A DNA stretch of 64,000 bases from Methylobacterium sp. NMS14P (GTDB lineage Bacteria; Pseudomonadota; Alphaproteobacteria; Rhizobiales; Beijerinckiaceae). A program made the translations under genes and the position numbers. The notes beneath the pieces were generated by a model. The model did not search any database. It saw only the letters and a program-made list of their open reading frames with translations, and was not told the DNA's origin. Of this stretch, positions 1 to 64,000 are shown one piece after another; the first letter of the stretch is position 1; every line of letters starts with the position of its first letter. The DNA is taken from assembly GCF_028583545.1 (NCBI RefSeq), contig NZ_CP087106.1, positions 6,183,001-6,247,000 on the forward strand, written 5' to 3'.

Positions 1-986
1 TGGTACTTGCCGTCGACCGTCTCGGCGAAGCGGCGCAGCAGGGCGTGGTTGGTGTCGCGGGCGAAGATCCCGTCCCACTCCGAGCCCCAGAGCACCTTGA
101 TGACGTTCCAGCCGGCGCCGCGGAACAGGCTCTCCAGCTCCTGGATGATCTGGCCGTTGCCGCGCACCGGCCCGTCGAGCCGCTGCAGGTTGCAGTTGAT
201 CACGAAGGTCAGGTTGTCGAGGTTCTCGCGCGCCGCCAGGGCGAGGCCGCCGATCGATTCGGGCTCGTCCATCTCGCCGTCGCCGAACACGCCCCAGACG
301 TGGCGGCCGCCGGTGTCGGCGAGGCCCCGGTCGCCGAGGTAGCGCATGAACCGCGCCTGGTAGACCGCGTGGATCGGGCCGATGCCCATGGAGCCGGTCG
401 GGACCTGCCAGAAATCCGGCATCAGCCAGGGATGCGGGTAGGAGCACAGCCCGTCGCCGGCGATCTCCTGGCGGTAGTGCTTCAGCTGCTCCTCGGAGAG
501 GCGGCCCTCGAGGAAGGCCCGCGCGTAGACGCCCGGCGCCGAGTGCGGCTGGAAATAGACGAGGTCGCCGTCCGCGCCGCCCTTGAAGAAGTGGTTGAAC
601 CCGACCTCGAACAGCTCCGCCGCCGAGGCGTAGCTCGCCACGTGGCCGCCGAGCTCGCCGTAGGCCATGTTGGCGCGCACCACCATGGCGAGCGCGTTCC
701 AGCGCATGATCGAGGTCAGGCGCTCCTCGATGTCGAGGTCGCCGGGGTAGCGCGGCTGCTTCTCCAGCGCGATCGTGTTCCGGTAAGGCGAGTAGGGCAG
801 GGCCTCGTCGAGGATGCCAATCTCCTTCGAGCGCCGCTCCAGGCGGTCGAGGATGAAGCGGGCCCGGGCCGCGCCCTCGGTGCGGAAGACCGATTCCAGC
901 GCGGCGAGCCAGTCCTGGGTCTCGGCCGGGTCGTGATCGACCTCGGCGGACCGCGCGATCGTGGCTTTCGGCGGTATGGCGTTCAT
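1..986 (-). CDS. aceE: Pyruvate dehydrogenase E1 component, homodimeric type (partial, N-terminal 328 residues)
   Basis: Reading the minus strand from an ATG at 986-984 gives an open frame that runs off the left edge. It encodes the thiamine-diphosphate E1 subunit that decarboxylates pyruvate and passes the acetyl group to E2 lipoyl domains. The translation contains the ThDP/Mg motif GDGEMDEPES followed by NCNLQRLDGPVRGNG, and ends in FAETVDGKY at the edge; this is typical of the single-chain AceE family rather than the alpha/beta E1 type. The C-terminal part lies outside the window. An Lrp-type regulator is divergent, with about 200 bp between the two starts. Identification is firm; the start could be slightly different. 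Confidence 0.93.
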   Translation of the reverse strand, partial: MNAIPPKATIARSAEVDHDPAETQDWLAALESVFRTEGAARARFILDRLERRSKEIGILDEALPYSPYRNTIALEKQPRYPGDLDIEERLTSIMRWNALAMVVRANMAYGELGGHVASYASAAELFEVGFNHFFKGGADGDLVYFQPHSAPGVYARAFLEGRLSEEQLKHYRQEIAGDGLCSYPHPWLMPDFWQVPTGSMGIGPIHAVYQARFMRYLGDRGLADTGGRHVWGVFGDGEMDEPESIGGLALAARENLDNLTFVINCNLQRLDGPVRGNGQIIQELESLFRGAGWNVIKVLWGSEWDGIFARDTNHALLRRFAETVDGKY

Positions 987-1043
987 CGGCGCGGCCTCCC
1001 TGGCTGGCGCGATCATACGGGGATCGCTGCGGCGGGACATGCC

Positions 1044-1083
1044 GAATATTTGCTGCAATGCCCCAGCAGGCGGATTGATATTC
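1044..1083. promoter_or_regulatory. Imperfect AT-rich inverted repeat between aceE and the Lrp gene
   Basis: The sequence GAATATTTGCTG is answered about 10 bases later by CAGCA and then GATATTC, giving an imperfect dyad in the otherwise GC-rich aceE/Lrp intergenic region. AT-rich dyads with TTTGCTG-like arms resemble Lrp-family binding sites. Its place between the divergent starts suggests an operator for the neighbouring regulator. The role is inferred from position and composition only. Confidence 0.35.
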
Positions 1084-1183
1084 CGCGACGCCGACGATAG
1101 GCGGCAAATCATGCCGGGTCGTGGCGGTGGCTGTCGGATCTCGCGAGGCTGCGCGAAGCGGCTCGAGACCGGAGACAGAACCC

Positions 1184-1672
1184 ATGCCCGCACGTCCGGC
1201 CACCCTCGACGCCGCGAGCCTGCGCATCCTCGAATGCCTGCAGCAGGACAGCGAGATCAGCATCGCGGACCTCGCCGAGCGGGTGGGCCTGTCGACGTCG
1301 CCGTGCTGGCGGCGCGTCAACGACCTGAAGGAGGCGGGGGTGATCCGCGGCTGCGTGGCGGTGGTCGACCCGCTGAGTCTCGGGCTCGCGGTCAACGTGT
1401 TCGTCCACGTGTCGCTGGAGAAGCAGACCCAGGCCGCGCTCCGGGCGTTCGACGAGGCGGTGCGCGGCCGCCCGGAGGTGATGGAGTGCTACCTGATGAG
1501 CGGCGAGGCCGACTACATGCTCCGGGTCGTGGTCGAGGATCTGGGCCAGTACCAGAAGCTCGTCCTCGATCACCTCACACGCATCCCCGGCGTGGCCAAC
1601 ATCCGCTCGAGCTTCGCCCTGGGGCAGGTGAAGTACACCACCGCCCTGCCGCTGGGGCATCTGACCCGCTGA
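1184..1672 (+). CDS. Lrp/AsnC family transcriptional regulator
   Basis: The 162-residue product has an N-terminal AsnC-type winged helix (LDAASLRILECLQQDSEISIAD onward, including CWRRVNDLKEAGVIRG) and a C-terminal ligand-binding RAM domain (SLGLAVNVFVHVSLE to VKYTTALPL). This is the usual length for the family. The ATG at 1184 is chosen because GGAGA lies 8 bases upstream; an in-frame ATG at 1121 would add a tail unlike the family. It is divergent from aceE, so control of pyruvate dehydrogenase or of itself is plausible but inferred. The effector, probably an amino acid, cannot be told from sequence. Confidence 0.9.
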   Translation: MPARPATLDAASLRILECLQQDSEISIADLAERVGLSTSPCWRRVNDLKEAGVIRGCVAVVDPLSLGLAVNVFVHVSLEKQTQAALRAFDEAVRGRPEVMECYLMSGEADYMLRVVVEDLGQYQKLVLDHLTRIPGVANIRSSFALGQVKYTTALPLGHLTR

Positions 1673-1751
1673 GCCGGATCGGTACAGCGTGTCCGGATGC
1701 GGGCCCGATCGGCCAAGACGGTTTCCGCTTGAAGCCCTCGGGCGGTGTCCT

Positions 1752-1844
1752 CACCGTCATCACGAGCACAGCGAGGTGACCCGGGACCGCGCGATCTCGG
1801 TCGTCGCGCCGACTGGATGGCTTCGCTCCGCTCGCAAGGACGGT
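1752..1844. repeat. REP-like palindromic repeat with two inverted arms
   Basis: The left arm (1752-1784) begins CACCGTCATCACGAGCACAG. The reverse complement of the right arm (1811-1844) begins CACCGTCCTTGCGAGCGGAG. The arms align without gaps over about 33 bases with scattered mismatches. The arm core (CGTCAT..CGAGC..AGCGA) resembles an interspersed palindromic repeat common in alphaproteobacterial genomes. It sits between the Lrp gene and the tRNA-Ala pair and codes for nothing evident. Confidence 0.6.
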
Positions 1845-1903
1845 GCTGTGGGGACTTGCCTCAAAGTGCGGAAGGCCGGGATGGCCGCGTCGCGCGAGAG
1901 GAA

Positions 1904-1979
1904 TGGTGGAGCCTAACGGGATCGAACCGATGACCTCTTCCATGCCATGGAAGCGCTCTCCCAGCTGAGCTAAGGCCCC
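1904..1979 (-). tRNA. tRNA-Ala (anticodon GGC), copy 1
   Basis: The reverse complement starts GGGGCCTTAGCTCAGCTGGG and ends with an encoded CCA, giving a 76-nt cloverleaf. The 7-bp acceptor pairs GGGGCCT with AGGCTCC (one G-U), and the anticodon loop is ATGGCAT, giving GGC. It is the second gene of a tandem pair in its direction of transcription. The mature sequence is identical to the copy at 2035-2110. Confidence 0.96.
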
Positions 1980-2034
1980 ATATTTTTAACAGCGGTTCGC
2001 GTCCCGGGGCGGGCCGCGTCGCGCGAGGGTGGGA

Positions 2035-2110
2035 TGGTGGAGCCTAACGGGATCGAACCGATGACCTCTTCCATGCCATGGAAGCGCTCTCCCAGCTGAG
2101 CTAAGGCCCC
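2035..2110 (-). tRNA. tRNA-Ala (anticodon GGC), copy 2
   Basis: Same 76-nt tRNA as the copy at 1904-1979, with anticodon loop ATGGCAT, encoded CCA, and T-loop TTCGATC. About 20 bases beyond the 3' end (GGCCGCGTCGCGCGAG) are also shared with the other copy. The repeated unit of about 131 bp therefore includes flanking sequence and reflects a tandem duplication. Confidence 0.96.
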
Positions 2111-2275
2111 ACTTTTTCACCCACCGCGGTTTGGGTACCGCGGGGTCTCGCCGCTCCGGGTCGCGGCCGGCGAGGCCGGTTCTATAGGCGGCTCGGATCG
2201 CGGACTCAACCCCCTTTTTACGCTCCCGCCGGGGGTTTTTTGCAGGGGGTTCCGGTCGGGGAGGCGGAGGCCGCC

Positions 2276-2662
2276 TCAGCCCTCCTCGTCGTTCTCGATA
2301 TCGCCGTCGATCAGGTCGGAGACGTCGTCGTCGCCGGAATCCTCTTCCTCCAGGAAGGTGTCGTCGTCGGAGGAATCCCCGTCCTCGACCGTCTCGTCCT
2401 CGGGCGTCGGATCCGCGTCGTCCTCGGCGGCTTCGACCTCGTCGAGGGAGACCATTTCCGGCCCCTTCTCGTCCGTCTCGTCCTCATCGTCGGTGTTGGC
2501 CGGGGCCCGCGACAGCGTTGGGGGCGCCGCACGGCTGGAGGTGGCCACCGCCTGATAGGTCGCGCCGCATTTCGGGCAGACGGCGGGATCGCGGGCGAGG
2601 TCGTAGAACTTCGCGCCGCAGCTCATGCACTGGCGCTTCAAGCCAAGTTCCGGTCGGGCCAC
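2276..2662 (-). CDS. TIGR02300/FYDLN-acid family protein
   Basis: This 128-residue protein has two zinc-knuckle-like pairs, C12-x2-C15 and C29-x2-C32, around the motif FYDL (residues 19-22). The C-terminal half is almost entirely Asp, Glu and Ser. That layout defines the FYDLN-acid family of alphaproteobacteria, whose function is unknown. The fourth family residue Asn is replaced here (FYDLARD). It stands alone between tRNA-Ala and aroA, divergent from aroA. Confidence 0.88.
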   Translation of the reverse strand: MARPELGLKRQCMSCGAKFYDLARDPAVCPKCGATYQAVATSSRAAPPTLSRAPANTDDEDETDEKGPEMVSLDEVEAAEDDADPTPEDETVEDGDSSDDDTFLEEEDSGDDDVSDLIDGDIENDEEG

Positions 2663-2834
2663 GGGCGGACACCTCGTCGTCAGTACTGTCTCGGGGGAGG
2701 CGCCCCGTTAGTCGCGGTGATGGCCCCTGTCAATCGAGCCCGCGCAGGGCGTTCCGGGCGGCGCGCACCGGTGGCCGGCGTCCGGGGATCGGCGCGGGCA
2801 ACGGATGGATGACGGCGGGCGGTGCTCGTGTTAA

Positions 2835-4280
<1,446 letters not shown>

Positions 4281-4285
4281 CCGCC

Positions 4286-4924
4286 ATGCCGCTCGTCATC
4301 GCGATCGACGGACCGGCCGCGTCCGGCAAGGGCACCCTCGCCAAGCGTCTGGCCGACCATTACGGCCTGCCGCATCTCGATACCGGGCTCCTCTACCGGG
4401 CCGTGGCTCTGGCGCTGATCGATGCCGGCCTGTCGCTGGACGATGGCGCGGCCGCGGCGCGGGCGGCCCAGGCCCTCGACGCCGACCGGCTCGACGATCC
4501 GCGCCTGCGCGAGCGAGCCATGGGCGAGGCAGCCTCCCGCGTGTCGTCGGTGCCCGAGGTCCGCGCCGGCCTGCTCGCGTGGCAGCGCCGCTTCGCCGCC
4601 GACCCGCAGGGGGCGGTGCTCGACGGGCGCGACATCGGCACGGTGGTCTGCCCCGAGGCCTCGGTGAAGCTGTTCATCACCGCCTCGTCCGAGGAGCGCG
4701 CCCGCCGTCGCCACCGGGAGCTGGCCGGCCGCGGCGACGCGGCGACCTTCGCGGCGATCCTGGCCGACATCGAGGCCCGCGACGCCCGGGACGCCTCGCG
4801 CAGCGCCGCGCCCCTGCGCATGGCCGACGACGCGGTCCGCCTCGACACCACCGAACTCGACGCGGACGCGGCCTTCGACGAGGCCCGGGGCATCGTGGAG
4901 CGGACCCGCGGCGACGCGGCCTGA
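4286..4924 (+). CDS. cmk: (d)CMP kinase
   Basis: Phosphorylates CMP and dCMP. The 212-residue product begins with the P-loop DGPAASGKGTLAKRL, followed by HLDTGLLYRAVA, DGRDIGTVVCP and the lid region RARRRHRELA. The ATG at 4286 has GAGG about 10 bases upstream; a GTG at 4277 overlapping the aroA stop lacks ribosome-binding spacing. The aroA-cmk order is common in alphaproteobacteria. Confidence 0.93.
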   Translation: MPLVIAIDGPAASGKGTLAKRLADHYGLPHLDTGLLYRAVALALIDAGLSLDDGAAAARAAQALDADRLDDPRLRERAMGEAASRVSSVPEVRAGLLAWQRRFAADPQGAVLDGRDIGTVVCPEASVKLFITASSEERARRRHRELAGRGDAATFAAILADIEARDARDASRSAAPLRMADDAVRLDTTELDADAAFDEARGIVERTRGDAA

Positions 4925-5016
4925 GGGTTGTCCACCTCCCTCGTGTTGACCCCCCGGGCCCGCTCACCTATTGCGGACGCGCCGTCCCCGACGGGCCGCC
5001 GCGCGGCCCGGGACGC

Positions 5017-5092
5017 GAGCGCGTAGCTCAGCTGGTAGAGCAACGGACTTTTAATCTGTAGGTCCTGGGTTCGAGTCCCAGCGCGCTCACCA
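5017..5092 (+). tRNA. tRNA-Lys (anticodon TTT)
   Basis: 76-nt cloverleaf with acceptor GAGCGCG paired to CGCGCTC, encoded CCA, anticodon loop CTTTTAA (anticodon TTT) and T-arm CTGGG/CCCAG. A diverged copy of its 3' half lies about 1 kb downstream at 6087-6126. Confidence 0.96.
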
Positions 5093-5351
5093 TCCTCCCG
5101 GAAGAATCAGACTTTTCGAGCAGCCTGACAATTCGGTGCTTTCCCGCGGGGAGCCCGGGTCGCACAGGGGTGGCACTCTGCGGTCCGAGCCGGCCCGAGC
5201 CCGTGACAGCCCCGGACCGCCATCGGTGGCGGCCCCCTGACCGAGCCCGAGCATCCCGCTCGCGGGCCGCGTCGCGTATCGGCGCGGTTCCCGCGCTGGT
5301 GAGATCAGGCGCTCCCCCGTCCCGTGAGCCGATCGGGGCGGGCTGAGCGGA

Positions 5352-5651
5352 TCACCTGCCGAGCGACGGACCACCTGACGTGCCGCCGGTTCCAGGAGGG
5401 CCGCCGGTCGGCGTGCCGCCGATGTTCACGCCCGGCGTCGTGCCGGGCACGGGTGTGTTGCTGGGGTTGGCCTCATTGCCGCGAGTGATCGGGCTCGGGC
5501 CAAGATCTCGGGCGCCAGGGGTTGCCCCACCCGTGCTGGACGGCGGTGTCACGCCGGTGTTGCCGGCACCTCCCGTGACCACCTGGGCTGCGGCGGGGCC
5601 GGCCAGGACGAGACTGAGGGTGCCGGCGAGCGCCATCGTGGTGCGGGTCAT
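5352..5651 (-). CDS. Small exported Gly/Pro/Thr-rich protein
   Basis: The 99-residue product starts with a clear Sec signal peptide (MTRTTMALAGTLSLVLAGPAAAQ) and then becomes low complexity: Gly, Pro, Thr and Ser with the pattern GGTPTGGPPGTGG. It has no catalytic motif. Such short exported proteins are frequent in Methylobacterium and have no assigned role. It lies between tRNA-Lys and a diverged tRNA-Lys fragment. Nothing else was recognised in 5093-5351 or 5652-6086. Confidence 0.6.
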   Translation of the reverse strand: MTRTTMALAGTLSLVLAGPAAAQVVTGGAGNTGVTPPSSTGGATPGARDLGPSPITRGNEANPSNTPVPGTTPGVNIGGTPTGGPPGTGGTSGGPSLGR

Positions 5652-6086
5652 GCGGTTGTCCGTGCTGCTGCAGCACTGGAACGGTCGAGGTGCGGCGAAG
5701 TTCGACTGCGCAGCCGCGAAGGCGTGACGGTGAGGCGGAGCACGGCATCACCACGGTGCCGCCAACGTCTGCGGGCGTTCGGCGCATGCCGTGGTCGAAG
5801 TCGGCCCCGGCCCTGTGCAGGACAGCATCGTGCAGGCCGCCCTGGTGCACGCAGCGCGGCTTTTTGCCGAGGCCGGCGTGCAGGCCTGCCGTGTAGCGGT
5901 TGAAGCCTATGCCATCGCTGTGACGAGCGTCAGGACGGTAGATAAGTCAGCCAGGGTCCCGTCGAGAGCGACGGCGGCGCGGATGAAGGCGTGCATCGGC
6001 GCAGCTCCCAGCGCGTCCGCTTCGGTGCGGTAGTCCAGAGATGCCTGGTGCGCAGGGGTGCTGCAGTGTCGCGGCGCGCGCATGGG

Positions 6087-6126
6087 TAATCTACACGCCC
6101 TGGGTTCGCGTCTCCGCGCGCTCACC
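6087..6126 (+). repeat. Degenerate copy of the tRNA-Lys 3' half
   Basis: This segment aligns without gaps to bases 5052-5091 of tRNA-Lys(TTT): both run TAATCT....CCTGGGTTCG...CGCGCTCACC, with 33 of 40 positions identical by direct count. The 5' half of the tRNA is not present upstream. A 3'-only copy is what site-specific integration at a tRNA leaves behind; decay of a duplicated tRNA is the alternative. Confidence 0.6.
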
Positions 6127-6186
6127 CCATCCGCGAGCGTCCCTCCCGATACCCGGCGCGGTTGCCGTTCCGCCCACACGAATATC

Positions 6187-6211
6187 GGAACCCCTGGTTG
6201 CGCTTTGGGTT
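6187..6211 (+). promoter_or_regulatory. Possible EcfG-type promoter (near-consensus)
   Basis: GGAAC at 6187-6191 is followed after 16 bases by GGTT, one mismatch from the general-stress consensus GGAAC-N16/17-CGTT. It ends 33 bases before the start of the Gly/Tyr-rich gene. A single such match could occur by chance. Confidence 0.3.
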
Positions 6212-6243
6212 GGGCTCCCAACGCAACTGCGAAGGAGTCACCG

Positions 6244-6531
6244 ATGCGCAAGCTCGCTCTCATCTCCGCCGTCACCCTGTCCCTCGGCGCGCTCGGCGCC
6301 ACCGGCGCCCAGGCGCAGGGCTATGGCTACGGTTACGGCGGCCACCACGGCTACGGCTACGGCCGCGGCTACGATCGCGGCTACGGCCCGCGGCGCGATT
6401 TCGGCTCCCGGCGTCACCGCGGTTTGTCGACCGGGGCCGCGGTCGGCCTCGGCATCGCGGGCGCGGCCGCCGGTGCCGCCGCGGCGGGCGCCTTCGATCG
6501 GGGCCCGGGCTATTACGGCCGCGGCTACTGA
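6244..6531 (+). CDS. Small exported Gly/Tyr-rich protein
   Basis: 95 residues: signal peptide (MRKLALISAVTLSLGALGATGAQAQ), then GYGYGYGG-type repeats with His and Arg, then an Ala/Gly hydrophobic stretch (GAAVGLGIAGAAAGAAAAGA) that could span a membrane, and a Tyr/Gly tail. The ATG at 6244 has a strong site, GAAGGAG, 8 bases upstream. The family is not recognised beyond a general resemblance to envelope glycine-rich proteins. A strong hairpin follows the stop. Confidence 0.75.
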   Translation: MRKLALISAVTLSLGALGATGAQAQGYGYGYGGHHGYGYGRGYDRGYGPRRDFGSRRHRGLSTGAAVGLGIAGAAAGAAAAGAFDRGPGYYGRGY

Positions 6532-6554
6532 GCCGTCGCACGTCCTGACGGACC

Positions 6555-6583
6555 AGAGCCCCGCCGCATCGCGGCGGGGCTCT
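6555..6583. terminator. Bidirectional terminator hairpin
   Basis: A perfect 13-bp stem (AGAGCCCCGCCGC with its complement) and a 3-base loop lie between the convergent genes ending at 6531 and 6610. There is no clear T-run, but stem strength and position support termination in both directions. Confidence 0.7.
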
Positions 6584-6609
6584 CGCTATTCGAGGCGCCC
6601 GCCAGGGGC

Positions 6610-7755
6610 TCAGCGCAGCCAGCGACGGATCCGCTCGCGGAGCGTCGGGCTGACGGCCCGGCGCGCCCGCGCCGCCGCGAAGCGATCGATGCGGATCCGG
6701 TCGTTCGGAACCTGTCGCAGGAACCGCTCGGCGATCTCGAAGATCACGATGTCGGGCCGGACGTCCTCGACGTAGGCCCAGTCGATATTCGCCGACCAGA
6801 TCGCGTGAACCTCCCCGAAGGTCTCGGCCAGCATCGCGGTGAGGCGGGCACCCGGGCTGTAGATGTAGGAATCGCCGAACAGCACCACCCGCCGCGGGTC
6901 CGGCGCTTCCTTGTTCCCCAGGACGACGCGGGATCCGACGAACAGTCCGCGCGCACGCACGGCCCGTCCCGATTCCCGCACCGCCACCAGCGCGTTCGCG
7001 TCGGTCCGCACCGCGCGCCGCGGGAAGTCGTAGGCGACGTAGGCCTCGTCGACCGGGGGGACGAGCTTCTCGCCGAGATCGAAGGTGAAGCGCTCGGTCA
7101 CGCTGGTTCCGGCGAAGACGTGCGCGGCGGCCGGCGCGTCCAGGGCCTCGCAGAGCGCGCGGTACGCCGTCAGGTAGCCCCGGTAGGTCCAGTGCGTGTC
7201 CGTCCGCAGGTAGACGGGCTCCTCGACCCGCGCCGCCAGGAGCGGCGTCTGCAGGTCGACCATCGGGGCCCCGCTGTTCCCGGCGACCAGCCGGGCGAGC
7301 CGGATCCCCGGCGGATCGTCGAGTCCCGGGAAGGGGCGACCGAGCAGGTCCGGATAGATCGCCAGCTTGTCGGGGACGACGGTGTGCACGTGCCGGATCC
7401 CGAGGCCGTCGAGGCGGCGCGCCCGCCGTCCGATGAGCCGCGTCCAGCGCTTCAGGATCCGCCGCGAGGTCGCGGTCTCGCCGTAGAAGGCTTCGACCTC
7501 GCGGGCGCGTCCGACCCAGTACAGCCAGCCATCGTGTCCCACGGCCACGCCGTTGCCGCTCGTCTTCACAGGTTCCGGCCTCCCGCCGCCCGCGACCCCG
7601 TCGAGGACGCTGGGCTCCCGCCTCGACGGATCTGCGCGGGATTGCAACCCCTGCGCCGCGGGGAGGCGCGGCCCCGTGCCGGCAGGTCGAGGCGTGCAAT
7701 GCGTGAGCGCCTTCGCGGGCGCTCCGCGGCGCGCGGCCCTTTTTCGCGCGGGCAC
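6610..7755 (-). CDS. AlgX/AlgJ-like SGNH-fold acetyltransferase-type protein
   Basis: The core has the features of the AlgX/AlgJ group: DGWLYWVG near the start, a DTHWTYRGY motif (Asp-Thr-His-Trp) in the middle and FGDSYIYSPG in the C-terminal half. In that family these supply the Ser-His-Asp type active site for O-acetylation of exported polysaccharides. No alginate genes are nearby, so the polysaccharide is unknown. The frame opens at 7755, but the first ~60 residues are Arg/Pro-rich and unlike the family; a GTG at 7569 (VKTSGNGVAVGHDGW) may be the real start. If so, no signal peptide is visible. Confidence 0.72.
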   Translation of the reverse strand: MPARKRAARRGAPAKALTHCTPRPAGTGPRLPAAQGLQSRADPSRREPSVLDGVAGGGRPEPVKTSGNGVAVGHDGWLYWVGRAREVEAFYGETATSRRILKRWTRLIGRRARRLDGLGIRHVHTVVPDKLAIYPDLLGRPFPGLDDPPGIRLARLVAGNSGAPMVDLQTPLLAARVEEPVYLRTDTHWTYRGYLTAYRALCEALDAPAAAHVFAGTSVTERFTFDLGEKLVPPVDEAYVAYDFPRRAVRTDANALVAVRESGRAVRARGLFVGSRVVLGNKEAPDPRRVVLFGDSYIYSPGARLTAMLAETFGEVHAIWSANIDWAYVEDVRPDIVIFEIAERFLRQVPNDRIRIDRFAAARARRAVSPTLRERIRRWLR

Positions 7756-7841
7756 CGGCCGCGCGGTGAACTTTATGGCCGCGCCGCGGGTACTTCCGTC
7801 AGGCGCACCCTCCGCGCGGCGTTGCGAAAAAGGGCCGGTTC

Positions 7842-8021
7842 ATGTCCGCGCTTGTCATGTCCATCGGCTGCGGCCTCGTTCTCGCGGGGTTCGCGGCCGA
7901 GAAGTTCGCCGAGCATCGCTGGCTCGCGGCGAGCCGTCCGGCGCCGCTCGACACCCTCGCGGTCCTGGCCCTCGCGCTGCCGGCCGTCGGGCTCACGTTG
8001 ATGGCGACGCTCGCGGTCTGA
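7842..8021 (+). CDS. Small membrane protein, 59 residues
   Basis: The ATG at 7842 opens a 59-residue frame with two hydrophobic stretches, ALVMSIGCGLVLAGFAA and LAVLALALPAVGLTLMATLAV, separated by a polar EKFAEHRW segment. This gives a likely two-pass membrane protein. The ribosome-binding site (AGGGCC) is weak. No family recognised. Confidence 0.5.
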   Translation: MSALVMSIGCGLVLAGFAAEKFAEHRWLAASRPAPLDTLAVLALALPAVGLTLMATLAV

Positions 8022-8039
8022 GCTCGGCGGCCCCCCGTC

Positions 8040-8330
8040 TCACACCGCGTCGCCGCAGAACAGGACGCCGACCGTCCGCTCCTTGCGCCAGACGAGCTGG
8101 ACCGCGTAGCGCATCTCGGCGCTCGCCAACACGAGGTCGAACACGTCCTCCAGCAGCACCGCCTGCGAACCGAGGAATTCCAGCATCGCGCCGCGATCGG
8201 AGATGTTCTTGACCTGGCAGGGATAGCGAGCGCCGTCCCGATGTTGGGCGAAGGCCAGCAGGGCGGTGGATTTCCGCTCGGTCGCCCGGCGTTCCACGAA
8301 GGCGGCAGGGGGGCTGGCGTTGCGGGACAC
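8040..8330 (-). CDS. PilZ-domain-like protein
   Basis: 96 residues. ERRATERKSTALLA near the N-terminus supplies the Arg-x3-Arg-type element, and VKNISDRGAMLEF supplies the D/N-x-S-x2-G element typical of PilZ domains, followed by the short beta-barrel (VQLVWRKERTVGVLF). Stand-alone PilZ proteins bind cyclic di-GMP or have lost that ability. Partner unknown. Confidence 0.7.
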   Translation of the reverse strand: MSRNASPPAAFVERRATERKSTALLAFAQHRDGARYPCQVKNISDRGAMLEFLGSQAVLLEDVFDLVLASAEMRYAVQLVWRKERTVGVLFCGDAV

Positions 8331-8472
8331 GGCCGAATTTCCTGCCCAGGTCGGCCGGTATGGCGCGATATCAGTAAAAAATGCGCCGGATTTGCTAACA
8401 TGTTATTGATGATCGGCTCCGGCGCCAGAGAACAGCAAGTCGCGTCCGGTCTATCGATCCACTCTCCGGTAT

Positions 8473-8586
8473 TCACCGCCGGTCTTCCCGCGGCGGTCCC
8501 TCGCCGGCCTTGATGAAGCGGCCGATCAGGAGACCGAGCGGGATCGACACCAGGAACCATGTGCGCAGGAATTTCAGGGCGGTCAT
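8473..8586 (-). CDS. Tiny membrane protein, 37 residues
   Basis: The minus-strand ATG at 8586 is preceded by a perfect GGAGG with 6-base spacing. The product reads MTALKFLRTWFLVSIPLGLL and continues IGRFIKAGEGPPREDRR: one transmembrane helix followed by a charged tail. The strong start site and composition make it credible despite its size. Function unknown. Confidence 0.6.
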   Translation of the reverse strand: MTALKFLRTWFLVSIPLGLLIGRFIKAGEGPPREDRR

Positions 8587-8737
8587 CGGATCCCTCCAGG
8601 GGGTGACGGGCGTCATATCCGCGGCGATCCGGGGCCGGCGTCGCCGATGCGATCCTGAAACCTATCTGGTCGATCGGGCGGCCTCTGCCAGTGCGTTCCC
8701 GGGAGAGGCCGTGCCGAGAGGACGTCCGGAGACGATC

Positions 8738-9787
8738 ATGCGCAACCGCCCCGGCACGGCCCTGTTGGCGTTCCTCGCGATCGGCCTGCCGACGCTCGCC
8801 GGCGCCGAGGCGCCCGCACAGCCGCCCCGTGACGCGCCCGCGCCCGCGCCGGATCCGGCTTCCGCACCGCAGCCGTGGCCGCCGAACTTCTCGCGCAGCG
8901 TGCAGGGGACGGGGGTGCCCGGTCTGGACGGCGGCCACGTCTTCCTCTGGAACCGCCCGCAGGGCTTCGATCCGGTCTCGACCCTGCGGGTCGACCGGCA
9001 CGTGCCGGAAGGGTCGGGGGAGGCCACCCACACCTACAAGGCGCTCTGGGCGCTCGGGTCCACCGGCCCGCACAATGCCGGCTACGAGTGGACGATCACG
9101 GGCGAGCTGCACAACCGCGCCCTCGCCAGCACGGGTGCGCAGAACGTCGCCGTCAACGGCACGATCTTCAAGGAACCCAACGGGTTGGGACCGGTCGGGC
9201 CCTCCTGGGCCGGGAACTTCAACTGTGTCGACATGACCGACGAGGCCGATCCTGTGGCCTCCTGCATCGGCGCCGAGATCGACGTCTCGGCGCAGTCCCC
9301 GACCACTGACCGCAACCGCCAGCGGGTCGGTCTGCAGATCTCCACCGGCGGCGTGCCCGGCGCCCATACCGGCTACGGGATCCTCATGGGCAACCTCACC
9401 GGCTCCATCACCGACCGGGCGATCTCGTTCCAGGGGGAGGGCACCTACGGCATCGGGATCGACGCCGCCGCCGCGCGCTTCACCGGCGTCCCGATGCTGC
9501 TCGCGGCCGGGCAGGCGATCGGGCTAGACGGCGACCGCGAGGGCGGCTTCTCGCGCAGCCTCGGCTTCGACGGGCGCGATCTGGTCTACGGTACGGCGGC
9601 CGGGCCGGTCGTGCGCGTGAGCGACAGCGGGCAGATCCAGGCCGCCTCCCTCCGCGAGAGCCTGCCGCGGCCGCCCGCGAGCAGCCGCGCGCCCTGCACA
9701 CCCGGAGACCACGCTTGGGACGAGGCGTACGAGTACCGCTGCGTCGCGCCCGACCGCTGGAAGCGCGCGGCGCTCAGCGATTGGTGA
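8738..9787 (+). CDS. Exported protein of unknown function, 349 residues
   Basis: The ATG at 8738 has GGAG 6 bases upstream and opens with a signal peptide (MRNRPGTALLAFLAIGLPTLAGAEA) and a Pro/Ala linker. The body is a Gly-rich beta-type sequence (for example NVAVNGTIFKEPNGLGPVGPSW and ITDRAISFQGEGTYGIGID) that resembles phage-fibre or beta-helix-like secreted proteins. The C-terminal APCTPGDHAWDEAYEYRCVAPDRWKR resembles short domains at the ends of such proteins. No catalytic motif seen. A longer frame from 8510 has no support. Confidence 0.75.
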   Translation: MRNRPGTALLAFLAIGLPTLAGAEAPAQPPRDAPAPAPDPASAPQPWPPNFSRSVQGTGVPGLDGGHVFLWNRPQGFDPVSTLRVDRHVPEGSGEATHTYKALWALGSTGPHNAGYEWTITGELHNRALASTGAQNVAVNGTIFKEPNGLGPVGPSWAGNFNCVDMTDEADPVASCIGAEIDVSAQSPTTDRNRQRVGLQISTGGVPGAHTGYGILMGNLTGSITDRAISFQGEGTYGIGIDAAAARFTGVPMLLAAGQAIGLDGDREGGFSRSLGFDGRDLVYGTAAGPVVRVSDSGQIQAASLRESLPRPPASSRAPCTPGDHAWDEAYEYRCVAPDRWKRAALSDW

Positions 9788-9803
9788 GCGCCGCCGTCCG
9801 TCG

Positions 9804-10145
9804 TCAGCGGTCGAGGATGCGCACCACCGCGCGGGTGTCGGGATCGACGACCACGATCTTGTCGCCCGGCGCCACGAAGTAGCCGAATCGGCGCAGGCGC
9901 GGGTTCGGGGCCTCCGTGAAGGGCGCGAGCCGCACGTCGGGCGGCACGATGCTGCCAGGCCGCAGAGGGATCGATCCGACGATCGGTCCGGGGCCTACCG
10001 GCCTGCGCACGATGTAGTCGCGCACCACGACGTCGTCGTCGGGGCCGAATTCGTCGGGTGTCACGATCACCGCCTGCGCGAAGGCGGAGCCGGTGAACAG
10101 TGCGGCGAACCCGAGGGCTGCGGCGAGGCTGGCGCGGGTCGACAT
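9804..10145 (-). CDS. DUF1236 family exported protein
   Basis: 113 residues with a signal peptide (MSTRASLAAALGFAALFTGSAFAQA), then a short domain carrying IPLRPGSIVPPDVRLAPF and a terminal VVVDPDTRAVVRIL. The VP..V.L..F and the DP.TR.VV ending are characteristic of DUF1236. The ATG at 10145 has GGGAG upstream. A weak EcfG-like promoter (GGAAC-N17-TGTT on the minus strand, 10216-10191) lies just upstream. Confidence 0.8.
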   Translation of the reverse strand: MSTRASLAAALGFAALFTGSAFAQAVIVTPDEFGPDDDVVVRDYIVRRPVGPGPIVGSIPLRPGSIVPPDVRLAPFTEAPNPRLRRFGYFVAPGDKIVVVDPDTRAVVRILDR

Positions 10146-10228
10146 GGCGGACTCCCGTGGTGCCCGGGCATGAATTCCCGGGCCGCCGGAAACATCAGGG
10201 TCCGCGCTTCGGTTCCCGTCCGGGGCGC

Positions 10229-11092
10229 TCAGCGGCCGACCTGGCCGGCCTCCGCGAGGGGGACCGGCGACCAGCGGGTCAGCTGGACGTAACCGTCGAC
10301 TGCCGCCACCACGACGTGGCGGCGGTGGCGGTGCACCACCGCCCCGGGCGTGTGCGCGTGGCGCTCCTGCCACCCTTGCGCCTCCGCCACGAAGACCCGG
10401 GCATCCCCGAGCCGCGCGATCGTCTCGACCGTGCCGAAGGCCCGCACCCGGCGCAGGACCGTCTCGACGTCCTGCCGGAAGTCGAGCGTTCGGTCTGCAT
10501 CGGTGGCGCGCGGCCAGTAGGAGCCGTCGCCCTGCGGCTCGGAGCGCCGCCAGCGGTTGGGCAGGTCGCGGCCGAGGGGGCCCGCGGCGAGGCGGCGCGC
10601 CGCCATCTGGCACTTGGCGAGCAGCGTCTCGTGGCTCTCGCGGGGGCTGAGGGCGAAGATCTCCTGTGCCAGGATATCGCCGGTGTCGAACCCGTCGGCG
10701 AGCACGTGGGCGGTCATGCCCCAGGTCTCGTAGCGGTCGAGGACGGCCCGGAACAGCGGGTAGGGGCCCCGGCCCGTCGGGAGCGGGGAGGGGTGGAAGT
10801 TGAGGCCGTAGGCGGCGCGGCCCTTCCAGCCCTTGATGAGCCAGGGATAGCCCGCGACCACGAGCGCCCAGTCCCGGCCGTGCTCGGCCTGCAGCGCCTC
10901 GATGTCCCGCTCGCGGATCCGGGAGAGCTGGATCGGCAGCCGCAGGGATCGGGCGCGGGCGACGATGACCTCGTTATGGTCGTAGACCCCGTCGCAGGGG
11001 CGCGTGAACAGCTTCACCGGCGTCCAGCCGGCGTCCAGCAGTCCCTCGAAGACCCCGCCGAGGAAGTCGATGCCGGCGAACGCGAACTTCAT
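10229..11092 (-). CDS. Formyltransferase family protein (methionyl-tRNA formyltransferase-like)
   Basis: 287 residues. The N-terminus (MKFAFAGIDFLGGVFEGLLDAG) matches the start of the formyl-transferase fold. The region LNFHPSPLPTGRGPYPLFRAVLD holds the folate-site HPSLLP-like motif, and ADGFDTGDILAQ the downstream D-x-G-D-I element. The C-terminal part is shorter and different from housekeeping Fmt, suggesting a relative acting on a sugar-nucleotide or other amine. No sugar-nucleotide genes adjoin it. Confidence 0.75.
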   Translation of the reverse strand: MKFAFAGIDFLGGVFEGLLDAGWTPVKLFTRPCDGVYDHNEVIVARARSLRLPIQLSRIRERDIEALQAEHGRDWALVVAGYPWLIKGWKGRAAYGLNFHPSPLPTGRGPYPLFRAVLDRYETWGMTAHVLADGFDTGDILAQEIFALSPRESHETLLAKCQMAARRLAAGPLGRDLPNRWRRSEPQGDGSYWPRATDADRTLDFRQDVETVLRRVRAFGTVETIARLGDARVFVAEAQGWQERHAHTPGAVVHRHRRHVVVAAVDGYVQLTRWSPVPLAEAGQVGR

Positions 11093-11310
11093 GCTTGCCG
11101 CCTGCGACCTTGTGCACGTGGAGGGCGCGGATCCGCCGCCTGCCCGGCGGCGTCCCCGGCCTTACCTTGAATGGGCCGATGTCGGTGGCAAGGGGGAACA
11201 GCGTGGTTCGGGTGAGCATCGACGGCGGGACCGGGGGCATCGTCCGCGCCGCGACCCGCGCCCGCGCCGCGGATGGCATCCGCTCCGCCCGGCCCGGCGC
11301 GGTCTGAGGC

Positions 11311-12915
11311 ATGGCCGGGAGACGCCGCGGCGCCGCCGCAACGTCCGGAACGCTGCGCTTCGTCCTCGGCGATCAGCTGACCCGCCGGGTGTCGAGCCTC
11401 GTCGACCTCGATGCCGAGCGCGACGTCGTGCTGATCGTCGAGGTCCGGGACGAGGCGACCTACGTCCGTCACCACAAGCAGAAGATCGCCTTCCTGTTCG
11501 CCGCCATGCGCCACTTCGCGGCCGAGCTGGAGGCGGAAGGCCTCGCGGTCGACTACGTGCGCCTGGCCGACGCCGGCAACACGGGCAGCTTCACCGGCGA
11601 GCTGGAGCGCGCCGTCGCGCGCCACCGGCCGGAGCGGGTCGTGGTGACCGAGCCGGGCGAGTGGCGCGTCTGGGAGATGATGCAGGACTGGCGCGAGACC
11701 CTGGAGGTCCCGGTCGAGATCCGCGCCGACAACCGCTTCCTGTGCCCGCGGGCGGATTTCGCCCGCTGGGCGGAGGGCCGGCATCATCTGCGTATGGAGA
11801 CCTTCTACCGGGGCATGCGGCGCCGGACCGGCCTCCTGATGGACGACGGCGAGCCCGCGGGCGGCCGCTGGAACTACGATCCCGAGAACCGCAAGCGCCT
11901 GCCCAGGGGCCATCGCCCCCCGGACCGGATCGGCTTCCAGCCCGATTCCGTGACGCGCGAGGCCATCGCCCTCGTGGAGGCGGAGTTCGGCGACCATTTC
12001 GGCGATCTCACGGGCTTCTCCTGGCCGGTGACCCGGGCCGACGCCCTCGCGGCGCTCCGGCACTTCCTGGCCGACGCCCTGCCGACCTTCGGCGACTATC
12101 AGGACGCGATGAAGACCGGCGCGCCGTTCCTGTACCACGCGCTCCTGTCGCCCGCCCTCAACGCCGGGCTGCTCACCGCCGAGGAGGTGTGCTGGGCCGC
12201 CGAGCGCGCCTACCGCGACGGCGCGGCGCCGCTCCACTGCGTCGAGGGCTTCATCCGGCAGATCCTCGGCTGGCGGGAATACGTGCGCGGCCTCTACTGG
12301 GCGCGGATGCCCGCCTACCGGGACAGCAACGCCCTCGGCGCGGGCCGCGACCTGCCGTGGTTCTACTGGTCGGGTGAGACGGCGCTGAACTGCGTCGCGC
12401 AGGTCGTCGCGGAGACGCGCGCCCACGCCTACGCCCACCACATCCAGCGCCTGATGGTCACCGGCAACTTCGCCCTCATCGCCGGCCTCGACCCGGCGCA
12501 GGTTGAGGAATGGTACCTGATCGTGTTCGCAGACGCCTACGAATGGGTCGAACTGCCCAACGTCCACGGCATGGTGCTGTGGGCCGACGGCGGCGTCATG
12601 GGCTCGAAGCCCTACGCGGCCTCGGGTGCCTACATCGACCGGATGTCCGACTACTGCGCGTCCTGCGCGTACGACGTGAAGGTCAAGGCCGGGCCGGACG
12701 CCTGCCCGTTCAACTATCTCTACTGGAACTTCCTCATCGAGAACGAGGACCGGCTGGCGGGCAATCAGCGCCTGGCCATGCCGTACCGGACGCTCCGCGG
12801 CCTCGGCGACGGGCGCCGCGCCGAGATCCGCCGCGACGCCGCCGCGTTCCTCGACGCCCTCGAGGCCCGACCGGCGGCCGATCAGAGGGGCGACCAGACC
12901 GACAGGGTCACGTAG
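11311..12915 (+). CDS. phrB: Iron-sulfur bacterial cryptochrome/photolyase (PhrB type)
   Basis: 534 residues. The N-terminal photolyase-related domain begins LRFVLGDQLTRRVSSLVDLD. The helical FAD domain includes HCVEGFIRQILGWREYVRG and WFYWSGETALNCVAQVV. Near the C-terminus CASC and a third Cys 13 residues on (DACPFNYLYW), together with the upstream HCVEG cysteine, reproduce the 4Fe-4S ligand spacing of Agrobacterium PhrB, a (6-4) photolyase. Repair of UV (6-4) photoproducts is the likely role, by family. Its 3' end overlaps the convergent gene by 34 bases. Confidence 0.88.
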   Translation: MAGRRRGAAATSGTLRFVLGDQLTRRVSSLVDLDAERDVVLIVEVRDEATYVRHHKQKIAFLFAAMRHFAAELEAEGLAVDYVRLADAGNTGSFTGELERAVARHRPERVVVTEPGEWRVWEMMQDWRETLEVPVEIRADNRFLCPRADFARWAEGRHHLRMETFYRGMRRRTGLLMDDGEPAGGRWNYDPENRKRLPRGHRPPDRIGFQPDSVTREAIALVEAEFGDHFGDLTGFSWPVTRADALAALRHFLADALPTFGDYQDAMKTGAPFLYHALLSPALNAGLLTAEEVCWAAERAYRDGAAPLHCVEGFIRQILGWREYVRGLYWARMPAYRDSNALGAGRDLPWFYWSGETALNCVAQVVAETRAHAYAHHIQRLMVTGNFALIAGLDPAQVEEWYLIVFADAYEWVELPNVHGMVLWADGGVMGSKPYAASGAYIDRMSDYCASCAYDVKVKAGPDACPFNYLYWNFLIENEDRLAGNQRLAMPYRTLRGLGDGRRAEIRRDAAAFLDALEARPAADQRGDQTDRVT

Positions 12916-13607
12916 GGGCAGGCCCGACCCCGGCCGCTCTCGGACTGGAGGCCCGCCGACGCCCGGAAGCTGTACCGGCCGAGGGCGAAGTCGGTGCCGT
13001 GGAGGCCGAAACTCCACTTCGCGTAGCCGGTCCCGTCCGTGTAGAGCGCGGCCTCGGGGCCGAGATAGGTCTCCCAGAACCGGTAGCCCCAGGCGAGGCG
13101 CGCCCACAGGCTGTCGCGGGTCGAACCCGCGACGGCACTGGCCTGCAGCAGCGTCGCCTCGGTCGGGCGCGCCCAGACCTCGCCGTGCAGTCGCACCCCG
13201 AACCGGGTCGGGAGGGCGTCGCGCTGCGGTCCCGCGATCAGCACCTCCCGCGCGATCTCGGGCCCGGCATAGGCCGCGACCACGCCCCAGTCGAAGAACC
13301 ACTGGTAGCCGGCGAGAGCGGCGGCGGCGACGGTGTAGCGCACGCGGGGGCCGTCCGCCCCGCGCTCCGCGCGCCCTCCGCCACCGGCGCTCGCCACCGC
13401 GGCGAAGCCCTCCTGCGCGAGGGACGTGAGGCCGGCCTTCGCCCCGACGGTCAGGAAGGTGTCGCCGCCGGCGTCGAGGCTGCCGAACAGCAGCGTGTCG
13501 ATCTCGCTGGCGCGGGCCGGGCTCGCGATACCCGCCAGTCCCGAGAGCACCGTCGCGATCGCGGACGCGCGACCACTGATCTTCTGGGCGAGGCGCCGCG
13601 TCGGCAC
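12882..13607 (-). CDS. BcsS-like (cellulose biosynthesis) outer-membrane protein
   Basis: 241 residues: a Sec-type N-terminus ending ..GIASPARASE, then LLFGSLDAGGDTFLTVGAKAG and a series of amphipathic beta strands ending in aromatic residues (GYQWFFDWG, LAWGYRFWETYLGPEAALYTDG, YSFRASAGLQSES, YVTLSVWS). This is the layout of BcsS-type small beta-barrels of alphaproteobacteria. No cellulose synthase genes are in view, so the name rests on fold similarity. Confidence 0.6.
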   Translation of the reverse strand: MPTRRLAQKISGRASAIATVLSGLAGIASPARASEIDTLLFGSLDAGGDTFLTVGAKAGLTSLAQEGFAAVASAGGGGRAERGADGPRVRYTVAAAALAGYQWFFDWGVVAAYAGPEIAREVLIAGPQRDALPTRFGVRLHGEVWARPTEATLLQASAVAGSTRDSLWARLAWGYRFWETYLGPEAALYTDGTGYAKWSFGLHGTDFALGRYSFRASAGLQSESGRGRACPYVTLSVWSPL

Positions 13608-13900
13608 AGTCGATCCTCCCGCGTCGAAGGATCACGGTAAGGTAAAATTAACCGCGTTGCACCGGCGCGTGGCCCGAGATCCCCGGATTTTTCCGAACCC
13701 GGGCCCGATCGACCTTCTGGACGGCACGCAATGCTGTCGAAGGTCGCGCCACGGGCCGCGCGATGCTTGCGGGAATTTTGCGGGCCCTTGGCCGCGCATC
13801 CGCCCGCCGGGCGCCATCGCGCTGTCGCGAATCTGCCGTGCTTGGCGTGCCAGATGTTCTCGGCTAGAGCCCCCGCGGGAAAGCGAAGGTTGGCAGATCC

Positions 13901-14503
13901 TTGACCTCCGGTGCACGAACGTCGGACGTCCTCACCGTGCTGGCGAGCCAGGAGGGCGAGCGCCTCACCGTGGGCGACATCGTCGCGGTCCTGCGGGACC
14001 GTGCCTTCGCGCTGCTCGTGGTCCTGCTCGGGCTACCGAACTGCCTGCCCATGCCACCGCCGATCCCGCTGATCTGCGGCCTGCTCCTGCTCCTCGTGGC
14101 GATCCAGATCGCCGCCGGGATGTCGGCGCCGTGGCTGCCGCGGATGCTCCTCGGCCGCTCGATCGCCCTGACGGATGTCCGGCGCGCCGTCACCCGCGCG
14201 GTGCCGATCCTGCGCCGTCTGGAGCGCTGGTCGCGCCCCCGCGTCAGCGTGTTCGAGACCGCGCTCGGCATGCGCGGCATGGGGATCGTCCTGCTCGCCC
14301 TGGCGCTGGCACTGATCGTGGCCGCGCCCATCGTCGGGCAGATCCCGCTCGGTCTCGCGGTCTGCCTGGTCGGGCTCGGTCTCGTCGAGCGCGACGGTCT
14401 CGTCGTCTTGGGCGGCCTCGTGATCGGGATGTTCGGCGTCGTCATCAACGCCGGCTTCGCCTACGCGGTCATCGCCGGGATCGTCGGCCTGTTGAACCTC
14501 TGA
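13901..14503 (+). CDS. exoD: ExoD family exopolysaccharide-associated membrane protein
   Basis: 200 residues starting from TTG at 13901. The pattern LLVVLLGLPNCLPMPPPIPLICG followed by several hydrophobic helices and the short loop RLERWSRPR is diagnostic of the ExoD family, linked in rhizobia to exopolysaccharide and alkali tolerance. At least four membrane segments are visible. The TTG start is the first in-frame option that keeps the soluble N-terminus. It converges on ldtR; the stops are separated by only 7 bases inside a hairpin. 13608-13900 holds no recognised gene. Confidence 0.85.
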   Translation: MTSGARTSDVLTVLASQEGERLTVGDIVAVLRDRAFALLVVLLGLPNCLPMPPPIPLICGLLLLLVAIQIAAGMSAPWLPRMLLGRSIALTDVRRAVTRAVPILRRLERWSRPRVSVFETALGMRGMGIVLLALALALIVAAPIVGQIPLGLAVCLVGLGLVERDGLVVLGGLVIGMFGVVINAGFAYAVIAGIVGLLNL

Positions 14504-14517
14504 GGGCGCCTCAGAGG
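14497..14517. terminator. Bidirectional hairpin overlapping the exoD and ldtR stops
   Basis: The perfect 9-bp stem CCTCTGAGG/CCTCAGAGG with a GCG loop contains both stop codons of the convergent neighbours. Likely acts on both transcripts. Confidence 0.55.
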
Positions 14518-15023
14518 CGGTAGCGGATCTGGTCGGTCCAGAAGCGCTCCAGGCGGGTGAGGGCCTGGTTCAGGCGGTTGAAGTCCTCCTCCGAGATCCC
14601 GCCGATCGGCGTGATCGTCCGGGCATGCTTGTCGTAGAGCCCCTGGATGATCTCGTGGACCTGGCGGCCCTTGTCGGTCAGGCTGATCCGGACGGAGCGC
14701 CGGTCGGTCTTCGAGCGGGCGTGGTGGAGGTAGCCGGCCTCGACCAGCTTCTTCACGTTGTACGAGACGTTGGAGCCCAGGTAGTAGCCCTTGGTCCGCA
14801 GCTCGCTCGCGGTCAGCTCCTTGTCGCCGATGTTGTAGAGGAGCAGCGCCTGGACGCTGTTGACGTCCTCGCGGCCGCGGCGCTCGAACTCGTCCTTGAT
14901 CACGTCGAGGAGCCGGCGGTGCAGCCGCTCCACGAGGTGGAGCGCCTCGAGGTACGAGCCCTTCGCGGAGGCGGCCTCCTCGGGAGCCTCGATCTGCGCG
15001 ACACGGGCGTTCTGGGTCTTCAT
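14511..15023 (-). CDS. ldtR: MarR-type transcriptional regulator LdtR
   Basis: 170 residues with a winged helix (EDVNSVQALLLYNIGDKELTASELR, then the recognition region LGSNVSYNVKKLVEAGYL and the wing HARSKTDRRSVRISLT). The C-terminal helices (FNRLNQALTRLERFWTDQIRYRL) match LdtR of Liberibacter and Brucella, which controls L,D-transpeptidase and osmotic/cell-wall genes. The close match over the whole length makes the assignment strong; the target genes here are not in view. Confidence 0.85.
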   Translation of the reverse strand: MKTQNARVAQIEAPEEAASAKGSYLEALHLVERLHRRLLDVIKDEFERRGREDVNSVQALLLYNIGDKELTASELRTKGYYLGSNVSYNVKKLVEAGYLHHARSKTDRRSVRISLTDKGRQVHEIIQGLYDKHARTITPIGGISEEDFNRLNQALTRLERFWTDQIRYRL

Positions 15024-15183
15024 CTCTGCCTCGCCATCCGATGATCCGGCACCCGTTCGATGCGGCGCCGTTGATGATGGCTAAGCTAGAGCCCGGGAAT
15101 GAAAGGCGATTTAAGCGACAGGATGAATTCGCGATTTACTCTTCGCGGTAAAGACAAACTGAATGAAGATAAGAACGGTTCGT

Positions 15184-15642
15184 TCACCGTGCTTCCTGCG
15201 CGGCCAGCCAGGACAGCAGGAAGTACAGCGTCACAACACAGCCCCCGAATACGAGAAGCGGCACCGATAACGGCAAGAGTTGCGGTGTCAGGACCGCGAG
15301 CGTCATCGCCGACGTGACGGCGAGCAACCAGATCACGCCGCCCCAGGCGCTCGTGAGCCACAATCCGATCGCCGCCGCCGCGTCGATCACCGCGAAGTAC
15401 ACGATCGCGGACTGGCGGCCGAAGGGCTCGGCCTCGAAGGGGCGGACGCCCGGTAGCACGTCGAGGATCGTCGCCCAGGCGAAGACGCTCTTCAGCAGCC
15501 AGACGAGCGCCGTGAGCCGCATGAACCAGATCAGCACCGTGTCCCACGTGCCGGGCGTCGGTCCCTGGACGCGCTCGATGCGGTCGCTGGGGATGCCGCC
15601 CGGCCTCGGCGTCTTGCGCCGGATCGGAAGGTAGCCGGGCAC
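15184..15642 (-). CDS. DUF6163-like integral membrane protein
   Basis: The C-terminal ~150 residues show four hydrophobic helices (FMRLTALVWLLKSVFAWATIL, IVYFAVIDAAAAIGLWLTSA, GVIWLLAVTSAMTLAVL, PLLVFGGCVVTLYFLLSWLA). The first loop is DVLPGVRPFEAEPFGRQSA. This matches small alphaproteobacterial DUF6163 proteins. A GTG at 15642 gives 152 residues and is preferred; an ATG at 15867 would add an Arg/Pro-rich leader and overlap the hemB start. Divergent from hemB. Confidence 0.65.
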   Translation of the reverse strand: MPGYLPIRRKTPRPGGIPSDRIERVQGPTPGTWDTVLIWFMRLTALVWLLKSVFAWATILDVLPGVRPFEAEPFGRQSAIVYFAVIDAAAAIGLWLTSAWGGVIWLLAVTSAMTLAVLTPQLLPLSVPLLVFGGCVVTLYFLLSWLAAQEAR

Positions 15643-15856
15643 TATCGGGGGCTCGCGGGGGTGAGGGGCCGGTTCTTGCGGCGGTTCATGCGGGAAGGGC
15701 CGGGATCCTGATCGATCGGACGGGGTCGCCGGGTTGAAGCGGTTCCGCCGTCCTGCGTCAACGGTCGGGTTTCGTCGCGCCAGTTCGGTGTGGTAGTCGA
15801 ACGCCTCCGGCGCACGGGCGCCGCGCGATCCGCGGCGTGGTCCGCGCGAACGGTAG

Positions 15857-17289
<1,433 letters not shown>

Positions 17290-17392
17290 GCGCGCGCGCC
17301 TTCCGACCCGCATCCCCCCGAAGATCCCCTTGCGGCCTTCGGGATGCGCACCCACCTTCACGTCCGCAGCCTCGCTTGCAGGACGCGACACC

Positions 17393-17881
17393 ATGCAGAA
17401 CCCTCAACCCGGATACGCGCAGCGCTTCGAAGCGCCCGGCTACGCAACCGCGCTGCCGATCCCGTTCGTGCGGGCGAGCCTCGGCGGCCGGACGGTCGCC
17501 TATCTCCTCGACATCCTGTTCATCTTCGGCTTCACGGCCCTGCTGACCCTGGTGATCACCGTCGTCGGCGTGGTCACGTTCGGCCTCGGCTGGACCCTGT
17601 TCGCGGTCCTGCCGGCGAGCGGGATCATCTACAGCGCGATCACGGTGGGCGGGCCGAAGCAGAGCACCATCGGCCAGCGGATGATGGGCCTGCGGACCGT
17701 CGCGCCCGAGAGCGGCGCCCGGGTCGACGTCATCACGGCCGCCGTCCACGCGCTGCTGTTCTACGTGGCGATCTCGACCTTCCTGCTCTGGTGCGTCGAC
17801 ATCGCGTTCGGGCTCATGCGCTCCGACCGCCGCCTCGGGCACGACCTGCTCCTGGGCCTCGCCGTCGTCCACGCGCGCTGA
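17393..17881 (+). CDS. RDD family membrane protein
   Basis: 162 residues. The hallmark is RTVAYLLDILFIFG (Arg..Asp..Asp-type first helix), followed by helices around ALLTLVITVVGVV, LFAVLPASGIIYSAI and ALLFYVAISTFLLWCVDIAFG, and the end motif RLGHDLLLGLAVV. The QSTIGQRMMGLRTV segment is the usual RDD link. Role unknown; transport has been proposed for some relatives. Confidence 0.85.
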   Translation: MQNPQPGYAQRFEAPGYATALPIPFVRASLGGRTVAYLLDILFIFGFTALLTLVITVVGVVTFGLGWTLFAVLPASGIIYSAITVGGPKQSTIGQRMMGLRTVAPESGARVDVITAAVHALLFYVAISTFLLWCVDIAFGLMRSDRRLGHDLLLGLAVVHAR

Positions 17882-17996
17882 GCCGCGATTCCGCTGATGA
17901 AAATCTCACGGTGCGACCGGCCGGGCCATTGAGCCCCGGCCGGTCGCCTGTACACTGGCACGCCGGCGCCGAGAGGATGTACCCGGCGCAGGGTCT

Positions 17997-18752
17997 GTGA
18001 GAAGCGTGACCAGCCATCCGCGCGACACACCGCAATTCTACCTCACCGCCCCCTCGCCGTGCCCGTATCTGCCGGGGCAGGAGGAGCGGAAGGTCTTCAC
18101 CCACTTGGTCGGACGGCGCGCCCGCGACCTGAACGAGATCCTGACGCAGGGCGGCTTCCGCCGCTCGCAGACCATCGCGTACCGGCCGGCCTGCGAGACG
18201 TGCCGGGCCTGCGTCTCGGTCCGCGTCGTGGTCGACGAGTTCGAGCCGAGCGCCAGCCAGCGGCGCATCCTGGCGCGCGGCGCCGACTGGGTCGGCACGC
18301 CGGAGCCGAACCGGCCGGCCTCCGAGCAGTACGCCCTGTTCCGCCGCTACCTCGACGCCCGGCACGGCGACGGCGGCATGGTCGACATGACCGTGCTCGA
18401 CTACGCCATGATGGTCGAGGACAGCCACGTCGACACGCACCTCGTGTCGTATCGCCGGCACGGGCCGGACACGGCGATCACCGGCCGCGGCTCCGGGCCG
18501 CCGCTCGCCTTCTGCCTGACGGACGTCCTCTCCGACGGCCTGTCGATGGTCTACTCGTTCTACGATCCCGCGGAGGCCGCGCGCTCGCCCGGGACCTTCA
18601 TGATCCTCGACCATATCCGCCGGGCCCGCCGGCTCGGCCTGCCGTATCTCTATCTCGGCTACTGGGTCGAGGGCTCGCGCAAGATGGACTACAAGTCCCG
18701 CTTCCGCCCGCAGGAACGGCTGATGGGCCAGGGCTGGGTGCGGATCGACTGA
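17997..18752 (+). CDS. bpt: Aspartate/glutamate leucyltransferase
   Basis: N-end-rule enzyme that adds Leu from Leu-tRNA to N-terminal Asp or Glu. Family features: [52 protein letters not shown] with the paired cysteines, and the acetyltransferase-like end [39 protein letters not shown] codons at 17997 and 18006 are both possible starts; the latter gives a product starting SHPRDTPQF, closer to the family. Confidence 0.92.
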
Positions 18753-18871
18753 GCCCGCCGCGGCGCTTGTTTCACACTGGTTGCCGTCCCGGCATGCCCG
18801 ATGCGCATTGAGCGGCCGGCCCGGCGCATGCTACCGGCCACGCACGCAATCCGGACCGTGCCGAGGCCCCC

Positions 18872-20179
18872 ATGATCCCCCGCTACAGCCGCCCCGCGAT
18901 GACGGCGATCTGGTCGCCCGAGAGCCGCTTCCGGATCTGGTTCGAGATCGAGGCCCACGCCACCACGGCGCTCGCCGAGATCGGCGTCGTCCCCAAGGAG
19001 GCCGCCGAGACGATCTGGACCAAGGGCAAGGACGCGGTCTTCGACGTCGCCCGCATCGACGCGATCGAGGCGGTGACGAAGCACGACGTCATCGCCTTCC
19101 TGACCCACCTCGCCGAGATCGTCGGGCCCGAGGCCCGCTTCGTCCACCAGGGCATGACGTCCTCGGACGTGCTCGACACCTGCCTCAACGTGCAGCTGGT
19201 GCGCGCCGCCGACATCCTGATCGCCGACGTCGACTCGCTGCTCGCCGCCCTGAAGACGCGGGCCGTCGAGCACAAGATGACGCCGACCATCGGCCGATCG
19301 CACGGCATCCACGCCGAACCGGTGACCTTCGGTCTGAAGCTCGCCCAGGCCTACGCCGAGTTCGAGCGCAACCGCCGCCGCCTCGTGGCGGCCCGCGAGG
19401 AGGTCGCCACCTGCGCGATCTCGGGCGCTGTCGGCACCTTCGCCAACATCGACCCGCGGGTCGAGCAGTACGTCGCCGAGAAGATGGGCCTGACCGCCGA
19501 GCCGGTCTCGACCCAGGTGATCCCGCGCGACCGGCACGCGATGTTCTTCGCGACCCTCGGCGTCGTCGCCTCGTCGCTGGAGCGGCTGGCGATCGAGATC
19601 CGGCACCTCCAGCGCACCGAGGTCCTCGAGGCGGAGGAGTTCTTCTCCGAGGGTCAGAAGGGCTCCTCGGCGATGCCGCACAAGCGCAACCCGGTCCTCA
19701 CCGAGAACATCACGGGCCTCGCCCGGATGGTGCGCGGCTACGTCACCCCGGCGCTGGAGAATGTCGCGCTCTGGCACGAGCGCGACATCTCCCACTCGTC
19801 GGTGGAGCGGATGATCGGCCCCGACGCGACCGTCACCCTCGACTTCGCCCTCGCCCGGATGACTGGGGTGATGGAGAAGCTGCTGGTCTACCCGGCCAAC
19901 ATGCAGAAGAATCTCGACCGGCTCGGCGGCCTGATCCACTCGCAGCGCGTCCTGCTGGCGCTGACCCAGGCCGGGGTCTCCCGCGAGGATTCCTACCGGC
20001 TGGTCCAGCGCAACGCGATGCCGGTCTGGCGCGGCGAGGGCGATTTCCTGGCGCTGCTCAAGGCGGACCCGGAGGTCGCCGCGGCGCTCCCGGCCGAGCA
20101 GATCGAGGCGTGCTTCGATCTCGGCTACCACTTCAAGCACGTGGACACGATCTTCGCGCGGGTCTTCGGCGACCGCTGA
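18872..20179 (+). CDS. purB: Adenylosuccinate lyase
   Basis: 435 residues. Acts twice in purine synthesis, cleaving SAICAR and adenylosuccinate. The superfamily signature SSAMPHKRNP is present with a flexible serine loop (GQKGSSAMPHKRNPV); other active-site pieces are TSSDVLDTCLNVQ and IGRSHGIHAEP. purA lies 1.5 kb downstream, with a transaminase gene and a small exported protein between. Confidence 0.95.
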   Translation: MIPRYSRPAMTAIWSPESRFRIWFEIEAHATTALAEIGVVPKEAAETIWTKGKDAVFDVARIDAIEAVTKHDVIAFLTHLAEIVGPEARFVHQGMTSSDVLDTCLNVQLVRAADILIADVDSLLAALKTRAVEHKMTPTIGRSHGIHAEPVTFGLKLAQAYAEFERNRRRLVAAREEVATCAISGAVGTFANIDPRVEQYVAEKMGLTAEPVSTQVIPRDRHAMFFATLGVVASSLERLAIEIRHLQRTEVLEAEEFFSEGQKGSSAMPHKRNPVLTENITGLARMVRGYVTPALENVALWHERDISHSSVERMIGPDATVTLDFALARMTGVMEKLLVYPANMQKNLDRLGGLIHSQRVLLALTQAGVSREDSYRLVQRNAMPVWRGEGDFLALLKADPEVAAALPAEQIEACFDLGYHFKHVDTIFARVFGDR

Positions 20180-20210
20180 GATCCCGCACGATTCCTGCTT
20201 CGACCCGCGC

Positions 20211-20238
20211 GCGCGGGCCCGCGTTCCCGGGCCCGCGC
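20211..20238 (+). terminator. Strong hairpin between purB and dat
   Basis: A perfect 10-bp stem GCGCGGGCCC/GGGCCCGCGC with an 8-base loop lies 20 bases before the next start. There is no T-run, so it may be a terminator, an attenuator or an mRNA end-stabiliser. Confidence 0.4.
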
Positions 20239-20258
20239 CGAACACAGGACAGCTCCCC

Positions 20259-21116
20259 GTGACCGCTCCCCGCACCGTCTACCTCAACGGCCAGTTCCTC
20301 CCCTACGAGGAGGCGCGCGTGCCGATCATGGACCGCGGCTTCCTGTTCGCCGACGGCATCTACGAGGTCTCGGCGATCATCGACGGCAAGCTCGTCGACA
20401 ACGCCGCGCACCTCGCGCGCCTCGACCGCTCGCTGGGCGAGATCGGCATCCGCAACCCCCACGACGCGGCGGGCTGGGAGCGCCTGCAGACCGAGCTCGT
20501 GGCCCGCAACGGCGTCGCCGAGGGGCTCGTCTACATGCAGGTGACCCGCGGGGTGGCCGAGCGCGACTTCGCCTTCCCGAAGGCCGGCACCGAGCCCACC
20601 GTGGTGATGTTCACGCAGGCCAAGACCGTGCTCGCCAACCCGCTCGCCGAGAGCGGCGCCCGGGTGATCACCGTCGAGGACCTGCGCTGGAAGCGCCGGG
20701 ACATCAAGTCGGTGGCCCTGCTGGCGCAGGTGCTCGCCAAGCAGCAGGCGGCCGAGGCCGGCGTCGCCGAGGCCTGGATGGTCGAGGATGGCGCGGTCAC
20801 CGAGGGCTCCTCCTCGACCGCGTTCATCATCGGCCGCGACCGCGTGCTCGTGACCCGGCCGCTCTCCACGGCGCTCCTGCCGGGCATCACCCGGGCCTCG
20901 GTGCTGCGCCTCGCGCAGGAGGCCGACCTGCGGATCGAGGAGCGGCTGATCCCGGTGGACGAGGTCTACGCGGCGCAGGAGGCCTTCTACACCAGCGCCT
21001 CCGCCTTCGTGATGCCGGTCGTCGAGATCGACGGTCGCGCGATCGGCGAGGGACGGCCGGGCGCGCTCACCCGGCGCCTGCGCGAGCTCTACATCGAGGC
21101 CGCCCGCCAGGGTTGA
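20259..21116 (+). CDS. dat: D-amino-acid transaminase (class IV PLP aminotransferase)
   Basis: 285 residues. Fold-type IV features: VYLNGQFLPYEEARVPIMDRGFLFADGIYEV at the N-terminus, WKRRDIKSVALLAQVLAKQ with the PLP lysine (IKS), EDGAVTEGSSSTAFII and LLPGITRASVLRLA. The combination fits D-alanine/D-glutamate transaminase rather than branched-chain IlvE. Start is the GTG at 20259. D-glutamate or D-alanine supply for peptidoglycan is the family role; the substrate is not proven. Confidence 0.85.
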   Translation: MTAPRTVYLNGQFLPYEEARVPIMDRGFLFADGIYEVSAIIDGKLVDNAAHLARLDRSLGEIGIRNPHDAAGWERLQTELVARNGVAEGLVYMQVTRGVAERDFAFPKAGTEPTVVMFTQAKTVLANPLAESGARVITVEDLRWKRRDIKSVALLAQVLAKQQAAEAGVAEAWMVEDGAVTEGSSSTAFIIGRDRVLVTRPLSTALLPGITRASVLRLAQEADLRIEERLIPVDEVYAAQEAFYTSASAFVMPVVEIDGRAIGEGRPGALTRRLRELYIEAARQG

Positions 21117-21228
21117 GGCCCCCGAATCCCGTCCACAGGACGGGACATCGGACCCGACCGCGGACAGGAACGGATCCCGTCTCCGACTGTTCCTCCCCGA
21201 ATTCGTGTCTCGAACCGGGGAGGCCCTC

Positions 21229-21531
21229 GTGCCGAAGAAGACCCTGCTCGCCGCCCTCGCGACGACCCTGGCGGCCACTGTCGCGACTGTGCCCGCTCGC
21301 GCCCAGACGACCGGCCCCGCCCCGACGCCGCCCGAGCGCGTGCGCCCCGACGCGGACGCGCCGCCGCAGGACCAGTCGCTCAGCGACAAGCTCCAGAAGA
21401 ACGACGGCGTGATCAAGCCGCCGGATTCCGGCACGACCGGCACGGTGGTGAAGCCCGATCAATCCGGCTCCATGCCGGTCATCAAGCCCCACGAACTGCC
21501 CGGTCGGGAGCCCGGCACCGAGGCCAAGTAA
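21229..21531 (+). CDS. Small exported Pro-rich protein, 100 residues
   Basis: The GTG at 21229 has GGGGAGG with 5-base spacing; an upstream GTG at 21205 is less likely. Product: signal peptide (..KKTLLAALATTLAATVATVPARAQ), then a disordered Pro/Asp-rich body with KLQKNDGVIKPPDSGTTGT. It resembles short exported proteins found throughout Methylobacterium. GGAAC-N16-TGTT (21167-21191) is a weak EcfG-like promoter candidate upstream. Confidence 0.65.
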   Translation: MPKKTLLAALATTLAATVATVPARAQTTGPAPTPPERVRPDADAPPQDQSLSDKLQKNDGVIKPPDSGTTGTVVKPDQSGSMPVIKPHELPGREPGTEAK

Positions 21532-21688
21532 ACCGGTCGCGACGGGGCCCGGCGGACCGCCATGCGGTCCGATCATGCGGCCCCTTGCTTGATTTCGCTG
21601 CCCGGATCGCGGAAACGGCTCAGGACGTACGCCGCCTGCACCCGTGGGCGGCGCCGTCCCGGTTTCCGTCGCGGGTAAGCAGGCAGGC

Positions 21689-22981
<1,293 letters not shown>

Positions 22982-23260
22982 CCCTTCGCGCGCTATCCCG
23001 TTGACGACGCGTGTTTTCGGCGGCCCTGCCTGTATCCAGCCCGCGCGGGCTTGATCTAGAACGGGACGGCGGCTGAGCGGCCCGTCTCGCGATCCGGCCG
23101 CCGTCTCGAAGGCAACCGGCGCGCGGGCCCTGATCCGCGCGGTGGGATACGACAAACCGGCCGACGGCCGCGACCGGACCTGTCGGGCGGGCGCGGACCT
23201 CGGTCCCCGGCCTCCGACCGGCGTTGCCGGACGGCGGCCGAAGGGGCGGACCAGAGTATC

Positions 23261-24724
23261 ATGGCCGATTACTACCCGCTTCTGGCCCGCGCGCTCGACG
23301 CGCTGCCGGACCGAACGCCCGCCCTGCGCAAGGCGGTCTACGACCGCGCGCGCAACGCCCTGATCAGCCAGCTGCGCTCCCTCGATCCGCCGCTGTCGGA
23401 GGCCGACATCGATCTCGAGCGCCGGGCGCTCGACGTCGCGATCGAGCGGCTCGAGGTCGATCACGGCGGGCTCCCGGCGCCTGCCAACGATGCCGCTCAG
23501 GCGCCCGAGAAGGCCGCTCCGGTTCCAATGCCGGCTCCGGCCGTTCCGGAGCCCGTCGCGCCCGAGCCGATCGTGCCCGCGGTCACGGAGCCGGAGATCC
23601 CGGAACCGTCTCCCCCCGATCCGGCGACCGGACCGATGCCGGCGCCCATCCTCCCGCCCGCGAAGCCGCCCTTCGCGGTCGCGGGCGGCGAGGGCGATCG
23701 GGAGGCCGGCGCCAGTCCGCGCGAGGCGCCGATCCCGTTCGCGCCGCCTCGCCCGGGCATACCGCCGCACGTCGCGCCCGACGCGGCCCCGCCGGTTGCC
23801 GAGACGTCCGCCGCGGAGGCGCCCGCGGTCGACGATCCGGACGCCGAGGCCGCAGGCGGTCGTCAGCGGCCGCGGATCGAGGTGGTCCCGCCGCGGACCG
23901 GTCGGTCCCGCGTGCTGCGCAACGTCTTCGTCGGCGGTGTCCTGGCGGTGGTGATCGGCCTGATCGCCGTCGCGGCCTTCCTGCTGCGCGACCGGCCGCA
24001 GAACCTGCCGTCGGGCGGCACGGAGACCGCGGATACGCAGCAGCCGGAGGGCGAGACCAAGTTCGGCGACCGGGTCGGCGGTGACGCCGCACCGGCACCG
24101 AAGGCCCCGACGCGCGTCGAGAACAGCGCGCCGCCGCGCGCGGCGGCCACGCCCGCGCCCGCCGATGCCGGCGTCGCCGTCGCGCAGAGGGCGGAGCTGG
24201 TCGAGGAGGCGACGGGCGCCGAGGGCGGTCAGCCAACCGTGACGCCGGGGCGGGTGACGTGGCGGCTCGAGACCGTGAACGGGGATCAGGGGCAGCCGGT
24301 CCAGAACGCCGTCGTCGCCACCGTGACCATCCCGGATGCCGGCCTGACGCTGGTGATGACCATCCAGCGCAATCTCGACGCGACCCTGCCGGCGTCCCAC
24401 ACGGTCAGCTTGGCGTTCAGCCAGAGCGGCGGCAACGCCGCGTCCAGAACGGTCCAGGATGTCGGGTTGCTCCAGGCCAAGGACGAGCAGAGCGCCCGCG
24501 GCTCGCCGGTCTCGGGGTTGCCCGTCCGCGTCCGCGACAACCTGTTCCTGATCGGCCTGTCGTCGCTGCAGAACGACGTCGAGCGCAACACCGACCTGCT
24601 CCTGCACCGGAACTGGTTCGACATCGCGCTGCGCTACACGTCCGGTCGCCGGGCGGTGCTGACCTTCGAGAAGGGCGCCGCCGGCGCCCAGGTGATGCAG
24701 AACGCCTTCGACGCGTGGCAGTGA
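23261..24724 (+). CDS. Single-pass membrane protein of unknown function, 487 residues
   Basis: Three parts are visible. The first is a cytoplasmic helical N-terminus (MADYYPLLARALDALPDRTP to residue ~75, with LISQLRSLDPPLSEADIDLER), a pattern common in alphaproteobacterial hypothetical proteins. A long Pro/Ala linker follows. A transmembrane helix (~225-245, VFVGGVLAVVIGLIAVAAFLL) then leads to an extracytoplasmic C-terminal domain with the pattern RVTWRLETVNGDQGQPVQNAV and LVMTIQRNLDATLPASH. No enzyme motif. It converges on rpoH. 22982-23260 upstream holds nothing recognised. Confidence 0.75.
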   Translation: MADYYPLLARALDALPDRTPALRKAVYDRARNALISQLRSLDPPLSEADIDLERRALDVAIERLEVDHGGLPAPANDAAQAPEKAAPVPMPAPAVPEPVAPEPIVPAVTEPEIPEPSPPDPATGPMPAPILPPAKPPFAVAGGEGDREAGASPREAPIPFAPPRPGIPPHVAPDAAPPVAETSAAEAPAVDDPDAEAAGGRQRPRIEVVPPRTGRSRVLRNVFVGGVLAVVIGLIAVAAFLLRDRPQNLPSGGTETADTQQPEGETKFGDRVGGDAAPAPKAPTRVENSAPPRAAATPAPADAGVAVAQRAELVEEATGAEGGQPTVTPGRVTWRLETVNGDQGQPVQNAVVATVTIPDAGLTLVMTIQRNLDATLPASHTVSLAFSQSGGNAASRTVQDVGLLQAKDEQSARGSPVSGLPVRVRDNLFLIGLSSLQNDVERNTDLLLHRNWFDIALRYTSGRRAVLTFEKGAAGAQVMQNAFDAWQ

Positions 24725-24765
24725 CCACCCGGCTGCGGTCGCCGTCCGGGCTCTAATCCGACTGG

Positions 24766-24798
24766 GCCCGCCCGGCGCGTCACGCGCGCCGGGCGGGC
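24766..24798. terminator. Bidirectional terminator hairpin before rpoH end
   Basis: A perfect 14-bp GC-rich stem (GCCCGCCCGGCGCG and its complement) with loop TCACG sits between convergent genes ending at 24724 and 24806. No T-run; assigned from stem strength and location. Confidence 0.6.
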
Positions 24799-24805
24799 GG
24801 ACCGG

Positions 24806-25699
24806 TCAGCGGGCCTCGATGCCGGTCCGGGGCAACTCGCGGCTGGCGATGTTGCGCTTGACCGCTTCCTGCACCTTCTCGAAGGCGCGAACCTCGATCT
24901 GCCGGACGCGCTCGCGGGAGACGCCGAACTCGCCGGAGAGGTCCTCCAGGGTGATCGGGTCCTCGGCGAGGCGTCGGGCCTCGAAGATGCGGCGCTCGCG
25001 CGGGTTCAGCACGCCGAGCGCGTCCTTGAGCGCGGACAGGCGGTTCTGGCCCTCCTGCTCCCGCGCCAGCACGGTCTCCTGGCTCGGACTGTTGTCCACG
25101 AGCCAGTCCTGCCACTCACCCTCGCCCTCCTCGCGCAGGGGCGCGTTGAGCGAGGTGTCGCCGGACAGGCGCCGGTTCATGTCGATCACGTCCTGCTCGG
25201 GCACGCCGAGACGGGTGGCGATCTGCTTCACCTGATCGGGCTTGAGATCGCCCTCGTCGAGGGCCGAGATCTTGCCCTTCGCCTTCCGCAGGTTGAAGAA
25301 CAGCTTCTTCTGGTTCGCGGTCGTGCCCATCTTCACGAGGGACCACGAGCGCAGGATGTATTCCTGGATCGCCGCCTTGATCCACCACATCGCGTAGGTG
25401 GCCAGCCGGAAGCCCTTGTCGGGATCGAAGCGCTTGACCGCCTGCATCAGGCCGACATTGCCTTCCGACACGACCTCGCCGATCGGCAGGCCGTAGCCGC
25501 GGTAGCCCATGGCGATCTTGGCCACGAGGCGCAGATGCGACGTCACGAGCCGGTGCGCGGCCTCGCGGTCACCGGCGTCCCGCCAGGCCTTCGCCAGCGT
25601 GAACTCCTCCGACGGCTCCAGCATCGGGAACTTGCGAATCTCGTCGAGGTAGCGCGAGAGGCCACCTTCGTTGGCGAGCACGGGCAGCGTACCGGCCAT
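24806..25699 (-). CDS. rpoH: RNA polymerase heat-shock sigma factor RpoH
   Basis: 297 residues, normal length for sigma-32. Regions in order: 1.2 (LSRYLDEIRKFPMLEPSEEF), 2.1-2.4 (HLRLVAKIAMGYRGYGLPIGEVVSEGNVGLMQAVKRFD and YAMWWIKAAIQEYILRSWSLVKM), the RpoH box around QKKLFFNLRKAK, and region 4 (LEDLSGEFGVSRERVRQIEVRAFEKVQ). The start ATG at 25699 gives the typical AGTLPVLANE N-terminus. Directs heat-shock transcription. Confidence 0.94.
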   Translation of the reverse strand: MAGTLPVLANEGGLSRYLDEIRKFPMLEPSEEFTLAKAWRDAGDREAAHRLVTSHLRLVAKIAMGYRGYGLPIGEVVSEGNVGLMQAVKRFDPDKGFRLATYAMWWIKAAIQEYILRSWSLVKMGTTANQKKLFFNLRKAKGKISALDEGDLKPDQVKQIATRLGVPEQDVIDMNRRLSGDTSLNAPLREEGEGEWQDWLVDNSPSQETVLAREQEGQNRLSALKDALGVLNPRERRIFEARRLAEDPITLEDLSGEFGVSRERVRQIEVRAFEKVQEAVKRNIASRELPRTGIEAR

Positions 25700-25936
25700 G
25701 GCATTCTCCTGGACCTAATGTCCCCCTGTCGGGCGGACGCGACGGACAACAGTGCCGTCCACTCGGGCCGCTCTTGAGCCGACCCTGCCGGCCCCCCATC
25801 TCGTACGGGTCACCGGGGAGCCGGTCGCGGTCGATGACACCCACGTCGTCAACAACGCGCCACCGGCGATTTTGGTCGTACCATGTCACGATCTGACGCG
25901 GTACGGGGTGATCTTTCGCACGCCGCGGCGTGGCGG

Positions 25937-26941
25937 TTACCCGCGCGGCGCCCCGTCCGCCTCGGCCCTGAGAGCTTGCACCAGGGCGGTCATATCGGGC
26001 GGTAGCGGGCTCTCGAATCGCAGCGTCGCGCCGGTGCGCGGGTGGCTGAAGCCGAGCAGTTCCGCGTGGAGCGCCTGGCGCCCGAGTGCGGTGAGGGCGG
26101 CGCGGGCGTCCTGCGTCAGGCGGGCCGCCTTGGTCCGGAAGGCGCCGCCGTAGACCGTGTCCCCGAGCAGGGGATGTCCGCGATGGGCGAGGTGCACGCG
26201 GATCTGATGGGTGCGGCCCGTCTCCAGCCGGCACCGCACGAGGGCCGCCTCGCGATAGGCCTCGGCCACGGCGTAGTGGGTCACCGCGTGGCGCCCGCTC
26301 GCGTCCGACACGACGGCGATCTTCTCCCGATGGAAGCGCGACCGCGCGAGGTGGGCCTGGATCGTCCCGGCCCGCGGCTGGGGCAGGCCCCAGACCACGG
26401 CGGCGTAGGCGCGTTCCAGCGGTCCGGACCGGCCGTGATCGGCGAACTGGGCGGTGAGGCCCTGGTGGGCCGTGTCGTTCTTGGCGACGACGATCAGCCC
26501 GCTCGTGTCCTTGTCGAGGCGGTGGACGATGCCGGGCCGGCGCACACCGCCGATCCCCGACAGGCTGGCTCCGCAATGGGCGATGAGGGCGTTGACCAGC
26601 GTCCCGCTCTCGTGACCCGGGGCGGGATGGACCACGAGGCCGGCCGGCTTATCGATGACGATCAGGTCGTCGTCCTCGTAGACGATCGGCAGATCCGCGG
26701 CCTCGGCCATCGGCTCCGCCGGAGCGGCCGGGGGCACCGTGAGCACGATGTGCGCGCCGGTGGCGACCTTGCTGGCCGGGTCGAGCGCCGGGAGGCCGTC
26801 CCGCTGCACCTGGCCGGTGCGGATAAGGTCCTGCAGCCGGGCCCGCGACAGATCCGGGAACAGGGCGACCAGTGCCCGGTCGAGCCGCACCCCTCCCTCG
26901 GCCACGATTCCGGCCCGCTCGTCCTGCGCGTTATCCACCAC
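25937..26941 (-). CDS. rluD: Large-subunit pseudouridine synthase, RluD type
   Basis: About 334 residues. An N-terminal S4-like RNA-binding segment (VRLDRALVALFPDLSRARLQDLIRTGQV) precedes the catalytic domain with the signature GIVHRLDKDTSGLIVVAK (catalytic Asp) and ETGRTHQIRVHLAHRGHPLLGD. The open frame extends upstream to 27052 across the tRNA-Glu, which is not credible; GTG codons at 26941/26938 with an AGGGGT upstream are the likely starts. Confidence 0.9.
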   Translation of the reverse strand: MVDNAQDERAGIVAEGGVRLDRALVALFPDLSRARLQDLIRTGQVQRDGLPALDPASKVATGAHIVLTVPPAAPAEPMAEAADLPIVYEDDDLIVIDKPAGLVVHPAPGHESGTLVNALIAHCGASLSGIGGVRRPGIVHRLDKDTSGLIVVAKNDTAHQGLTAQFADHGRSGPLERAYAAVVWGLPQPRAGTIQAHLARSRFHREKIAVVSDASGRHAVTHYAVAEAYREAALVRCRLETGRTHQIRVHLAHRGHPLLGDTVYGGAFRTKAARLTQDARAALTALGRQALHAELLGFSHPRTGATLRFESPLPPDMTALVQALRAEADGAPRG

Positions 26942-27044
26942 GACCCCTATTCGCTCCCGATCTGACCCGCCGCGGCGGATTTCCTGACAAAGGCACTTGC
27001 TCCGCCGCCGGGTGGTGGCTATAGCAGCCCCGCGCCGCCGGAAA

Positions 27045-27120
27045 GCTCCCATCGTCTAGCGGTCTAGGACGTCGCCCTCTCACGGCGAAAACAGGGGTTC
27101 GATTCCCCTTGGGAGCGCCA
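27045..27120 (+). tRNA. tRNA-Glu (anticodon CTC)
   Basis: 76-nt cloverleaf: acceptor GCTCCCA/TGGGAGC, encoded GCCA end, anticodon stem TCGCC/GGCGA with loop CTCTCAC (anticodon CTC), and T-arm AGGGG/CCCCT. Confidence 0.95.
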
Positions 27121-27128
27121 GCGCGCTG

Positions 27129-27146
27129 GCAGCCTTCTTGGGCTGC
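27129..27146 (+). terminator. Possible terminator after tRNA-Glu
   Basis: GCAGCC and GGCTGC form a 6-bp stem around a 6-base loop 8 bases after the tRNA, followed by a modest T-containing tract (ATTGCTTCTCT). Weak but well placed. Confidence 0.35.
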
Positions 27147-27418
27147 GCATTGCTTCTCTGCTAAATCGCGGGTCGGCCACGTGCTCAGCACGCCGCATGG
27201 GTGCTCGGCACCCGCGATGCGCGCGTCGTCTCCCGGCTGACCCCGAACTTACGTGACCGGTCGATAGATCGCGCAGTCCCTATCGCGACCTCGCGGCATC
27301 ACGGACCCTCGTCGTGCCGACGTCGCGCGATGGTGGTGATCAGGCCGCGGATGCGGGCTCTGCTCCGAGCCGGCCGAGTACGCGCCGGCGATCTGCGAGA
27401 CGGTGTCGGTGTCCCGCC

Positions 27419-27559
27419 CTACCAGAACCAGACGACGCGGCCGGACACCGCGTAGATGACGAACCAGAGCCCGACGGCCAGGACGAGCCAAGCCACCACG
27501 AGGGCCGGATGAGGCTTCCTGCGGGTGCGGCTGAGGCGAACGGGAGCGATCTGATCCAT
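27419..27559 (-). CDS. Tiny membrane protein, 46 residues
   Basis: The minus-strand ATG at 27559 encodes MDQIAPVRLSRTRRKPHPAL and then a clean transmembrane helix (VVAWLVLAVGLWFVIYAV) ending SGRVVWFW. A basic N-terminus ahead of one aromatic-rich helix is typical of real small membrane proteins. The frame is in a region with no competing gene. Function unknown. The stretches 27147-27418 and 27560-27900 show nothing else convincing. Confidence 0.5.
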   Translation of the reverse strand: MDQIAPVRLSRTRRKPHPALVVAWLVLAVGLWFVIYAVSGRVVWFW

Positions 27560-27900
27560 GAGTGTGCGGACGGCATCTCCTGCCGACCGCGTGCACGGAG
27601 GCTCCTCGCCCTGAGCCTTGGGGCCTCATGGTTGCGGTCGGCGACAACGGCGCCTAACGACCAACATCCGCCGTCGGTGTCCCCATCAAAAGATGCGTTG
27701 AGGCGAGGCGTCTTGCCGATCAGTCGCACGGCATGCGCACAAAAATCGACAGCCGGCAGGCTACGCGGCCTGTGGTCAACGTGGATATCGGGGATGAGGC
27801 TCAGTCTCCCCGACCTAGGATGTTGCGCGGCGCAACCCATTAACACCGCGAGGCTTTTCGCCGGGCATGATGGCGCGATGCCTCAACCCGCGAGCTCACG

Positions 27901-28098
27901 ATGCACTTCAAGATCCACGCCACCGGACAGCATCTGTGGACCTGGGTGCTGCTCGACGAGACGGAGATGACGGTGGCCGAGTCCGACCGGTCGTTCCCAT
28001 CCCGGACGCAGGCCTCCGCGGCGGCTTTGGCCTTCGCGAAGCTGGTCGCGCGGGCCAGCCGCTCGCTCACGGGTGGCGCGTCGAGCAGCCTTCTGTAG
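27901..28098 (+). CDS. Small YegP/DUF1508-like protein, 65 residues
   Basis: MHFKIHATGQHLWTWVLLDE with TVAESDRSFPSRTQASAAA and a helical end is the strand-W-strand-helix pattern seen in single YegP/DUF1508-type repeats. ATG start at 27901. Role unknown; similar proteins are small cytosolic stress-associated factors. Similarity is short, so the family name is tentative. Confidence 0.5.
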   Translation: MHFKIHATGQHLWTWVLLDETEMTVAESDRSFPSRTQASAAALAFAKLVARASRSLTGGASSSLL

Positions 28099-28602
28099 GC
28101 GATCGCCTCCGCCGCGGCTCTCCAGAAACTGCTCGGGCCGCGTTCCTCGGCCAATCAGCGCCAGCGCTCCTTCATGCGAGCGCGCACGTAGACGGTCCCG
28201 AGGCAGCCCTCGCGGTCCGACTGGACGCACGCGTTGCTCATGCGGGCAGTCATCTCGGGACTCGGCGACTGGCGACTTACGCCGTTCCCGTCGGCGCCGG
28301 AGAAGATCGACGAACGCGGCCAATTAGAATCCGCAGACCAGCCGCGAGTTGTCGTAGAACCGGTGCCTGCGCTCCTCCGTGACGACGCAGTGCTCGCTCA
28401 TCGCTGTCACCGGCGGATCTCTCAGTGCCGCACCGTGCGAGGCTCGGTCGGGGCCTGCGACGGGCCGCCCTGTTCTGCCGAGTGCGTCGCTGTTGAAATA
28501 GGCTGAGGAGAGATCCTTTCCACGCATTCGATAGATGCTGATCGCAAGCTGACGCTTCCTATGCGGGCGATCTCTGCAGGATCGACCACGGTCCCTTTGT
28601 CA

Positions 28603-28644
28603 TGAAGCCCAGCACCGACACGCCGAGCCTGAAGCTGGGCTTCA
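28603..28644. repeat. Perfect 11-bp inverted repeat in a gene-poor stretch
   Basis: TGAAGCCCAGC (28603-28613) and GCTGGGCTTCA (28634-28644) are exact inverted copies with a 20-base loop. The surrounding 28099-29015 holds no gene I can support, only short frames such as 28325-28402 (minus, 25 residues). The GC content drops near 28780-28930. The repeat could be part of a structured RNA or a terminator. Confidence 0.4.
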
Positions 28645-29015
28645 GAGGCGACATTCGCGCGGCTCGACGTGCCGCAGGGTGGTCGGCAGATCAGGTACCT
28701 ATCTCGTCCGGTGCATGCGGTGAGGGGCGTGCAGAAGCGGAGACTTCCGACGAATAGGAGCCGCGTTGGATCAGTTCCTCACGCTGGCGATTATTGACCT
28801 GCATATAGATTCTATTTCTGATGCTCGAACCTTCCGGCTGCGGCATATCCCGAGGCGGCGACGCTGTTAATCATATCTGCGAAATGCTCGCTATGTCAGT
28901 GATTTGCCGCAATCAATAATTCGTGGGGTGAGTCTGTTGCTGTCCGCTCTTGCGTGACGGGTTATTGCCATATACCCCATATGCGATAGACGACGCGCGA
29001 TCGAGGGCTGGGGGG

Positions 29016-29513
29016 ATGCCGCTGGTTGTCATCTTGGCTGCCTTGTGCAGCGGATTGGCTGTGCTTGCGTTCGGCTGGGAAAACTTCGGTTTCTACGCGG
29101 TAATACTGGCGTCTTGTGCCGCGAGCGCGACCGCCGTGCTGGTGGGCGGCGGACTCGCGCTCCTGAGGGTCGCAACGTCCCGGAACGCGCAGGATCCCGC
29201 GCAGATCTTCGACATCGCCGGTCTCACCAGCGGCGGTCGCCGAGACCTACGCCTCGTGCCGCGGAGACTCTACTTCGATATCGAGCACGATCGCGAGATC
29301 ATCAAGGATGAGATCGGCATCGAGGCGACGAGCCTCGATCAGGCGCTGGACGACGCCCGGAGCGTGATCCGGGACATGGTGCAGGAGCTTGCCGACGACG
29401 GTTACGAGGAGGATTGGGTGCTGGTCGTGCGCGATGCCAGAGGGGCCTCGGTCGCGCGCCTGCCCATCGAACGGACGCCCGTGCAGGCGCAGTCCGATCG
29501 CCGATCCGCTTGA
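29016..29513 (+). CDS. Membrane protein with C-terminal DUF6894-like domain
   Basis: 165 residues from ATG 29016; a TTG at 28950 would lengthen it. The N-terminus has two hydrophobic helices (VVILAALCSGLAVLAFGW; FYAVILASCAASATAVLVGGGLALL). The C-terminal half, RRLYFDIEHDREIIKDEIGIEATSLDQALDDA, then WVLVVRDARGASVARLPI, fits the DUF6894 pattern of short Methylobacterium/Bradyrhizobium proteins, which are normally soluble and stand-alone. The membrane fusion is unusual. It converges with the sigma factor gene at 29584. Confidence 0.65.
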   Translation: MPLVVILAALCSGLAVLAFGWENFGFYAVILASCAASATAVLVGGGLALLRVATSRNAQDPAQIFDIAGLTSGGRRDLRLVPRRLYFDIEHDREIIKDEIGIEATSLDQALDDARSVIRDMVQELADDGYEEDWVLVVRDARGASVARLPIERTPVQAQSDRRSA

Positions 29514-29583
29514 TCACGGGATCGATCTGACCGCGTCCTCGTCCCGGCAGCATACGGCGCCGGACGGCGAATGCGCCCCCGGA

Positions 29584-30291
29584 TCAGCGCTCACCCAGTT
29601 CGTGAAGCAGACGGTCACGGGCCCGACTGACCCGGCTCTTCACCGTGCCCGCGGGGCACCCGATCACGCTGGCGGCGACCTCGTAGGGAAGACCGTCCAC
29701 AGCCACGAGGATCAGTGCCTCGCGATAGGCTGGTTCGAGCCGGTCGATCGCGGCCTCGATCTCCTTCAAGCCCATGCTGTGTTCCTGGGCGGCCGGTTCC
29801 GAGAGGGCGGTGGCGTGCACCCCGTCGGGATCCGGGATCTCGAGGCGTCGCTTGCGCCGCCCGTTGATGAAACCGTTGCGCAGGATCGTGAACAGCCACG
29901 CGACGAGGCGCGTGCCGGGCTGGAAACGCTGCCGATGCTCCCACGCCTTGAGAAGCGTGAACTGCACGAGATCGTCGGCCTCGACGCCGTCGAACGTCAG
30001 CGACAGGGCGTAACGGCGCAGGCGTGGCACCAGAGCGATCAGATCGTCCTTGAAAGCACCGGGCACCTGCTGCCCGGCCTCGGCGGCATCCAGGGCCGCG
30101 GACAGGCGGTCCAGCACGTCGGCGAGCCGGGAGCCGATCTCGATTGGTGCAACTTCTGAATAGTATTTCCGCAGCCTTTCGCCGATCTGCGCGTGGACAC
30201 GCGAAATGGCTGGATCGGACGTGCCGGTCGGATCGCGCTCTTCGTCTGCGGGCTTCACGGTGAAGCTCTGGGCTCGATGGGATGGAGACAT
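29584..30291 (-). CDS. EcfG-type ECF sigma factor with N-terminal NepR-like segment
   Basis: 235 residues from ATG 30291. Residues ~79-145 are sigma region 2 (FKDDLIALVPRLRRYALSLT, EADDLVQFTLLKAWEHRQRF, LFTILRNGFINGRRKRR), and ~175-232 are region 4 (LEPAYREALILVAVDGLPYEVAASVIGCPAGTVKSRVSRARDRL). Both match the general-stress EcfG group. Residues 36-64 (IGERLRKYYSEVAPIEIGSR onward) align without gaps to the core of NepR, the anti-sigma factor of this very pathway: IG..LR..Y.EV.....[IV]..R[LF].D..L..L. The canonical NepR prolines are missing. No phyR or separate nepR is in view. A longer minus frame up to 31917 is an artefact. Confidence 0.82.
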   Translation of the reverse strand: MSPSHRAQSFTVKPADEERDPTGTSDPAISRVHAQIGERLRKYYSEVAPIEIGSRLADVLDRLSAALDAAEAGQQVPGAFKDDLIALVPRLRRYALSLTFDGVEADDLVQFTLLKAWEHRQRFQPGTRLVAWLFTILRNGFINGRRKRRLEIPDPDGVHATALSEPAAQEHSMGLKEIEAAIDRLEPAYREALILVAVDGLPYEVAASVIGCPAGTVKSRVSRARDRLLHELGER

Positions 30292-30396
30292 CACCGCGAC
30301 GGGCAAGATATCTCGCTTGAGGGACGCAGACTTATCTCTGGTTGATATCGACGACGTCAATGGTTCAGGTATACCAGTGAAAATCGCGGATCGCGC

Positions 30397-30421
30397 GGAA
30401 CCGGCTTGTGCGCAACCCGTT
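30397..30421 (+). promoter_or_regulatory. EcfG-type (general stress) promoter
   Basis: GGAAC (30397-30401), a 16-base spacer and CGTT (30418-30421) match the general-stress sigma consensus of alphaproteobacteria exactly. It lies 50 bases upstream of the PAS-LuxR gene, in the intergenic region shared with the EcfG-like sigma gene. Confidence 0.7.
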
Positions 30422-30471
30422 TGTGCCCCGCTGCCGACAGGGCAGTGAGCGGGTGACGGGGGGCAGAAGCT

Positions 30472-31932
30472 GTGACGGCGGGGGTCGACAGGCATGAGCT
30501 CCGGCAGATCATCGCCGGCCTGAGCGAGGGCGTGATCCTGGTCGAGCCCGACCAGACCATCACGTACGCCAACGAGGCCGCCCTGGCGATGCACGGCGCC
30601 GAGAGCCTCGACGAGCTCGGCCCCACCGTCGACGCCTACCGCGACCGCTTCTGCCTGCGCTACCGCAACCACATCACGCCAAACCAGTACCCGATCGAGC
30701 GCGTGATCGCGGGCGAGCGCTTCCACGACGTCGTGGTCGAGGTGCGGCGGGCCGACAAGCCCGACATGGACTTCGTCCACTCGCTGCGCAGCCTGGTGGC
30801 CACCGACCGCGACGGCAATCCGAGCTGCCTCGCGCTGATCCTCAAGGACGTGTCCGACCAGTTCGAGGCCGAGGAGCGGTTCGAGCGCACCTTCAACGCC
30901 AACCCGGCCCCGGCCGTGATCACGCGGCTGTCCGACCTGCGCCACGTCAAGGTCAACCACGGCTTCCTGGAGATGACCGGCTACACCCGCGACGCCGTGA
31001 TCGGCCGCAGCGCCTACGAGGTCGACGTCCTGGCCGGCGCCCGCAACCGCGACCTCGCCGTCGCGCGGCTCAACGAGGGCGCCACGATCCCGCAGATGGA
31101 GGCCTGCCTCGACCTGCCCGACGGCGGGAGCCGGTTCGTGATCGTCGCCGGCCAGCCGATCGCGATGGGCGACGAGCCGTGCATGCTGTTCACCTTCGCC
31201 GACCTGGAGCTGCGCCGGAAGGCCGAGGCCGCGCTGCGCCAGAGCGAGGAGCGCTTCGCCAAGGCGTTCCGGATGACGCCGGTGCCGACCGTGCTGGTGC
31301 GGGCCGACGACGGTCAGGTCACGGGCGTGAACGAGGCGTTCGGCCGGGTCTTCGGCCTGGGCGAGGACCGCGTCGTCGGCCGCTCGCTGGAGGAGGCCGG
31401 CCTGTGGGTCGCCGACACGCAGCGCCTGCAGGTCGAGGCCGCGCTGGCGCGGCAGGGCTACGTGCTGGGCGTCGAGGTGTGCCTGCGCCACGAGAGCGGC
31501 GCGAGCCTCGACTGCATGGTCTCGGCCGAGCGGGTCGAGATCAACGAGACGGCCTTCGTTCTGCTGGTCCTGCAGGACATCACCGAGCGCAAGCACACGG
31601 AGCGGGAGCTGTTCGACGCGATCGAGACGGTGATGGCCGACACGTCGTGGTTCAGCCGCGGGCTGATCGAGAAGCTGGCGAACCTGCGCCGTCCCGGCCG
31701 GGAGGCGGGCGACGCGGCGGCGCCGAACCTGACGGTGCGCGAGCGCCAGATCCTCAACCTGATCTGCTCGGGGCTCAGCGACGACGCGATCGCGCGCAAG
31801 CTCGGGCTGTCGCGCAACACGGTGCGCAATCACGGCGCCGCGCTCTACCGCAAGATCGGCATCCACAAGCGCAGCGAGGCAGTCGTCTGGGGACGCGAGA
31901 ACGGATTTCCACTGCAAGGGCCCGGTGCATGA
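30472..31932 (+). CDS. Triple-PAS LuxR-type transcriptional regulator
   Basis: 486 residues from GTG 30472. Three PAS-type units (about 5-130, 135-250, 255-385) are joined by short coiled linkers. Examples are IIAGLSEGVILVEPDQTITYANEAA, VNHGFLEMTGYTRDAVIGRS and VNEAFGRVFGLGEDRVVGRS; the third ends with the PAC-like LLVLQDITERKHTE. The C-terminal LuxR helix-turn-helix (LTVRERQILNLICSGLSDDAIARKLGLSRNTVRNH) ends the protein. A soluble sensor that binds DNA directly is implied. The ligand is unknown. Confidence 0.88.
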   Translation: MTAGVDRHELRQIIAGLSEGVILVEPDQTITYANEAALAMHGAESLDELGPTVDAYRDRFCLRYRNHITPNQYPIERVIAGERFHDVVVEVRRADKPDMDFVHSLRSLVATDRDGNPSCLALILKDVSDQFEAEERFERTFNANPAPAVITRLSDLRHVKVNHGFLEMTGYTRDAVIGRSAYEVDVLAGARNRDLAVARLNEGATIPQMEACLDLPDGGSRFVIVAGQPIAMGDEPCMLFTFADLELRRKAEAALRQSEERFAKAFRMTPVPTVLVRADDGQVTGVNEAFGRVFGLGEDRVVGRSLEEAGLWVADTQRLQVEAALARQGYVLGVEVCLRHESGASLDCMVSAERVEINETAFVLLVLQDITERKHTERELFDAIETVMADTSWFSRGLIEKLANLRRPGREAGDAAAPNLTVRERQILNLICSGLSDDAIARKLGLSRNTVRNHGAALYRKIGIHKRSEAVVWGRENGFPLQGPGA

Positions 31933-32205
31933 GTTTCATCGTACTGTTAATTCAAGACCATTGACCCGCGTGATACGCTCATCATCTGTGACTCTGTACT
32001 GATCACCGGCGGACCGAAGTGTCGGCGGATGGTGACCGCGCGAGAGGCGTCGATCGAAGATGCGACGCTGGCCGGGAGCCCCTCGGTCGGCGGTGTTCAG
32101 ATCGCTCGCGGCAGCGAGATTGAAACGAAGTCCAAGTCGTCCAACGGCCCGGCGGGCGGAGGTGCCCGACCGGACATCCTGACCCACGAGAAGGGAGAGC
32201 ACGCG

Positions 32206-32388
32206 ATGAGCAGAACGGGCGACAAGATCGAGGGCCTGGCCAACGAGGCGGCGGGCAACGTCAAGCAGGCGGCCGGCAAGGCAACGGGCAACGACCGGCT
32301 GGTGGCCGAGGGCGAGGCGCAGAAGGCCGTCGGCGACGTCGAGGACGGCGCCAGGAACCTCGCCGACAAGATCACCGGAAAGCACTGA
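32206..32388 (+). CDS. CsbD family stress protein
   Basis: 60 residues beginning [20 protein letters not shown] and continuing [26 protein letters not shown], the exact CsbD-like repeat composition. An AAGGGAGAG site precedes the ATG by 6 bases. CsbD proteins are typically general-stress induced, which fits the adjacent EcfG-like sigma factor, though no EcfG promoter was seen directly upstream. A 7-bp GC hairpin (32402-32419) follows. Confidence 0.9.
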
Positions 32389-32482
32389 TCCCGACACGGC
32401 AGCGCCGGTACCCCGGCGCCGCCTGGTGCCCTCGTCCGGCATGGTGCCGGGCCGGACCACCCAACGCGCGAGAGCAGAGCCG

Positions 32483-33898
32483 ATGCGGCGCTTCGCCAGT
32501 CTCTTCCTGCGTCAGGAACTCGTCTTCCTGGTGCTCGCTATCCTGCTGAGCGTCGGCGCAGGCGTCGCCTACTGGGTGTCGCGCGCTACCGTTCTGACGA
32601 TCGCGGTCGCGCCCAAGGACGGGACGGAGCCGGCCCTGATCCAGGCCTACGCGGACGCCCTGGCCAAGCGCCACAAGGAGATCCGCCTCAAGATCCTGCC
32701 CTTCGACGACGTGCGGGACAGTGCCGAGGCACTCCGGGACGGGCGGGTCGATCTCGCGATCGTGCGGCCGGACGTGGAGCTCCCCGACAACGGCCTGACG
32801 CTGGCCATCCTGCGCGACCAGGCGATGATCATCGCCTCGCCGGAGGCGTCCGGGATCGACCGTTTCCCCGACCTCGACCGCAAGCGCCTCGCGATCCTGG
32901 CCCACCGGGACGCCGACGAGGCGCTGATCCGCGCCATGCTGGAGCACTACGGGTTGACGCTGGTCACCACCGAGCCGGAAAGCGGCCTGCCGCCGCGCCA
33001 CGTCGCCCTGGTCGAGATGGCCGAGAGCGAACTCGGCGCGGCCATCGCCCGGAAGCGGGTCGACGCGGTGATCTCGGTCATCGCGCCGACCGCGCCGACG
33101 GCGCAGCGGATCGTCGGCCTCGTTCAGGCGGCCAGCCGCAACCGCAAGATCTCATTCGTGGATGTCGAGAATGCCGAGGCGATCGTCGCCCGGCTGCCGC
33201 GCCTGCAGGTGGTCACCATGCCGGCCGAGACCTTCGGTGGCAGCCCCAAGGTGCCGGCCGACGACGTTCACACGGTCGGCGCCTCGTACCGGTTGATGGC
33301 GCGTTCGAGCCTCGCCCGCTCGGTGGCGGCCGACGTCACCCAGCACCTGTTCGAGCTGCGCAGCGCGATGGCGAACGTCACCCCGGCCGCCGACTACGTT
33401 CAGGCCCCCGCCTATGACGGGACCGTCGGCGCGACGAGCGCGCGGCTGCCGATCCACCCCGGTGCCGTCGACTATTACGAGCGCGAGCAGCAGAGCTTCA
33501 TCGAGCGCTACGAGACCTGGATCTACCTGCTCGCCTTCCTGGGCGGCGGCATCGGCTCCGCGCTCGCCTGGATCGGCCAGCGCCTGTCACGCCTGCGCCG
33601 CGAGCGCGTCGAGGAGGCGACCGACCGCCTGCTGCAGATCCGCCAGGAGGCGCAGGAGACCTCGGATCCGGGGCGTCTCGAGATCCTGGCGCGGGAGATC
33701 GACGATCTCGCGGGCGACATCGCCAAGCATGCCCTGGAGCGGCCGACCGAGGCCCGGACCATGTCGGCGGCGGCCATCGCCATCGACGCGGCCCGCTCGA
33801 CGGTGAAGCGCGCCATCGCGACCGGCCGCGGCGCGGATGACGGGTCGGCCCTGGCCGGCAGAGCCGTCGCCGCCGACGCCGCCCAGACGCCGGCATGA
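32483..33898 (+). CDS. Membrane-anchored TAXI-type solute-binding protein
   Basis: 471 residues from ATG 32483. A transmembrane anchor (LVFLVLAILLSVGAGVAYWV) is followed by a periplasmic TAXI-family binding domain (VLTIAVAPKDGTEPALIQAYADALA, LRDGRVDLAIVRPDVE, LDRKRLAILAHRDADEALI), then a second transmembrane helix (~365-385, WIYLLAFLGGGIGSALAWIG). A cytoplasmic coiled-coil tail rich in Arg, Glu and Ala ends it. TAXI proteins normally serve TRAP transporters, but no TRAP permease is nearby and this one is anchored at both ends. Confidence 0.8.
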   Translation: MRRFASLFLRQELVFLVLAILLSVGAGVAYWVSRATVLTIAVAPKDGTEPALIQAYADALAKRHKEIRLKILPFDDVRDSAEALRDGRVDLAIVRPDVELPDNGLTLAILRDQAMIIASPEASGIDRFPDLDRKRLAILAHRDADEALIRAMLEHYGLTLVTTEPESGLPPRHVALVEMAESELGAAIARKRVDAVISVIAPTAPTAQRIVGLVQAASRNRKISFVDVENAEAIVARLPRLQVVTMPAETFGGSPKVPADDVHTVGASYRLMARSSLARSVAADVTQHLFELRSAMANVTPAADYVQAPAYDGTVGATSARLPIHPGAVDYYEREQQSFIERYETWIYLLAFLGGGIGSALAWIGQRLSRLRRERVEEATDRLLQIRQEAQETSDPGRLEILAREIDDLAGDIAKHALERPTEARTMSAAAIAIDAARSTVKRAIATGRGADDGSALAGRAVAADAAQTPA

Positions 33899-33962
33899 CC
33901 CGTTGCGGCGGCCCACCGCCGTACCACCCGGGCTCCGGCCCGCATCAAGGAAGGACGACGCC

Positions 33963-34439
33963 ATGAGCAAGGGATACCCCTCGATGACCGCCCTGCTGGG
34001 CCTGCTGGCGGTGGCCGGCTACCAGAACCGCGACCGGATCGCCGAGTGGCTCGGCGGCCACGCCAAGGACGCGGGGCGGTCGCCGGCCCCGCAGGTCCCG
34101 CCCGCGACGGGGTCGACGATCCCGGCGAACCTGGATCGCCTCCTCGGTGGCGCCAGCGCGGGGGGCGTCGGCGGCCTCATCGCCGGTGGCCTGACCGAAC
34201 TGGTCGATCATTTCACCAAGGGCGGCCACGCCGAGACGGCGCAGTCCTGGATCAACCACGGCCCGAACCGCGACATCCCGACCACCGATCTGGAGCGCGC
34301 CATCGGGCCGGACACGCTGGCGGCCCTGGAGCAGCGGACCGGCCTGAGCAAGAGCGAGCTGCTGGCGCGCCTCTCGCGCGACCTGCCGTCGGCCATCGAC
34401 CGCTACTCGCCGGACGGACGTCTGCCGGCCTTCAGCTGA
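33963..34439 (+). CDS. YidB-like (DUF937) family protein
   Basis: 158 residues from ATG 33963, preceded by AAGGAAGGACGACGCC. The C-terminal half is the DUF937 core: LTELVDHFTKGGHAETAQSWINHGPNRDIPTTDLERAIGPD and LAALEQRTGLSKSELLARLSRDLP. The N-terminal part is a short membrane-like helix plus a Pro/Gly linker. Function unknown. Confidence 0.85.
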   Translation: MSKGYPSMTALLGLLAVAGYQNRDRIAEWLGGHAKDAGRSPAPQVPPATGSTIPANLDRLLGGASAGGVGGLIAGGLTELVDHFTKGGHAETAQSWINHGPNRDIPTTDLERAIGPDTLAALEQRTGLSKSELLARLSRDLPSAIDRYSPDGRLPAFS

Positions 34440-34451
34440 TCCACCTCGTCG

Positions 34452-34483
34452 AGGTCGTCGCGGCGGCGCCGCCGCGACGACCT
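34452..34483. terminator. Perfect 32-bp palindrome between convergent genes
   Basis: AGGTCGTCGCGGCGGC is immediately followed by its exact reverse complement, forming a 16-bp stem between the YidB-like gene (ends 34439) and the binding-protein gene (ends 34491 on the minus strand). A likely bidirectional terminator. Confidence 0.6.
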
Positions 34484-34490
34484 GCGGCCG

Positions 34491-35498
34491 CTACTCGACC
34501 AGCTCGTCCACCTTCGCCATCAGCGAGGGCGAGATGGTCAACCCCAGGGTGGCGGCCGTCGTCAGGTTGAGCAGTGTGATGAAGCGCTCGCTCGCCTGCA
34601 CCGGCAGGTCGCCGACCACCGCGCCGCGCAGGATCCGGTCGACGTAGCCGGCCGCCCGCTGCACATCCTGCTCGACGCTGGTCGTGTAGGCGGCGAGCCC
34701 GCCGAGGCGGACCGGCGCCGCGTAGGCGTAGACGGCCGGCAGACGGTAGGTTGCCGCCAGGTCAACGATCCGCTGGCCGTACACGCCGGTCACCGCGTCC
34801 GGCAGGGCGATGAGGCCGCCCTTCGGCTTGGTCCCGAATTCCGCGATCGCCGCCTCGATCTCCGCGGCGTCGTGCACGCCGGCGATCCGGGCGTCGATCC
34901 CGAGTTCGGGGCCGATCCGGGCCATCTCGGCCGTGTAACCGGCGAGGCGCGCCCGGTAATCGGGGTTGATCAGGGCGAGGGCCCGCGTCACGCCGGGGCT
35001 GAGTTCCTTCAGGAGCTGCAGCCACTTGCCGACGAGGACGAAGTCGAAATTGGTGAAGCCGGTGAGGTTCCCCCCGGGCCGCGACAGGTTGGTCACGAAG
35101 CCGCCGCCGACCGGGTCCTGAAGCATCATGAAGACGACCGGAACCGTCGTGGTCGCCCGCTGGAGCGCGGTCGCGCCGACGACGCCCTGAGCGAGCACCA
35201 CGTCGGGCTTGCGCGCGAGGATCTCCTCCGCCTGAACGCGCATCCGCTCGGCGTCGCCGTTGCCGTACTGCAGGTCGACGGTGAGGTTCTGCCCCCAGAT
35301 CCAGCCGGCCCGCTTGAGGCTCTCCTTCAGCGTGTCGACGATGACGGGACTGTCGGGATGCGCTTCGCCGTAGACCAGCAGGATTCCCAGGCGACGCTGA
35401 CCTCTCGCCTGCCCCGAGGCGAGGGCCGGCCAAGCGGTCGCGCCGCCGAGGCCCGCGATGACGTCGCGCCGTCTCATGCGCCGGTCTCCCGCCTTCAC
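34491..35498 (-). CDS. ABC-type substrate-binding protein (PF04392-like), copy A
   Basis: 335 residues. A Tat-like leader (MRRRDVIAGLGGATAWPALASGQA, internal ATG at residue 8) precedes a periplasmic-binding fold: RRLGILLVYGEAHPDSPV, ARKPDVVLAQGVVGATALQRAT, VFMMLQDPVGGGFVTNLSRPGGNLTGFTNF, and NLTTAATLGLTISPSLMAKVDELVE at the end. It matches the ABC_sub_bind family. A related protein is encoded at 39313. No permease or ATPase is nearby. It may be the last gene of the signalling operon (118 bp after the cyclase stop). Confidence 0.85.
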   Translation of the reverse strand: MKAGDRRMRRRDVIAGLGGATAWPALASGQARGQRRLGILLVYGEAHPDSPVIVDTLKESLKRAGWIWGQNLTVDLQYGNGDAERMRVQAEEILARKPDVVLAQGVVGATALQRATTTVPVVFMMLQDPVGGGFVTNLSRPGGNLTGFTNFDFVLVGKWLQLLKELSPGVTRALALINPDYRARLAGYTAEMARIGPELGIDARIAGVHDAAEIEAAIAEFGTKPKGGLIALPDAVTGVYGQRIVDLAATYRLPAVYAYAAPVRLGGLAAYTTSVEQDVQRAAGYVDRILRGAVVGDLPVQASERFITLLNLTTAATLGLTISPSLMAKVDELVE

Positions 35499-35616
35499 CC
35501 GTTCCGAGCGGCGCCGATCGGCAGGGAATCCGACCGGCGCCCGGGGACCGTAATAGGCGCTGCCTTAAGGTGGGGCTATCGGGGCGCGACAGGGGAGCCC
35601 TGCCGGGGCGCGGGGC

Positions 35617-36882
35617 TCAGCGGACCTCGACCCGACTGCCGCTGCTGCCGTTCAGCAGGCGCTTCAGGTGGAAGGCCGCGACCCCGTCGTCGGGGCGCAG
35701 CCCGACCAGGGCCGCGAAGGCGGCGAGGGCGCCGGCCTCCCCGGCATCGAGCTTCGCGTAGGCGTCCTGATACTGGGCGAGCAGCGCGTCGGCGTAGGCC
35801 GCCTCTGTCAGGGGTTCGTACGCGCGCAGGGCCGTCTGCTTGCCGCGCAGGAGCAGGTCGCCGAGGGGGCGGCCGCGGAACTGGCCGGCGCGGATCACGA
35901 CCGCGTCGCTCACGCAGATCCGGGTGCCGAAGGCCTTGTTGGCGTTCTCCAGACGGGCGGCGGTGTTGATGGTGTCACCGTAGGCCGTGTAGTCGAAGTA
36001 CCGGCCGCCGCCGAAATTGCCCACGATCGCCGGGCCGGCATGGACGCCGATCCGCGTGACGCCGATCTCGATCCCGCGCTCGCGCCAGCGCCCGCGGAAG
36101 CCCTCGGCCGCCTCGTCCAGCGCGAGGGCGCAGGCCACGGCCCGGGCCGCGTGGTCCGGCTGGTCCCCCGGCGCGCCGAACAGCACGTGCAGGGCGTCGC
36201 CGACGATCTTGGCGACCGTCCCCTCGTGGGCGAAGACCACGTCGGTCATCTCGGCGAAGTAGCCGTTGAGGATCTCGGCGAGCTGCGCCGGGTCGAGGCT
36301 CTCCACCAGGCTGGTGAAGCCGGCGATGTCGGTGAACAGGGAGGCCACGTCGCGGCGGTGCCCGCCGAGCTCGAGACCGGACGCGTCCCCGGCGAGCCGC
36401 TCGGCGAGGTTGGGCGAGAAATACCGGGCCAGGGAGGCGTGGGCCCGCTCGGCGAGCGATTGCCGCCGCCGCCCCTCGCGCAGCTCCGCGACGTGGCGCA
36501 GCGTCCGCTCGATCGTCGTCTCGAGGTCCGCGAAGTCGATCGGCTTGGTCAGGAAGTCGAAGGCGCCCCGGTTCATCGCCGTGCGGATGTTCGCCATGTC
36601 GCCGTAGGCCGAGACGATGATGATCGAGGGGCGCTCGGCGAGGTCCTGCAGCTTGGCGAGCAGGGTCAGCCCGTCCATCCGCGGCATGTTGATGTCGGAC
36701 ACGACCAGATCGACGTCGCGGCTCTCCGCGAGGCGGTCCAGCGCCTCCTGCCCGTCATGGGCGAACAGGAACGTGACGAGCCCCTGGCGGATCTGACGGC
36801 GGAACTTCTGGGTGATCAGCGCCTCGAGATCCGGCTCGTCGTCGACGACGAGGATCTTGGCGCTCGGCGCGCCGGGGGTCAT
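35617..36882 (-). CDS. Response regulator-adenylate/guanylate cyclase (class III)
   Basis: 421 residues from ATG 36882. Residues 1-130 are a receiver domain ([28 protein letters not shown] with the phospho-Asp, and FLTKPID with the Lys). Residues ~175-400 are a class III cyclase domain with [36 protein letters not shown] and [20 protein letters not shown]. Metal-binding aspartates (FTDIAG, GDALHV) are present. Output is presumably cAMP or cGMP when phosphorylated. Overlaps the upstream receiver gene by 4 bases. Confidence 0.88.
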
Positions 36883-37277
36883 TCGGTCCCCGCGAAGGCG
36901 GACAGCCGGCGATCGATCTCGGCCTTCAGCACGGCGAAGTCGATCGGCTTGGTAATCAGGCCCACGGCGCCGGCGGCGCGGACCTTCTCGCGCGTCTCCG
37001 CGTCGCCGTAGGCGGTGATCATGATCACCGGCACGTCGGGCCGCGCGGCGCGCACCAGGGGCAGCAATTCGAGGCCGGTCATCCCGGGCATGTTGATGTC
37101 CGACAGCATCAGGATCAGGCTCGGCTCGTTGGCGCCGTTGATCCGCTCCAGGGCTTCCGCCGCCGAGTGCGCGAAGGCCATCGCGAAGCGTCCGGCGCGC
37201 AGTTCGCGGCGGAACTGCTGCCGGAACAGGTCCGTCACGTCGGGTTCGTCGTCGACGACGAGGATCAGGACGTTCAT
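36879..37277 (-). CDS. Stand-alone response regulator (receiver domain)
   Basis: 132 residues: [35 protein letters not shown] (phospho-Asp), [16 protein letters not shown] and LITKPID. No output domain. It overlaps the histidine kinase stop and the cyclase start by 4 bases each (ATGA), so its level is likely matched to both. It probably acts as a phosphate sink or intermediate. Confidence 0.9.
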
Positions 37278-39316
37278 GGCTGGCTCTCGGTCTCGGTCGC
37301 CGGCTCTGTCGCCGGCTGAGGCGGCGCGGCCGGCGTAACACTCTGGCGCGGCAGGGTGATGATGAATTCCGTGAAGGCACCCGGTTCCGTGGCGACGTCA
37401 ACCGTCCCGCCGTGCTGCTTGACGAGGATGTCGTGGCTCAGCGACAGGCCGAGCCCCGTTCCCTCGCCGGCCGGCTTGGTGGTGAAGAACGGGTCGAACA
37501 TCTTGGCCTTGACGCTGTCGGGGATGCCGGTGCCGTTGTCGCGCACGCGGACCTCGACGCTGTCGCCCCGGTCCCGGGTGGCGACCGAGAGCGTCGGTTC
37601 GTAGCCGGGATCGCCCTCGGCGGCCCGCTTCTCGGTGGCGTAGAATCCGTTCGACATCAGGTTCAGGAGGACCCGCGTGATCTCCTGGGGGTACAGGTCG
37701 GCGAGGCCGGCCGCCGGATCGTAGTCGCGCACGAGGGTCACGTTGAAGCCGGGTTTCGCCGCACGGGCCCCGTGATAGGCAAGATTCAGGCTCTCCTCGA
37801 CCAGCGCGTTGACCTCGACCGGGCGGTGCTCGCCGGACCCGGTGCGCGAGTGCAGCAGCATGTTCTTGACGATCGAGTCCGCGCGCTTGCCGTGCTGGAC
37901 GACCTTCTCGAGATTGCCCTTGAGCAGGCCGGCGAGCTCCTCGACCTCCGCGCGCGTGTCCGGATCGAGGGCGGTCGGTTCGAGCACCTCGCGCAGCTCG
38001 TCCACCAGCTCGTTCGAGAGCGACGCGAAGTTGTTGACGAAGTTGAGCGGGTTCTTGATCTCGTGGGCGATGCCGGCGGTGAGCTGTCCGAGCGAGGCGA
38101 GCTTCTCGGACTGGACGAGCCGACTCTGCGCCCGCTGGAGATCGTCGAGCGACTGGTTGAGGTCGCGGGTCCGCTCCTCCACCTTGGCCTCAAGCGTCTC
38201 GTAGGAATCCTGAACCCGGCTCGCCATCGTGTTGAACCGGTGCGCGAGGGTCTCGATCTCGTCGCCGGTGCGGATCACGATGCGCTCGGACAGGTCGCCC
38301 GCGCCGAACCGCTCCGCCCCGTTCTCGAGCTCGCGGATGGGCACGACCATGCGCCGGGCCAGGAAGGTGCCCGCCACCGCCGCCAGCAGGACGCCGAGAC
38401 CCATCAGTGAGGTGGTCTGGATCACGGATTCGAGCGCCGGCCCCATGGCGTCGCGCAGCGATTCCTGCACGAACACGATCCAGTCGACCCGCGGGATCGT
38501 GGCGTGTGCCGCCAGCACCCAGCCGCCGTCGATGCCGGTGGTGATCTCGTAGTCCTGACCGGCCATCCGGGAGCCGGGCAGGGCCACCGCGACCTCGGGC
38601 AGGCCGGACAGGTCGGTGTCGCGCAGGACGAGGCTCAGATCCGGGTGCGCGATCAGTCGCCCGGTCGCCGTCGTCACGAAGGCGTAGCCGTGCTCGCCGA
38701 CATTGATCGCGCTGACCACGTCCCAGATCAGCTTCAGATTGACTTCCGCGACGGTCACGCCCGGGTCGCGGCCGGCATGGGCCACCGAGACGGTCATGTA
38801 CGGCTCGGACCCGCGCCGGAAGTAGACCGGGCCGAACCACGTCTTCTGGGCGAGCGCCTGGGTGAAACGCGGCGTGGTCGAGAAATCCTTGCCGCTCGCG
38901 ACGGCGTCGGGCTCCAGCCGCGAGACGCGCAGCTGCTCCTTCCCGGCCGGATCGAGGTACGCCACCTCCGTGATGGCCGGCGCCTGGCGCAGAAGACGGA
39001 TGAAGTCGTAGCGCTGCTGCTCGGGCGAGACTCGCCGCCACTCGGCGCGGGTCGTCCAGCCGATCTGGCTCTCGATCGAGGACAGGAAGGCGTCGACGCG
39101 CTCGGCGGCGGCGCGCGCCTTGGTGCGCTGCGTCTCGATCGCGGTCCGCTTGGCGTCCTGGTAGTTCAGCGTCAGGTCGACGGCGCCGTTGATGAGCAGC
39201 ACGAGGCTGACGAGGCCCACGAAGGCCACCGCGAACTTCCCCGCGAGCGGCAGGCGGAACCACCGCGGCGGCGGTGTCGCGGCCGGCGGGGCGGCGAGCG
39301 GGCGCGGCGCCGTCAT
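37274..39316 (-). CDS. Membrane sensor histidine kinase
   Basis: 680 residues from ATG 39316. A transmembrane helix (~24-44) leads to a periplasmic dCache-like domain ([22 protein letters not shown] to [24 protein letters not shown]). A second membrane helix ([18 protein letters not shown]) is followed by HAMP, a coiled coil ([21 protein letters not shown]), the H-box [17 protein letters not shown], and a HATPase with N-box LMSNGFYA and G-boxes DNGTGIPD and [15 protein letters not shown] complete kinase. Sits between a binding-protein gene and two receiver genes. Confidence 0.9.
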
Positions 39317-40290
39317 TCGACGATCTCGTCCGCCTGGGCCAGGAGCGCCGACGAGATGGTCACGCCCATGCTGCGGGCCGTCTTGAGGTTCACGATGAAG
39401 TCGAACTTCGTGGGTGCCTGGACCGGCAGGGTCGCGGGGTTCTCGCCGCGCAGGATCCGGCCGACATAGGCGGCGGCCCGGCGGACCGTCTCCACCGGAT
39501 CCGGTCCGTACGACATCAGGCCGCCCCGGTAGGCGAAGCGCCGGATCGCGAAGACCGCCGGGACCCGGAGGCTCGTGGTGAGCGCGACGATGTGGTCGCC
39601 GTTGGCCTCGCTGAACGTGCCTGGCGCCACGATCAGGCCCCCGTCGCCCCGCCGCGCCAGATCGGCGATGACGGGCTCGATGTCGGCCGCCGTGTCGATT
39701 TTCACCACCGCGGGCTCGATCCCGAGCGCGGCCGCGGTGGTGCGGAACGGCTCGGCGTAGAGGTTCTCGCCGCGGATCTCGGTGCTCGGATTGGACAGGA
39801 GCGTGACGCGCCTGAGGCTCGGGACGGCCTCCCTGAGGGCCGCCACCCATTTCCCGCCCAGCGGCGCCTCGTAGAGCGTGAAGCCGGTGATGTTGCCGCC
39901 CGGGCGCTGGAGGCTCTCCACGAACCCGAAGCGGACCGGGTTCGAGGCGCCGACGAACACGATCGGGATCTGCTTCGTCAGCGCCGCCACGGCCGTGAGC
40001 TGCGCGCTGAGGTAGGCGAAGATCACATGCGGCTGTGCGGCCACGAGTTCGGTCGCCAGGAGGCGCGTGCGCTCGCGGTCGGCCCCGGTCCAGCGATCGT
40101 CGACCCGCTGATCCGGATGACCGTGATCGCGCAGCCCGGCGTGGAACGACTCCGCCAGGACCCGGCCCTCGGGATCGCCCTCCGCGAAGGGCCAGAGAGC
40201 CGCAACATGGGCCTGACCCTGCGCCAGCGCGGCGCGCGGCCACCCGGCGAGCGCCACGGGCAACCCAGCCAGTACGGTTCGCCGCCTCAT
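39313..40290 (-). CDS. ABC-type substrate-binding protein (PF04392-like), copy B, operon leader
   Basis: 325 residues from ATG 40290: leader MRRRTVLAGLPVALAGWPRA ending ALAQG, then HVAALWPFAEGDPEGRVLAESF, QPHVIFAYLSAQLTAVAALTKQIPIVFVGA, FVESLQRPGGNITGFTLYEAPLGGKW. Its end, [24 protein letters not shown], parallels copy A. It overlaps the kinase start by 4 bases, so the pair is translated together. The likely role is to deliver a ligand signal to the kinase periplasmic domain, since no transporter genes are present. Confidence 0.87.
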   Translation of the reverse strand: MRRRTVLAGLPVALAGWPRAALAQGQAHVAALWPFAEGDPEGRVLAESFHAGLRDHGHPDQRVDDRWTGADRERTRLLATELVAAQPHVIFAYLSAQLTAVAALTKQIPIVFVGASNPVRFGFVESLQRPGGNITGFTLYEAPLGGKWVAALREAVPSLRRVTLLSNPSTEIRGENLYAEPFRTTAAALGIEPAVVKIDTAADIEPVIADLARRGDGGLIVAPGTFSEANGDHIVALTTSLRVPAVFAIRRFAYRGGLMSYGPDPVETVRRAAAYVGRILRGENPATLPVQAPTKFDFIVNLKTARSMGVTISSALLAQADEIVE

Positions 40291-40427
40291 CCGACCATCG
40301 CGCCACATCCCCGCCCACGGCCCCGCCGCGCGGTCCGGACCGCGCGCCTCGGGCCGGCCCTGCGATCGACCGCCGGAGCATAGTGCAGGCTCGACTTCGA
40401 CACCACGCGCGAGCCTTCGCGCGGTTA

Positions 40428-42737
40428 TCAAAATGCCAGCCGCATGCCGCCGACGACGTTCCGCGGCGCACCCGCGAAGACCGACCCCGTGGTGGTCGCC
40501 AGCACGGCGGCGCCGTTCTGGAGACCGGTCGTGCCGCTGATCCCGTTGGCGAGGTTCTGCGCGGAGGCGACGTAGGTCGTGTCGAACAGGTTGCGCACCT
40601 CGACGTACAGGCTGAGCCGCTTCGCGTAACCGCCCGCCAGCTCCGTGGCATAGTGAAGGTTGGCGTTGACCACCGCGTAGCCCGGCGCCTTCAGCAGGTT
40701 GGCGTTGTCGAGGTAGAAATCGCCCTGGACGACCGTCTCGACGAAGGCACCGAGACCCGCGAGCGGGCCGCTCGGCACGTCGTAGCCGAGGCGGGCGAGG
40801 AGCTGGTGAGTCGGAACCCCGGGGATCCGGTTCCCTGCCCGGTCGAATGTCCGGGTCAGGCTGCCGGCGCTGAGCTGCTCGGTGTAGCGGGTGTAGATCT
40901 GGTCGTCGAACGTGTAGGCCAGCGTCCCGCGCCAGCCGGGCGCGAAGGCCCAGTCGGCGCCGACCTCGATGCCGCGATGCTCCGAGGCCGGCGCGTTGAA
41001 CGTGTAGGCGAGGAGGCCGGCCCCCGGCGATTGCGAGACCAGCTCGTTGCGGAAGAACTCGTAGAACCCGGTCACGCCGAAGCGGAGATCGGTCACCGGG
41101 CTCCACTCGGCGCCGAGATCGAAGCCGAGATTCTCCTGCGTCTGGAGCTGCGTGTTGTTGCCGGGCAGCCCGGCCGGGGTGATGAACAGGTTGCTGGCGG
41201 CCGGCGTGGTGTAGCCGGTAGCGACCCGGCCGCGCAGCGCCCAGGCCGCGTCCGGCCGGTAGACCAGGGCCAGTTCGGGAGCGACGTTGAGGAAGGACCG
41301 GTTCGCGTCCGCCACCGTCCGCGTCGTGCCGCTCGCCGCGTACGCGTAGGCGACGCTGCGCCCGGTGATCGAGGTGGTCTCGGCGCTCAGGCCGACGATT
41401 CCGGTCCACTGATCCGACAGCGCCAGCTCCAGCCGCGCCCGGCCGCCGAGATTCGACTGCACCGCCGACTGATCGCCGATCAACGCCCCCAGGCGCGGGC
41501 CGTCGTAGGGGGCCCGGTTGAAGGTGGTGATGTGGTTGTCGATCGTGTTGTAGGCCAGCGCGACGTAGCCGGTCGCCGGCAGACCGAACAGGTCGCCGCG
41601 CCGGGTCAGGTCGGTCAGGAAGTTCCAGGACGGGTAGGAGCCCCGCGACGAGGTCGTGTAGAACGGCTGATTGAAGTTGCGCTCGTCGAAGCCGAGCTGC
41701 GTGCGCCACGCGGTGAACGCGTCGATGTCGTGCTCCCAGCGGGCGGCCACGATGGTCCGGCGGTCCTTGCGCCCGAAGCCGCCCTCGTCGGCCGTCACCG
41801 GCACGGTCGCGCCGAAGGCGCCGTTCCGGAACAGGTTGAAGGTGGTGCAGCCCGGGGCCGCGCTCGCCGCGGCGGCGCAGCCGCGCTGGTACGGGTTGAT
41901 CCGGTACTGGGCCAGGGACGCGCGGGCGGGAAGGTTGGCATCGAGGGTGTTGTTGATCACCTTCAGGGTGAAGCGGTTGTCCGGTGTCGGGGTGTAGCTC
42001 GCGAGCAGATTGACGGTCTGCGTGTCGTAGCTCGCGTGGTCCTGGTAGCCGTTGGCGCGGACATCGCTGGCGAACAGGCTGATCTCGAACGGGCCGCTGA
42101 CGCCGCCGACGGTGAAGTAGTTGCTGAGGTAGCCGAAGCTGCCAGCATCCACCCCGATCTCGTAGCCGTCGATCTCCCGCCCGGTGCGCGTCCGGAACGC
42201 GATGGCGCCCCCGGTGGCGTAGTTGCCGAAGAGCGGCGATTGCGGCCCGCGGAACACGTCGATCCGGCCGTAGGCGCGGGGATCCGTGAGATCGAAGCGC
42301 GACGCCCCGTCCGGCTGGGTGAGGATGAAGCCGTCCTCTAGGACGACGGTGTTCTTGATCACACCGGTCGAGCGGGCGTTGTTGCCGCGGATCGAGATCA
42401 CCACGTCGCGGCCACCGTTCCCCTGTCGCACCGTGACGCCGGGGCTGTTCACCAGGACCGATCCGACGCTGATCGCCGGCCGGTTCGCGATCGTGTCGTC
42501 GCGGCCGATGCCGGTGACGATCTCGCCTACGGGGTGCTCGATGACCGCGGGCGCCGAGCCCGGCGGCGCCGCCACGCCGAGGGCCGGCGCGGCAGTCCGG
42601 CCGGCGGTGGGCGCGGCCTCGCCCTCCACGGAGAGTTCCTCGAGGGTGACGGCGGCCTGGCCGAGGGCCGGGACGGGGCTTCCGGCGAGCAGGAGCGCGA
42701 GGGCGGTGCCGCGCAGGACGGTGGGATCGGAGGTCAT
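40428..42737 (-). CDS. TonB-dependent receptor
   Basis: 769 residues from ATG 42737. The signal peptide (..LRGTALALLLAGSPVPALGQA) is followed by a plausible TonB-box region (LEELSVEGEA). The plug domain carries VLVNSPGVTVRQGNGGRDVVISIRG and RIDVFRGPQSPLFGNYATGGAIAFRT. The 22-strand-type barrel ends in aromatic residue F (GGMRLAF). Later residues include YVEVRNLFDTTYVAS. Iron-siderophore or copper uptake is possible. The downstream-transcribed order with PepSY and DUF2946 genes supports a metal uptake function. Confidence 0.9.
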   Translation of the reverse strand: MTSDPTVLRGTALALLLAGSPVPALGQAAVTLEELSVEGEAAPTAGRTAAPALGVAAPPGSAPAVIEHPVGEIVTGIGRDDTIANRPAISVGSVLVNSPGVTVRQGNGGRDVVISIRGNNARSTGVIKNTVVLEDGFILTQPDGASRFDLTDPRAYGRIDVFRGPQSPLFGNYATGGAIAFRTRTGREIDGYEIGVDAGSFGYLSNYFTVGGVSGPFEISLFASDVRANGYQDHASYDTQTVNLLASYTPTPDNRFTLKVINNTLDANLPARASLAQYRINPYQRGCAAAASAAPGCTTFNLFRNGAFGATVPVTADEGGFGRKDRRTIVAARWEHDIDAFTAWRTQLGFDERNFNQPFYTTSSRGSYPSWNFLTDLTRRGDLFGLPATGYVALAYNTIDNHITTFNRAPYDGPRLGALIGDQSAVQSNLGGRARLELALSDQWTGIVGLSAETTSITGRSVAYAYAASGTTRTVADANRSFLNVAPELALVYRPDAAWALRGRVATGYTTPAASNLFITPAGLPGNNTQLQTQENLGFDLGAEWSPVTDLRFGVTGFYEFFRNELVSQSPGAGLLAYTFNAPASEHRGIEVGADWAFAPGWRGTLAYTFDDQIYTRYTEQLSAGSLTRTFDRAGNRIPGVPTHQLLARLGYDVPSGPLAGLGAFVETVVQGDFYLDNANLLKAPGYAVVNANLHYATELAGGYAKRLSLYVEVRNLFDTTYVASAQNLANGISGTTGLQNGAAVLATTTGSVFAGAPRNVVGGMRLAF

Positions 42738-42793
42738 CGGAGGTCTCGTCTGATCGATGGGGCGAGCGGCGGCGCCGCCGGGAGGACGGGCGA

Positions 42794-43207
42794 TCAGGCG
42801 GAGCGGGGCGGCCCGCGGGGCTGGCCGATGACGGCGGGGGCCGACGCGGTCCGGACGGGGGGCGGGATCGGCCACGTCGCCGCCGCCCAGCGGAGGCGGC
42901 GCGCGAGGCCGGGCGAGGCCGGAAGGAGCGGCGGGACGGCGCCGACGCGACACAGCCCGCAGAGGGCGCAGGATCCCGTCGCCGGCGCCCCCGGGCCGAC
43001 GGCAAGGTCCCCGGCGAGATCCGGCGCGTGCCCGCACAGGATCTGGCCGGGCAGCGCGCCCCGATCCGCCTGCGCCACCCGGAGCGCGAGGGCCGGTGCG
43101 AGCGCCTGGATCCAGAGCGCCAGCACGATCAGCACCGCGCCCGGGAGGCCCGGGCGCACGCGTCTCAGGCGCGGAGGAGGGTGCACGGGCACGGCGCCCG
43201 CCCGCAC
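42794..43207 (-). CDS. DUF2946-like small membrane protein A
   Basis: 137 residues. One clear helix (GAVLIVLALWIQALAPALAL) is followed by the Cys-containing region ILCGHAPD and SCALCGLCRVG, the DUF2946 hallmark. The end is Pro/Arg-rich. It is encoded immediately downstream of the PepSY gene (43212) on the minus strand. DUF2946 genes typically accompany TonB receptors and PepSY proteins. Function unknown; metal binding is suggested by the cysteines. Confidence 0.65.
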   Translation of the reverse strand: MRAGAVPVHPPPRLRRVRPGLPGAVLIVLALWIQALAPALALRVAQADRGALPGQILCGHAPDLAGDLAVGPGAPATGSCALCGLCRVGAVPPLLPASPGLARRLRWAAATWPIPPPVRTASAPAVIGQPRGPPRSA

Positions 43208-43211
43208 CCGA

Positions 43212-44591
43212 TCAGCGCGCCCACCGCCTTCGGAGCCGGCCCGCGGCGACGTCGAGGCCGACCATGGCGGCGATGGCGAGCCCGGTCAGCGGGAAGAGCG
43301 CCCCGAGCCCGAGGATGATCACGGTCACGGTCGCGGCCACGCGCCGGTCGCGGGGCCAGGGCGGCACGCCGAGGCTGCCGGCCGGGCGCCGCTTCCACCA
43401 CATCGTTCCGGCGGTGACGGCGAGCAGGACGGTGGCGAGGCAGAAGCCCAGCATCGCGAACTGGTTCACGCGGCCCCAGTGCTCGCCCTTGTGGATGCCG
43501 ATCCCGTATTGGATCGCTCGGCCGACCGGTCCGAGATCGCCGAAACGGACATCTACCAACGGGCGGCCGGAATACTGGTCGAGGGTGATGACCCGCTGCC
43601 GCGTGACGTCGCGCGGGTAGACGGCGGCGGCGTAGACGCCGTCCGCGCCGACGGGCAGCGCCAGCTCGAACCCGCGGGGCATCCCCAGGCGTCGGAGGAT
43701 CGCCACGGCGTCGTCGATCCCGACGCTCGCGGCCGAGGCGGCCGGCGCCGAGCGCGGCACCGGCGCGTCCTGCAGGGTCCAGCCGGCATCCTCTAGTCGC
43801 TCGCGCAGGGGCACGGTCGAGACCGGCCGGTGGGCCCAGAGGGCGGCCGGCTGGCCGAGGCCGGCGGCGTTCGACCACGCGCGCAGCTCCTGTCCCCACC
43901 AGATCGACCAGGGCAGGCCGGTCAGCGCCAGGAACAGCAGCCCGCCGCCGGCGACGAACCCAGTGACGGCGTGGAGGTCGCGCCACCACACGCGCCGGTA
44001 CGGGCCGGCGCGCACCGTGACGACGCCGCCCGCTCGGCCGCGCGGCCACCACAGGTACGCGCCCGTCACCACCAGGATGATCGCGAAGCCCGCGACGATC
44101 TCGATGACGGCGTTCGCCACGGGCCCGATCAGCGCGAGGCTGTGCAGCCCGCGGACCACCGCCATCAGCTCGCGATCCCGGTCGACGCGGTCGAGCACGT
44201 CGCCGGTATAGGGGTTCAGGTAGACGTGGATCCGGCGGTCCCCCACCGCGAGTGTCACCCGCGCCGTGGCGTCCGGAGAGGCCGGATCGTTGTAGGTGAC
44301 GGGCGCGGCGTCGGGCACGGCCTGCAGCGCGTTGAAGATCAGCCGGTCCGGGCCGATCGGCGCCGTCGCCCGCGGCGCGACCTGGGTCCGGTACGCGAAC
44401 AGGCTGCCGTTGATCTCGTCCTTGAACAGGTAGAGCGCGCCGGTGGCGGAGAGGCTGATCAGGAAGGGCAGGCACAGCAGGCCGGCGTAGAAGTGCCACC
44501 GCCAGACGGCGCGATAGACGGCGTCGCGGGACAGTCGCCGCGTGGCGGCCGCCCCGTATGCGGGGGCGTCGCCGTGGAGAACAATCGACAT
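43212..44591 (-). CDS. PepSY-domain membrane protein
   Basis: 459 residues. Helices at WRWHFYAGLLCLPFLISLSATGALYLF, IVAGFAIILVVTGAYLWW, AVTGFVAGGGLLFLALTGLPWSIWWG and at the C-terminus are separated by PepSY-type periplasmic segments (RIHVYLNPYTGDVLDRVDRD; QRVITLDQYSGRPLVDVRFGDLG). The heme-type HF-Y and LHAVTG histidines are visible. These are iron-regulated membrane reductases or heme-linked proteins that partner TonB receptors. Confidence 0.88.
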   Translation of the reverse strand: MSIVLHGDAPAYGAAATRRLSRDAVYRAVWRWHFYAGLLCLPFLISLSATGALYLFKDEINGSLFAYRTQVAPRATAPIGPDRLIFNALQAVPDAAPVTYNDPASPDATARVTLAVGDRRIHVYLNPYTGDVLDRVDRDRELMAVVRGLHSLALIGPVANAVIEIVAGFAIILVVTGAYLWWPRGRAGGVVTVRAGPYRRVWWRDLHAVTGFVAGGGLLFLALTGLPWSIWWGQELRAWSNAAGLGQPAALWAHRPVSTVPLRERLEDAGWTLQDAPVPRSAPAASAASVGIDDAVAILRRLGMPRGFELALPVGADGVYAAAVYPRDVTRQRVITLDQYSGRPLVDVRFGDLGPVGRAIQYGIGIHKGEHWGRVNQFAMLGFCLATVLLAVTAGTMWWKRRPAGSLGVPPWPRDRRVAATVTVIILGLGALFPLTGLAIAAMVGLDVAAGRLRRRWAR

Positions 44592-44630
44592 GATGGGAGG
44601 TCCGGGCCTGAACGATCGGAAGCGGGATCG

Positions 44631-44984
44631 TCAGGCTTTCGGTGGACCTCGCGCGGTGCCGGTCGTGGCCGGCGGGCCGGTCGTCGGGTTCTCGGACTCG
44701 GGGCGCCACGCGCTGCGCGTCGCGGGTGCGGCGGGCCAGGCGGTCGCGTCGATGGTCGGCAGCGCCAGCGCGCCGGCCTGCACGACCGTGCAGCAGGGAT
44801 GGACGTGAATGACCGTATCGGCGGGGTCGCCCGAGGCGTGCCCGGCGCAGATCACCGCGTCAGGATCGTTCCAGGCTCGCGCCGGGGTAGCGAGGCCCAG
44901 GAAGGCTTGGAGCAGCAGCGCGTAGAGCGCGATCAAGCCGATGATCGCGCGCCCTCGAACCGTGAGAGGCTGGCACCGGCGCAT
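44631..44984 (-). CDS. DUF2946-like small membrane protein B
   Basis: 117 residues: one transmembrane helix (AIIGLIALYALLLQAFLGLA) followed by VICAGHASG and HVHPCCTVVQAG. Shares the layout of protein A (42794): helix, CxGHA motif, paired Cys near Val/Ala-rich end. It is the first gene of the minus-strand cluster (44631, 43212, 42794, 40428). Confidence 0.65.
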   Translation of the reverse strand: MRRCQPLTVRGRAIIGLIALYALLLQAFLGLATPARAWNDPDAVICAGHASGDPADTVIHVHPCCTVVQAGALALPTIDATAWPAAPATRSAWRPESENPTTGPPATTGTARGPPKA

Positions 44985-45108
44985 GGGCCGATCTAGGCGG
45001 CCGCGCCGCGGTGCGTCAACGGGCGATGGCGGCCGGGCCGTGCCTGACCCTACTCATCGCTGAGGATCGCTGCGGGATGAGAGAAGGCCGCGCCGGGCTG
45101 CGAGCAAG

Positions 45109-45139
45109 AAAAAACCCGCCGGATCTGGGATCGGGCGGG
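45109..45139 (-). terminator. Rho-independent terminator after tRNA-Gln
   Basis: On the minus strand CCCGCC pairs with GGCGGG across 13 bases, followed directly by TTTTTT (complement of the A-run at 45109-45114). This is a textbook T-tract hairpin, 9 bases after the tRNA end. Confidence 0.75.
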
Positions 45140-45148
45140 CCGGCGCGG

Positions 45149-45222
45149 TGGCTGGGGGACCTGGATTCGAACCAGGACTAGAGGAGTCAGAGTCCACCGT
45201 TCTACCGTTAAACTATCCCCCA
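45149..45222 (-). tRNA. tRNA-Gln (anticodon CTG)
   Basis: 74-nt cloverleaf: acceptor TGGGGGA/TCCCCCA, discriminator G, encoded CCA, anticodon loop CTCTGAC (CTG), T-arm CCTGG/CCAGG. The anticodon stem GTGGA/TCCTC has an unpaired T28-T42, an imperfection worth noting. Confidence 0.92.
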
Positions 45223-45400
45223 ATCAGCCGTGAACCCAGCGCATCCAGTGTCGAAGATGGCGGGGCAGAGCCCGCAGCGCATCGAGCGGCTCCGGGCGTG
45301 GGCGGTGAGATAGGCGGAATGTTTGGGGAGGTCAACCGGTTGTTCTGCTGTTGACGCAACCTCCACCGCGGCCGTAACCGTGAGGTCGCGGATGCCGCCA

Positions 45401-45490
45401 GGAAGGGTGGCCGAGTGGTTTAAGGCAGCGGTCTTGAAAACCGCCGTGGGGGCAACTCCACCGTGGGTTCGAATCCCACCCCTTCCGCCA
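45401..45490 (+). tRNA. tRNA-Ser (anticodon TGA), integration site
   Basis: 90-nt tRNA with a long variable arm, acceptor GGAAGGG and CCCTTCC, encoded CCA, and loop CTTGAAA (anticodon TGA). A tyrosine integrase begins 93 bases downstream, so its 3' end is the likely attachment site of the element that fills the rest of the window. Confidence 0.95.
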
Positions 45491-45582
45491 GCGCATCCGT
45501 AAGTGGCTGATGCGCCACTAAATGCACCGAAATCAGCGGCTTACGAGTAGGCGACTGCTACCCCACGGTGTTATCCGGGAGC

Positions 45583-47370
45583 ATGTCCGACGTGAGCCGC
45601 CACACCTACCTCGCGCAGCGCAAGGGCTCCGCGAACTGGTACTTCAAGGCCAAGGTGCCTCGTGACTTGGTAGCCGCCTTCGGGCGGGAGCAGGTATGGA
45701 AGTCGCTTCGCACCGCAGATCTCGCAGTGGCCAAGCGCCGCGTCCGCGACGAGGCGGACGCATTCGACAAGCAGTGCCGAGCCCTTCGTGACCGGGCAGC
45801 ATCCGATGGCGGCGACACAGTCGGGAGCGTCCCGCTTACTTCGCTGAGCGAGGCCGCGATCGAGCAAATGGCGATCGGCTGGTTCACAACCGTGGCTGCC
45901 GAAGGTGAGCAGCGGGCGCGGATGGCGGTTCCGCTTGATCGAGACGAAGCGCTGATCGGCTTGGGCCAAGAAGAGGCGGCGCTGAACGACCCGGATGACC
46001 TGGGCCTTGATGCGTCCTATCAGACCGCGATCCGCCTTCTCCGAGCCAACGACGTTCGCTTGCTCCGGCGCCAACTCAACACGATCCGCTCCGCCGGATC
46101 GCCGTTGCCGTTCGTGGTGAGCCGAGAGGATGCAGCCTCCGCGCAGTTTCGGCAGCTACTCGCCCTTCTGCGCAGGGGCCGGCTTGAGGACGTCCACCGT
46201 AGCAGGGCGCGGCTGGCAGACGACTACCGGGATGTGGCATTCGATCCCGTGTTCCGGCCGCGGGCCGAGCCGAACGGCAGAACGCTGGCCCAGGTGATCG
46301 CGGCGTTCCGAGCGGAGCCTGAGCGGGCAGGGCAGATCACCAAGCTTCAGCAGACATATGCATCAGTCTTCAGGCTCGCGAGCGAGATGTTCGGGGCGGA
46401 CCGGCCTATTCGTGAGATCGACCGGGAGGAGTGCAAAGCGTTCCGGGCGACGGTTCAGACGCTTCCACCGAACGCAACGAAACGCTTTCCCGGCAAGGCT
46501 CTGGTAGAGGTCGCCAAGTTGACGAAGCCGGAAGCCGATCGTCTGCGTCCAAGCACGATCAACCACTACTTGGACGCCCTTGCCACCCTCTTCAACTACG
46601 CGGAGGGCGAGGGCTGGATCACTCAAAATCCGGCCAAGCGGCTCGCGCTAAAGGGCGTCAAGAAGCGAGGCCGCCGCGACCCGTTCACCACCGCGGAGCT
46701 GACCAAGATCTTCAAGGCTCCGCTCTTCACCGGCTGCTTGGACGATGAGGGCGGCTACGCAAAGCCAGGACTGAACCGGCCGCGACGGGGAAGGTTCTGG
46801 GTCCCACTGATCAGCCTCTTCACTGGGATGCGCCAAGGCGAGATCGCGCAGCTTCGCACCGATGACGTGCGCCTCTTTCAGGGCGTGTTGTGCATCTTCA
46901 TCGCGGCGGATGGCGACGACGTTGACGAGGCTGACCGCAAGCGCATCAAGACGGACGCCGGCGAGCGTTACGTGCCCGTCCATCCCACGCTTGAGCAAAT
47001 CGGCTTTGCCCGCCACGTCGAGCGGATGCGGAAGGCTGGCGTAGAGCGGCTATTCCCGGACATCGTGCGGGGCGCCGATGGGTACTTCAGCCCGTTTTCG
47101 AAGTGGTTCTCACGCTTCCTCGCGGAGGTGGGCGTGAAGCGGGATCGAAACGCCTTTCACTCTTTTCGGCACACCTTCCGGGACGCCATGCGTGAGGCCG
47201 CTGTGCCGCTCGATGCCGTTGTGGCGCTTGGTGGATGGGAGGCCAGTGGCACTCAGGCGGACTACGGAACGGGCCAAATCACCGCGCCGAGGCTGCTGTG
47301 TCACATCGAGCGTATCCGCTACGATGGGCTAGACCTTTCGCATCTCATCAAGGTCGAGCGTGGGACGTAG
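45583..47370 (+). CDS. Tyrosine recombinase/integrase with DUF6538-like N-terminus
   Basis: 595 residues from ATG 45583. The N-terminus (HTYLAQRKGSANWYFKAKVPRDL) matches DUF6538; a SAM-like core-binding region lies around 245-355; the catalytic domain follows with FTGMRQGEIAQL (Arg), RIKTDAGERYVPVHP (Lys region), FHSFRHTFRD (His-x-x-Arg), GGWEASGTQADYGTG (Trp in place of the second His, and the nucleophile Tyr). All essential catalytic residues are present. Located 93 bp after tRNA-Ser. Confidence 0.92.
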   Translation: MSDVSRHTYLAQRKGSANWYFKAKVPRDLVAAFGREQVWKSLRTADLAVAKRRVRDEADAFDKQCRALRDRAASDGGDTVGSVPLTSLSEAAIEQMAIGWFTTVAAEGEQRARMAVPLDRDEALIGLGQEEAALNDPDDLGLDASYQTAIRLLRANDVRLLRRQLNTIRSAGSPLPFVVSREDAASAQFRQLLALLRRGRLEDVHRSRARLADDYRDVAFDPVFRPRAEPNGRTLAQVIAAFRAEPERAGQITKLQQTYASVFRLASEMFGADRPIREIDREECKAFRATVQTLPPNATKRFPGKALVEVAKLTKPEADRLRPSTINHYLDALATLFNYAEGEGWITQNPAKRLALKGVKKRGRRDPFTTAELTKIFKAPLFTGCLDDEGGYAKPGLNRPRRGRFWVPLISLFTGMRQGEIAQLRTDDVRLFQGVLCIFIAADGDDVDEADRKRIKTDAGERYVPVHPTLEQIGFARHVERMRKAGVERLFPDIVRGADGYFSPFSKWFSRFLAEVGVKRDRNAFHSFRHTFRDAMREAAVPLDAVVALGGWEASGTQADYGTGQITAPRLLCHIERIRYDGLDLSHLIKVERGT

Positions 47371-47399
47371 AGGCTTCGCGGTAGTTGGCCCGGGGTGAC

Positions 47400-47416
47400 T
47401 GCAACCGGTTTCACTG
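47400..47416 (+). repeat. 17-bp repeat, copy 1
   Basis: TGCAACCGGTTTCACTG, exactly repeated at 61008-61024 and 63585-63601 in the same orientation. This copy lies in the intergenic space between the integrase and the HTH gene. It contains the palindrome AACCGGTT. Confidence 0.75.
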
Positions 47417-47428
47417 GGTCGCGGCAGC

Positions 47429-47695
47429 TCAGCCCGCCATCAGAGCGCCCCGCCGGAGCCGAACCCCGGGGTCCTCTCCGCCAATGAACTCGATCCCCTG
47501 AGCCTCCAGAGCGGATCGCAAGGCTTTCGCGTTCGCGGCGGTGACCCCTAGCCGATCCTCTTGACCCTCCGCACGGCGGATCGTGGCGATACCCAGCGAG
47601 GCCGCCTCCGCAAGGTCGTGCGCGCTCCAGCGCAGGAATGCCCGGGCGGCTCGGACCTGTCCGGGTGTGATCTCTTCTGTATCACGTGATTGCAT
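47429..47695 (-). CDS. XRE-type helix-turn-helix regulator
   Basis: 88 residues from ATG 47695, which has GGAGG 7 bases upstream. The HTH core is TPGQVRAARAFLRWSAHDLA followed by EAASLGIATIRRAEGQ, and the end (ANAKALRSALEAQGIEFIGGEDPGVRLRR) is the usual pattern of short alphaproteobacterial phage-type regulators. It diverges from the gene at 47754 with an operator-like dyad between. A candidate element repressor or regulator. Confidence 0.8.
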   Translation of the reverse strand: MQSRDTEEITPGQVRAARAFLRWSAHDLAEAASLGIATIRRAEGQEDRLGVTAANAKALRSALEAQGIEFIGGEDPGVRLRRGALMAG

Positions 47696-47715
47696 CTTGA
47701 CGCCTCCGGACTTAG

Positions 47716-47732
47716 TGATATGTTTCATATCA
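47716..47732. promoter_or_regulatory. Operator-like inverted repeat
   Basis: TGATATG-TTT-CATATCA is a perfect 7-bp dyad with 3-base spacing in the 58-bp gap between the divergent HTH gene and the 47754 gene. Its AT-rich arms also resemble a -10 region. The obvious ligand is the adjacent XRE protein, by inference. Confidence 0.55.
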
Positions 47733-47753
47733 TGAGAGGCAGGAACGATCAAC

Positions 47754-48053
47754 ATGGTTCGCCGGATGGTTTCTTGGACCCGGATCGCCCGCGCCGGCCA
47801 TGACAGCCGCCCCGCGATCCCCGCCGGTCTCCTTGGTGCCCGTGCCCAGGTCCAGATGCTCACGCGGTCCCGCCGCTGGCCCCTCGTCACCGCCTCCGGC
47901 ACCTTCGACAAATCCGCCATCATGGCCGCCGCTGCGGTGGCCGCCACCGGGCTCCAGGACCGCCTTGGCATCTCCCGCCGCGAGGCCCTGTCAACTGCCC
48001 TCCGCGCCGCTTGGCAGGCCGCCAAGATGGCCCGCACCGCCTCCGCCCACTAG
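47754..48053 (+). CDS. Small basic protein of the element, 99 residues
   Basis: MVRRMVSWTRIARAGHDSRP and then a Leu/Ala helical part (LGISRREALSTALRAAWQAAKMARTA) that could bind DNA or protein. ATG 47754 preceded by a GAGGCAGGA site. First gene to the right of the operator, so probably under HTH control. No family recognised. Confidence 0.6.
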   Translation: MVRRMVSWTRIARAGHDSRPAIPAGLLGARAQVQMLTRSRRWPLVTASGTFDKSAIMAAAAVAATGLQDRLGISRREALSTALRAAWQAAKMARTASAH

Positions 48054-48063
48054 GATGAGCCCC

Positions 48064-48675
48064 ATGGCCGACAGCACCGCCACCCCCCAGTATCCCCGGG
48101 ACATGAGCGCCCGCGCGGCCCGGGATTACGCCTGGAGTGCGGCCCAGGAGCACCGCGGGACCGTCAGGCGGTTGCTGGAGGCGGGCACTCGCGGGAACGC
48201 CGCCGTCGCGATCGAGCTGAACCGGCTGGCCGCGCCCTCGCCCTCCGGCCGTCGGTGGGATGCGAGGTCCGCGGGACGCCTGCTCAAGCGCCTGGGGGTC
48301 AGGTGGGAGGAGCAGGCCCAACTGGATGCGGAAGCCCTTCGGGAGCCGATGGAGGAGCTGTGGGAAGCCGGGGTCCGGGTACGGGCCCAGGTCGCCATTG
48401 CGCTCACCAGAATGGCCGTTCCCACCCGCGACGGGCGCCCCTGGACTGCGGACAGGGCCGGCACGTTGATCCGGCGCCTGGGCCTGGACTGGTCCGACAG
48501 CGCCCCCAGGCTCCGCCGCGGTAACAGCGTGCCGGAGGTGATCGAGTTCCCCGGGGTGGCGGAGCTGGTGGCCGCGATCGAGCCGGAGGCGACCCCGGTG
48601 ATCGAGGCTACCGGACCGATCCAGGTGTTGAAGCCGCAGGAAGCTGCCCCGCGCCGCCGCGCCATTCGGGTATAG
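48064..48675 (+). CDS. Protein with two tandem recombinase-type helix units
   Basis: 203 residues from ATG 48064. Two copies of the same ~40-residue unit are visible: NAAVAIELNRLAAPSPSGRR with W..RSAGRLLKRLGV, and AQVAIALTRMAVPTRDGRPW with T.DRAGTLIRRLGL. The layout (IA..LN..G.P...G..W....V..LL.R) is that of the DNA-binding "Recombinase" region of large serine recombinases, but no catalytic domain is present. C-terminal tail Pro/Glu-rich. A DNA-binding accessory role is inferred. Confidence 0.65.
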   Translation: MADSTATPQYPRDMSARAARDYAWSAAQEHRGTVRRLLEAGTRGNAAVAIELNRLAAPSPSGRRWDARSAGRLLKRLGVRWEEQAQLDAEALREPMEELWEAGVRVRAQVAIALTRMAVPTRDGRPWTADRAGTLIRRLGLDWSDSAPRLRRGNSVPEVIEFPGVAELVAAIEPEATPVIEATGPIQVLKPQEAAPRRRAIRV

Positions 48676-48683
48676 GTGGTCCG

Positions 48684-49073
48684 ATGAACCGACCCACCAC
48701 CCTTACCCTCACTGTCGTTGCAGGGTTCGCACTGCTCAGCGGGATTGCCGGCGCGGAGCCACTGCCTCGTGTGGACGCAGATAGTCACTGCCGCTCGCAG
48801 GTCAGCAACAAGTGGCGCTTTGGCACTCCGCAAGAGAAATACCAGCAGTGCTTCAAAGAACAGCAAGAGGCCTATGACAAGCTGAAGGCACGCTGGGATA
48901 CCGTCGAAGAGGAAGATCAGCGGGCCTGCCTCAAGTGGAGCCTCGCTGAACACGCGTACAGCTCATTAGAGAGTTGCATAGGTGATATGGAAAAATCCCG
49001 TGCCTACAAGAAGCGGGAGCTTGATAGGGGAGCTGAGTTCCGCGCAATCCCGAAGCAGGAGCTTCGTTGGTGA
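48684..49073 (+). CDS. Small exported protein with four cysteines
   Basis: 129 residues: signal peptide (MNRPTTLTLTVVAGFALLSGIAGA), then a mostly helical charged body (SHCRSQVSNKWRFGTPQEKY, YDKLKARWDTVEEEDQRACLKW, SLESCIGDM). Four Cys suggest two disulfides. No recognised family. The next gene overlaps its stop by 4 bases. Confidence 0.65.
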   Translation: MNRPTTLTLTVVAGFALLSGIAGAEPLPRVDADSHCRSQVSNKWRFGTPQEKYQQCFKEQQEAYDKLKARWDTVEEEDQRACLKWSLAEHAYSSLESCIGDMEKSRAYKKRELDRGAEFRAIPKQELRW

Positions 49074-49264
49074 GGACGATTTCGGTACTCGCCGTCGCCA
49101 CAATCGCCTGGGTCACGGTGCCGGCCGCCGCAGTCGCATCCCCCAAGGCCGAGAAGGTCTATGCCGCGAACGGCCGACGCGTGGCCGTGATCAGGAGCAC
49201 CGCCTTCGGTCGCTCCATCTATGGGCCGAACGGACGACGCATCGCTACGATCCGCTCACGGTGA
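49070..49264 (+). CDS. Very small exported protein with repeated NGRR motif
   Basis: GTG 49070 (overlapping the previous TGA; AGGAG upstream) opens a 64-residue product: signal-type helix (RTISVLAVATIAWVTVPAAAVA), then two similar turns, AANGRRVAVIRST and GPNGRRIATIRSR. The short repeat suggests a small surface or periplasmic peptide. Confidence 0.5.
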   Translation: MRTISVLAVATIAWVTVPAAAVASPKAEKVYAANGRRVAVIRSTAFGRSIYGPNGRRIATIRSR

Positions 49265-49338
49265 TCGGGGAGGCGTAGGGCTCGCACAACGATCAAGACC
49301 GTGGTTAGCAGGTCCGCCCCATACGTGAGGAGACCGGC

Positions 49339-49611
49339 TTGTTCAGGGAATGGATGGCGGACGAGAGGCGGTGGCGGACCTACGCCAGCGTACAGCTCCT
49401 TAAACTCCACGAGCATCTAACCGACGTTGCCGTTGCAATCGCGGCCGGCGTGTTCCTGCTGCTACTCTCCCACTACCAGCACGAGTTAGCTACGGGTGGG
49501 GCATTCGTGCTCTTTCTCGGGTTCTTGGTGCAGGCGCGTAGCCGCATGAAGGATCGCGAGGCCGTCCAGGAGGTGCTTCGGCAAATGGACAATGAGGCCC
49601 GCTCGGATTGA
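49339..49611 (+). CDS. Two-pass membrane protein, 90 residues
   Basis: TTG start 49339 with GAGGAGA upstream. Charged N-terminal helix (FREWMADERRWRTYASVQLLKLHEHL), two membrane segments (DVAVAIAAGVFLLLLSHYQ and GGAFVLFLGFLVQA), acidic tail. Small membrane proteins of this type are often phage or exclusion-type accessory genes; unproven here. Confidence 0.55.
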   Translation: MFREWMADERRWRTYASVQLLKLHEHLTDVAVAIAAGVFLLLLSHYQHELATGGAFVLFLGFLVQARSRMKDREAVQEVLRQMDNEARSD

Positions 49612-49625
49612 GTAGGCGCCGAGCC

Positions 49626-49763
49626 CTAGGCTTCGTCGTGGCCCAGCTCGGCGATCATCCGCCGGCCGGTCTCTGTGAGCAGCCAAGCCGGCCCGCCTCG
49701 ATCCCGCACCCGGACCAAGCCCATCTCGACAAGCAGCGGCATCACAGACGGGTAGGCTTGCAT
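49626..49763 (-). CDS. Short winged-helix-like protein (possibly truncated)
   Basis: 45 residues: MQAYPSVMPLLVEMGLVRVR and DRGGPAWLLTETGRRMIAEL fit a recognition helix plus wing, as at the end of larger winged-helix proteins. The upstream minus sequence has no credible N-terminus, so this may be a remnant. Between 49764 and 49993 nothing else is supported. Confidence 0.35.
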   Translation of the reverse strand: MQAYPSVMPLLVEMGLVRVRDRGGPAWLLTETGRRMIAELGHDEA

Positions 49764-49993
49764 CCGTAGGCGCCCGGGTTTGCCGCGACCGCCCGGAGAG
49801 CCGCAAGGGGTTTCCCACGGAGGGGCGGGATAGGCTCGTTCCCGCAAGCGCTTGCGGTGACTGTCATTCTCGGTCCGCATCCACAGGCGCCCACAGGACA
49901 CCATGCTCGATCTCGGATCGGGGGCGCGTTCGGGTTGAACCGCCCGGCTCGATCGGCTTTGTTCCTTTTTCGTTCTAGAACGGAGCATCCGAA

Positions 49994-50209
49994 ATGCCAG
50001 AGCGGCAAGGCGCATCACCTGTGGAACCGTGGACCCCCACGGAGGCGGACACGGTAGCCCTGGCCTACCTCCGAGCGGCCGGTGGCGACCGCTGGACGGC
50101 GCTTGTGCAGCTCGCGGAGGATGCCCTTTCTGACCTGGGCGCGGCCGATGCCCGGCTTCGTGATCAGGGCCAGCGGATCTCAAATGGCTACGTGCGCGGT
50201 GCCGTGTGA
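49994..50209 (+). CDS. Small unknown protein, 71 residues
   Basis: ATG 49994 with GGAG 9 bases upstream. MPERQGASPVEPWTPTEADT then LAYLRAAGGDRWTALVQLAEDALSDL forms two amphipathic helices. Acidic. No family recognised. The IS3-type element starts 70 bases downstream. Confidence 0.5.
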   Translation: MPERQGASPVEPWTPTEADTVALAYLRAAGGDRWTALVQLAEDALSDLGAADARLRDQGQRISNGYVRGAV

Positions 50210-50297
50210 CCCGCCTGGGCGATGATAGGGGCGAGCGGCTGACGGTCGATTGCTCAGCCTTGTACCGCCTGCGGATTGTGAGACACCGATCTGAAGC

Positions 50298-51212
50298 CTA
50301 CGCGGCGATGGCCGCGGGTGGTAGCTGCGCGGCGCGGATATCGGCCGGTGGCCGGAACCCGTGTCGCTCGATCAGCCACGTCTCATTGTAGAGATCTCGG
50401 AACGCCAGCAGGGCGTGGCGCAGATCCTCGACCGTATCGAAGTGCTCGACCCACAACAGGTTCTCCTTGAGGGTGCGGATGAAGCGCTCGGCGCAGCCAT
50501 TCCCCTCCGGGGCGCGCACGAAGGCGGGCGAGCTCGCGATGCCCAGGAACGCGAGCTCCGCCTGGAAGGCGTCCGCCATGTACTGGCTTCCGTGATCGTG
50601 CCGGACGCTCAGGCCGGAGGCGATCTCGGCCGCGAAGCCACCGAAGCGCTGCCGCACCCCTTGGCGGATCGGCTCCAGCGCCTCGAAGCGCGTGGCCCGG
50701 CGGGCCGCATGGATGCCCACGCACTCGGCCGAGCAGTGATCGATGGCCACGAACACCGCGACCTGCCCCTCGGCCGTCCAGGTGGTGGTCAGGTCGGTGC
50801 CCCACATCGTGTCGACCCTGTCCGGGATGATGGTGCCGTCGTGGTTGCGCGGACCGCGCGGTGTGCCGACCCGCGTGGGGGCCAACAGGTCGTGGGCGCG
50901 CATCAGGCGCAGCACCCGGCGCTTGGAGGTGCGCACGCCCTTCATGCGCAGCCGTGCCCAGACCTTGCGATGGCCTTCGCCGTGGAAGGGGCTGTCGGTC
51001 AGGATGGCGCGGATCCGCAGGAGCAGTGCGGCATCCAGCATCGCCCCGACCGGGCCGGGCCGCCGCGCGGGATCGGACCCGGCCTCCGATCCGAGCCCTG
51101 AGCGGGGCGGTGAGAGATGCCGGTGGACGGTGGCGCGCGACACGCGCCAGATCCGGCACACCCGAGCCAGCCCGTAGACGCTGCCGCTGGCCGGCGAGAC
51201 GGTCCGGCTCAT
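50298..51212 (-). CDS. IS3-family transposase OrfB (rve integrase core)
   Basis: 304 residues. An HTH_21-like N-terminal region (VYGLARVCRIWRVSRATVHRH) is followed by the DDE domain: GTDLTTTWTAEGQVAVFVAIDH (first Asp), SVRHDHGSQYMADAFQ (second Asp), FVRAPEGNGCAERFIRTLKENL (catalytic Glu). Complete and apparently intact. Overlaps OrfA by 4 bases (ATGA) rather than through a visible slippery frameshift. Confidence 0.9.
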   Translation of the reverse strand: MSRTVSPASGSVYGLARVCRIWRVSRATVHRHLSPPRSGLGSEAGSDPARRPGPVGAMLDAALLLRIRAILTDSPFHGEGHRKVWARLRMKGVRTSKRRVLRLMRAHDLLAPTRVGTPRGPRNHDGTIIPDRVDTMWGTDLTTTWTAEGQVAVFVAIDHCSAECVGIHAARRATRFEALEPIRQGVRQRFGGFAAEIASGLSVRHDHGSQYMADAFQAELAFLGIASSPAFVRAPEGNGCAERFIRTLKENLLWVEHFDTVEDLRHALLAFRDLYNETWLIERHGFRPPADIRAAQLPPAAIAA

Positions 51213-51565
51213 GGCCGCGACCGCCTGCGGGCCAAAGGGCCGGCGCCACGCGCCTCCAGGGCGGCGACCTTGGCCTCCAGCAGCTCGCGCTCCAGCAGCA
51301 TCTCGCCGAGCTTGGCCTTGAGACGCCCGCTCTCCAGCGCGTCCGCATCGAGGGGCCGGGTGGACAGGCTGGCCTCGCCCGCCGCCAGGAAAGCATCGCG
51401 CCAGCCCGACAAGGTCGCCGCCGTCACGCCCAGGCCGCGCGAGACGCTCTCCAGGTCCTCACCACGCAGAAGCCGCAACACCGCGTCCCGCTTGCGCTGC
51501 CGGGACATGCGCCCACCCCGGCCAGGTCCGACCGAACCGGCAACCGCTCCTGTAGTCGTCGTCAT
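51209..51565 (-). CDS. IS3-family OrfA (helix-turn-helix)
   Basis: 118 residues from ATG 51565. RQRKRDAVLRLLRGEDLESV then LGVTAATLSGWRDAFLAAGE forms the HTH; a leucine-zipper-like coiled coil (KLGEMLLERELLEAKVAALE) follows. DNA-end binding partner of OrfB. Confidence 0.88.
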   Translation of the reverse strand: MTTTTGAVAGSVGPGRGGRMSRQRKRDAVLRLLRGEDLESVSRGLGVTAATLSGWRDAFLAAGEASLSTRPLDADALESGRLKAKLGEMLLERELLEAKVAALEARGAGPLARRRSRP

Positions 51566-51670
51566 CGTTCTCACCCCTGAGGCGGAGACCGTCCGCTAAC
51601 GGGGTGTCTCAAGCAACCGTGGGGCGGAGGAGCCTGCCGGCGACACGGAAGCTACCGCCTCGATCGTTTC

Positions 51671-51886
51671 ATGGATCAGTTCGGCCCGGACATCGCCACG
51701 GTGGATCTACTCCGGGCTCTGACGGTCTCCTGCCGCCATCAGCGTGGGCTGAGAGCAGTTGCGGCGCGGAAGTACGAAGCTCAGTGCCTCGCGATGCTGA
51801 AGCTGGCGAAGGGTCTCGACCTGGACCCCCGGTCCCGCCCAGCGGGCCTTTCACGCTGGAGGTGCGGGACGATCGGGGGCGGGTGA
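51671..51886 (+). CDS. Small helical protein, 71 residues
   Basis: MDQFGPDIATVDLLRALTVS and HQRGLRAVAARKYEAQCLAMLKLAKGLDLD give a helix-rich unit that could be an oligomer. The last ~15 residues run into the next gene, so a shorter real product or a frameshifted junction with 51862 is possible. No family recognised. Confidence 0.4.
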   Translation: MDQFGPDIATVDLLRALTVSCRHQRGLRAVAARKYEAQCLAMLKLAKGLDLDPRSRPAGLSRWRCGTIGGG

Positions 51887-52041
51887 AGCTGCGCTTGGGT
51901 GTTAGCTACCCAATTGACGCCGCGGTTGCCGCCTTCGATGCCATCGCCGCGAGCTACCCGGATCAGGAGGTCACCCTGCGGCAACTCGCCCATGTGATCC
52001 GGCGGCAGTCGAGGCCAGGCACCCCGCCGGGCGATCTGTAG
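51862..52041 (+). CDS. Small protein, 59 residues
   Basis: GTG 51862 with CTGGAG immediately upstream: VRDDRGRVKLRLGVSYPIDA and AVAAFDAIAASYPDQEVTLRQLAHVIRR, beta strand plus two helices. Overlaps the previous frame by 25 bases. The longer open frame from 51604 has an implausible N-terminus. Confidence 0.4.
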   Translation: MRDDRGRVKLRLGVSYPIDAAVAAFDAIAASYPDQEVTLRQLAHVIRRQSRPGTPPGDL

Positions 52042-52064
52042 TGCTACTGATTTCACTCAATGCT

Positions 52065-52319
52065 CTACGTGTGCCGCGCCGGCCAGCGCATGATCCGTTG
52101 TGCCCAGATGCGCGCATCGGCATCATTGATCGCACTGTGAAGGGCAAAGAGGGCAGCGGCCGTTGCTCCGAACAACGCGCGGACCATTCCACCAACGTCA
52201 GCATCTGCCGAAGGGTCCGAAGCAAAGGGGTTCAAAGCTGGGATCGCCTGGAAGAAGGCCAAACCCGAGCTGATGCTAAGGACAAGTGTGGCGGTTGTCG
52301 GAAGATCTTTCACCCTCAT
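52065..52319 (-). CDS. Small membrane protein, 84 residues
   Basis: The minus-strand ATG at 52319 has TAGGAG with 6-base spacing. The product has two hydrophobic segments (TATLVLSISSGLAFFQAI; MVRALFGATAAALFALHSAI) joined by a polar loop. It is preferred over the overlapping plus-strand frame because of hydrophobic pattern and start site. Confidence 0.6.
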   Translation of the reverse strand: MRVKDLPTTATLVLSISSGLAFFQAIPALNPFASDPSADADVGGMVRALFGATAAALFALHSAINDADARIWAQRIMRWPARHT

Positions 52320-52458
52320 CGTAAACTCCTACCTATGACCTTCGCTGGAAGATCCACCATCACGTTGTGCGATTTGCTCCAGCGTGGCGAGGTACCTGCT
52401 AGTGCGGCAGATTACTTAGGCGTCGACGGTCGCCGCATGCTCTGCGAATGATCCGTGA

Positions 52459-52687
52459 CGATCACCAGTGTGGCGTTGTGCCGCCGGCCGAGGTGTAGGG
52501 CCTTGCGTAGCTCCGGCCGATCATCCCAGATGTTGCTCTCCACCTCCACCAACTCGGCCAAGACGTTCCGTTGTCCTCCATTCAGGAGGTGCGGTGCCGC
52601 TTGCCGCTGCGCCTCTAGGTCAAGCCCGGAGCGGTCCAGCAACGCCGTGGAGACCCGCAGGTAGACGACTAACTTGCCCTATGTCAT
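52459..52687 (-). pseudogene. Serine recombinase N-terminal relic (stop at codon 3, C-terminus missing)
   Basis: This segment aligns without gaps to 54501-54729 (N-terminal half of the intact recombinase at 53995), with a constant 2042-base offset. It starts ATG ACA TAG GGC, so codon 3 is a stop. The readable part is LEAQRQ..LLNGGQRNVLAELVEVES, RPELRKALHLGRRHNATLVI. It ends abruptly after VTDHS, losing the rest of the catalytic domain and the C-terminus. It represents a second, decayed recombinase of the same family. Confidence 0.85.
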
Positions 52688-52782
52688 CGCTGTTCCCCGA
52701 GGTTCTGCAATGCTCTTGCGAATGGTCCCAGATAAATTGCCCATGTCTTAGGTGCTAACAACCAACATGAAGTTTTTTCTGA

Positions 52783-53160
52783 TCATCCATCTCGTGATTG
52801 TATTAGCAAACTCGAAATAACATTGCTAATTTCCTTTGATGAGAGAGTGTTTTTTAGCAGATTGGTAAATTCTTCCTCGTTGGATACTTGAAATGCCGTA
52901 CCTCTAAACGGGATAAATACAGTGCCTGGATAAAGTAGAATTGTATGTTTATAGCTCAGAACGCTGTACCTAAAACCAGACAATGCCGGAGCTGTGATAA
53001 ATAACGTATGATTTATACTTTGCGACTCACTTGAGGTCGCGACTTCGGCTTGAAGCAGACCTTTAGTAGCATCAGTAAGAGCACTCGCTTGCTCTTTCAG
53101 CATAGCCGCTGGAGTTCTAACGTCCCCAACATCAGGAACCGCCCAAAAACCTGCGCTCAT
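52783..53160 (-). CDS. Unknown protein, partner of the endonuclease-fold gene
   Basis: 125 residues from ATG 53160, overlapping the upstream gene's stop by 4 bases (ATGA) and preceded by GAAAGG. The sequence (FWAVPDVGDVRTPAAMLKEQ, QSINHTLFITAPALSGFRYSVLSYKHTILLYPG, FQVSNEEEFTNLLKNTLSSKEI) looks like an alternating beta-strand fold with a helical start. No recognised family. Codon and base usage are clearly AT-richer than the host. Being translationally coupled to the endonuclease-fold gene, it is probably a functional partner (inhibitor, sensor or subunit). Confidence 0.75.
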   Translation of the reverse strand: MSAGFWAVPDVGDVRTPAAMLKEQASALTDATKGLLQAEVATSSESQSINHTLFITAPALSGFRYSVLSYKHTILLYPGTVFIPFRGTAFQVSNEEEFTNLLKNTLSSKEISNVISSLLIQSRDG

Positions 53161-53984
53161 GGCACGTACCTTTCCGTATCTAGGTAAATTTTTATTGGTA
53201 GATGATCAGAGATACTTCGATCCGTGGTAGTTTTACTTAGAAGGCTTCTCCCCCTAATTTGATGGATTATCTGAAAACATCCATCTGTGTAATACGTAAG
53301 CAAATTTGGCCGTAGTAAGCATTGATCGAAGAAATTCCAATATAAATTAAAAATATCACCGCCATTGTTGTAATAGAATGTTCCCGGCGACACCGAACTT
53401 TCATCTCCTAACAAATTCCAACACGGATTAAAAAAGAATTTCCATTTTTTGCCATTAACATTCCGGGATACACGCATTGCTATCCTTTTGTCCATCGTAG
53501 CGTGAAATCCATCTGCTGCAATCATGGCATCTTCATATGGATTAATATTCAAATCTCCGATCACAAGTGTGTTGCTATGACCCAACCGATCTTCGCAACG
53601 GTAAATTTCGTTGACTAATCCGCGAACCACGAAATGTTGATTTTTATCATCTTTGTACAACTTACTTGGTAAATGACAGAACACAAGCAGAAGCGGTAGC
53701 CCTACAGGTGGTCTAAATTCTCGAATAGAACTTCTACCGTCATCATATAAAGCTTTAAAACACGATAAGTCGTATCGAACAAAAACTCTTACGTAACTAT
53801 CAACTACTTTGTATTCTCTGAAGACCCTCTGTGATATATTGCCATTAAGACTTATAAGGATTTCGCTGCTGCTCTCAATACATTCGGCTAGTACCAATAT
53901 ATCGACATTATTGTCCTCGCAAGCGCTCGCCAACAATCTAGAAACATTGTTTTTAGCCAAATTCCAAAACATGAATACAGGCAT
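53157..53984 (-). CDS. Endonuclease/exonuclease/phosphatase (EEP)-fold protein
   Basis: 275 residues from ATG 53984. All EEP catalytic motifs are in order: FWNLAKN (N8), VLAECIE (E34, metal ligand), FCHLPSK (H104), VIGDLNINPY (D144 and N146) and ISDHLPI (D260, H261). The fold is shared by DNase I, exonuclease III and phosphoinositide phosphatases. No signal peptide or additional domain, so it is probably cytoplasmic and hydrolytic towards nucleic acid or a phosphate ester. It lies 10 bases downstream of the serine recombinase stop on the same strand and overlaps its partner by 4 bases. The AT-rich composition, unlike the host, shows recent transfer. Confidence 0.85.
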   Translation of the reverse strand: MPVFMFWNLAKNNVSRLLASACEDNNVDILVLAECIESSSEILISLNGNISQRVFREYKVVDSYVRVFVRYDLSCFKALYDDGRSSIREFRPPVGLPLLLVFCHLPSKLYKDDKNQHFVVRGLVNEIYRCEDRLGHSNTLVIGDLNINPYEDAMIAADGFHATMDKRIAMRVSRNVNGKKWKFFFNPCWNLLGDESSVSPGTFYYNNGGDIFNLYWNFFDQCLLRPNLLTYYTDGCFQIIHQIRGRSLLSKTTTDRSISDHLPIKIYLDTERYVP

Positions 53985-53994
53985 AATAGACCTG

Positions 53995-54729
53995 TCAGAC
54001 GGGTGAGACAGATATGCGGAGAGTTGCTCGCTGAACCTGCACGGCCGACCATGCTCCTCCTCGAGGGGCCGGGATAGCACGACGGTTCAGCGCCGCTGCA
54101 ATTTCTCGAAGCGACACAGCGCCCGCTGCCTTCACGTCGGCGATGATCGGGGCGAGGTCGGCTGCCCGGCCGTTGGCGATCTCCGTTCGGCGGGCTCTGC
54201 CCAGTGCGCGGCCTTCGTCCCGCTTGCCCAGGTTGGTTGGATTGCCGAGGCTGGTCGCCTTGCCGGCGGCCTGAAGCGCGGCCCGGTCCGCATTGGATAG
54301 AGTGGCATAGTAGCTTCGCTTCGCCGCGAGGGCTTCCCGAGTGCGCTTGGCGATCATCTGCCGTTCGGCTTGCGCCACCACGGCCATAATGCCCACTACC
54401 ATCTCGTTCGCCTCCGGCATGTCGGCCGCCACGAAGCGGACGCCAGCCTTCTGGAGGCCGAGCAGGAAGTGAGCGTCACGGGAAAGGCGGTCCAGCTTGG
54501 CGATCACCAGGGTGGCGTTGTGCAATCGGCAGAGGGCCAGGGCCTTGCGTAGCTCCGGCCGATCATCCCGGCTGCCGCTCTCCACCTCCACCAGTTCGGC
54601 CAGCACGTTCCACTGTCCGCCGTTGAGGAAGTTGGCGACCGATTGCCGCTGCGCCTCCAGGCCCAGCCCGGACCGGCCCTGCATCTCCGTGGAGACCCGC
54701 AGGTAGGAGACGAGCTTACCTTGTGCCAC
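53995..54729 (-). CDS. Serine recombinase (resolvase/invertase family)
   Basis: 244 residues from GTG 54729 (GGGAG at 6 bases). N-terminal catalytic domain: LVSYLRVSTEMQGRSGLGLEAQRQ (nucleophile Ser in YLRVST), ALALCRLHNATLVIAKLDRLSRD and GIMAVVAQAERQMIAKRTREALAAKR. The C-terminal region SLREIAAALNRRAIPAPRGGAW is a recombinase-type DNA-binding motif. The active-site Arg/Asp residues are present. The protein end (QRATLRISVSPV) falls at the boundary with the AT-rich cargo. Possibly able to mobilise or rearrange the flanking region. Confidence 0.88.
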   Translation of the reverse strand: MAQGKLVSYLRVSTEMQGRSGLGLEAQRQSVANFLNGGQWNVLAELVEVESGSRDDRPELRKALALCRLHNATLVIAKLDRLSRDAHFLLGLQKAGVRFVAADMPEANEMVVGIMAVVAQAERQMIAKRTREALAAKRSYYATLSNADRAALQAAGKATSLGNPTNLGKRDEGRALGRARRTEIANGRAADLAPIIADVKAAGAVSLREIAAALNRRAIPAPRGGAWSAVQVQRATLRISVSPV

Positions 54730-54860
54730 GGCTGCTCCCGGAGGTGCTGCTACATTCGTGCGAACGAGCGTCAGGAAGAATGTAACGCTCCCCTGTCCTA
54801 CGCCGGTTCGACCGTGTACACAAGTGCTACAAAAACCGGTTGCAGATTTTGGGGGGCATC

Positions 54861-55175
54861 GTGAGCAGCAGAACAAGGGTGACGGAGGCCGCGCTGGCGC
54901 TGCTGGCACAGTCGCGTGCGGAGTTGCCGAAGGTCAACATCCGGAGGCGGAAGCCGCGGGGCGACCCGGCAAAGGGCGTGGCCGAGCTGAAGGCAGTGGC
55001 GGACAAGCGGGCCGCGGCATTGGCCCCAGTCGTGACCGAGCTGAAGGCGGAAGGGCACAGCAGCGTGCGGAAGCTCGCCGACGCCATGAACGCGCGCGGG
55101 GTCCCCACAGAGCGCGGCGGACCGTGGCACGTGACGGGCGTCCAACGCCTGCTGAAGCGGATCAAGACGCTCTAG
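54861..55175 (+). CDS. Small recombinase-motif DNA-binding protein
   Basis: 104 residues from GTG 54861 (GGGGGG directly upstream). The C-terminal SSVRKLADAMNARGVPTERG followed by PWHVTGVQRLLKRI is the same recombinase-type unit found in the 53995 and 48064 proteins; the N-terminal half is basic and helical (RAELPKVNIRRRKPRG). No catalytic domain. Divergent from the recombinase, with only 131 bp between the starts. Confidence 0.65.
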   Translation: MSSRTRVTEAALALLAQSRAELPKVNIRRRKPRGDPAKGVAELKAVADKRAAALAPVVTELKAEGHSSVRKLADAMNARGVPTERGGPWHVTGVQRLLKRIKTL

Positions 55176-55201
55176 ATCGCGTTCTACAACCTGGAGGATC
55201 T

Positions 55202-55531
55202 ATGGGCACAGTCGGCACCGGTACTCTTCGCCTTGAAGGGCGTTACACGCGGCCGGAGCACGAGCCGCCGCCCCTCACCTTGCTCTGTAGCTCGATCAGG
55301 TATCGAGAGGCAGAGTTCAAGGAGACGAAGGGCGCCGGGGGCGATGTGATGCGGTCGGTGACCGTTCAACCGTCGCTTGAGGTTTCTGGCCTGCCGGCCG
55401 ATTTCCAACAGGCGAAGGGTGATTGGACGCACATCATCTGCGCCTTGCTGCCGAAGGGTGAGGGGGAGCTGGTAGACATCGTGCCGCTCGGGGGCGATCG
55501 GGCTCGGTTTGTCGTCAAGTACGCACACTAG
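55202..55531 (+). CDS. Small unknown protein, 109 residues
   Basis: ATG 55202 preceded by CTGGAGGAT. GTGTLRLEGRYTRPEHEPPP, LTLLCSSIRYREAEFKETKG, VQPSLEVSGLPADFQQAKGDW and VPLGGDRARFVVKYAH show an all-beta, possibly barrel or Ig-like fold. No family recognised. Confidence 0.6.
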   Translation: MGTVGTGTLRLEGRYTRPEHEPPPLTLLCSSIRYREAEFKETKGAGGDVMRSVTVQPSLEVSGLPADFQQAKGDWTHIICALLPKGEGELVDIVPLGGDRARFVVKYAH

Positions 55532-55642
55532 CTCAACGCCTTGACGGCTTGATAGCACGACGGCTCGATCGCGCGCCCGCTAGACGTTGAGCAAGCGGGC
55601 CGGCTCGATCGGCTGCCGTTTTGACGGATCGTTAAGGAGACG

Positions 55643-55780
55643 GTGAGCGTGCTCGACGCCATGGCGGCCGCGGAGCGGAAGGCCCTCCGCCGGATCGCTC
55701 TCGATCAGGATACCACGGCCCAGGCGTTGGCGGAGGAGGCCATCCGGGACGTTCTACGCCGGCACGGACACGGCGCCTGA
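55643..55780 (+). CDS. Tiny ribbon-helix-helix-like protein, 45 residues
   Basis: GTG 55643 with AAGGAGA upstream encodes VSVLDAMAAAERKALRRIAL followed by DQDTTAQALAEEAIRDVLRRHG. This has the strand/two-helix profile of stand-alone RHH DNA-binding proteins (ALRRIA..TT.QAL.EEAI..LL). Likely binds DNA, perhaps its own promoter. Confidence 0.5.
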   Translation: MSVLDAMAAAERKALRRIALDQDTTAQALAEEAIRDVLRRHGHGA

Positions 55781-55808
55781 TCTCTAGCTCGCGAGGCGTC
55801 TTGCTATC

Positions 55809-56507
55809 ATGACCGCTAGACGCCTTCTGGATGGAGCGCGGTGGCGCCGTGACCGCGAGCCCACGAAGCCGGAGAGCCGCATCAAGGTCAACTTGAGCTT
55901 GGTCATCTCCGTCGTGGCGCTCTTGGTGTCCCTCTTCTCGGCCTTCTACTCTCTGGTGGACGAACGCTACGATCTCCGGATGGCTTCCTCCTTTGCCGTT
56001 CCGGAGGTGATCGCCAGCGACCCGCCGCTGATCAGGTCGCAGCACACCCTTACCTTCATCAACAACGGCAACCGCCCGGTCGCGATCAACGAGGTAGCCT
56101 TGATCGTCCAGCCGACGATGAAGAGCTACGACCAACTGAACCGGGTGAACTGCGAAATCGAGCTTATAGGGCCCAATGCGTTTCGCCGGGCCTACGCGAA
56201 GGTCGCTCCCTTCACCGTGAAGGCCGGAGAGATAGAGACGCGGGTCTTCAGCTTCGCAGACACCATCGGAGACGCAAACACGGCCCGCTTCCGGGACAGC
56301 AGCCCGAACCACCTTCTGTCCTGCATCCAGGTCGGCTTCGTGTCGGCGCAGAACGCCTTCAACGAACTCGTCCCCTATGCGTGGGCACCCAAGGCGTCAG
56401 GCTTCGGCCAGACCTTCACGGAGGTGCAGTTCTTCCACCACTCCGGCCCCGTGCAACTCGTGAAGAGCCGGTGGCCCTTCATGCCCGACCCCGTAGCATC
56501 GGAATGA
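55809..56507 (+). CDS. Single-pass membrane protein of unknown function, 232 residues
   Basis: ATG 55809. Basic N-terminus, one helix (VNLSLVISVVALLVSLFSAFYSLV), then an extracytoplasmic beta-rich domain with HTLTFINNGNRPVAINEVALIV and FTVKAGEIETRVFSFADT. NNGNRPV is typical of Ig-like or CARDB-like domains. No recognised family. From 56508 to 57055 no gene was found. Confidence 0.6.
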   Translation: MTARRLLDGARWRRDREPTKPESRIKVNLSLVISVVALLVSLFSAFYSLVDERYDLRMASSFAVPEVIASDPPLIRSQHTLTFINNGNRPVAINEVALIVQPTMKSYDQLNRVNCEIELIGPNAFRRAYAKVAPFTVKAGEIETRVFSFADTIGDANTARFRDSSPNHLLSCIQVGFVSAQNAFNELVPYAWAPKASGFGQTFTEVQFFHHSGPVQLVKSRWPFMPDPVASE

Positions 56508-57055
56508 ACGGCCGAAGCCCCTGCCAGGGACGCCGGCCGCCTTCAAGCCGTCTAGATAGCAAGCCTACAAGGTGTCTACCGATGGAGCCGTCTAGTCACT
56601 GAACGACTGCCGCTCCCGCGATGCCCCCGCCGGTCCGCCGCCACCCCCAGGAAGTGTGCCGACGCTACGGCTGTGCAACAACCGCCGCGGCATCAGGATA
56701 ATGATGTACCGCGAGACCTACGAACCGCTGTAGGTGCGGTCCTGCCCGACGCCTTCGGTGAACCGGCCGCCACCCTCGATCACGCGTAGGTGGCTCCGGG
56801 CAGCCTCCCAGAGCTGTTTCGGGCCCATCAGCCGCGTGCGCAAGCTCTACAGCCCTTGCTGACCCTCTCCGGGGTCCATCGTGTCAGGTGCCCTGTGGAC
56901 CGTCGGGTGCGTCAACGCACCATGATCCGCGGATTATCGGACCAAGTTCCTGAGTTAGGTCATGCTGGATCGTATTGCCGACGCAATGTGCGTGCTGCCT
57001 ACTCTTAGCCAGCGTCACCTAGACAAGGCGGACTGGCGGAGAGGAGGTGAGGGCT

Positions 57056-57142
57056 ATGACGGCAGTGTATGTACTGCTGGCCGCTTCGCACGCTGGTGCG
57101 GCGGTCGGGTACGGAATGCTGCTGCTGAGCCACCTGAGCTAG
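57056..57142 (+). CDS. Tiny hydrophobic peptide, 28 residues
   Basis: A strong GGAGG with about 8-base spacing precedes ATG 57056. Product MTAVYVLLAASHAGAAVGYG ending MLLLSHLS is one transmembrane helix. The start site is one of the best in the element, which favours translation, but the size leaves doubt. Could be a toxin-like or holin-like peptide. Nothing was found in 57143-57304. Confidence 0.4.
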   Translation: MTAVYVLLAASHAGAAVGYGMLLLSHLS

Positions 57143-57304
57143 CAGCAGAGGCCGGGTAGGGCGTGGCTCGTCTTGCGGGCAAAACCACGATCCCTCCCGG
57201 AACCGGGCGCATCCCGCAGGCGAGAACTTGCCTGCGGGGTGACGCTCGATCTGCCCATAACCTCACAACACAATGGCGCAAATAAGAATGCGCTAGCGCA
57301 CACC

Positions 57305-59053
57305 TCAATCGCTGAAGCTGGAGCGCTCCCGCGATGCCCCGGCAGGCCCTGCTCCACCACCCTGAACGGTGATCCGGGGGGAGAAGTCCTTCGCAGCAAT
57401 GGCAGCACAGGACGCCGCGATTGCCGCCGTGTTGGCTTGGGTGCCGGCGGAGGACGCCGCGATCGAGTTCAGTGTTCCCATCAGTCCCGACATCGTCCCG
57501 TTGAGCGTGTCATCCTTGACGGCAATCACCCCTTGCGCCGTGATCAGCACGGGGGTGACCAGCTTCAATGGCTGCTCCACCTTGATCGGGCCCTGATTAC
57601 CGGGCGCGACCGTAGCTCCGGGCACCACGGGCGCACCCTGCGAGCCCGGCCGCGGCTGCGAGAAGGTAGACCCGGGGACGGGCGCTACGTTCTCAGCCGA
57701 CACCGGGGGCGAGCTGGGCGAGTAGGGGTCACCCGCCTTCGGGCGACGGATCGAGCGCGGAGGCGTGCCGGGCCCCTGCGGCTTCCCCTTGAACGCCTCG
57801 ATCGCCTTCGTGGCCGCTTCGTCCGCGTGGAGGGCATGGGCCGCCGCCGCGTCCTGGGTGTCCTTGATCGCGGCAGCCTCCGCCGCCTTCGTGGCCGCGC
57901 TCTTCCCCGACATGGCGTCCGCGGTGCCGATCACGGTCTGAGGATCGGACTTCGTGGCGACGGTGGCAGCTCCGGGGGTCTGGTTGCGACGGGCATACCG
58001 CTCCCGGCGGGCGTCCAGCTCGTCCAGGGCGGCTTGCTTCGCGTCCAGCTCGGCCTTCGCCGCGGCACGCCTCGATCCCCGGAAGCCCGCGTTGGCGCCC
58101 TCCGTAGCGTCATAGGCGGCCTTAGCCCGGTCCCGCTCATCCCCCATGCGGTTCCGCTCGGCCTGGGACAGGCTCTCGACGTTATTCCCCAGGAAGCGGG
58201 AGACCATCCGGCCCACGGCGTTCGTACCGTTGCCGTCCTCATCGAGCCCAAGGGCCGAGTTGACCGCCTTCAAGGCGGAGCCCACGGCCTCGATCGCGGA
58301 CAAGGCGGTGTTACCGGCCTCCGCGAAGCTGTCCCAGTCCAGCGCGGCCCAGGCGGCAAGGGCAGCCGCGATGCCGCCGATGACGACGCCGGGAAGGCCG
58401 GCGGACAGCGCCACGGTGCTGGCAAGGCCCACGATACCCGACGCGGCAAAGCCCGCGGTGACCGCCGCGAAGGCCGCCATCACGCTCTTGACCGTCTCCG
58501 GGTTGGCGTTGGCCGCGGTCGCCAGGGACGACATGGTGCCGGCGATCGAGTTCATGGCGGTGATCGCCAAGCCCACCTCCGGGGCGCCCAGAGCGCTCAT
58601 CAGGGTATGGAACGAGCTGGTCACCTTCTCGACCTGGGCGGTGAAATTCTCGCCCATCATGATCTCGGTCGCGTTCTTGGGTTGCTTCCGGATCAAGTCG
58701 CGCTGATGGTCAATCTGCTCCTGCTGCGCGATGAAGTCAGCGATCATCTTGCTGAAGTTCTTCGCCTTGGCGAAGGTGTCCGACGACTTCTGGAGCACGT
58801 TGTCGATGTGCTCCCGGAAGCGATCATTCAGCCGGACCTTCTTGTCGTCGGCCGACAGCCCGGACAGCTCAGCGTCGTTCTCGTGGGCCTTGTTGAAGCG
58901 GGTCCGCTCCGCGCCCACGTCGTTGATGCCGGCCTTCTTGAGCGCCGCCGGGATCACGGTCGCCTTGAACCAGTCGTAGGGGTTGGACCGCAGCAGCTCG
59001 GCGCCCGGCATGCTGTCCGGGCGGACGCCCAGGTACTTCTTGCCGTCGTACAT
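57305..59053 (-). pseudogene. Tape-measure-like protein, C-terminal part (gene split by IS630)
   Basis: 582 codons beginning MYDGKKYLGVRPDSMPGAEL. Contents: a coiled region, two long hydrophobic stretches (ASGIVGLASTVALSAGLPGVVIGGIAAALAAWAAL), Ala/Glu-rich helices and a Pro/Gly-rich tail. These features are typical of a phage tail tape-measure C-terminus. Joining to the fragment at 60096-61418 across the IS (after removal of one TA) gives a continuous frame ...INQRDL-MYDGKKY..., about 1023 residues. Confidence 0.75.
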
Positions 59054-59115
59054 TAGAGCCGGTCCCGGGCTGATTGCGACGGATTAGCGGGTGGCGGGTT
59101 GACGGGTGAAGGAGC

Positions 59116-59484
59116 ATGCTGATGCCTTCACCTCTGTCCGTCGACTTACGCGAGCGTGTCGTGGCTGCCGTGGCGGCAGGTGCCTCGTGCCACCGAGCCG
59201 CGGCTCGCTTTGGGGTCAGTGTCTCGAGCGCCAGCCGCTGGTCGCAGCGCTCACACCAAGAGGGCCATGTCGCGCCCAAGCCGATGGGCGGTGATCACAC
59301 CTCGAAGCGCATCGAGGCGCATGCTGGGCTGATCCTGATGACTTCCGAGCAGGAGCCTCGCCTCTTCTTACGCGAGCTGCGCGACCGGTTGGCTGAGCAG
59401 GGCGTCCAGACCAGCACGAGCGGCCTGTCGCGCTTCTTTGCCCGCCACGGGATCAGCTGGAAAAGGGGCGACGTACGCAGCTGA
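59116..59484 (+). CDS. IS630 transposase, N-terminal open frame
   Basis: 122 residues: HTH region LSVDLRERVVAAVAAGASCH and AARFGVSVSSASRWSQRS. It ends SWKRGDVRS just after the start of the DDE frame. The two frames overlap and are offset by +1, suggesting programmed frameshift at AAAAGGGG (59462 region) or a single mutation. Confidence 0.85.
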   Translation: MLMPSPLSVDLRERVVAAVAAGASCHRAAARFGVSVSSASRWSQRSHQEGHVAPKPMGGDHTSKRIEAHAGLILMTSEQEPRLFLRELRDRLAEQGVQTSTSGLSRFFARHGISWKRGDVRS

Positions 59485-60082
59485 GCAGGAGCGTGCCGAC
59501 GTAAGAGCGGCCCGCGAGGCGTGGTTCGAGGCACAGCCCGAGCTCGACCCGGACCGGCTGGTGTTCCTGGACGAGACGGCGGCGGCCACCAACATGGCGC
59601 GGCGCTATGGTTGGGCACCACGCGGCGAGCGCTGCCGGCTCGCAGCCCCGCAGGGTCACTACAAAACCACTACCGTCACCGCTGCCCTGCGCACCAGCGG
59701 GCTGTGCGCGACCGCGCTGCTGGACGGTCCTACGAACGGCAGGCGCTTCTGCAGCTACGTCACCGAGACCCTGATCCCGGTGCTGCACCCGGGCGACATC
59801 GTCGTCATGGACAACCTGCCAGCCCACAAGGTCGCTGGCGTGCGTGAGGCGATCGAGGCCGCAGGAGCGCGGCTGCTCTACCTCCCGTCATACAGCCCTG
59901 ATTTCAACCCGATTGAGCAGGCCTTCGCAAAGCTGAAGGCGCTGTTGCGCAGCGCGGCCGCTCGCACGATCCCGGATCTCTGGCCGGCGATCCGCCAGGC
60001 CTTCACGCGCTTCACTCCGCAGGAGTGCCGCAACTACCTCGCCGCAGCTGGCTACGAGGACGACTTGGCTGTCGCTACCTGA
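59438..60082 (+). CDS. IS630 transposase, DDE domain frame
   Basis: The product has DPDRLVFLDETAAATNMARR (first Asp), HPGDIVVMDNLPAHK (second Asp) and YSPDFNPIEQAFAKLKALLR (catalytic Glu in NPIEQ), the DDE triad of IS630/Tc1-mariner. Intact catalytic core. Expression probably needs frameshift from the upstream frame. Confidence 0.88.
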   Translation: MPATGSAGKGATYAAEQERADVRAAREAWFEAQPELDPDRLVFLDETAAATNMARRYGWAPRGERCRLAAPQGHYKTTTVTAALRTSGLCATALLDGPTNGRRFCSYVTETLIPVLHPGDIVVMDNLPAHKVAGVREAIEAAGARLLYLPSYSPDFNPIEQAFAKLKALLRSAAARTIPDLWPAIRQAFTRFTPQECRNYLAAAGYEDDLAVAT

Positions 60083-60095
60083 CCGGGAACGGCTC

Positions 60096-61418
60096 TAGGT
60101 CGCGCTGGTTGATCAGGCCCAGGTCCATCATCGCCTTCGCGGAAGAGAGCTGGACTTGTCCCTTCGTGAAGCCCTTGCCGAACATGTACATGGCGTCGCC
60201 GGCCCCGGAGCCGCCCAGGGCCATGGTGATGGCGGGCAGGACCGTGCCGATGAAGTCGTTGCTCCAGCCGCGGGCGGTGCCGCCGGACTTCTGGATGGTC
60301 TGGAACAGCTCCTTGGGGTTGAAGATGCCCCGGGTGGCGATCGTCCCGGCCGTCACCGTGTCCACGAACTCCTTGATCTCGCCCTCGGACTTCGTGCCCT
60401 TGCCCAGATCCTCGATCGCGCGGCCCAGGTAGCGGGACTGACCCTCGCCCAGGTGCCCCTTCATGGCGTCATCGGACACCAGGGAGACCATCTTGGCCGA
60501 GTTGGCGATCACGGGGGCGAGCCGGGCGGCCTTCCGCATGTCGCGGTCCCCGGTGTCGGCCACGTCGACGATCGTCTTAAACGCCTCCAGGAGCGAGATG
60601 GCGGGGTTCTCGGCCGCAATCTTCTGGGCGTCCTTGGTGGTCTGGGCGATCTCGGCCGCGGTGCGCCCCTGGAGCTTCAGCAGCACCTGCATATCGTTGA
60701 TGTCGCCGCCGCTCTTCACCGCGTCCCAGATCGTGTGACCGGACACGGCCGCGCCGACGCCCCCGACGATGGCCGCCGCGTCATGATTGTTGCTCCCGCC
60801 ATGACCGCCACCGCGACGGCCGCCACCATGCCCACCACCGGCAGCACGCCGGGCAGCACCGCTACCGCCACGGGCTCCAGCACCACCACGGGGCGGGCGA
60901 GGGGCGGGCGGCTGGCCTCCACGGGCAACCGCGGGCACGCCGGATCGGGGCCGCCTCGATCCAACCGTGGGCATGCCGCGGCTCACGACAGCTCCAGGGG
61001 CCGCCAGTGCAACCGGTTTCACTGAGCGGGCGGCACGCGCCTGGGCCCTCGCCTGGGCACGGACACCCCGGACCGTCGCCGCGGTTTGCGCCCGAGTGGC
61101 CTTCGTGGCGGACCGGGTCTCCTGGGCTAGCGTGCGCATCTCGCGGGCGGCGGTTGCGGCATGGGCGGCCCCACCCTTCAGGGCGTGCAACTCTCTGACG
61201 GTGCCACCGACCGCCTTGTGAGCACCGGCCGCGGCCCGCTCGATCCCAACGACGGACTTCCCGAGCTTCCCGGCAGCTCGATCCGCGGCCCGCATGCTCT
61301 TGCTGGCCCGTTTGCCGAACGCCTTCAGCTCCCGATCGGCCTCCTTGAGGACGCTCTTGAACGAACCCGCGAATGCGGCCCCGATCGTGACGGTGACGTT
61401 GGCGCCGCGGCTCGACAT
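60096..61418 (-). pseudogene. Tape-measure-like protein, N-terminal part (gene split by IS630)
   Basis: From ATG 61418 (AGGGGA upstream). Residues 1-180 are a basic Ala-rich coiled region (FKSVLKEADRELKAFGKRAS, AAAGAHKAVGGTVRELHALK). A Gly-rich linker (GGGHGGGRRGGGHGG) follows. Then comes a domain with NSAKMVSLVSDDAMKGHLGE, NPKELFQTIQKSGGTARGW and FIGTVLPAITMALGGSGAGD, which resembles TP901-type tape-measure cores. Normal reading stops 6 codons into the IS. Confidence 0.75.
61008..61024 (+). repeat. 17-bp repeat, copy 2 (inside the tape-measure gene)
   Basis: TGCAACCGGTTTCACTG, identical to copies at 47400 and 63585. Here it lies within the coding region, encoding SVKPVA on the minus strand. 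Confidence 0.75.
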
Positions 61419-61595
61419 GTCATTCCCCTGCTTGTTGATGATGTGGTGCGGCACCTTTCGCGAAAGGCGCGTTTTTTTCGGAAGGTACGAGCGTGTCGGG
61501 CAGTACAGGCGGAGCGTCAGAAGGTCTTTCGCACCTTTAAGAACGCGGAAAGTTGGCGAAGCTCTACGCGGCTGTACTGACCGTTTGCTGTGTGA

Positions 61596-62099
61596 TCAGG
61601 CGACCATGGCAGGCGCAGGCGGACAGGTTGCCGCGACCACTCTGATGCGCGGCGTGCTGATCACTGGAGCGAGGTCGGCCGGCTCTGGGATCTCCAGAAG
61701 TAGGCGATCGTAGAACCGCTCGGGCTTCCGCTCCAGGATGCTCCGGCCCGGCCGGAACTTGTCCCGCACGTTCGTCTGATGCGTACCGACTAGGAGGTGG
61801 TCCGGGTGCGCACAGGTCGGATCATCGCACTGATGGGTCGCGAAATCGGTCGCCTGAAGGGGCTGATCCGCGCTCATAGTGAGGAACAGGCGGGCGATGT
61901 TCGTTTCGGTGGACAGGCCGCTCGCGGTGTAGATCGTGGCCTTCGGCCGTACGGTCCACGAGCCGTACTTCATGCATCCACAAGCCATCCGCGAAAGCTT
62001 CCGAAGGTGGCGCTCGCATTCGTCATGCGTGACCACCTCGGAAGGCCAGTTCGGCGCGGTTTGATGCTCGATGTGGAAGCGGGGGTTGGTGACGGGCAT
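61596..62099 (-). CDS. HNH-type endonuclease-like protein
   Basis: 167 residues from ATG 62099 (GGGAGA upstream). The motif CDDPTCAHPDHLLVGTHQTNVRD is the C-terminal HNH/His-Me finger signature of phage HNH proteins (CVNP.HL..GT...N..D). The N-terminal half has CERHLRKLSRMACGCMKYGSW. Phage HNH nucleases aid packaging or are mobile; the position beside tail genes fits a phage role. The 61419-61595 gap carries a 14-bp palindrome with a following T-run. Confidence 0.78.
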   Translation of the reverse strand: MPVTNPRFHIEHQTAPNWPSEVVTHDECERHLRKLSRMACGCMKYGSWTVRPKATIYTASGLSTETNIARLFLTMSADQPLQATDFATHQCDDPTCAHPDHLLVGTHQTNVRDKFRPGRSILERKPERFYDRLLLEIPEPADLAPVISTPRIRVVAATCPPAPAMVA

Positions 62100-62216
62100 G
62101 GCGGTTCTCCCGCGCCGCTCCACTTGGGATCTCGGCGCTAGCAGGTGGGAGAGGACTGCCCGCGGCGCGGATTGCCTCCGTCTAAAGTGATGCCGGCGTG
62201 GGGCCGGAGGTGAGGA

Positions 62217-62525
62217 TCAGGCGCGACGCACTGCCCGAATGCGGGGACGCTCCGCCGGGGCGGGGGGTGCAATCCGCTCCCGAACGCGTACCGCGGGAGG
62301 CGCGGGTGCCACGGGGGTGGCCTCCGGCTCTTCGATCGGCCCCTGGATCGCCACGAAGCAGGCCGCCACGTGATCCAGAAGCTTGGTGCGGAGCCGGGTG
62401 GCTGTGTAGCCGTAGTCGGCCGCAAGCCGCTCGATCGGCACCCCGTCCAGGACGTGAGCCTTCAGGAGGCCGGCGGACAGCCGGTAGTCGTTGGCCGCGT
62501 CCTGCTGGGTGGGCGGGACGATCAT
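62217..62525 (-). CDS. Small HTH-type phage protein, 102 residues
   Basis: MIVPPTQQDAANDYRLSAGL, LLKAHVLDGVPIERLAADYGYTATRLRTKLLDHV forms a sigma-like or terminase-small-like HTH. The C-terminal tail is Pro/Arg-rich. Overlaps the upstream gene by 4 bases (ATGA). Role unknown. Confidence 0.6.
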   Translation of the reverse strand: MIVPPTQQDAANDYRLSAGLLKAHVLDGVPIERLAADYGYTATRLRTKLLDHVAACFVAIQGPIEEPEATPVAPAPPAVRVRERIAPPAPAERPRIRAVRRA

Positions 62526-62926
62526 GGCAGTTCCTCCGCGGGCACGAACGCTTCGCCCGGGCGCAAGTCGGTCGCGTCGAGCTGGCCGGTGGCATCGGCA
62601 CGGAGCATGCGCGGCGGCAGGGGCTCCGCAGGCAATGCCGACACCTCCGCCAGCTCGGACGGAGCAGGCCGCGTGAGGATGGCGCCGCCGGGCAGCAGCA
62701 CGTAGCGCTCGGCCATGCTCTCCCGAGCACCGATGCGAAGCGTCTGTCCGCCGCCGCGGGCCGCCGCCTCCACGGTCGCGCGCACCTCGGTGAGATGGGC
62801 GAGTAGATCAGCGGCATAGTTCCGAGTGGAACGGCCGGCAGCGTGGGCGATGTCCGCGAGAGCATCACCCTCCAGGTGGAGGCGCCGTAGCGCCTCCGTC
62901 GCATCATCGAAGGTCAACGCGGTCAT
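62522..62926 (-). CDS. Small HTH-type phage protein, 134 residues
   Basis: N-terminal HTH (LTFDDATEALRRLHLEGDALADIAHAAGRSTRNYAADLLAHL) and a C-terminal extended region (GGGQTLRIGARESMAERYVL, ILTRPAPSELAEVSALPAEP). The layout parallels the following gene, suggesting a duplicated small HTH pair. Phage function not recognised. Confidence 0.6.
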   Translation of the reverse strand: MTALTFDDATEALRRLHLEGDALADIAHAAGRSTRNYAADLLAHLTEVRATVEAAARGGGQTLRIGARESMAERYVLLPGGAILTRPAPSELAEVSALPAEPLPPRMLRADATGQLDATDLRPGEAFVPAEELP

Positions 62927-62936
62927 GGTCTCCCCC

Positions 62937-63713
62937 TTACTCGCCTGCCGCCGCGTGGCTCGGCATGACCAGCCGCGTCCCGACTGAGTTGATGGCGACG
63001 ATCGTGGCCCGCGCCGCTTCGAGTTCGTCCAGAGCCGCTTGAGCTTCCACGGTGGTCAGACCCGTGGCGTCGCTTGCGTCAGAGGCGCGGACCCGCACCG
63101 GACGCCGGTCCGCTTCGTTCCACTTCCGGAGGATATAGGCCAGGACCACCAAGGCATTGGCGGACAGGCTCGGGTCTAGCGCCTTCAGGGCCAGCACCTT
63201 CGCGCCGCCCTTCGATACGAGAACGCGATCGGCAGCGGCATTCTCCACCGAACGCTGGGCCGCCACGGCATCCTGCTGCGACCGCCGACGCTGGGCCTCG
63301 GTCTCCAGCGGCAGGGACGGCGCGTTCCCGGACACCGACAGCACCTTGGTGGCACGCTGGGGCGCCTTCTGGGCCTCCTCCGCGGCGATCTCCGCACGCC
63401 GAGCCCGCTTCTCGGCCGTCACCAATGCCGTGTTCGTCGTGACGGGTGCGGTCACCTGGGCCACTACGAGCCGCAGTGCGGGGGTCGGTGCCGCCTTCTT
63501 CACGGGCGGGGCAATCGCCGCGGCGAGGTTCTTGAAGCCGTCCTGCATGGCCTTGAGGACAGCGGTCAGGTCGCCAAAGGCCGGTGCAACCGGTTTCACT
63601 GGGGTGGCCGGAAGGCTCTTGGACACCGTCTCGGCGACCGGGCGCACGTCCTTGAAGAGCGTGCTGCCAAGGCCGACTGAGCCCTCGCGCGAGTAGAAGC
63701 CGGATAGGTTCAT
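62937..63713 (-). CDS. Phage-type protein with long helix and C-terminal winged-helix-like domain
   Basis: 258 residues from ATG 63713. Residues 1-60 include SGFYSREGSVGLGSTLFKDV. An Ala/Glu coiled coil follows (AEKRARRAEIAAEEAQKAPQ). The end, SLSANALVVLAYILRKWNEADR, then RVRASDASDATGLTTVEAQAALDELEA, resembles a replication- or repressor-type wHTH. The third 17-bp repeat lies within it. Function unknown. Confidence 0.6.
   Translation of the reverse strand: MNLSGFYSREGSVGLGSTLFKDVRPVAETVSKSLPATPVKPVAPAFGDLTAVLKAMQDGFKNLAAAIAPPVKKAAPTPALRLVVAQVTAPVTTNTALVTAEKRARRAEIAAEEAQKAPQRATKVLSVSGNAPSLPLETEAQRRRSQQDAVAAQRSVENAAADRVLVSKGGAKVLALKALDPSLSANALVVLAYILRKWNEADRRPVRVRASDASDATGLTTVEAQAALDELEAARATIVAINSVGTRLVMPSHAAAGE
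63585..63601 (+). repeat. 17-bp repeat, copy 3 (inside the 62937 gene)
   Basis: TGCAACCGGTTTCACTG, identical to copies at 47400 and 61008 and in the same orientation. Encodes PVKPVA on the minus strand. Confidence 0.75.
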
Positions 63714-63822
63714 GATCGTGATCCCCTCTGTGCTCTTGGACGGGCTCCGCGGAATGCGGGCTCGGATGGTGGTTGGGTCGGGCCGCGCATCCGGAGGGGG
63801 ACGGCGCGCGGCGGGTAGGTGA

Positions 63823-64000
63823 TCAGGGTTGCTTGCGGCCGGTCCTGTCTTTGAGATTGCGGATCTCGGCGGCCACGGCGTCCGCAACCAGTTGGGCGAG
63901 GAACAGGTTCCGCGAGGGGGTGGCGGGGTCCAACTTGCGCCGCTCCGCGAGGGCGTAGTCCAGACCTTCCACGACGCCGGCCGGGACCGGGAATGCGATG
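63823..64000 (-). CDS. Phage-type protein, C-terminal end only
   Basis: The minus frame ends at TGA 63825-63823 and runs off the right edge. Visible residues: AFPVPAGVVEGLDYALAERR, TPSRNLFLAQLVADAVAAEI, RNLKDRTGRKQP. It resembles the C-terminus of an RHH-type or head protein, but nothing firm. The 63714-63822 gap carries no gene. Confidence 0.5.
   Translation of the reverse strand, partial: IAFPVPAGVVEGLDYALAERRKLDPATPSRNLFLAQLVADAVAAEIRNLKDRTGRKQP

Follow-up and report, generated by a model that had tools for sequence, protein, structure and literature searches.

The window, by which we mean the whole 64-kb stretch of DNA that was analysed, carries two adjoining genes on its minus strand. 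The gene at 53157..53984 encodes a 275-residue DNase I-like enzyme of the EEP superfamily and the gene at 52783..53160 encodes a 125-residue partner of an undescribed family; each runs from an ATG start to a TGA stop. The two genes share a 4-base ATGA overlap (53157..53160, minus strand), likely resulting in translational coupling. The pair occupies an AT-rich segment of about 1.29 kb (52723..54010, the upper boundary being approximate) between two recombinase copies. The GC content of the pair region (52783-53984) is 39.6% compared with 69.1% for the window, and the lowest-GC 1202-base stretch of the window, determined from sliding stretches at a step of 20 bases, begins at 52761. An earlier note on this DNA had described an AT-rich cargo of an EEP protein and a 125-residue partner, overlapping by four bases on the minus strand, and the composition, coordinates and reading frames agree with that description. 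A search of the genome for EEPs of the pair's family at E up to 0.001 returned a single match, the window copy itself.

The recombinases are neighbours of the pair and lie outside the module. The serine recombinase at 53995..54729 (minus strand; Resolvase PF00239, E 1.3e-25) has altered C-terminal residues; other copies in the genome (for example L005) end differently, and the altered residues seem to derive from AT-rich sequence. At 52412..52687 (minus strand) lies the N-terminal fragment of a decayed second serine recombinase with a TAG close to its start; positions 52456-52722 are 79% identical to 54498-54764 over 267 bases, a similarity covering only the N-terminal part and the sequence upstream. 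The cargo had been placed between a complete and a decayed serine recombinase. The decayed copy is as described, and calling the other complete was slightly generous because its end apparently ran into the AT-rich segment. A recombinase scrap at 54840-55172 (plus strand) was absent from the earlier note, as were the tRNA-Ser and tyrosine integrase at 45401-47370.

The tRNA-Ser gene (45401-45490) and the integrase (45568..47370, plus strand; DUF6538 and Phage_integrase domains) mark the likely carrier island. The 16 bases at the tRNA-Ser 3' end (45474..45489, plus strand), likely the left attachment site, recur exactly at G000:C1:6248934, 20.5 kb downstream and 1.9 kb past the end of the window (E 6.8e-4 for a search of 21.6 kb), with no further copy elsewhere in the window. 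Genomic islands integrated at tRNA genes usually combine an integrase beside the tRNA with a direct repeat of its 3' end, and both elements are present here. Additionally, 2.2 kb of sequence flanking the pair (54900-57100) was missing from every one of the 20 relatives searched, 12 of which belong to the same genus. Based on this anatomy and on the absence of the flank from the relatives, the vehicle of the window pair is most likely a 20.5-kb tRNA-Ser island, with the serine recombinases as fellow passengers. The recurring neighbour families shown for the pair do not include serine recombinases, and the recombinase-based mobile unit proposed earlier finds no support, the window copy apparently lying in this tRNA-Ser/tyrosine-integrase island.

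The catalytic features of the EEP enzyme were evaluated in an alignment of 99 EEPs, 89 from the main branch (the window protein included) and 10 from a distant branch described below. The active-site set of the superfamily (N, E, H, DxN, DH) is present, and the residues listed in the earlier note (N8, E34, H104, D144, N146, D260 and H261) were correctly assigned and are near-invariant. Each of these columns is identical wherever a residue is present, with the exceptions of N146S (L058) and H261S (L075); gaps occur in 1 to 5 rows per column and are lacking at D144 and N146. The protein has a DNase I-like fold near DNase I, ExoIII, APE1 and TDP2. Sphingomyelinase, mannosyl-phosphatase and nocturnin score comparably (Z 18.2-18.4, against 19.1 for the best row), so the fold alone leaves the substrate unfixed. 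The EEP profile matched seven PDB sequences, all of them exodeoxyribonucleases (best E 0.0018). The family differs from DNase I and exonuclease III (EEP superfamily, PF03372) in forming a sequence family of its own with conserved FYNPxW and WxxxDQ motifs and in being accompanied by a small partner gene at every testable locus; the window protein falls below the PF03372 gathering score (17.8 vs 24.5 bits), and PF03372 was assigned by the source's precomputed annotation to 18 of the 25 listed relatives. No match to the NCBIfam equivalog xth was found for the window EEP at E up to 1, and the EEP of L113 reached 13.5 of the 99 bits of the Xth equivalog cut-off. The possibility that the enzyme is a well-known housekeeping phosphatase is not borne out, as it corresponds to no known housekeeping equivalog.

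The partner is predicted to fold as a helix, a five-strand sheet and two helices, an arrangement for which no clear PDB match was found. It was matched by none of four family libraries, and a Pfam search with the window partner gave no family at E values up to 1, the single-stranded DNA-binding protein (SSB) family included. For 57 partners, 29 families matched weakly and 25 of these were shown; the SSB OB-fold domain (PF00436) is not one of the 25, nor is any known toxin or antitoxin family, and the window's two proteins likewise matched no known toxin or antitoxin family. No known DNA-binding domain was found in the partner. PADLOC 2.0 (2023) has no model that matches P0001 or P0002, the window partner, at E up to 1, and it left the EEPs of L103, L109 and L113 and the partners of L103, L109, L112 and L113 unmatched at E up to 0.01. 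The window partner does match a partner profile built without its own sequence (E 1.9e-32). An enzyme class familiar from DNase I and exonuclease III is joined here by a dedicated small partner that is absent from the family libraries searched.

To define the family, a protein search listing 26 EEPs, the window's own among them, was aligned and the alignment used as query. This identified 344 coding places in genome contigs, of which the best 80 were fetched, and 8 in viral records, giving 88 loci of the 352 reported. The partner profile found a partner downstream of the EEP in 85 of these 88 loci. The match starts at most 61 bases from the end of the EEP frame in 80 of the 85 and at 103-343 bases in the other five. 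Two of the three loci missed by the profile end at a contig edge and the third (L096) has a distant-branch partner; leaving out the contig-end loci L016 and L019, all 86 testable loci among the 88 fetched of 352 have a homologous partner after the EEP. The EEP gene comes first and the partner second in all of them. One locus (L024) has three partner genes in tandem, and no third gene occupies a fixed place in more than three loci among the 25 clusters shown.

Co-occurrence was further examined in three genome samples: 398 genomes from the window's phylum, 247 from the phylum of G408 and 151 from the order of G413, altogether 796 of about 98,000 genomes. The samples include their centres (G000, G408 and G413), and G408 and G413 were chosen as carriers. 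Close EEPs, defined by an E value of 6.3e-60 or better, were adjoined by a partner in 3/3, 2/2 and 9/9 cases (14/14 in total), and partners were adjoined by an EEP in 3/3, 2/3 and 9/10 cases (14/16). The partner is carried by 3/398, 3/247 and 8/151 genomes. In the 398-genome sample the partner and the close EEP occur, adjacent, in the same three genomes, and in 17 other genomes the EEP matches are all weak (E 6e-17 at best). In the 247-genome sample one partner (G672/L101) has no EEP; it looks intact, and a transposase-like gene lies next to it. The 151-genome sample holds 10 partner places in 8 genomes, nine adjoining an EEP, one of which spans only residues 75-269, and one adjoining a 59-residue EEP remnant. 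A further 32 genomes were excluded from the frequencies since they were selected for having the pair; in these, a partner accompanies each of the 37 close EEPs (E at most 4.2e-64), and the four additional partner matches comprise two tandem copies, one copy by a remnant and one 39-residue fragment. The conserved co-occurrence anticipated for the pair is thus found both in the loci and in the samples, and a partner occurring mostly without the EEP, which would have spoken against it, is not what was observed: 2 of 16 places lack a whole EEP, one of them beside a remnant of it.

The two proteins co-evolve and both are under purifying selection. Pairwise EEP and partner distances correlate with r 0.70 (n=79; the highest of 1000 shuffles gave 0.19), a correlation to which the shared descent of the hosts contributes; 79 of 86 rows, window included, were kept, rows with a short EEP or partner being dropped. 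In five close pairs dN/dS ranges from 0.10 to 0.32 for the EEP and from 0.13 to 0.17 for the partner. Carriers of the pair span 15 phylum-level groups by record title, in addition to plasmids, prophages and a filamentous phage. A quick EEP tree, which leaves out L110 (truncated) and L116 (the same as L111), mixes phyla, with 26 label changes for the 15 groups against a minimum of 14 and a shuffled mean of 45; 35 of its 88 inner branches are weak and its phylum labels come from record titles, which can mislead for bins, as is suspected for the bin titled Klebsiella (L011).

A tblastn search of the EEP against plasmids gave three partial matches that led to a distant branch of the family. Comparison of main-branch and distant-branch profiles gave 99.8% for the EEP (E 1.8e-28) and 93.7% for the partner (E 1.9e-7), the latter E value being optimistic because it comes from a single comparison. 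The main-branch partner model recovered 10 of 11 distant rows, representing 8 of the 9 distinct proteins, at E <1e-3 in an 11-sequence set, the miss being L115. Thirteen regions from 39 matching records, 34 of plasmids and 5 of phages, were viewed, and in every one a small gene directly follows the EEP or what is left of it (98 bases in pEC904). Twenty of the plasmid records are from Klebsiella, 17 of those being 3541 bp long, and two regions were typed ColRNAI. Two plasmids, the 3541-bp L103 and the 3066-bp pEC904 of Escherichia coli, have no recognisable cargo besides the pair. The pair also occurs on an uncultured 5.2-kb plasmid, in a Proteus chromosome-sized record, in a Vibrio filamentous phage and, between replication/integrase and type VI secretion genes, on a Photobacterium plasmid; in a 3.3-kb Edwardsiella plasmid the EEP is broken. 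Two chromosomal EEPs that are weak with the main profile (L150 and L151) belong to the distant branch and have a distant-branch partner.

The surroundings of the pair differ between the two branches. On chromosomes, 128 of the 262 listed nearest-two neighbours were scanned (loci L009-L049). The recurring Pfam families (25 shown of 114) are chiefly metabolic or translational, with Uma2 (2) as the exception. PADLOC, run on the 128 neighbours, matched PDC-S03 in two and gave single matches to type IIG restriction, methyltransferase, GajB/helicase, Drt8 and AbiLi models. Among the 13 distant-branch regions viewed, AbiD was found in two and an annotated FRG gene in two. AbiD abuts the EEP on two Acinetobacter plasmids (PADLOC E 6.3e-67 and 1.8e-55), two Acinetobacter phage records show the order integrase, EEP, partner and FRG-type gene, and an A. 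baumannii record has the same pair and FRG gene. The expected location near defence genes is seen in these members of the distant branch, where AbiD or FRG adjoins the pair; the neighbourhoods of the chromosomal copies neither support nor exclude a defence role.

Some partners end in acidic residues followed by [IL]PF, resembling the C-terminal tip of SSB. The SSB tail tip is the part bound by SSB clients, according to the portion of PMC11981726 consulted, which gives the E. coli tip as DDDIPF. Five main-branch partners (L025, L029, L046, L080 and L084) end in acidic residues and IPF, and the partner of L042, ending DQDDPF, makes a sixth case. Among called genes, SSB-like ends occur in 5 of 73 partners and in 2 of 1304 others (Fisher p 7e-6), where the 73 are those of 85 loci detected by a crude gene caller and the 1304 include false genes; partners missed by the caller contain no additional [IL]PF tip. 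The tip is present in 2 of 38 further partner proteins (P0038 and P0049) and, in the distant branch, in the partners of L103, L105, L106 and L108; it is absent from those of L096, L104, L109, L111-L115, L150 and L151, and from the window partner P0002. On the quick EEP tree the tip requires at least six changes of state, with L042, L103 and L105 counted as tip-bearing.

The partner tips were compared with the SSBs of their own hosts, which end in DDDIPF (L046 and L025), DEDIPF (L029), EDDVPF (L084), DDDEPF (L042) and, in three of four copies, EDEIPF (L080); the genomes of L046 and L080 also have second SSB copies that end differently. Over the six cases 30 of 36 residues agree, compared with a mean of 24.8 over 720 pairings (p 0.008), where L080 is represented by the tip that three of its four SSBs share. 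Substituting its fourth, best-scoring SSB gives 27/36 (p 0.008), and leaving out L042 gives p 0.05. Since the tip resembles the host SSB, these six cases would point to a target in the host, not to the EEP with which the partner co-evolves.

The pair probably functions as a portable conflict module, either anti-phage or toxin-antitoxin in kind. We find it reasonably probable that it is a mobile two-gene unit in which the EEP serves as nuclease effector and the partner as a dedicated binder that holds, aims or silences it. The EEP would resemble DNase I in being a metal-dependent nuclease, with DNA or some other nucleic acid as its substrate, and the partner, made from the same message, would bind it and silence or aim it. 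In the tip-bearing lineages the pair may dock where SSB docks its clients, at the replication and repair machinery on single-stranded DNA; invader replication, or loss of the partner, would then allow the nuclease to act on the invader or, abortively, on the cell. The near-obligate pairing, the almost invariant active site and the mobile contexts of the distant branch support the core of the earlier proposal of a new two-gene nucleic-acid-processing or defence-type module; its recombinase-based unit and, for the chromosomal copies, its defence neighbourhood are not supported. As a tentative extension, the partner could be a molecular hook copying the host SSB tip, which would tie the nuclease to SSB-binding pockets of the replication and repair machinery, or compete with SSB there, so that the cell punishes invader replication; the tip would have been re-evolved in different lineages to match the local SSB, down to variants such as EDEIPF (an Anaerolineales genome), DEDIPF (a Desulfonema bin) and D[DE]PF (another bin).

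A classical type II toxin-antitoxin or addiction pair with no primary anti-phage role, in which the EEP is a toxin blocked by partner binding and the pair stabilises plasmids and islands, would account for several of the same observations, and we regard it as possible but doubtful. The pair consists of two adjacent, small, co-occurring genes and resembles such systems in its short bicistronic form, its close or overlapping genes, its patchy occurrence on small plasmids and islands and its sometimes solitary partner. The two small plasmids with the pair as sole recognisable cargo and the tandem partner copies of L024 favour this explanation, as does an asymmetry in the genome samples: no close EEP lacks a partner, but partners are seen on their own (G672/L101), next to what remains of an EEP (G413) and as an isolated fragment (G404). 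However, the asymmetry amounts to three cases, the EEP gene comes first and the partner has no known DNA-binding domain. The window's proteins match no known toxin or antitoxin family and, to our knowledge, EEP is not an established type II toxin fold. Toxin-antitoxin and defence roles are compatible, as in ToxIN and DarTG. A colicin-type nuclease with its immunity protein on a ColE1 plasmid likewise places a nuclease before a small partner on a ColRNAI plasmid, but a 297-aa EEP leaves no space for receptor and translocation domains and no lysis gene is present among the four annotated genes of L103.

An accessory function in DNA repair or recombination, with an ExoIII/APE1-like nuclease and a small SSB-like loader serving plasmids, phages and cells at stalled forks, is unlikely. 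The proximity of the fold to DNase I, ExoIII, APE1 and TDP2, the SSB-like tips and the metabolic neighbourhoods are consistent with such a role, but the patchy distribution, the failure of the enzyme to qualify as an Xth equivalog and that of the window partner to match any Pfam family, SSB included, argue against it. Less probable still is that the substrate hydrolysed by the EEP is a nucleotide signal, a lipid or a phosphoester instead of DNA or RNA, with the partner as an inhibitory subunit. The similar Z scores of sphingomyelinase, mannosyl-phosphatase and nocturnin would allow this, whereas the PDB matches of the EEP profile are exclusively exodeoxyribonucleases and the SSB-like tips point to DNA transactions.

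Among the close described parallels to the conflict module that we favour are AbpAB, Hachiman, Retron-Eco8 and Nhi, which, in the parts of PMC10732053 and PMC12904381 consulted, also have a nuclease effector tied to SSB biology, and the AbpA and AbpB genes share a four-nucleotide overlap as the EEP and partner genes do. Those systems, as described there, respond to the SSB of phages and are built with helicase, OLD or retron components, while the partner described here is itself sometimes SSB-tipped and no recurring third gene accompanies the pair (25 clusters shown). Literature searches, in which the slash-written EEP name is not searchable, returned no paper on the pair, and it goes unmentioned in the portions consulted of PMC13092281, PMC12904381, PMC8683028 and PMC8190604; the last of these, in the part consulted, mentions pEC904 as a previously known 3-kb plasmid. 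Should the pair prove to be a defence or toxin-antitoxin module, an effector fold would be added to the list, and the host-like copies of the SSB tip provide a concrete handle on target finding that connects to reports of several defence systems watching SSB.

A tRNA-Ser gene at window positions 45401-45490 is followed by a tyrosine integrase (DUF6538; 45568-47370), and a 16-base repeat of the tRNA-Ser end (45474-45489) recurs 20.5 kb downstream, at position 6248934 of the source contig. Together, the tRNA gene, integrase and repeat likely represent a tRNA-Ser genomic island around the EEP-partner pair, with its right end beyond the window. An IS3-type transposase pair on the minus strand (50298-51574) lies within this island and displayed rve and HTH_21 matches, its HTH_28 and HTH_Tnp_1 matches being under the cut-off. 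Two plus-strand Recombinase-like C-terminal pieces (47800-48672 and 54840-55172) have Recombinase or HTH_62 matches. No Resolvase domain was found in either piece, and the two may mark a spot where a few serine recombinases have decayed.

Departures from the arrangement of one EEP and one partner were observed in other genomes. A Desulfobacterales locus (L024, 2771-4172) carries a single EEP gene and then three differing partner genes in tandem. In L101 a partner (893-1324, minus strand) occurs without an EEP, the genome having no match to the family's EEP; a small transposase-like gene, presumably of the REP/IS200 type, adjoins it.

An SSB-like tip, ESEDLPF, is also present at the end of an 84-residue called gene of L095 (4548-4802) that lies directly upstream of an EEP pair. 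On a 19.5-kb viral contig (L108), a DinI-like gene (5694-5981) lies a short way past the tip-bearing pair, hinting at SOS-linked cargo.
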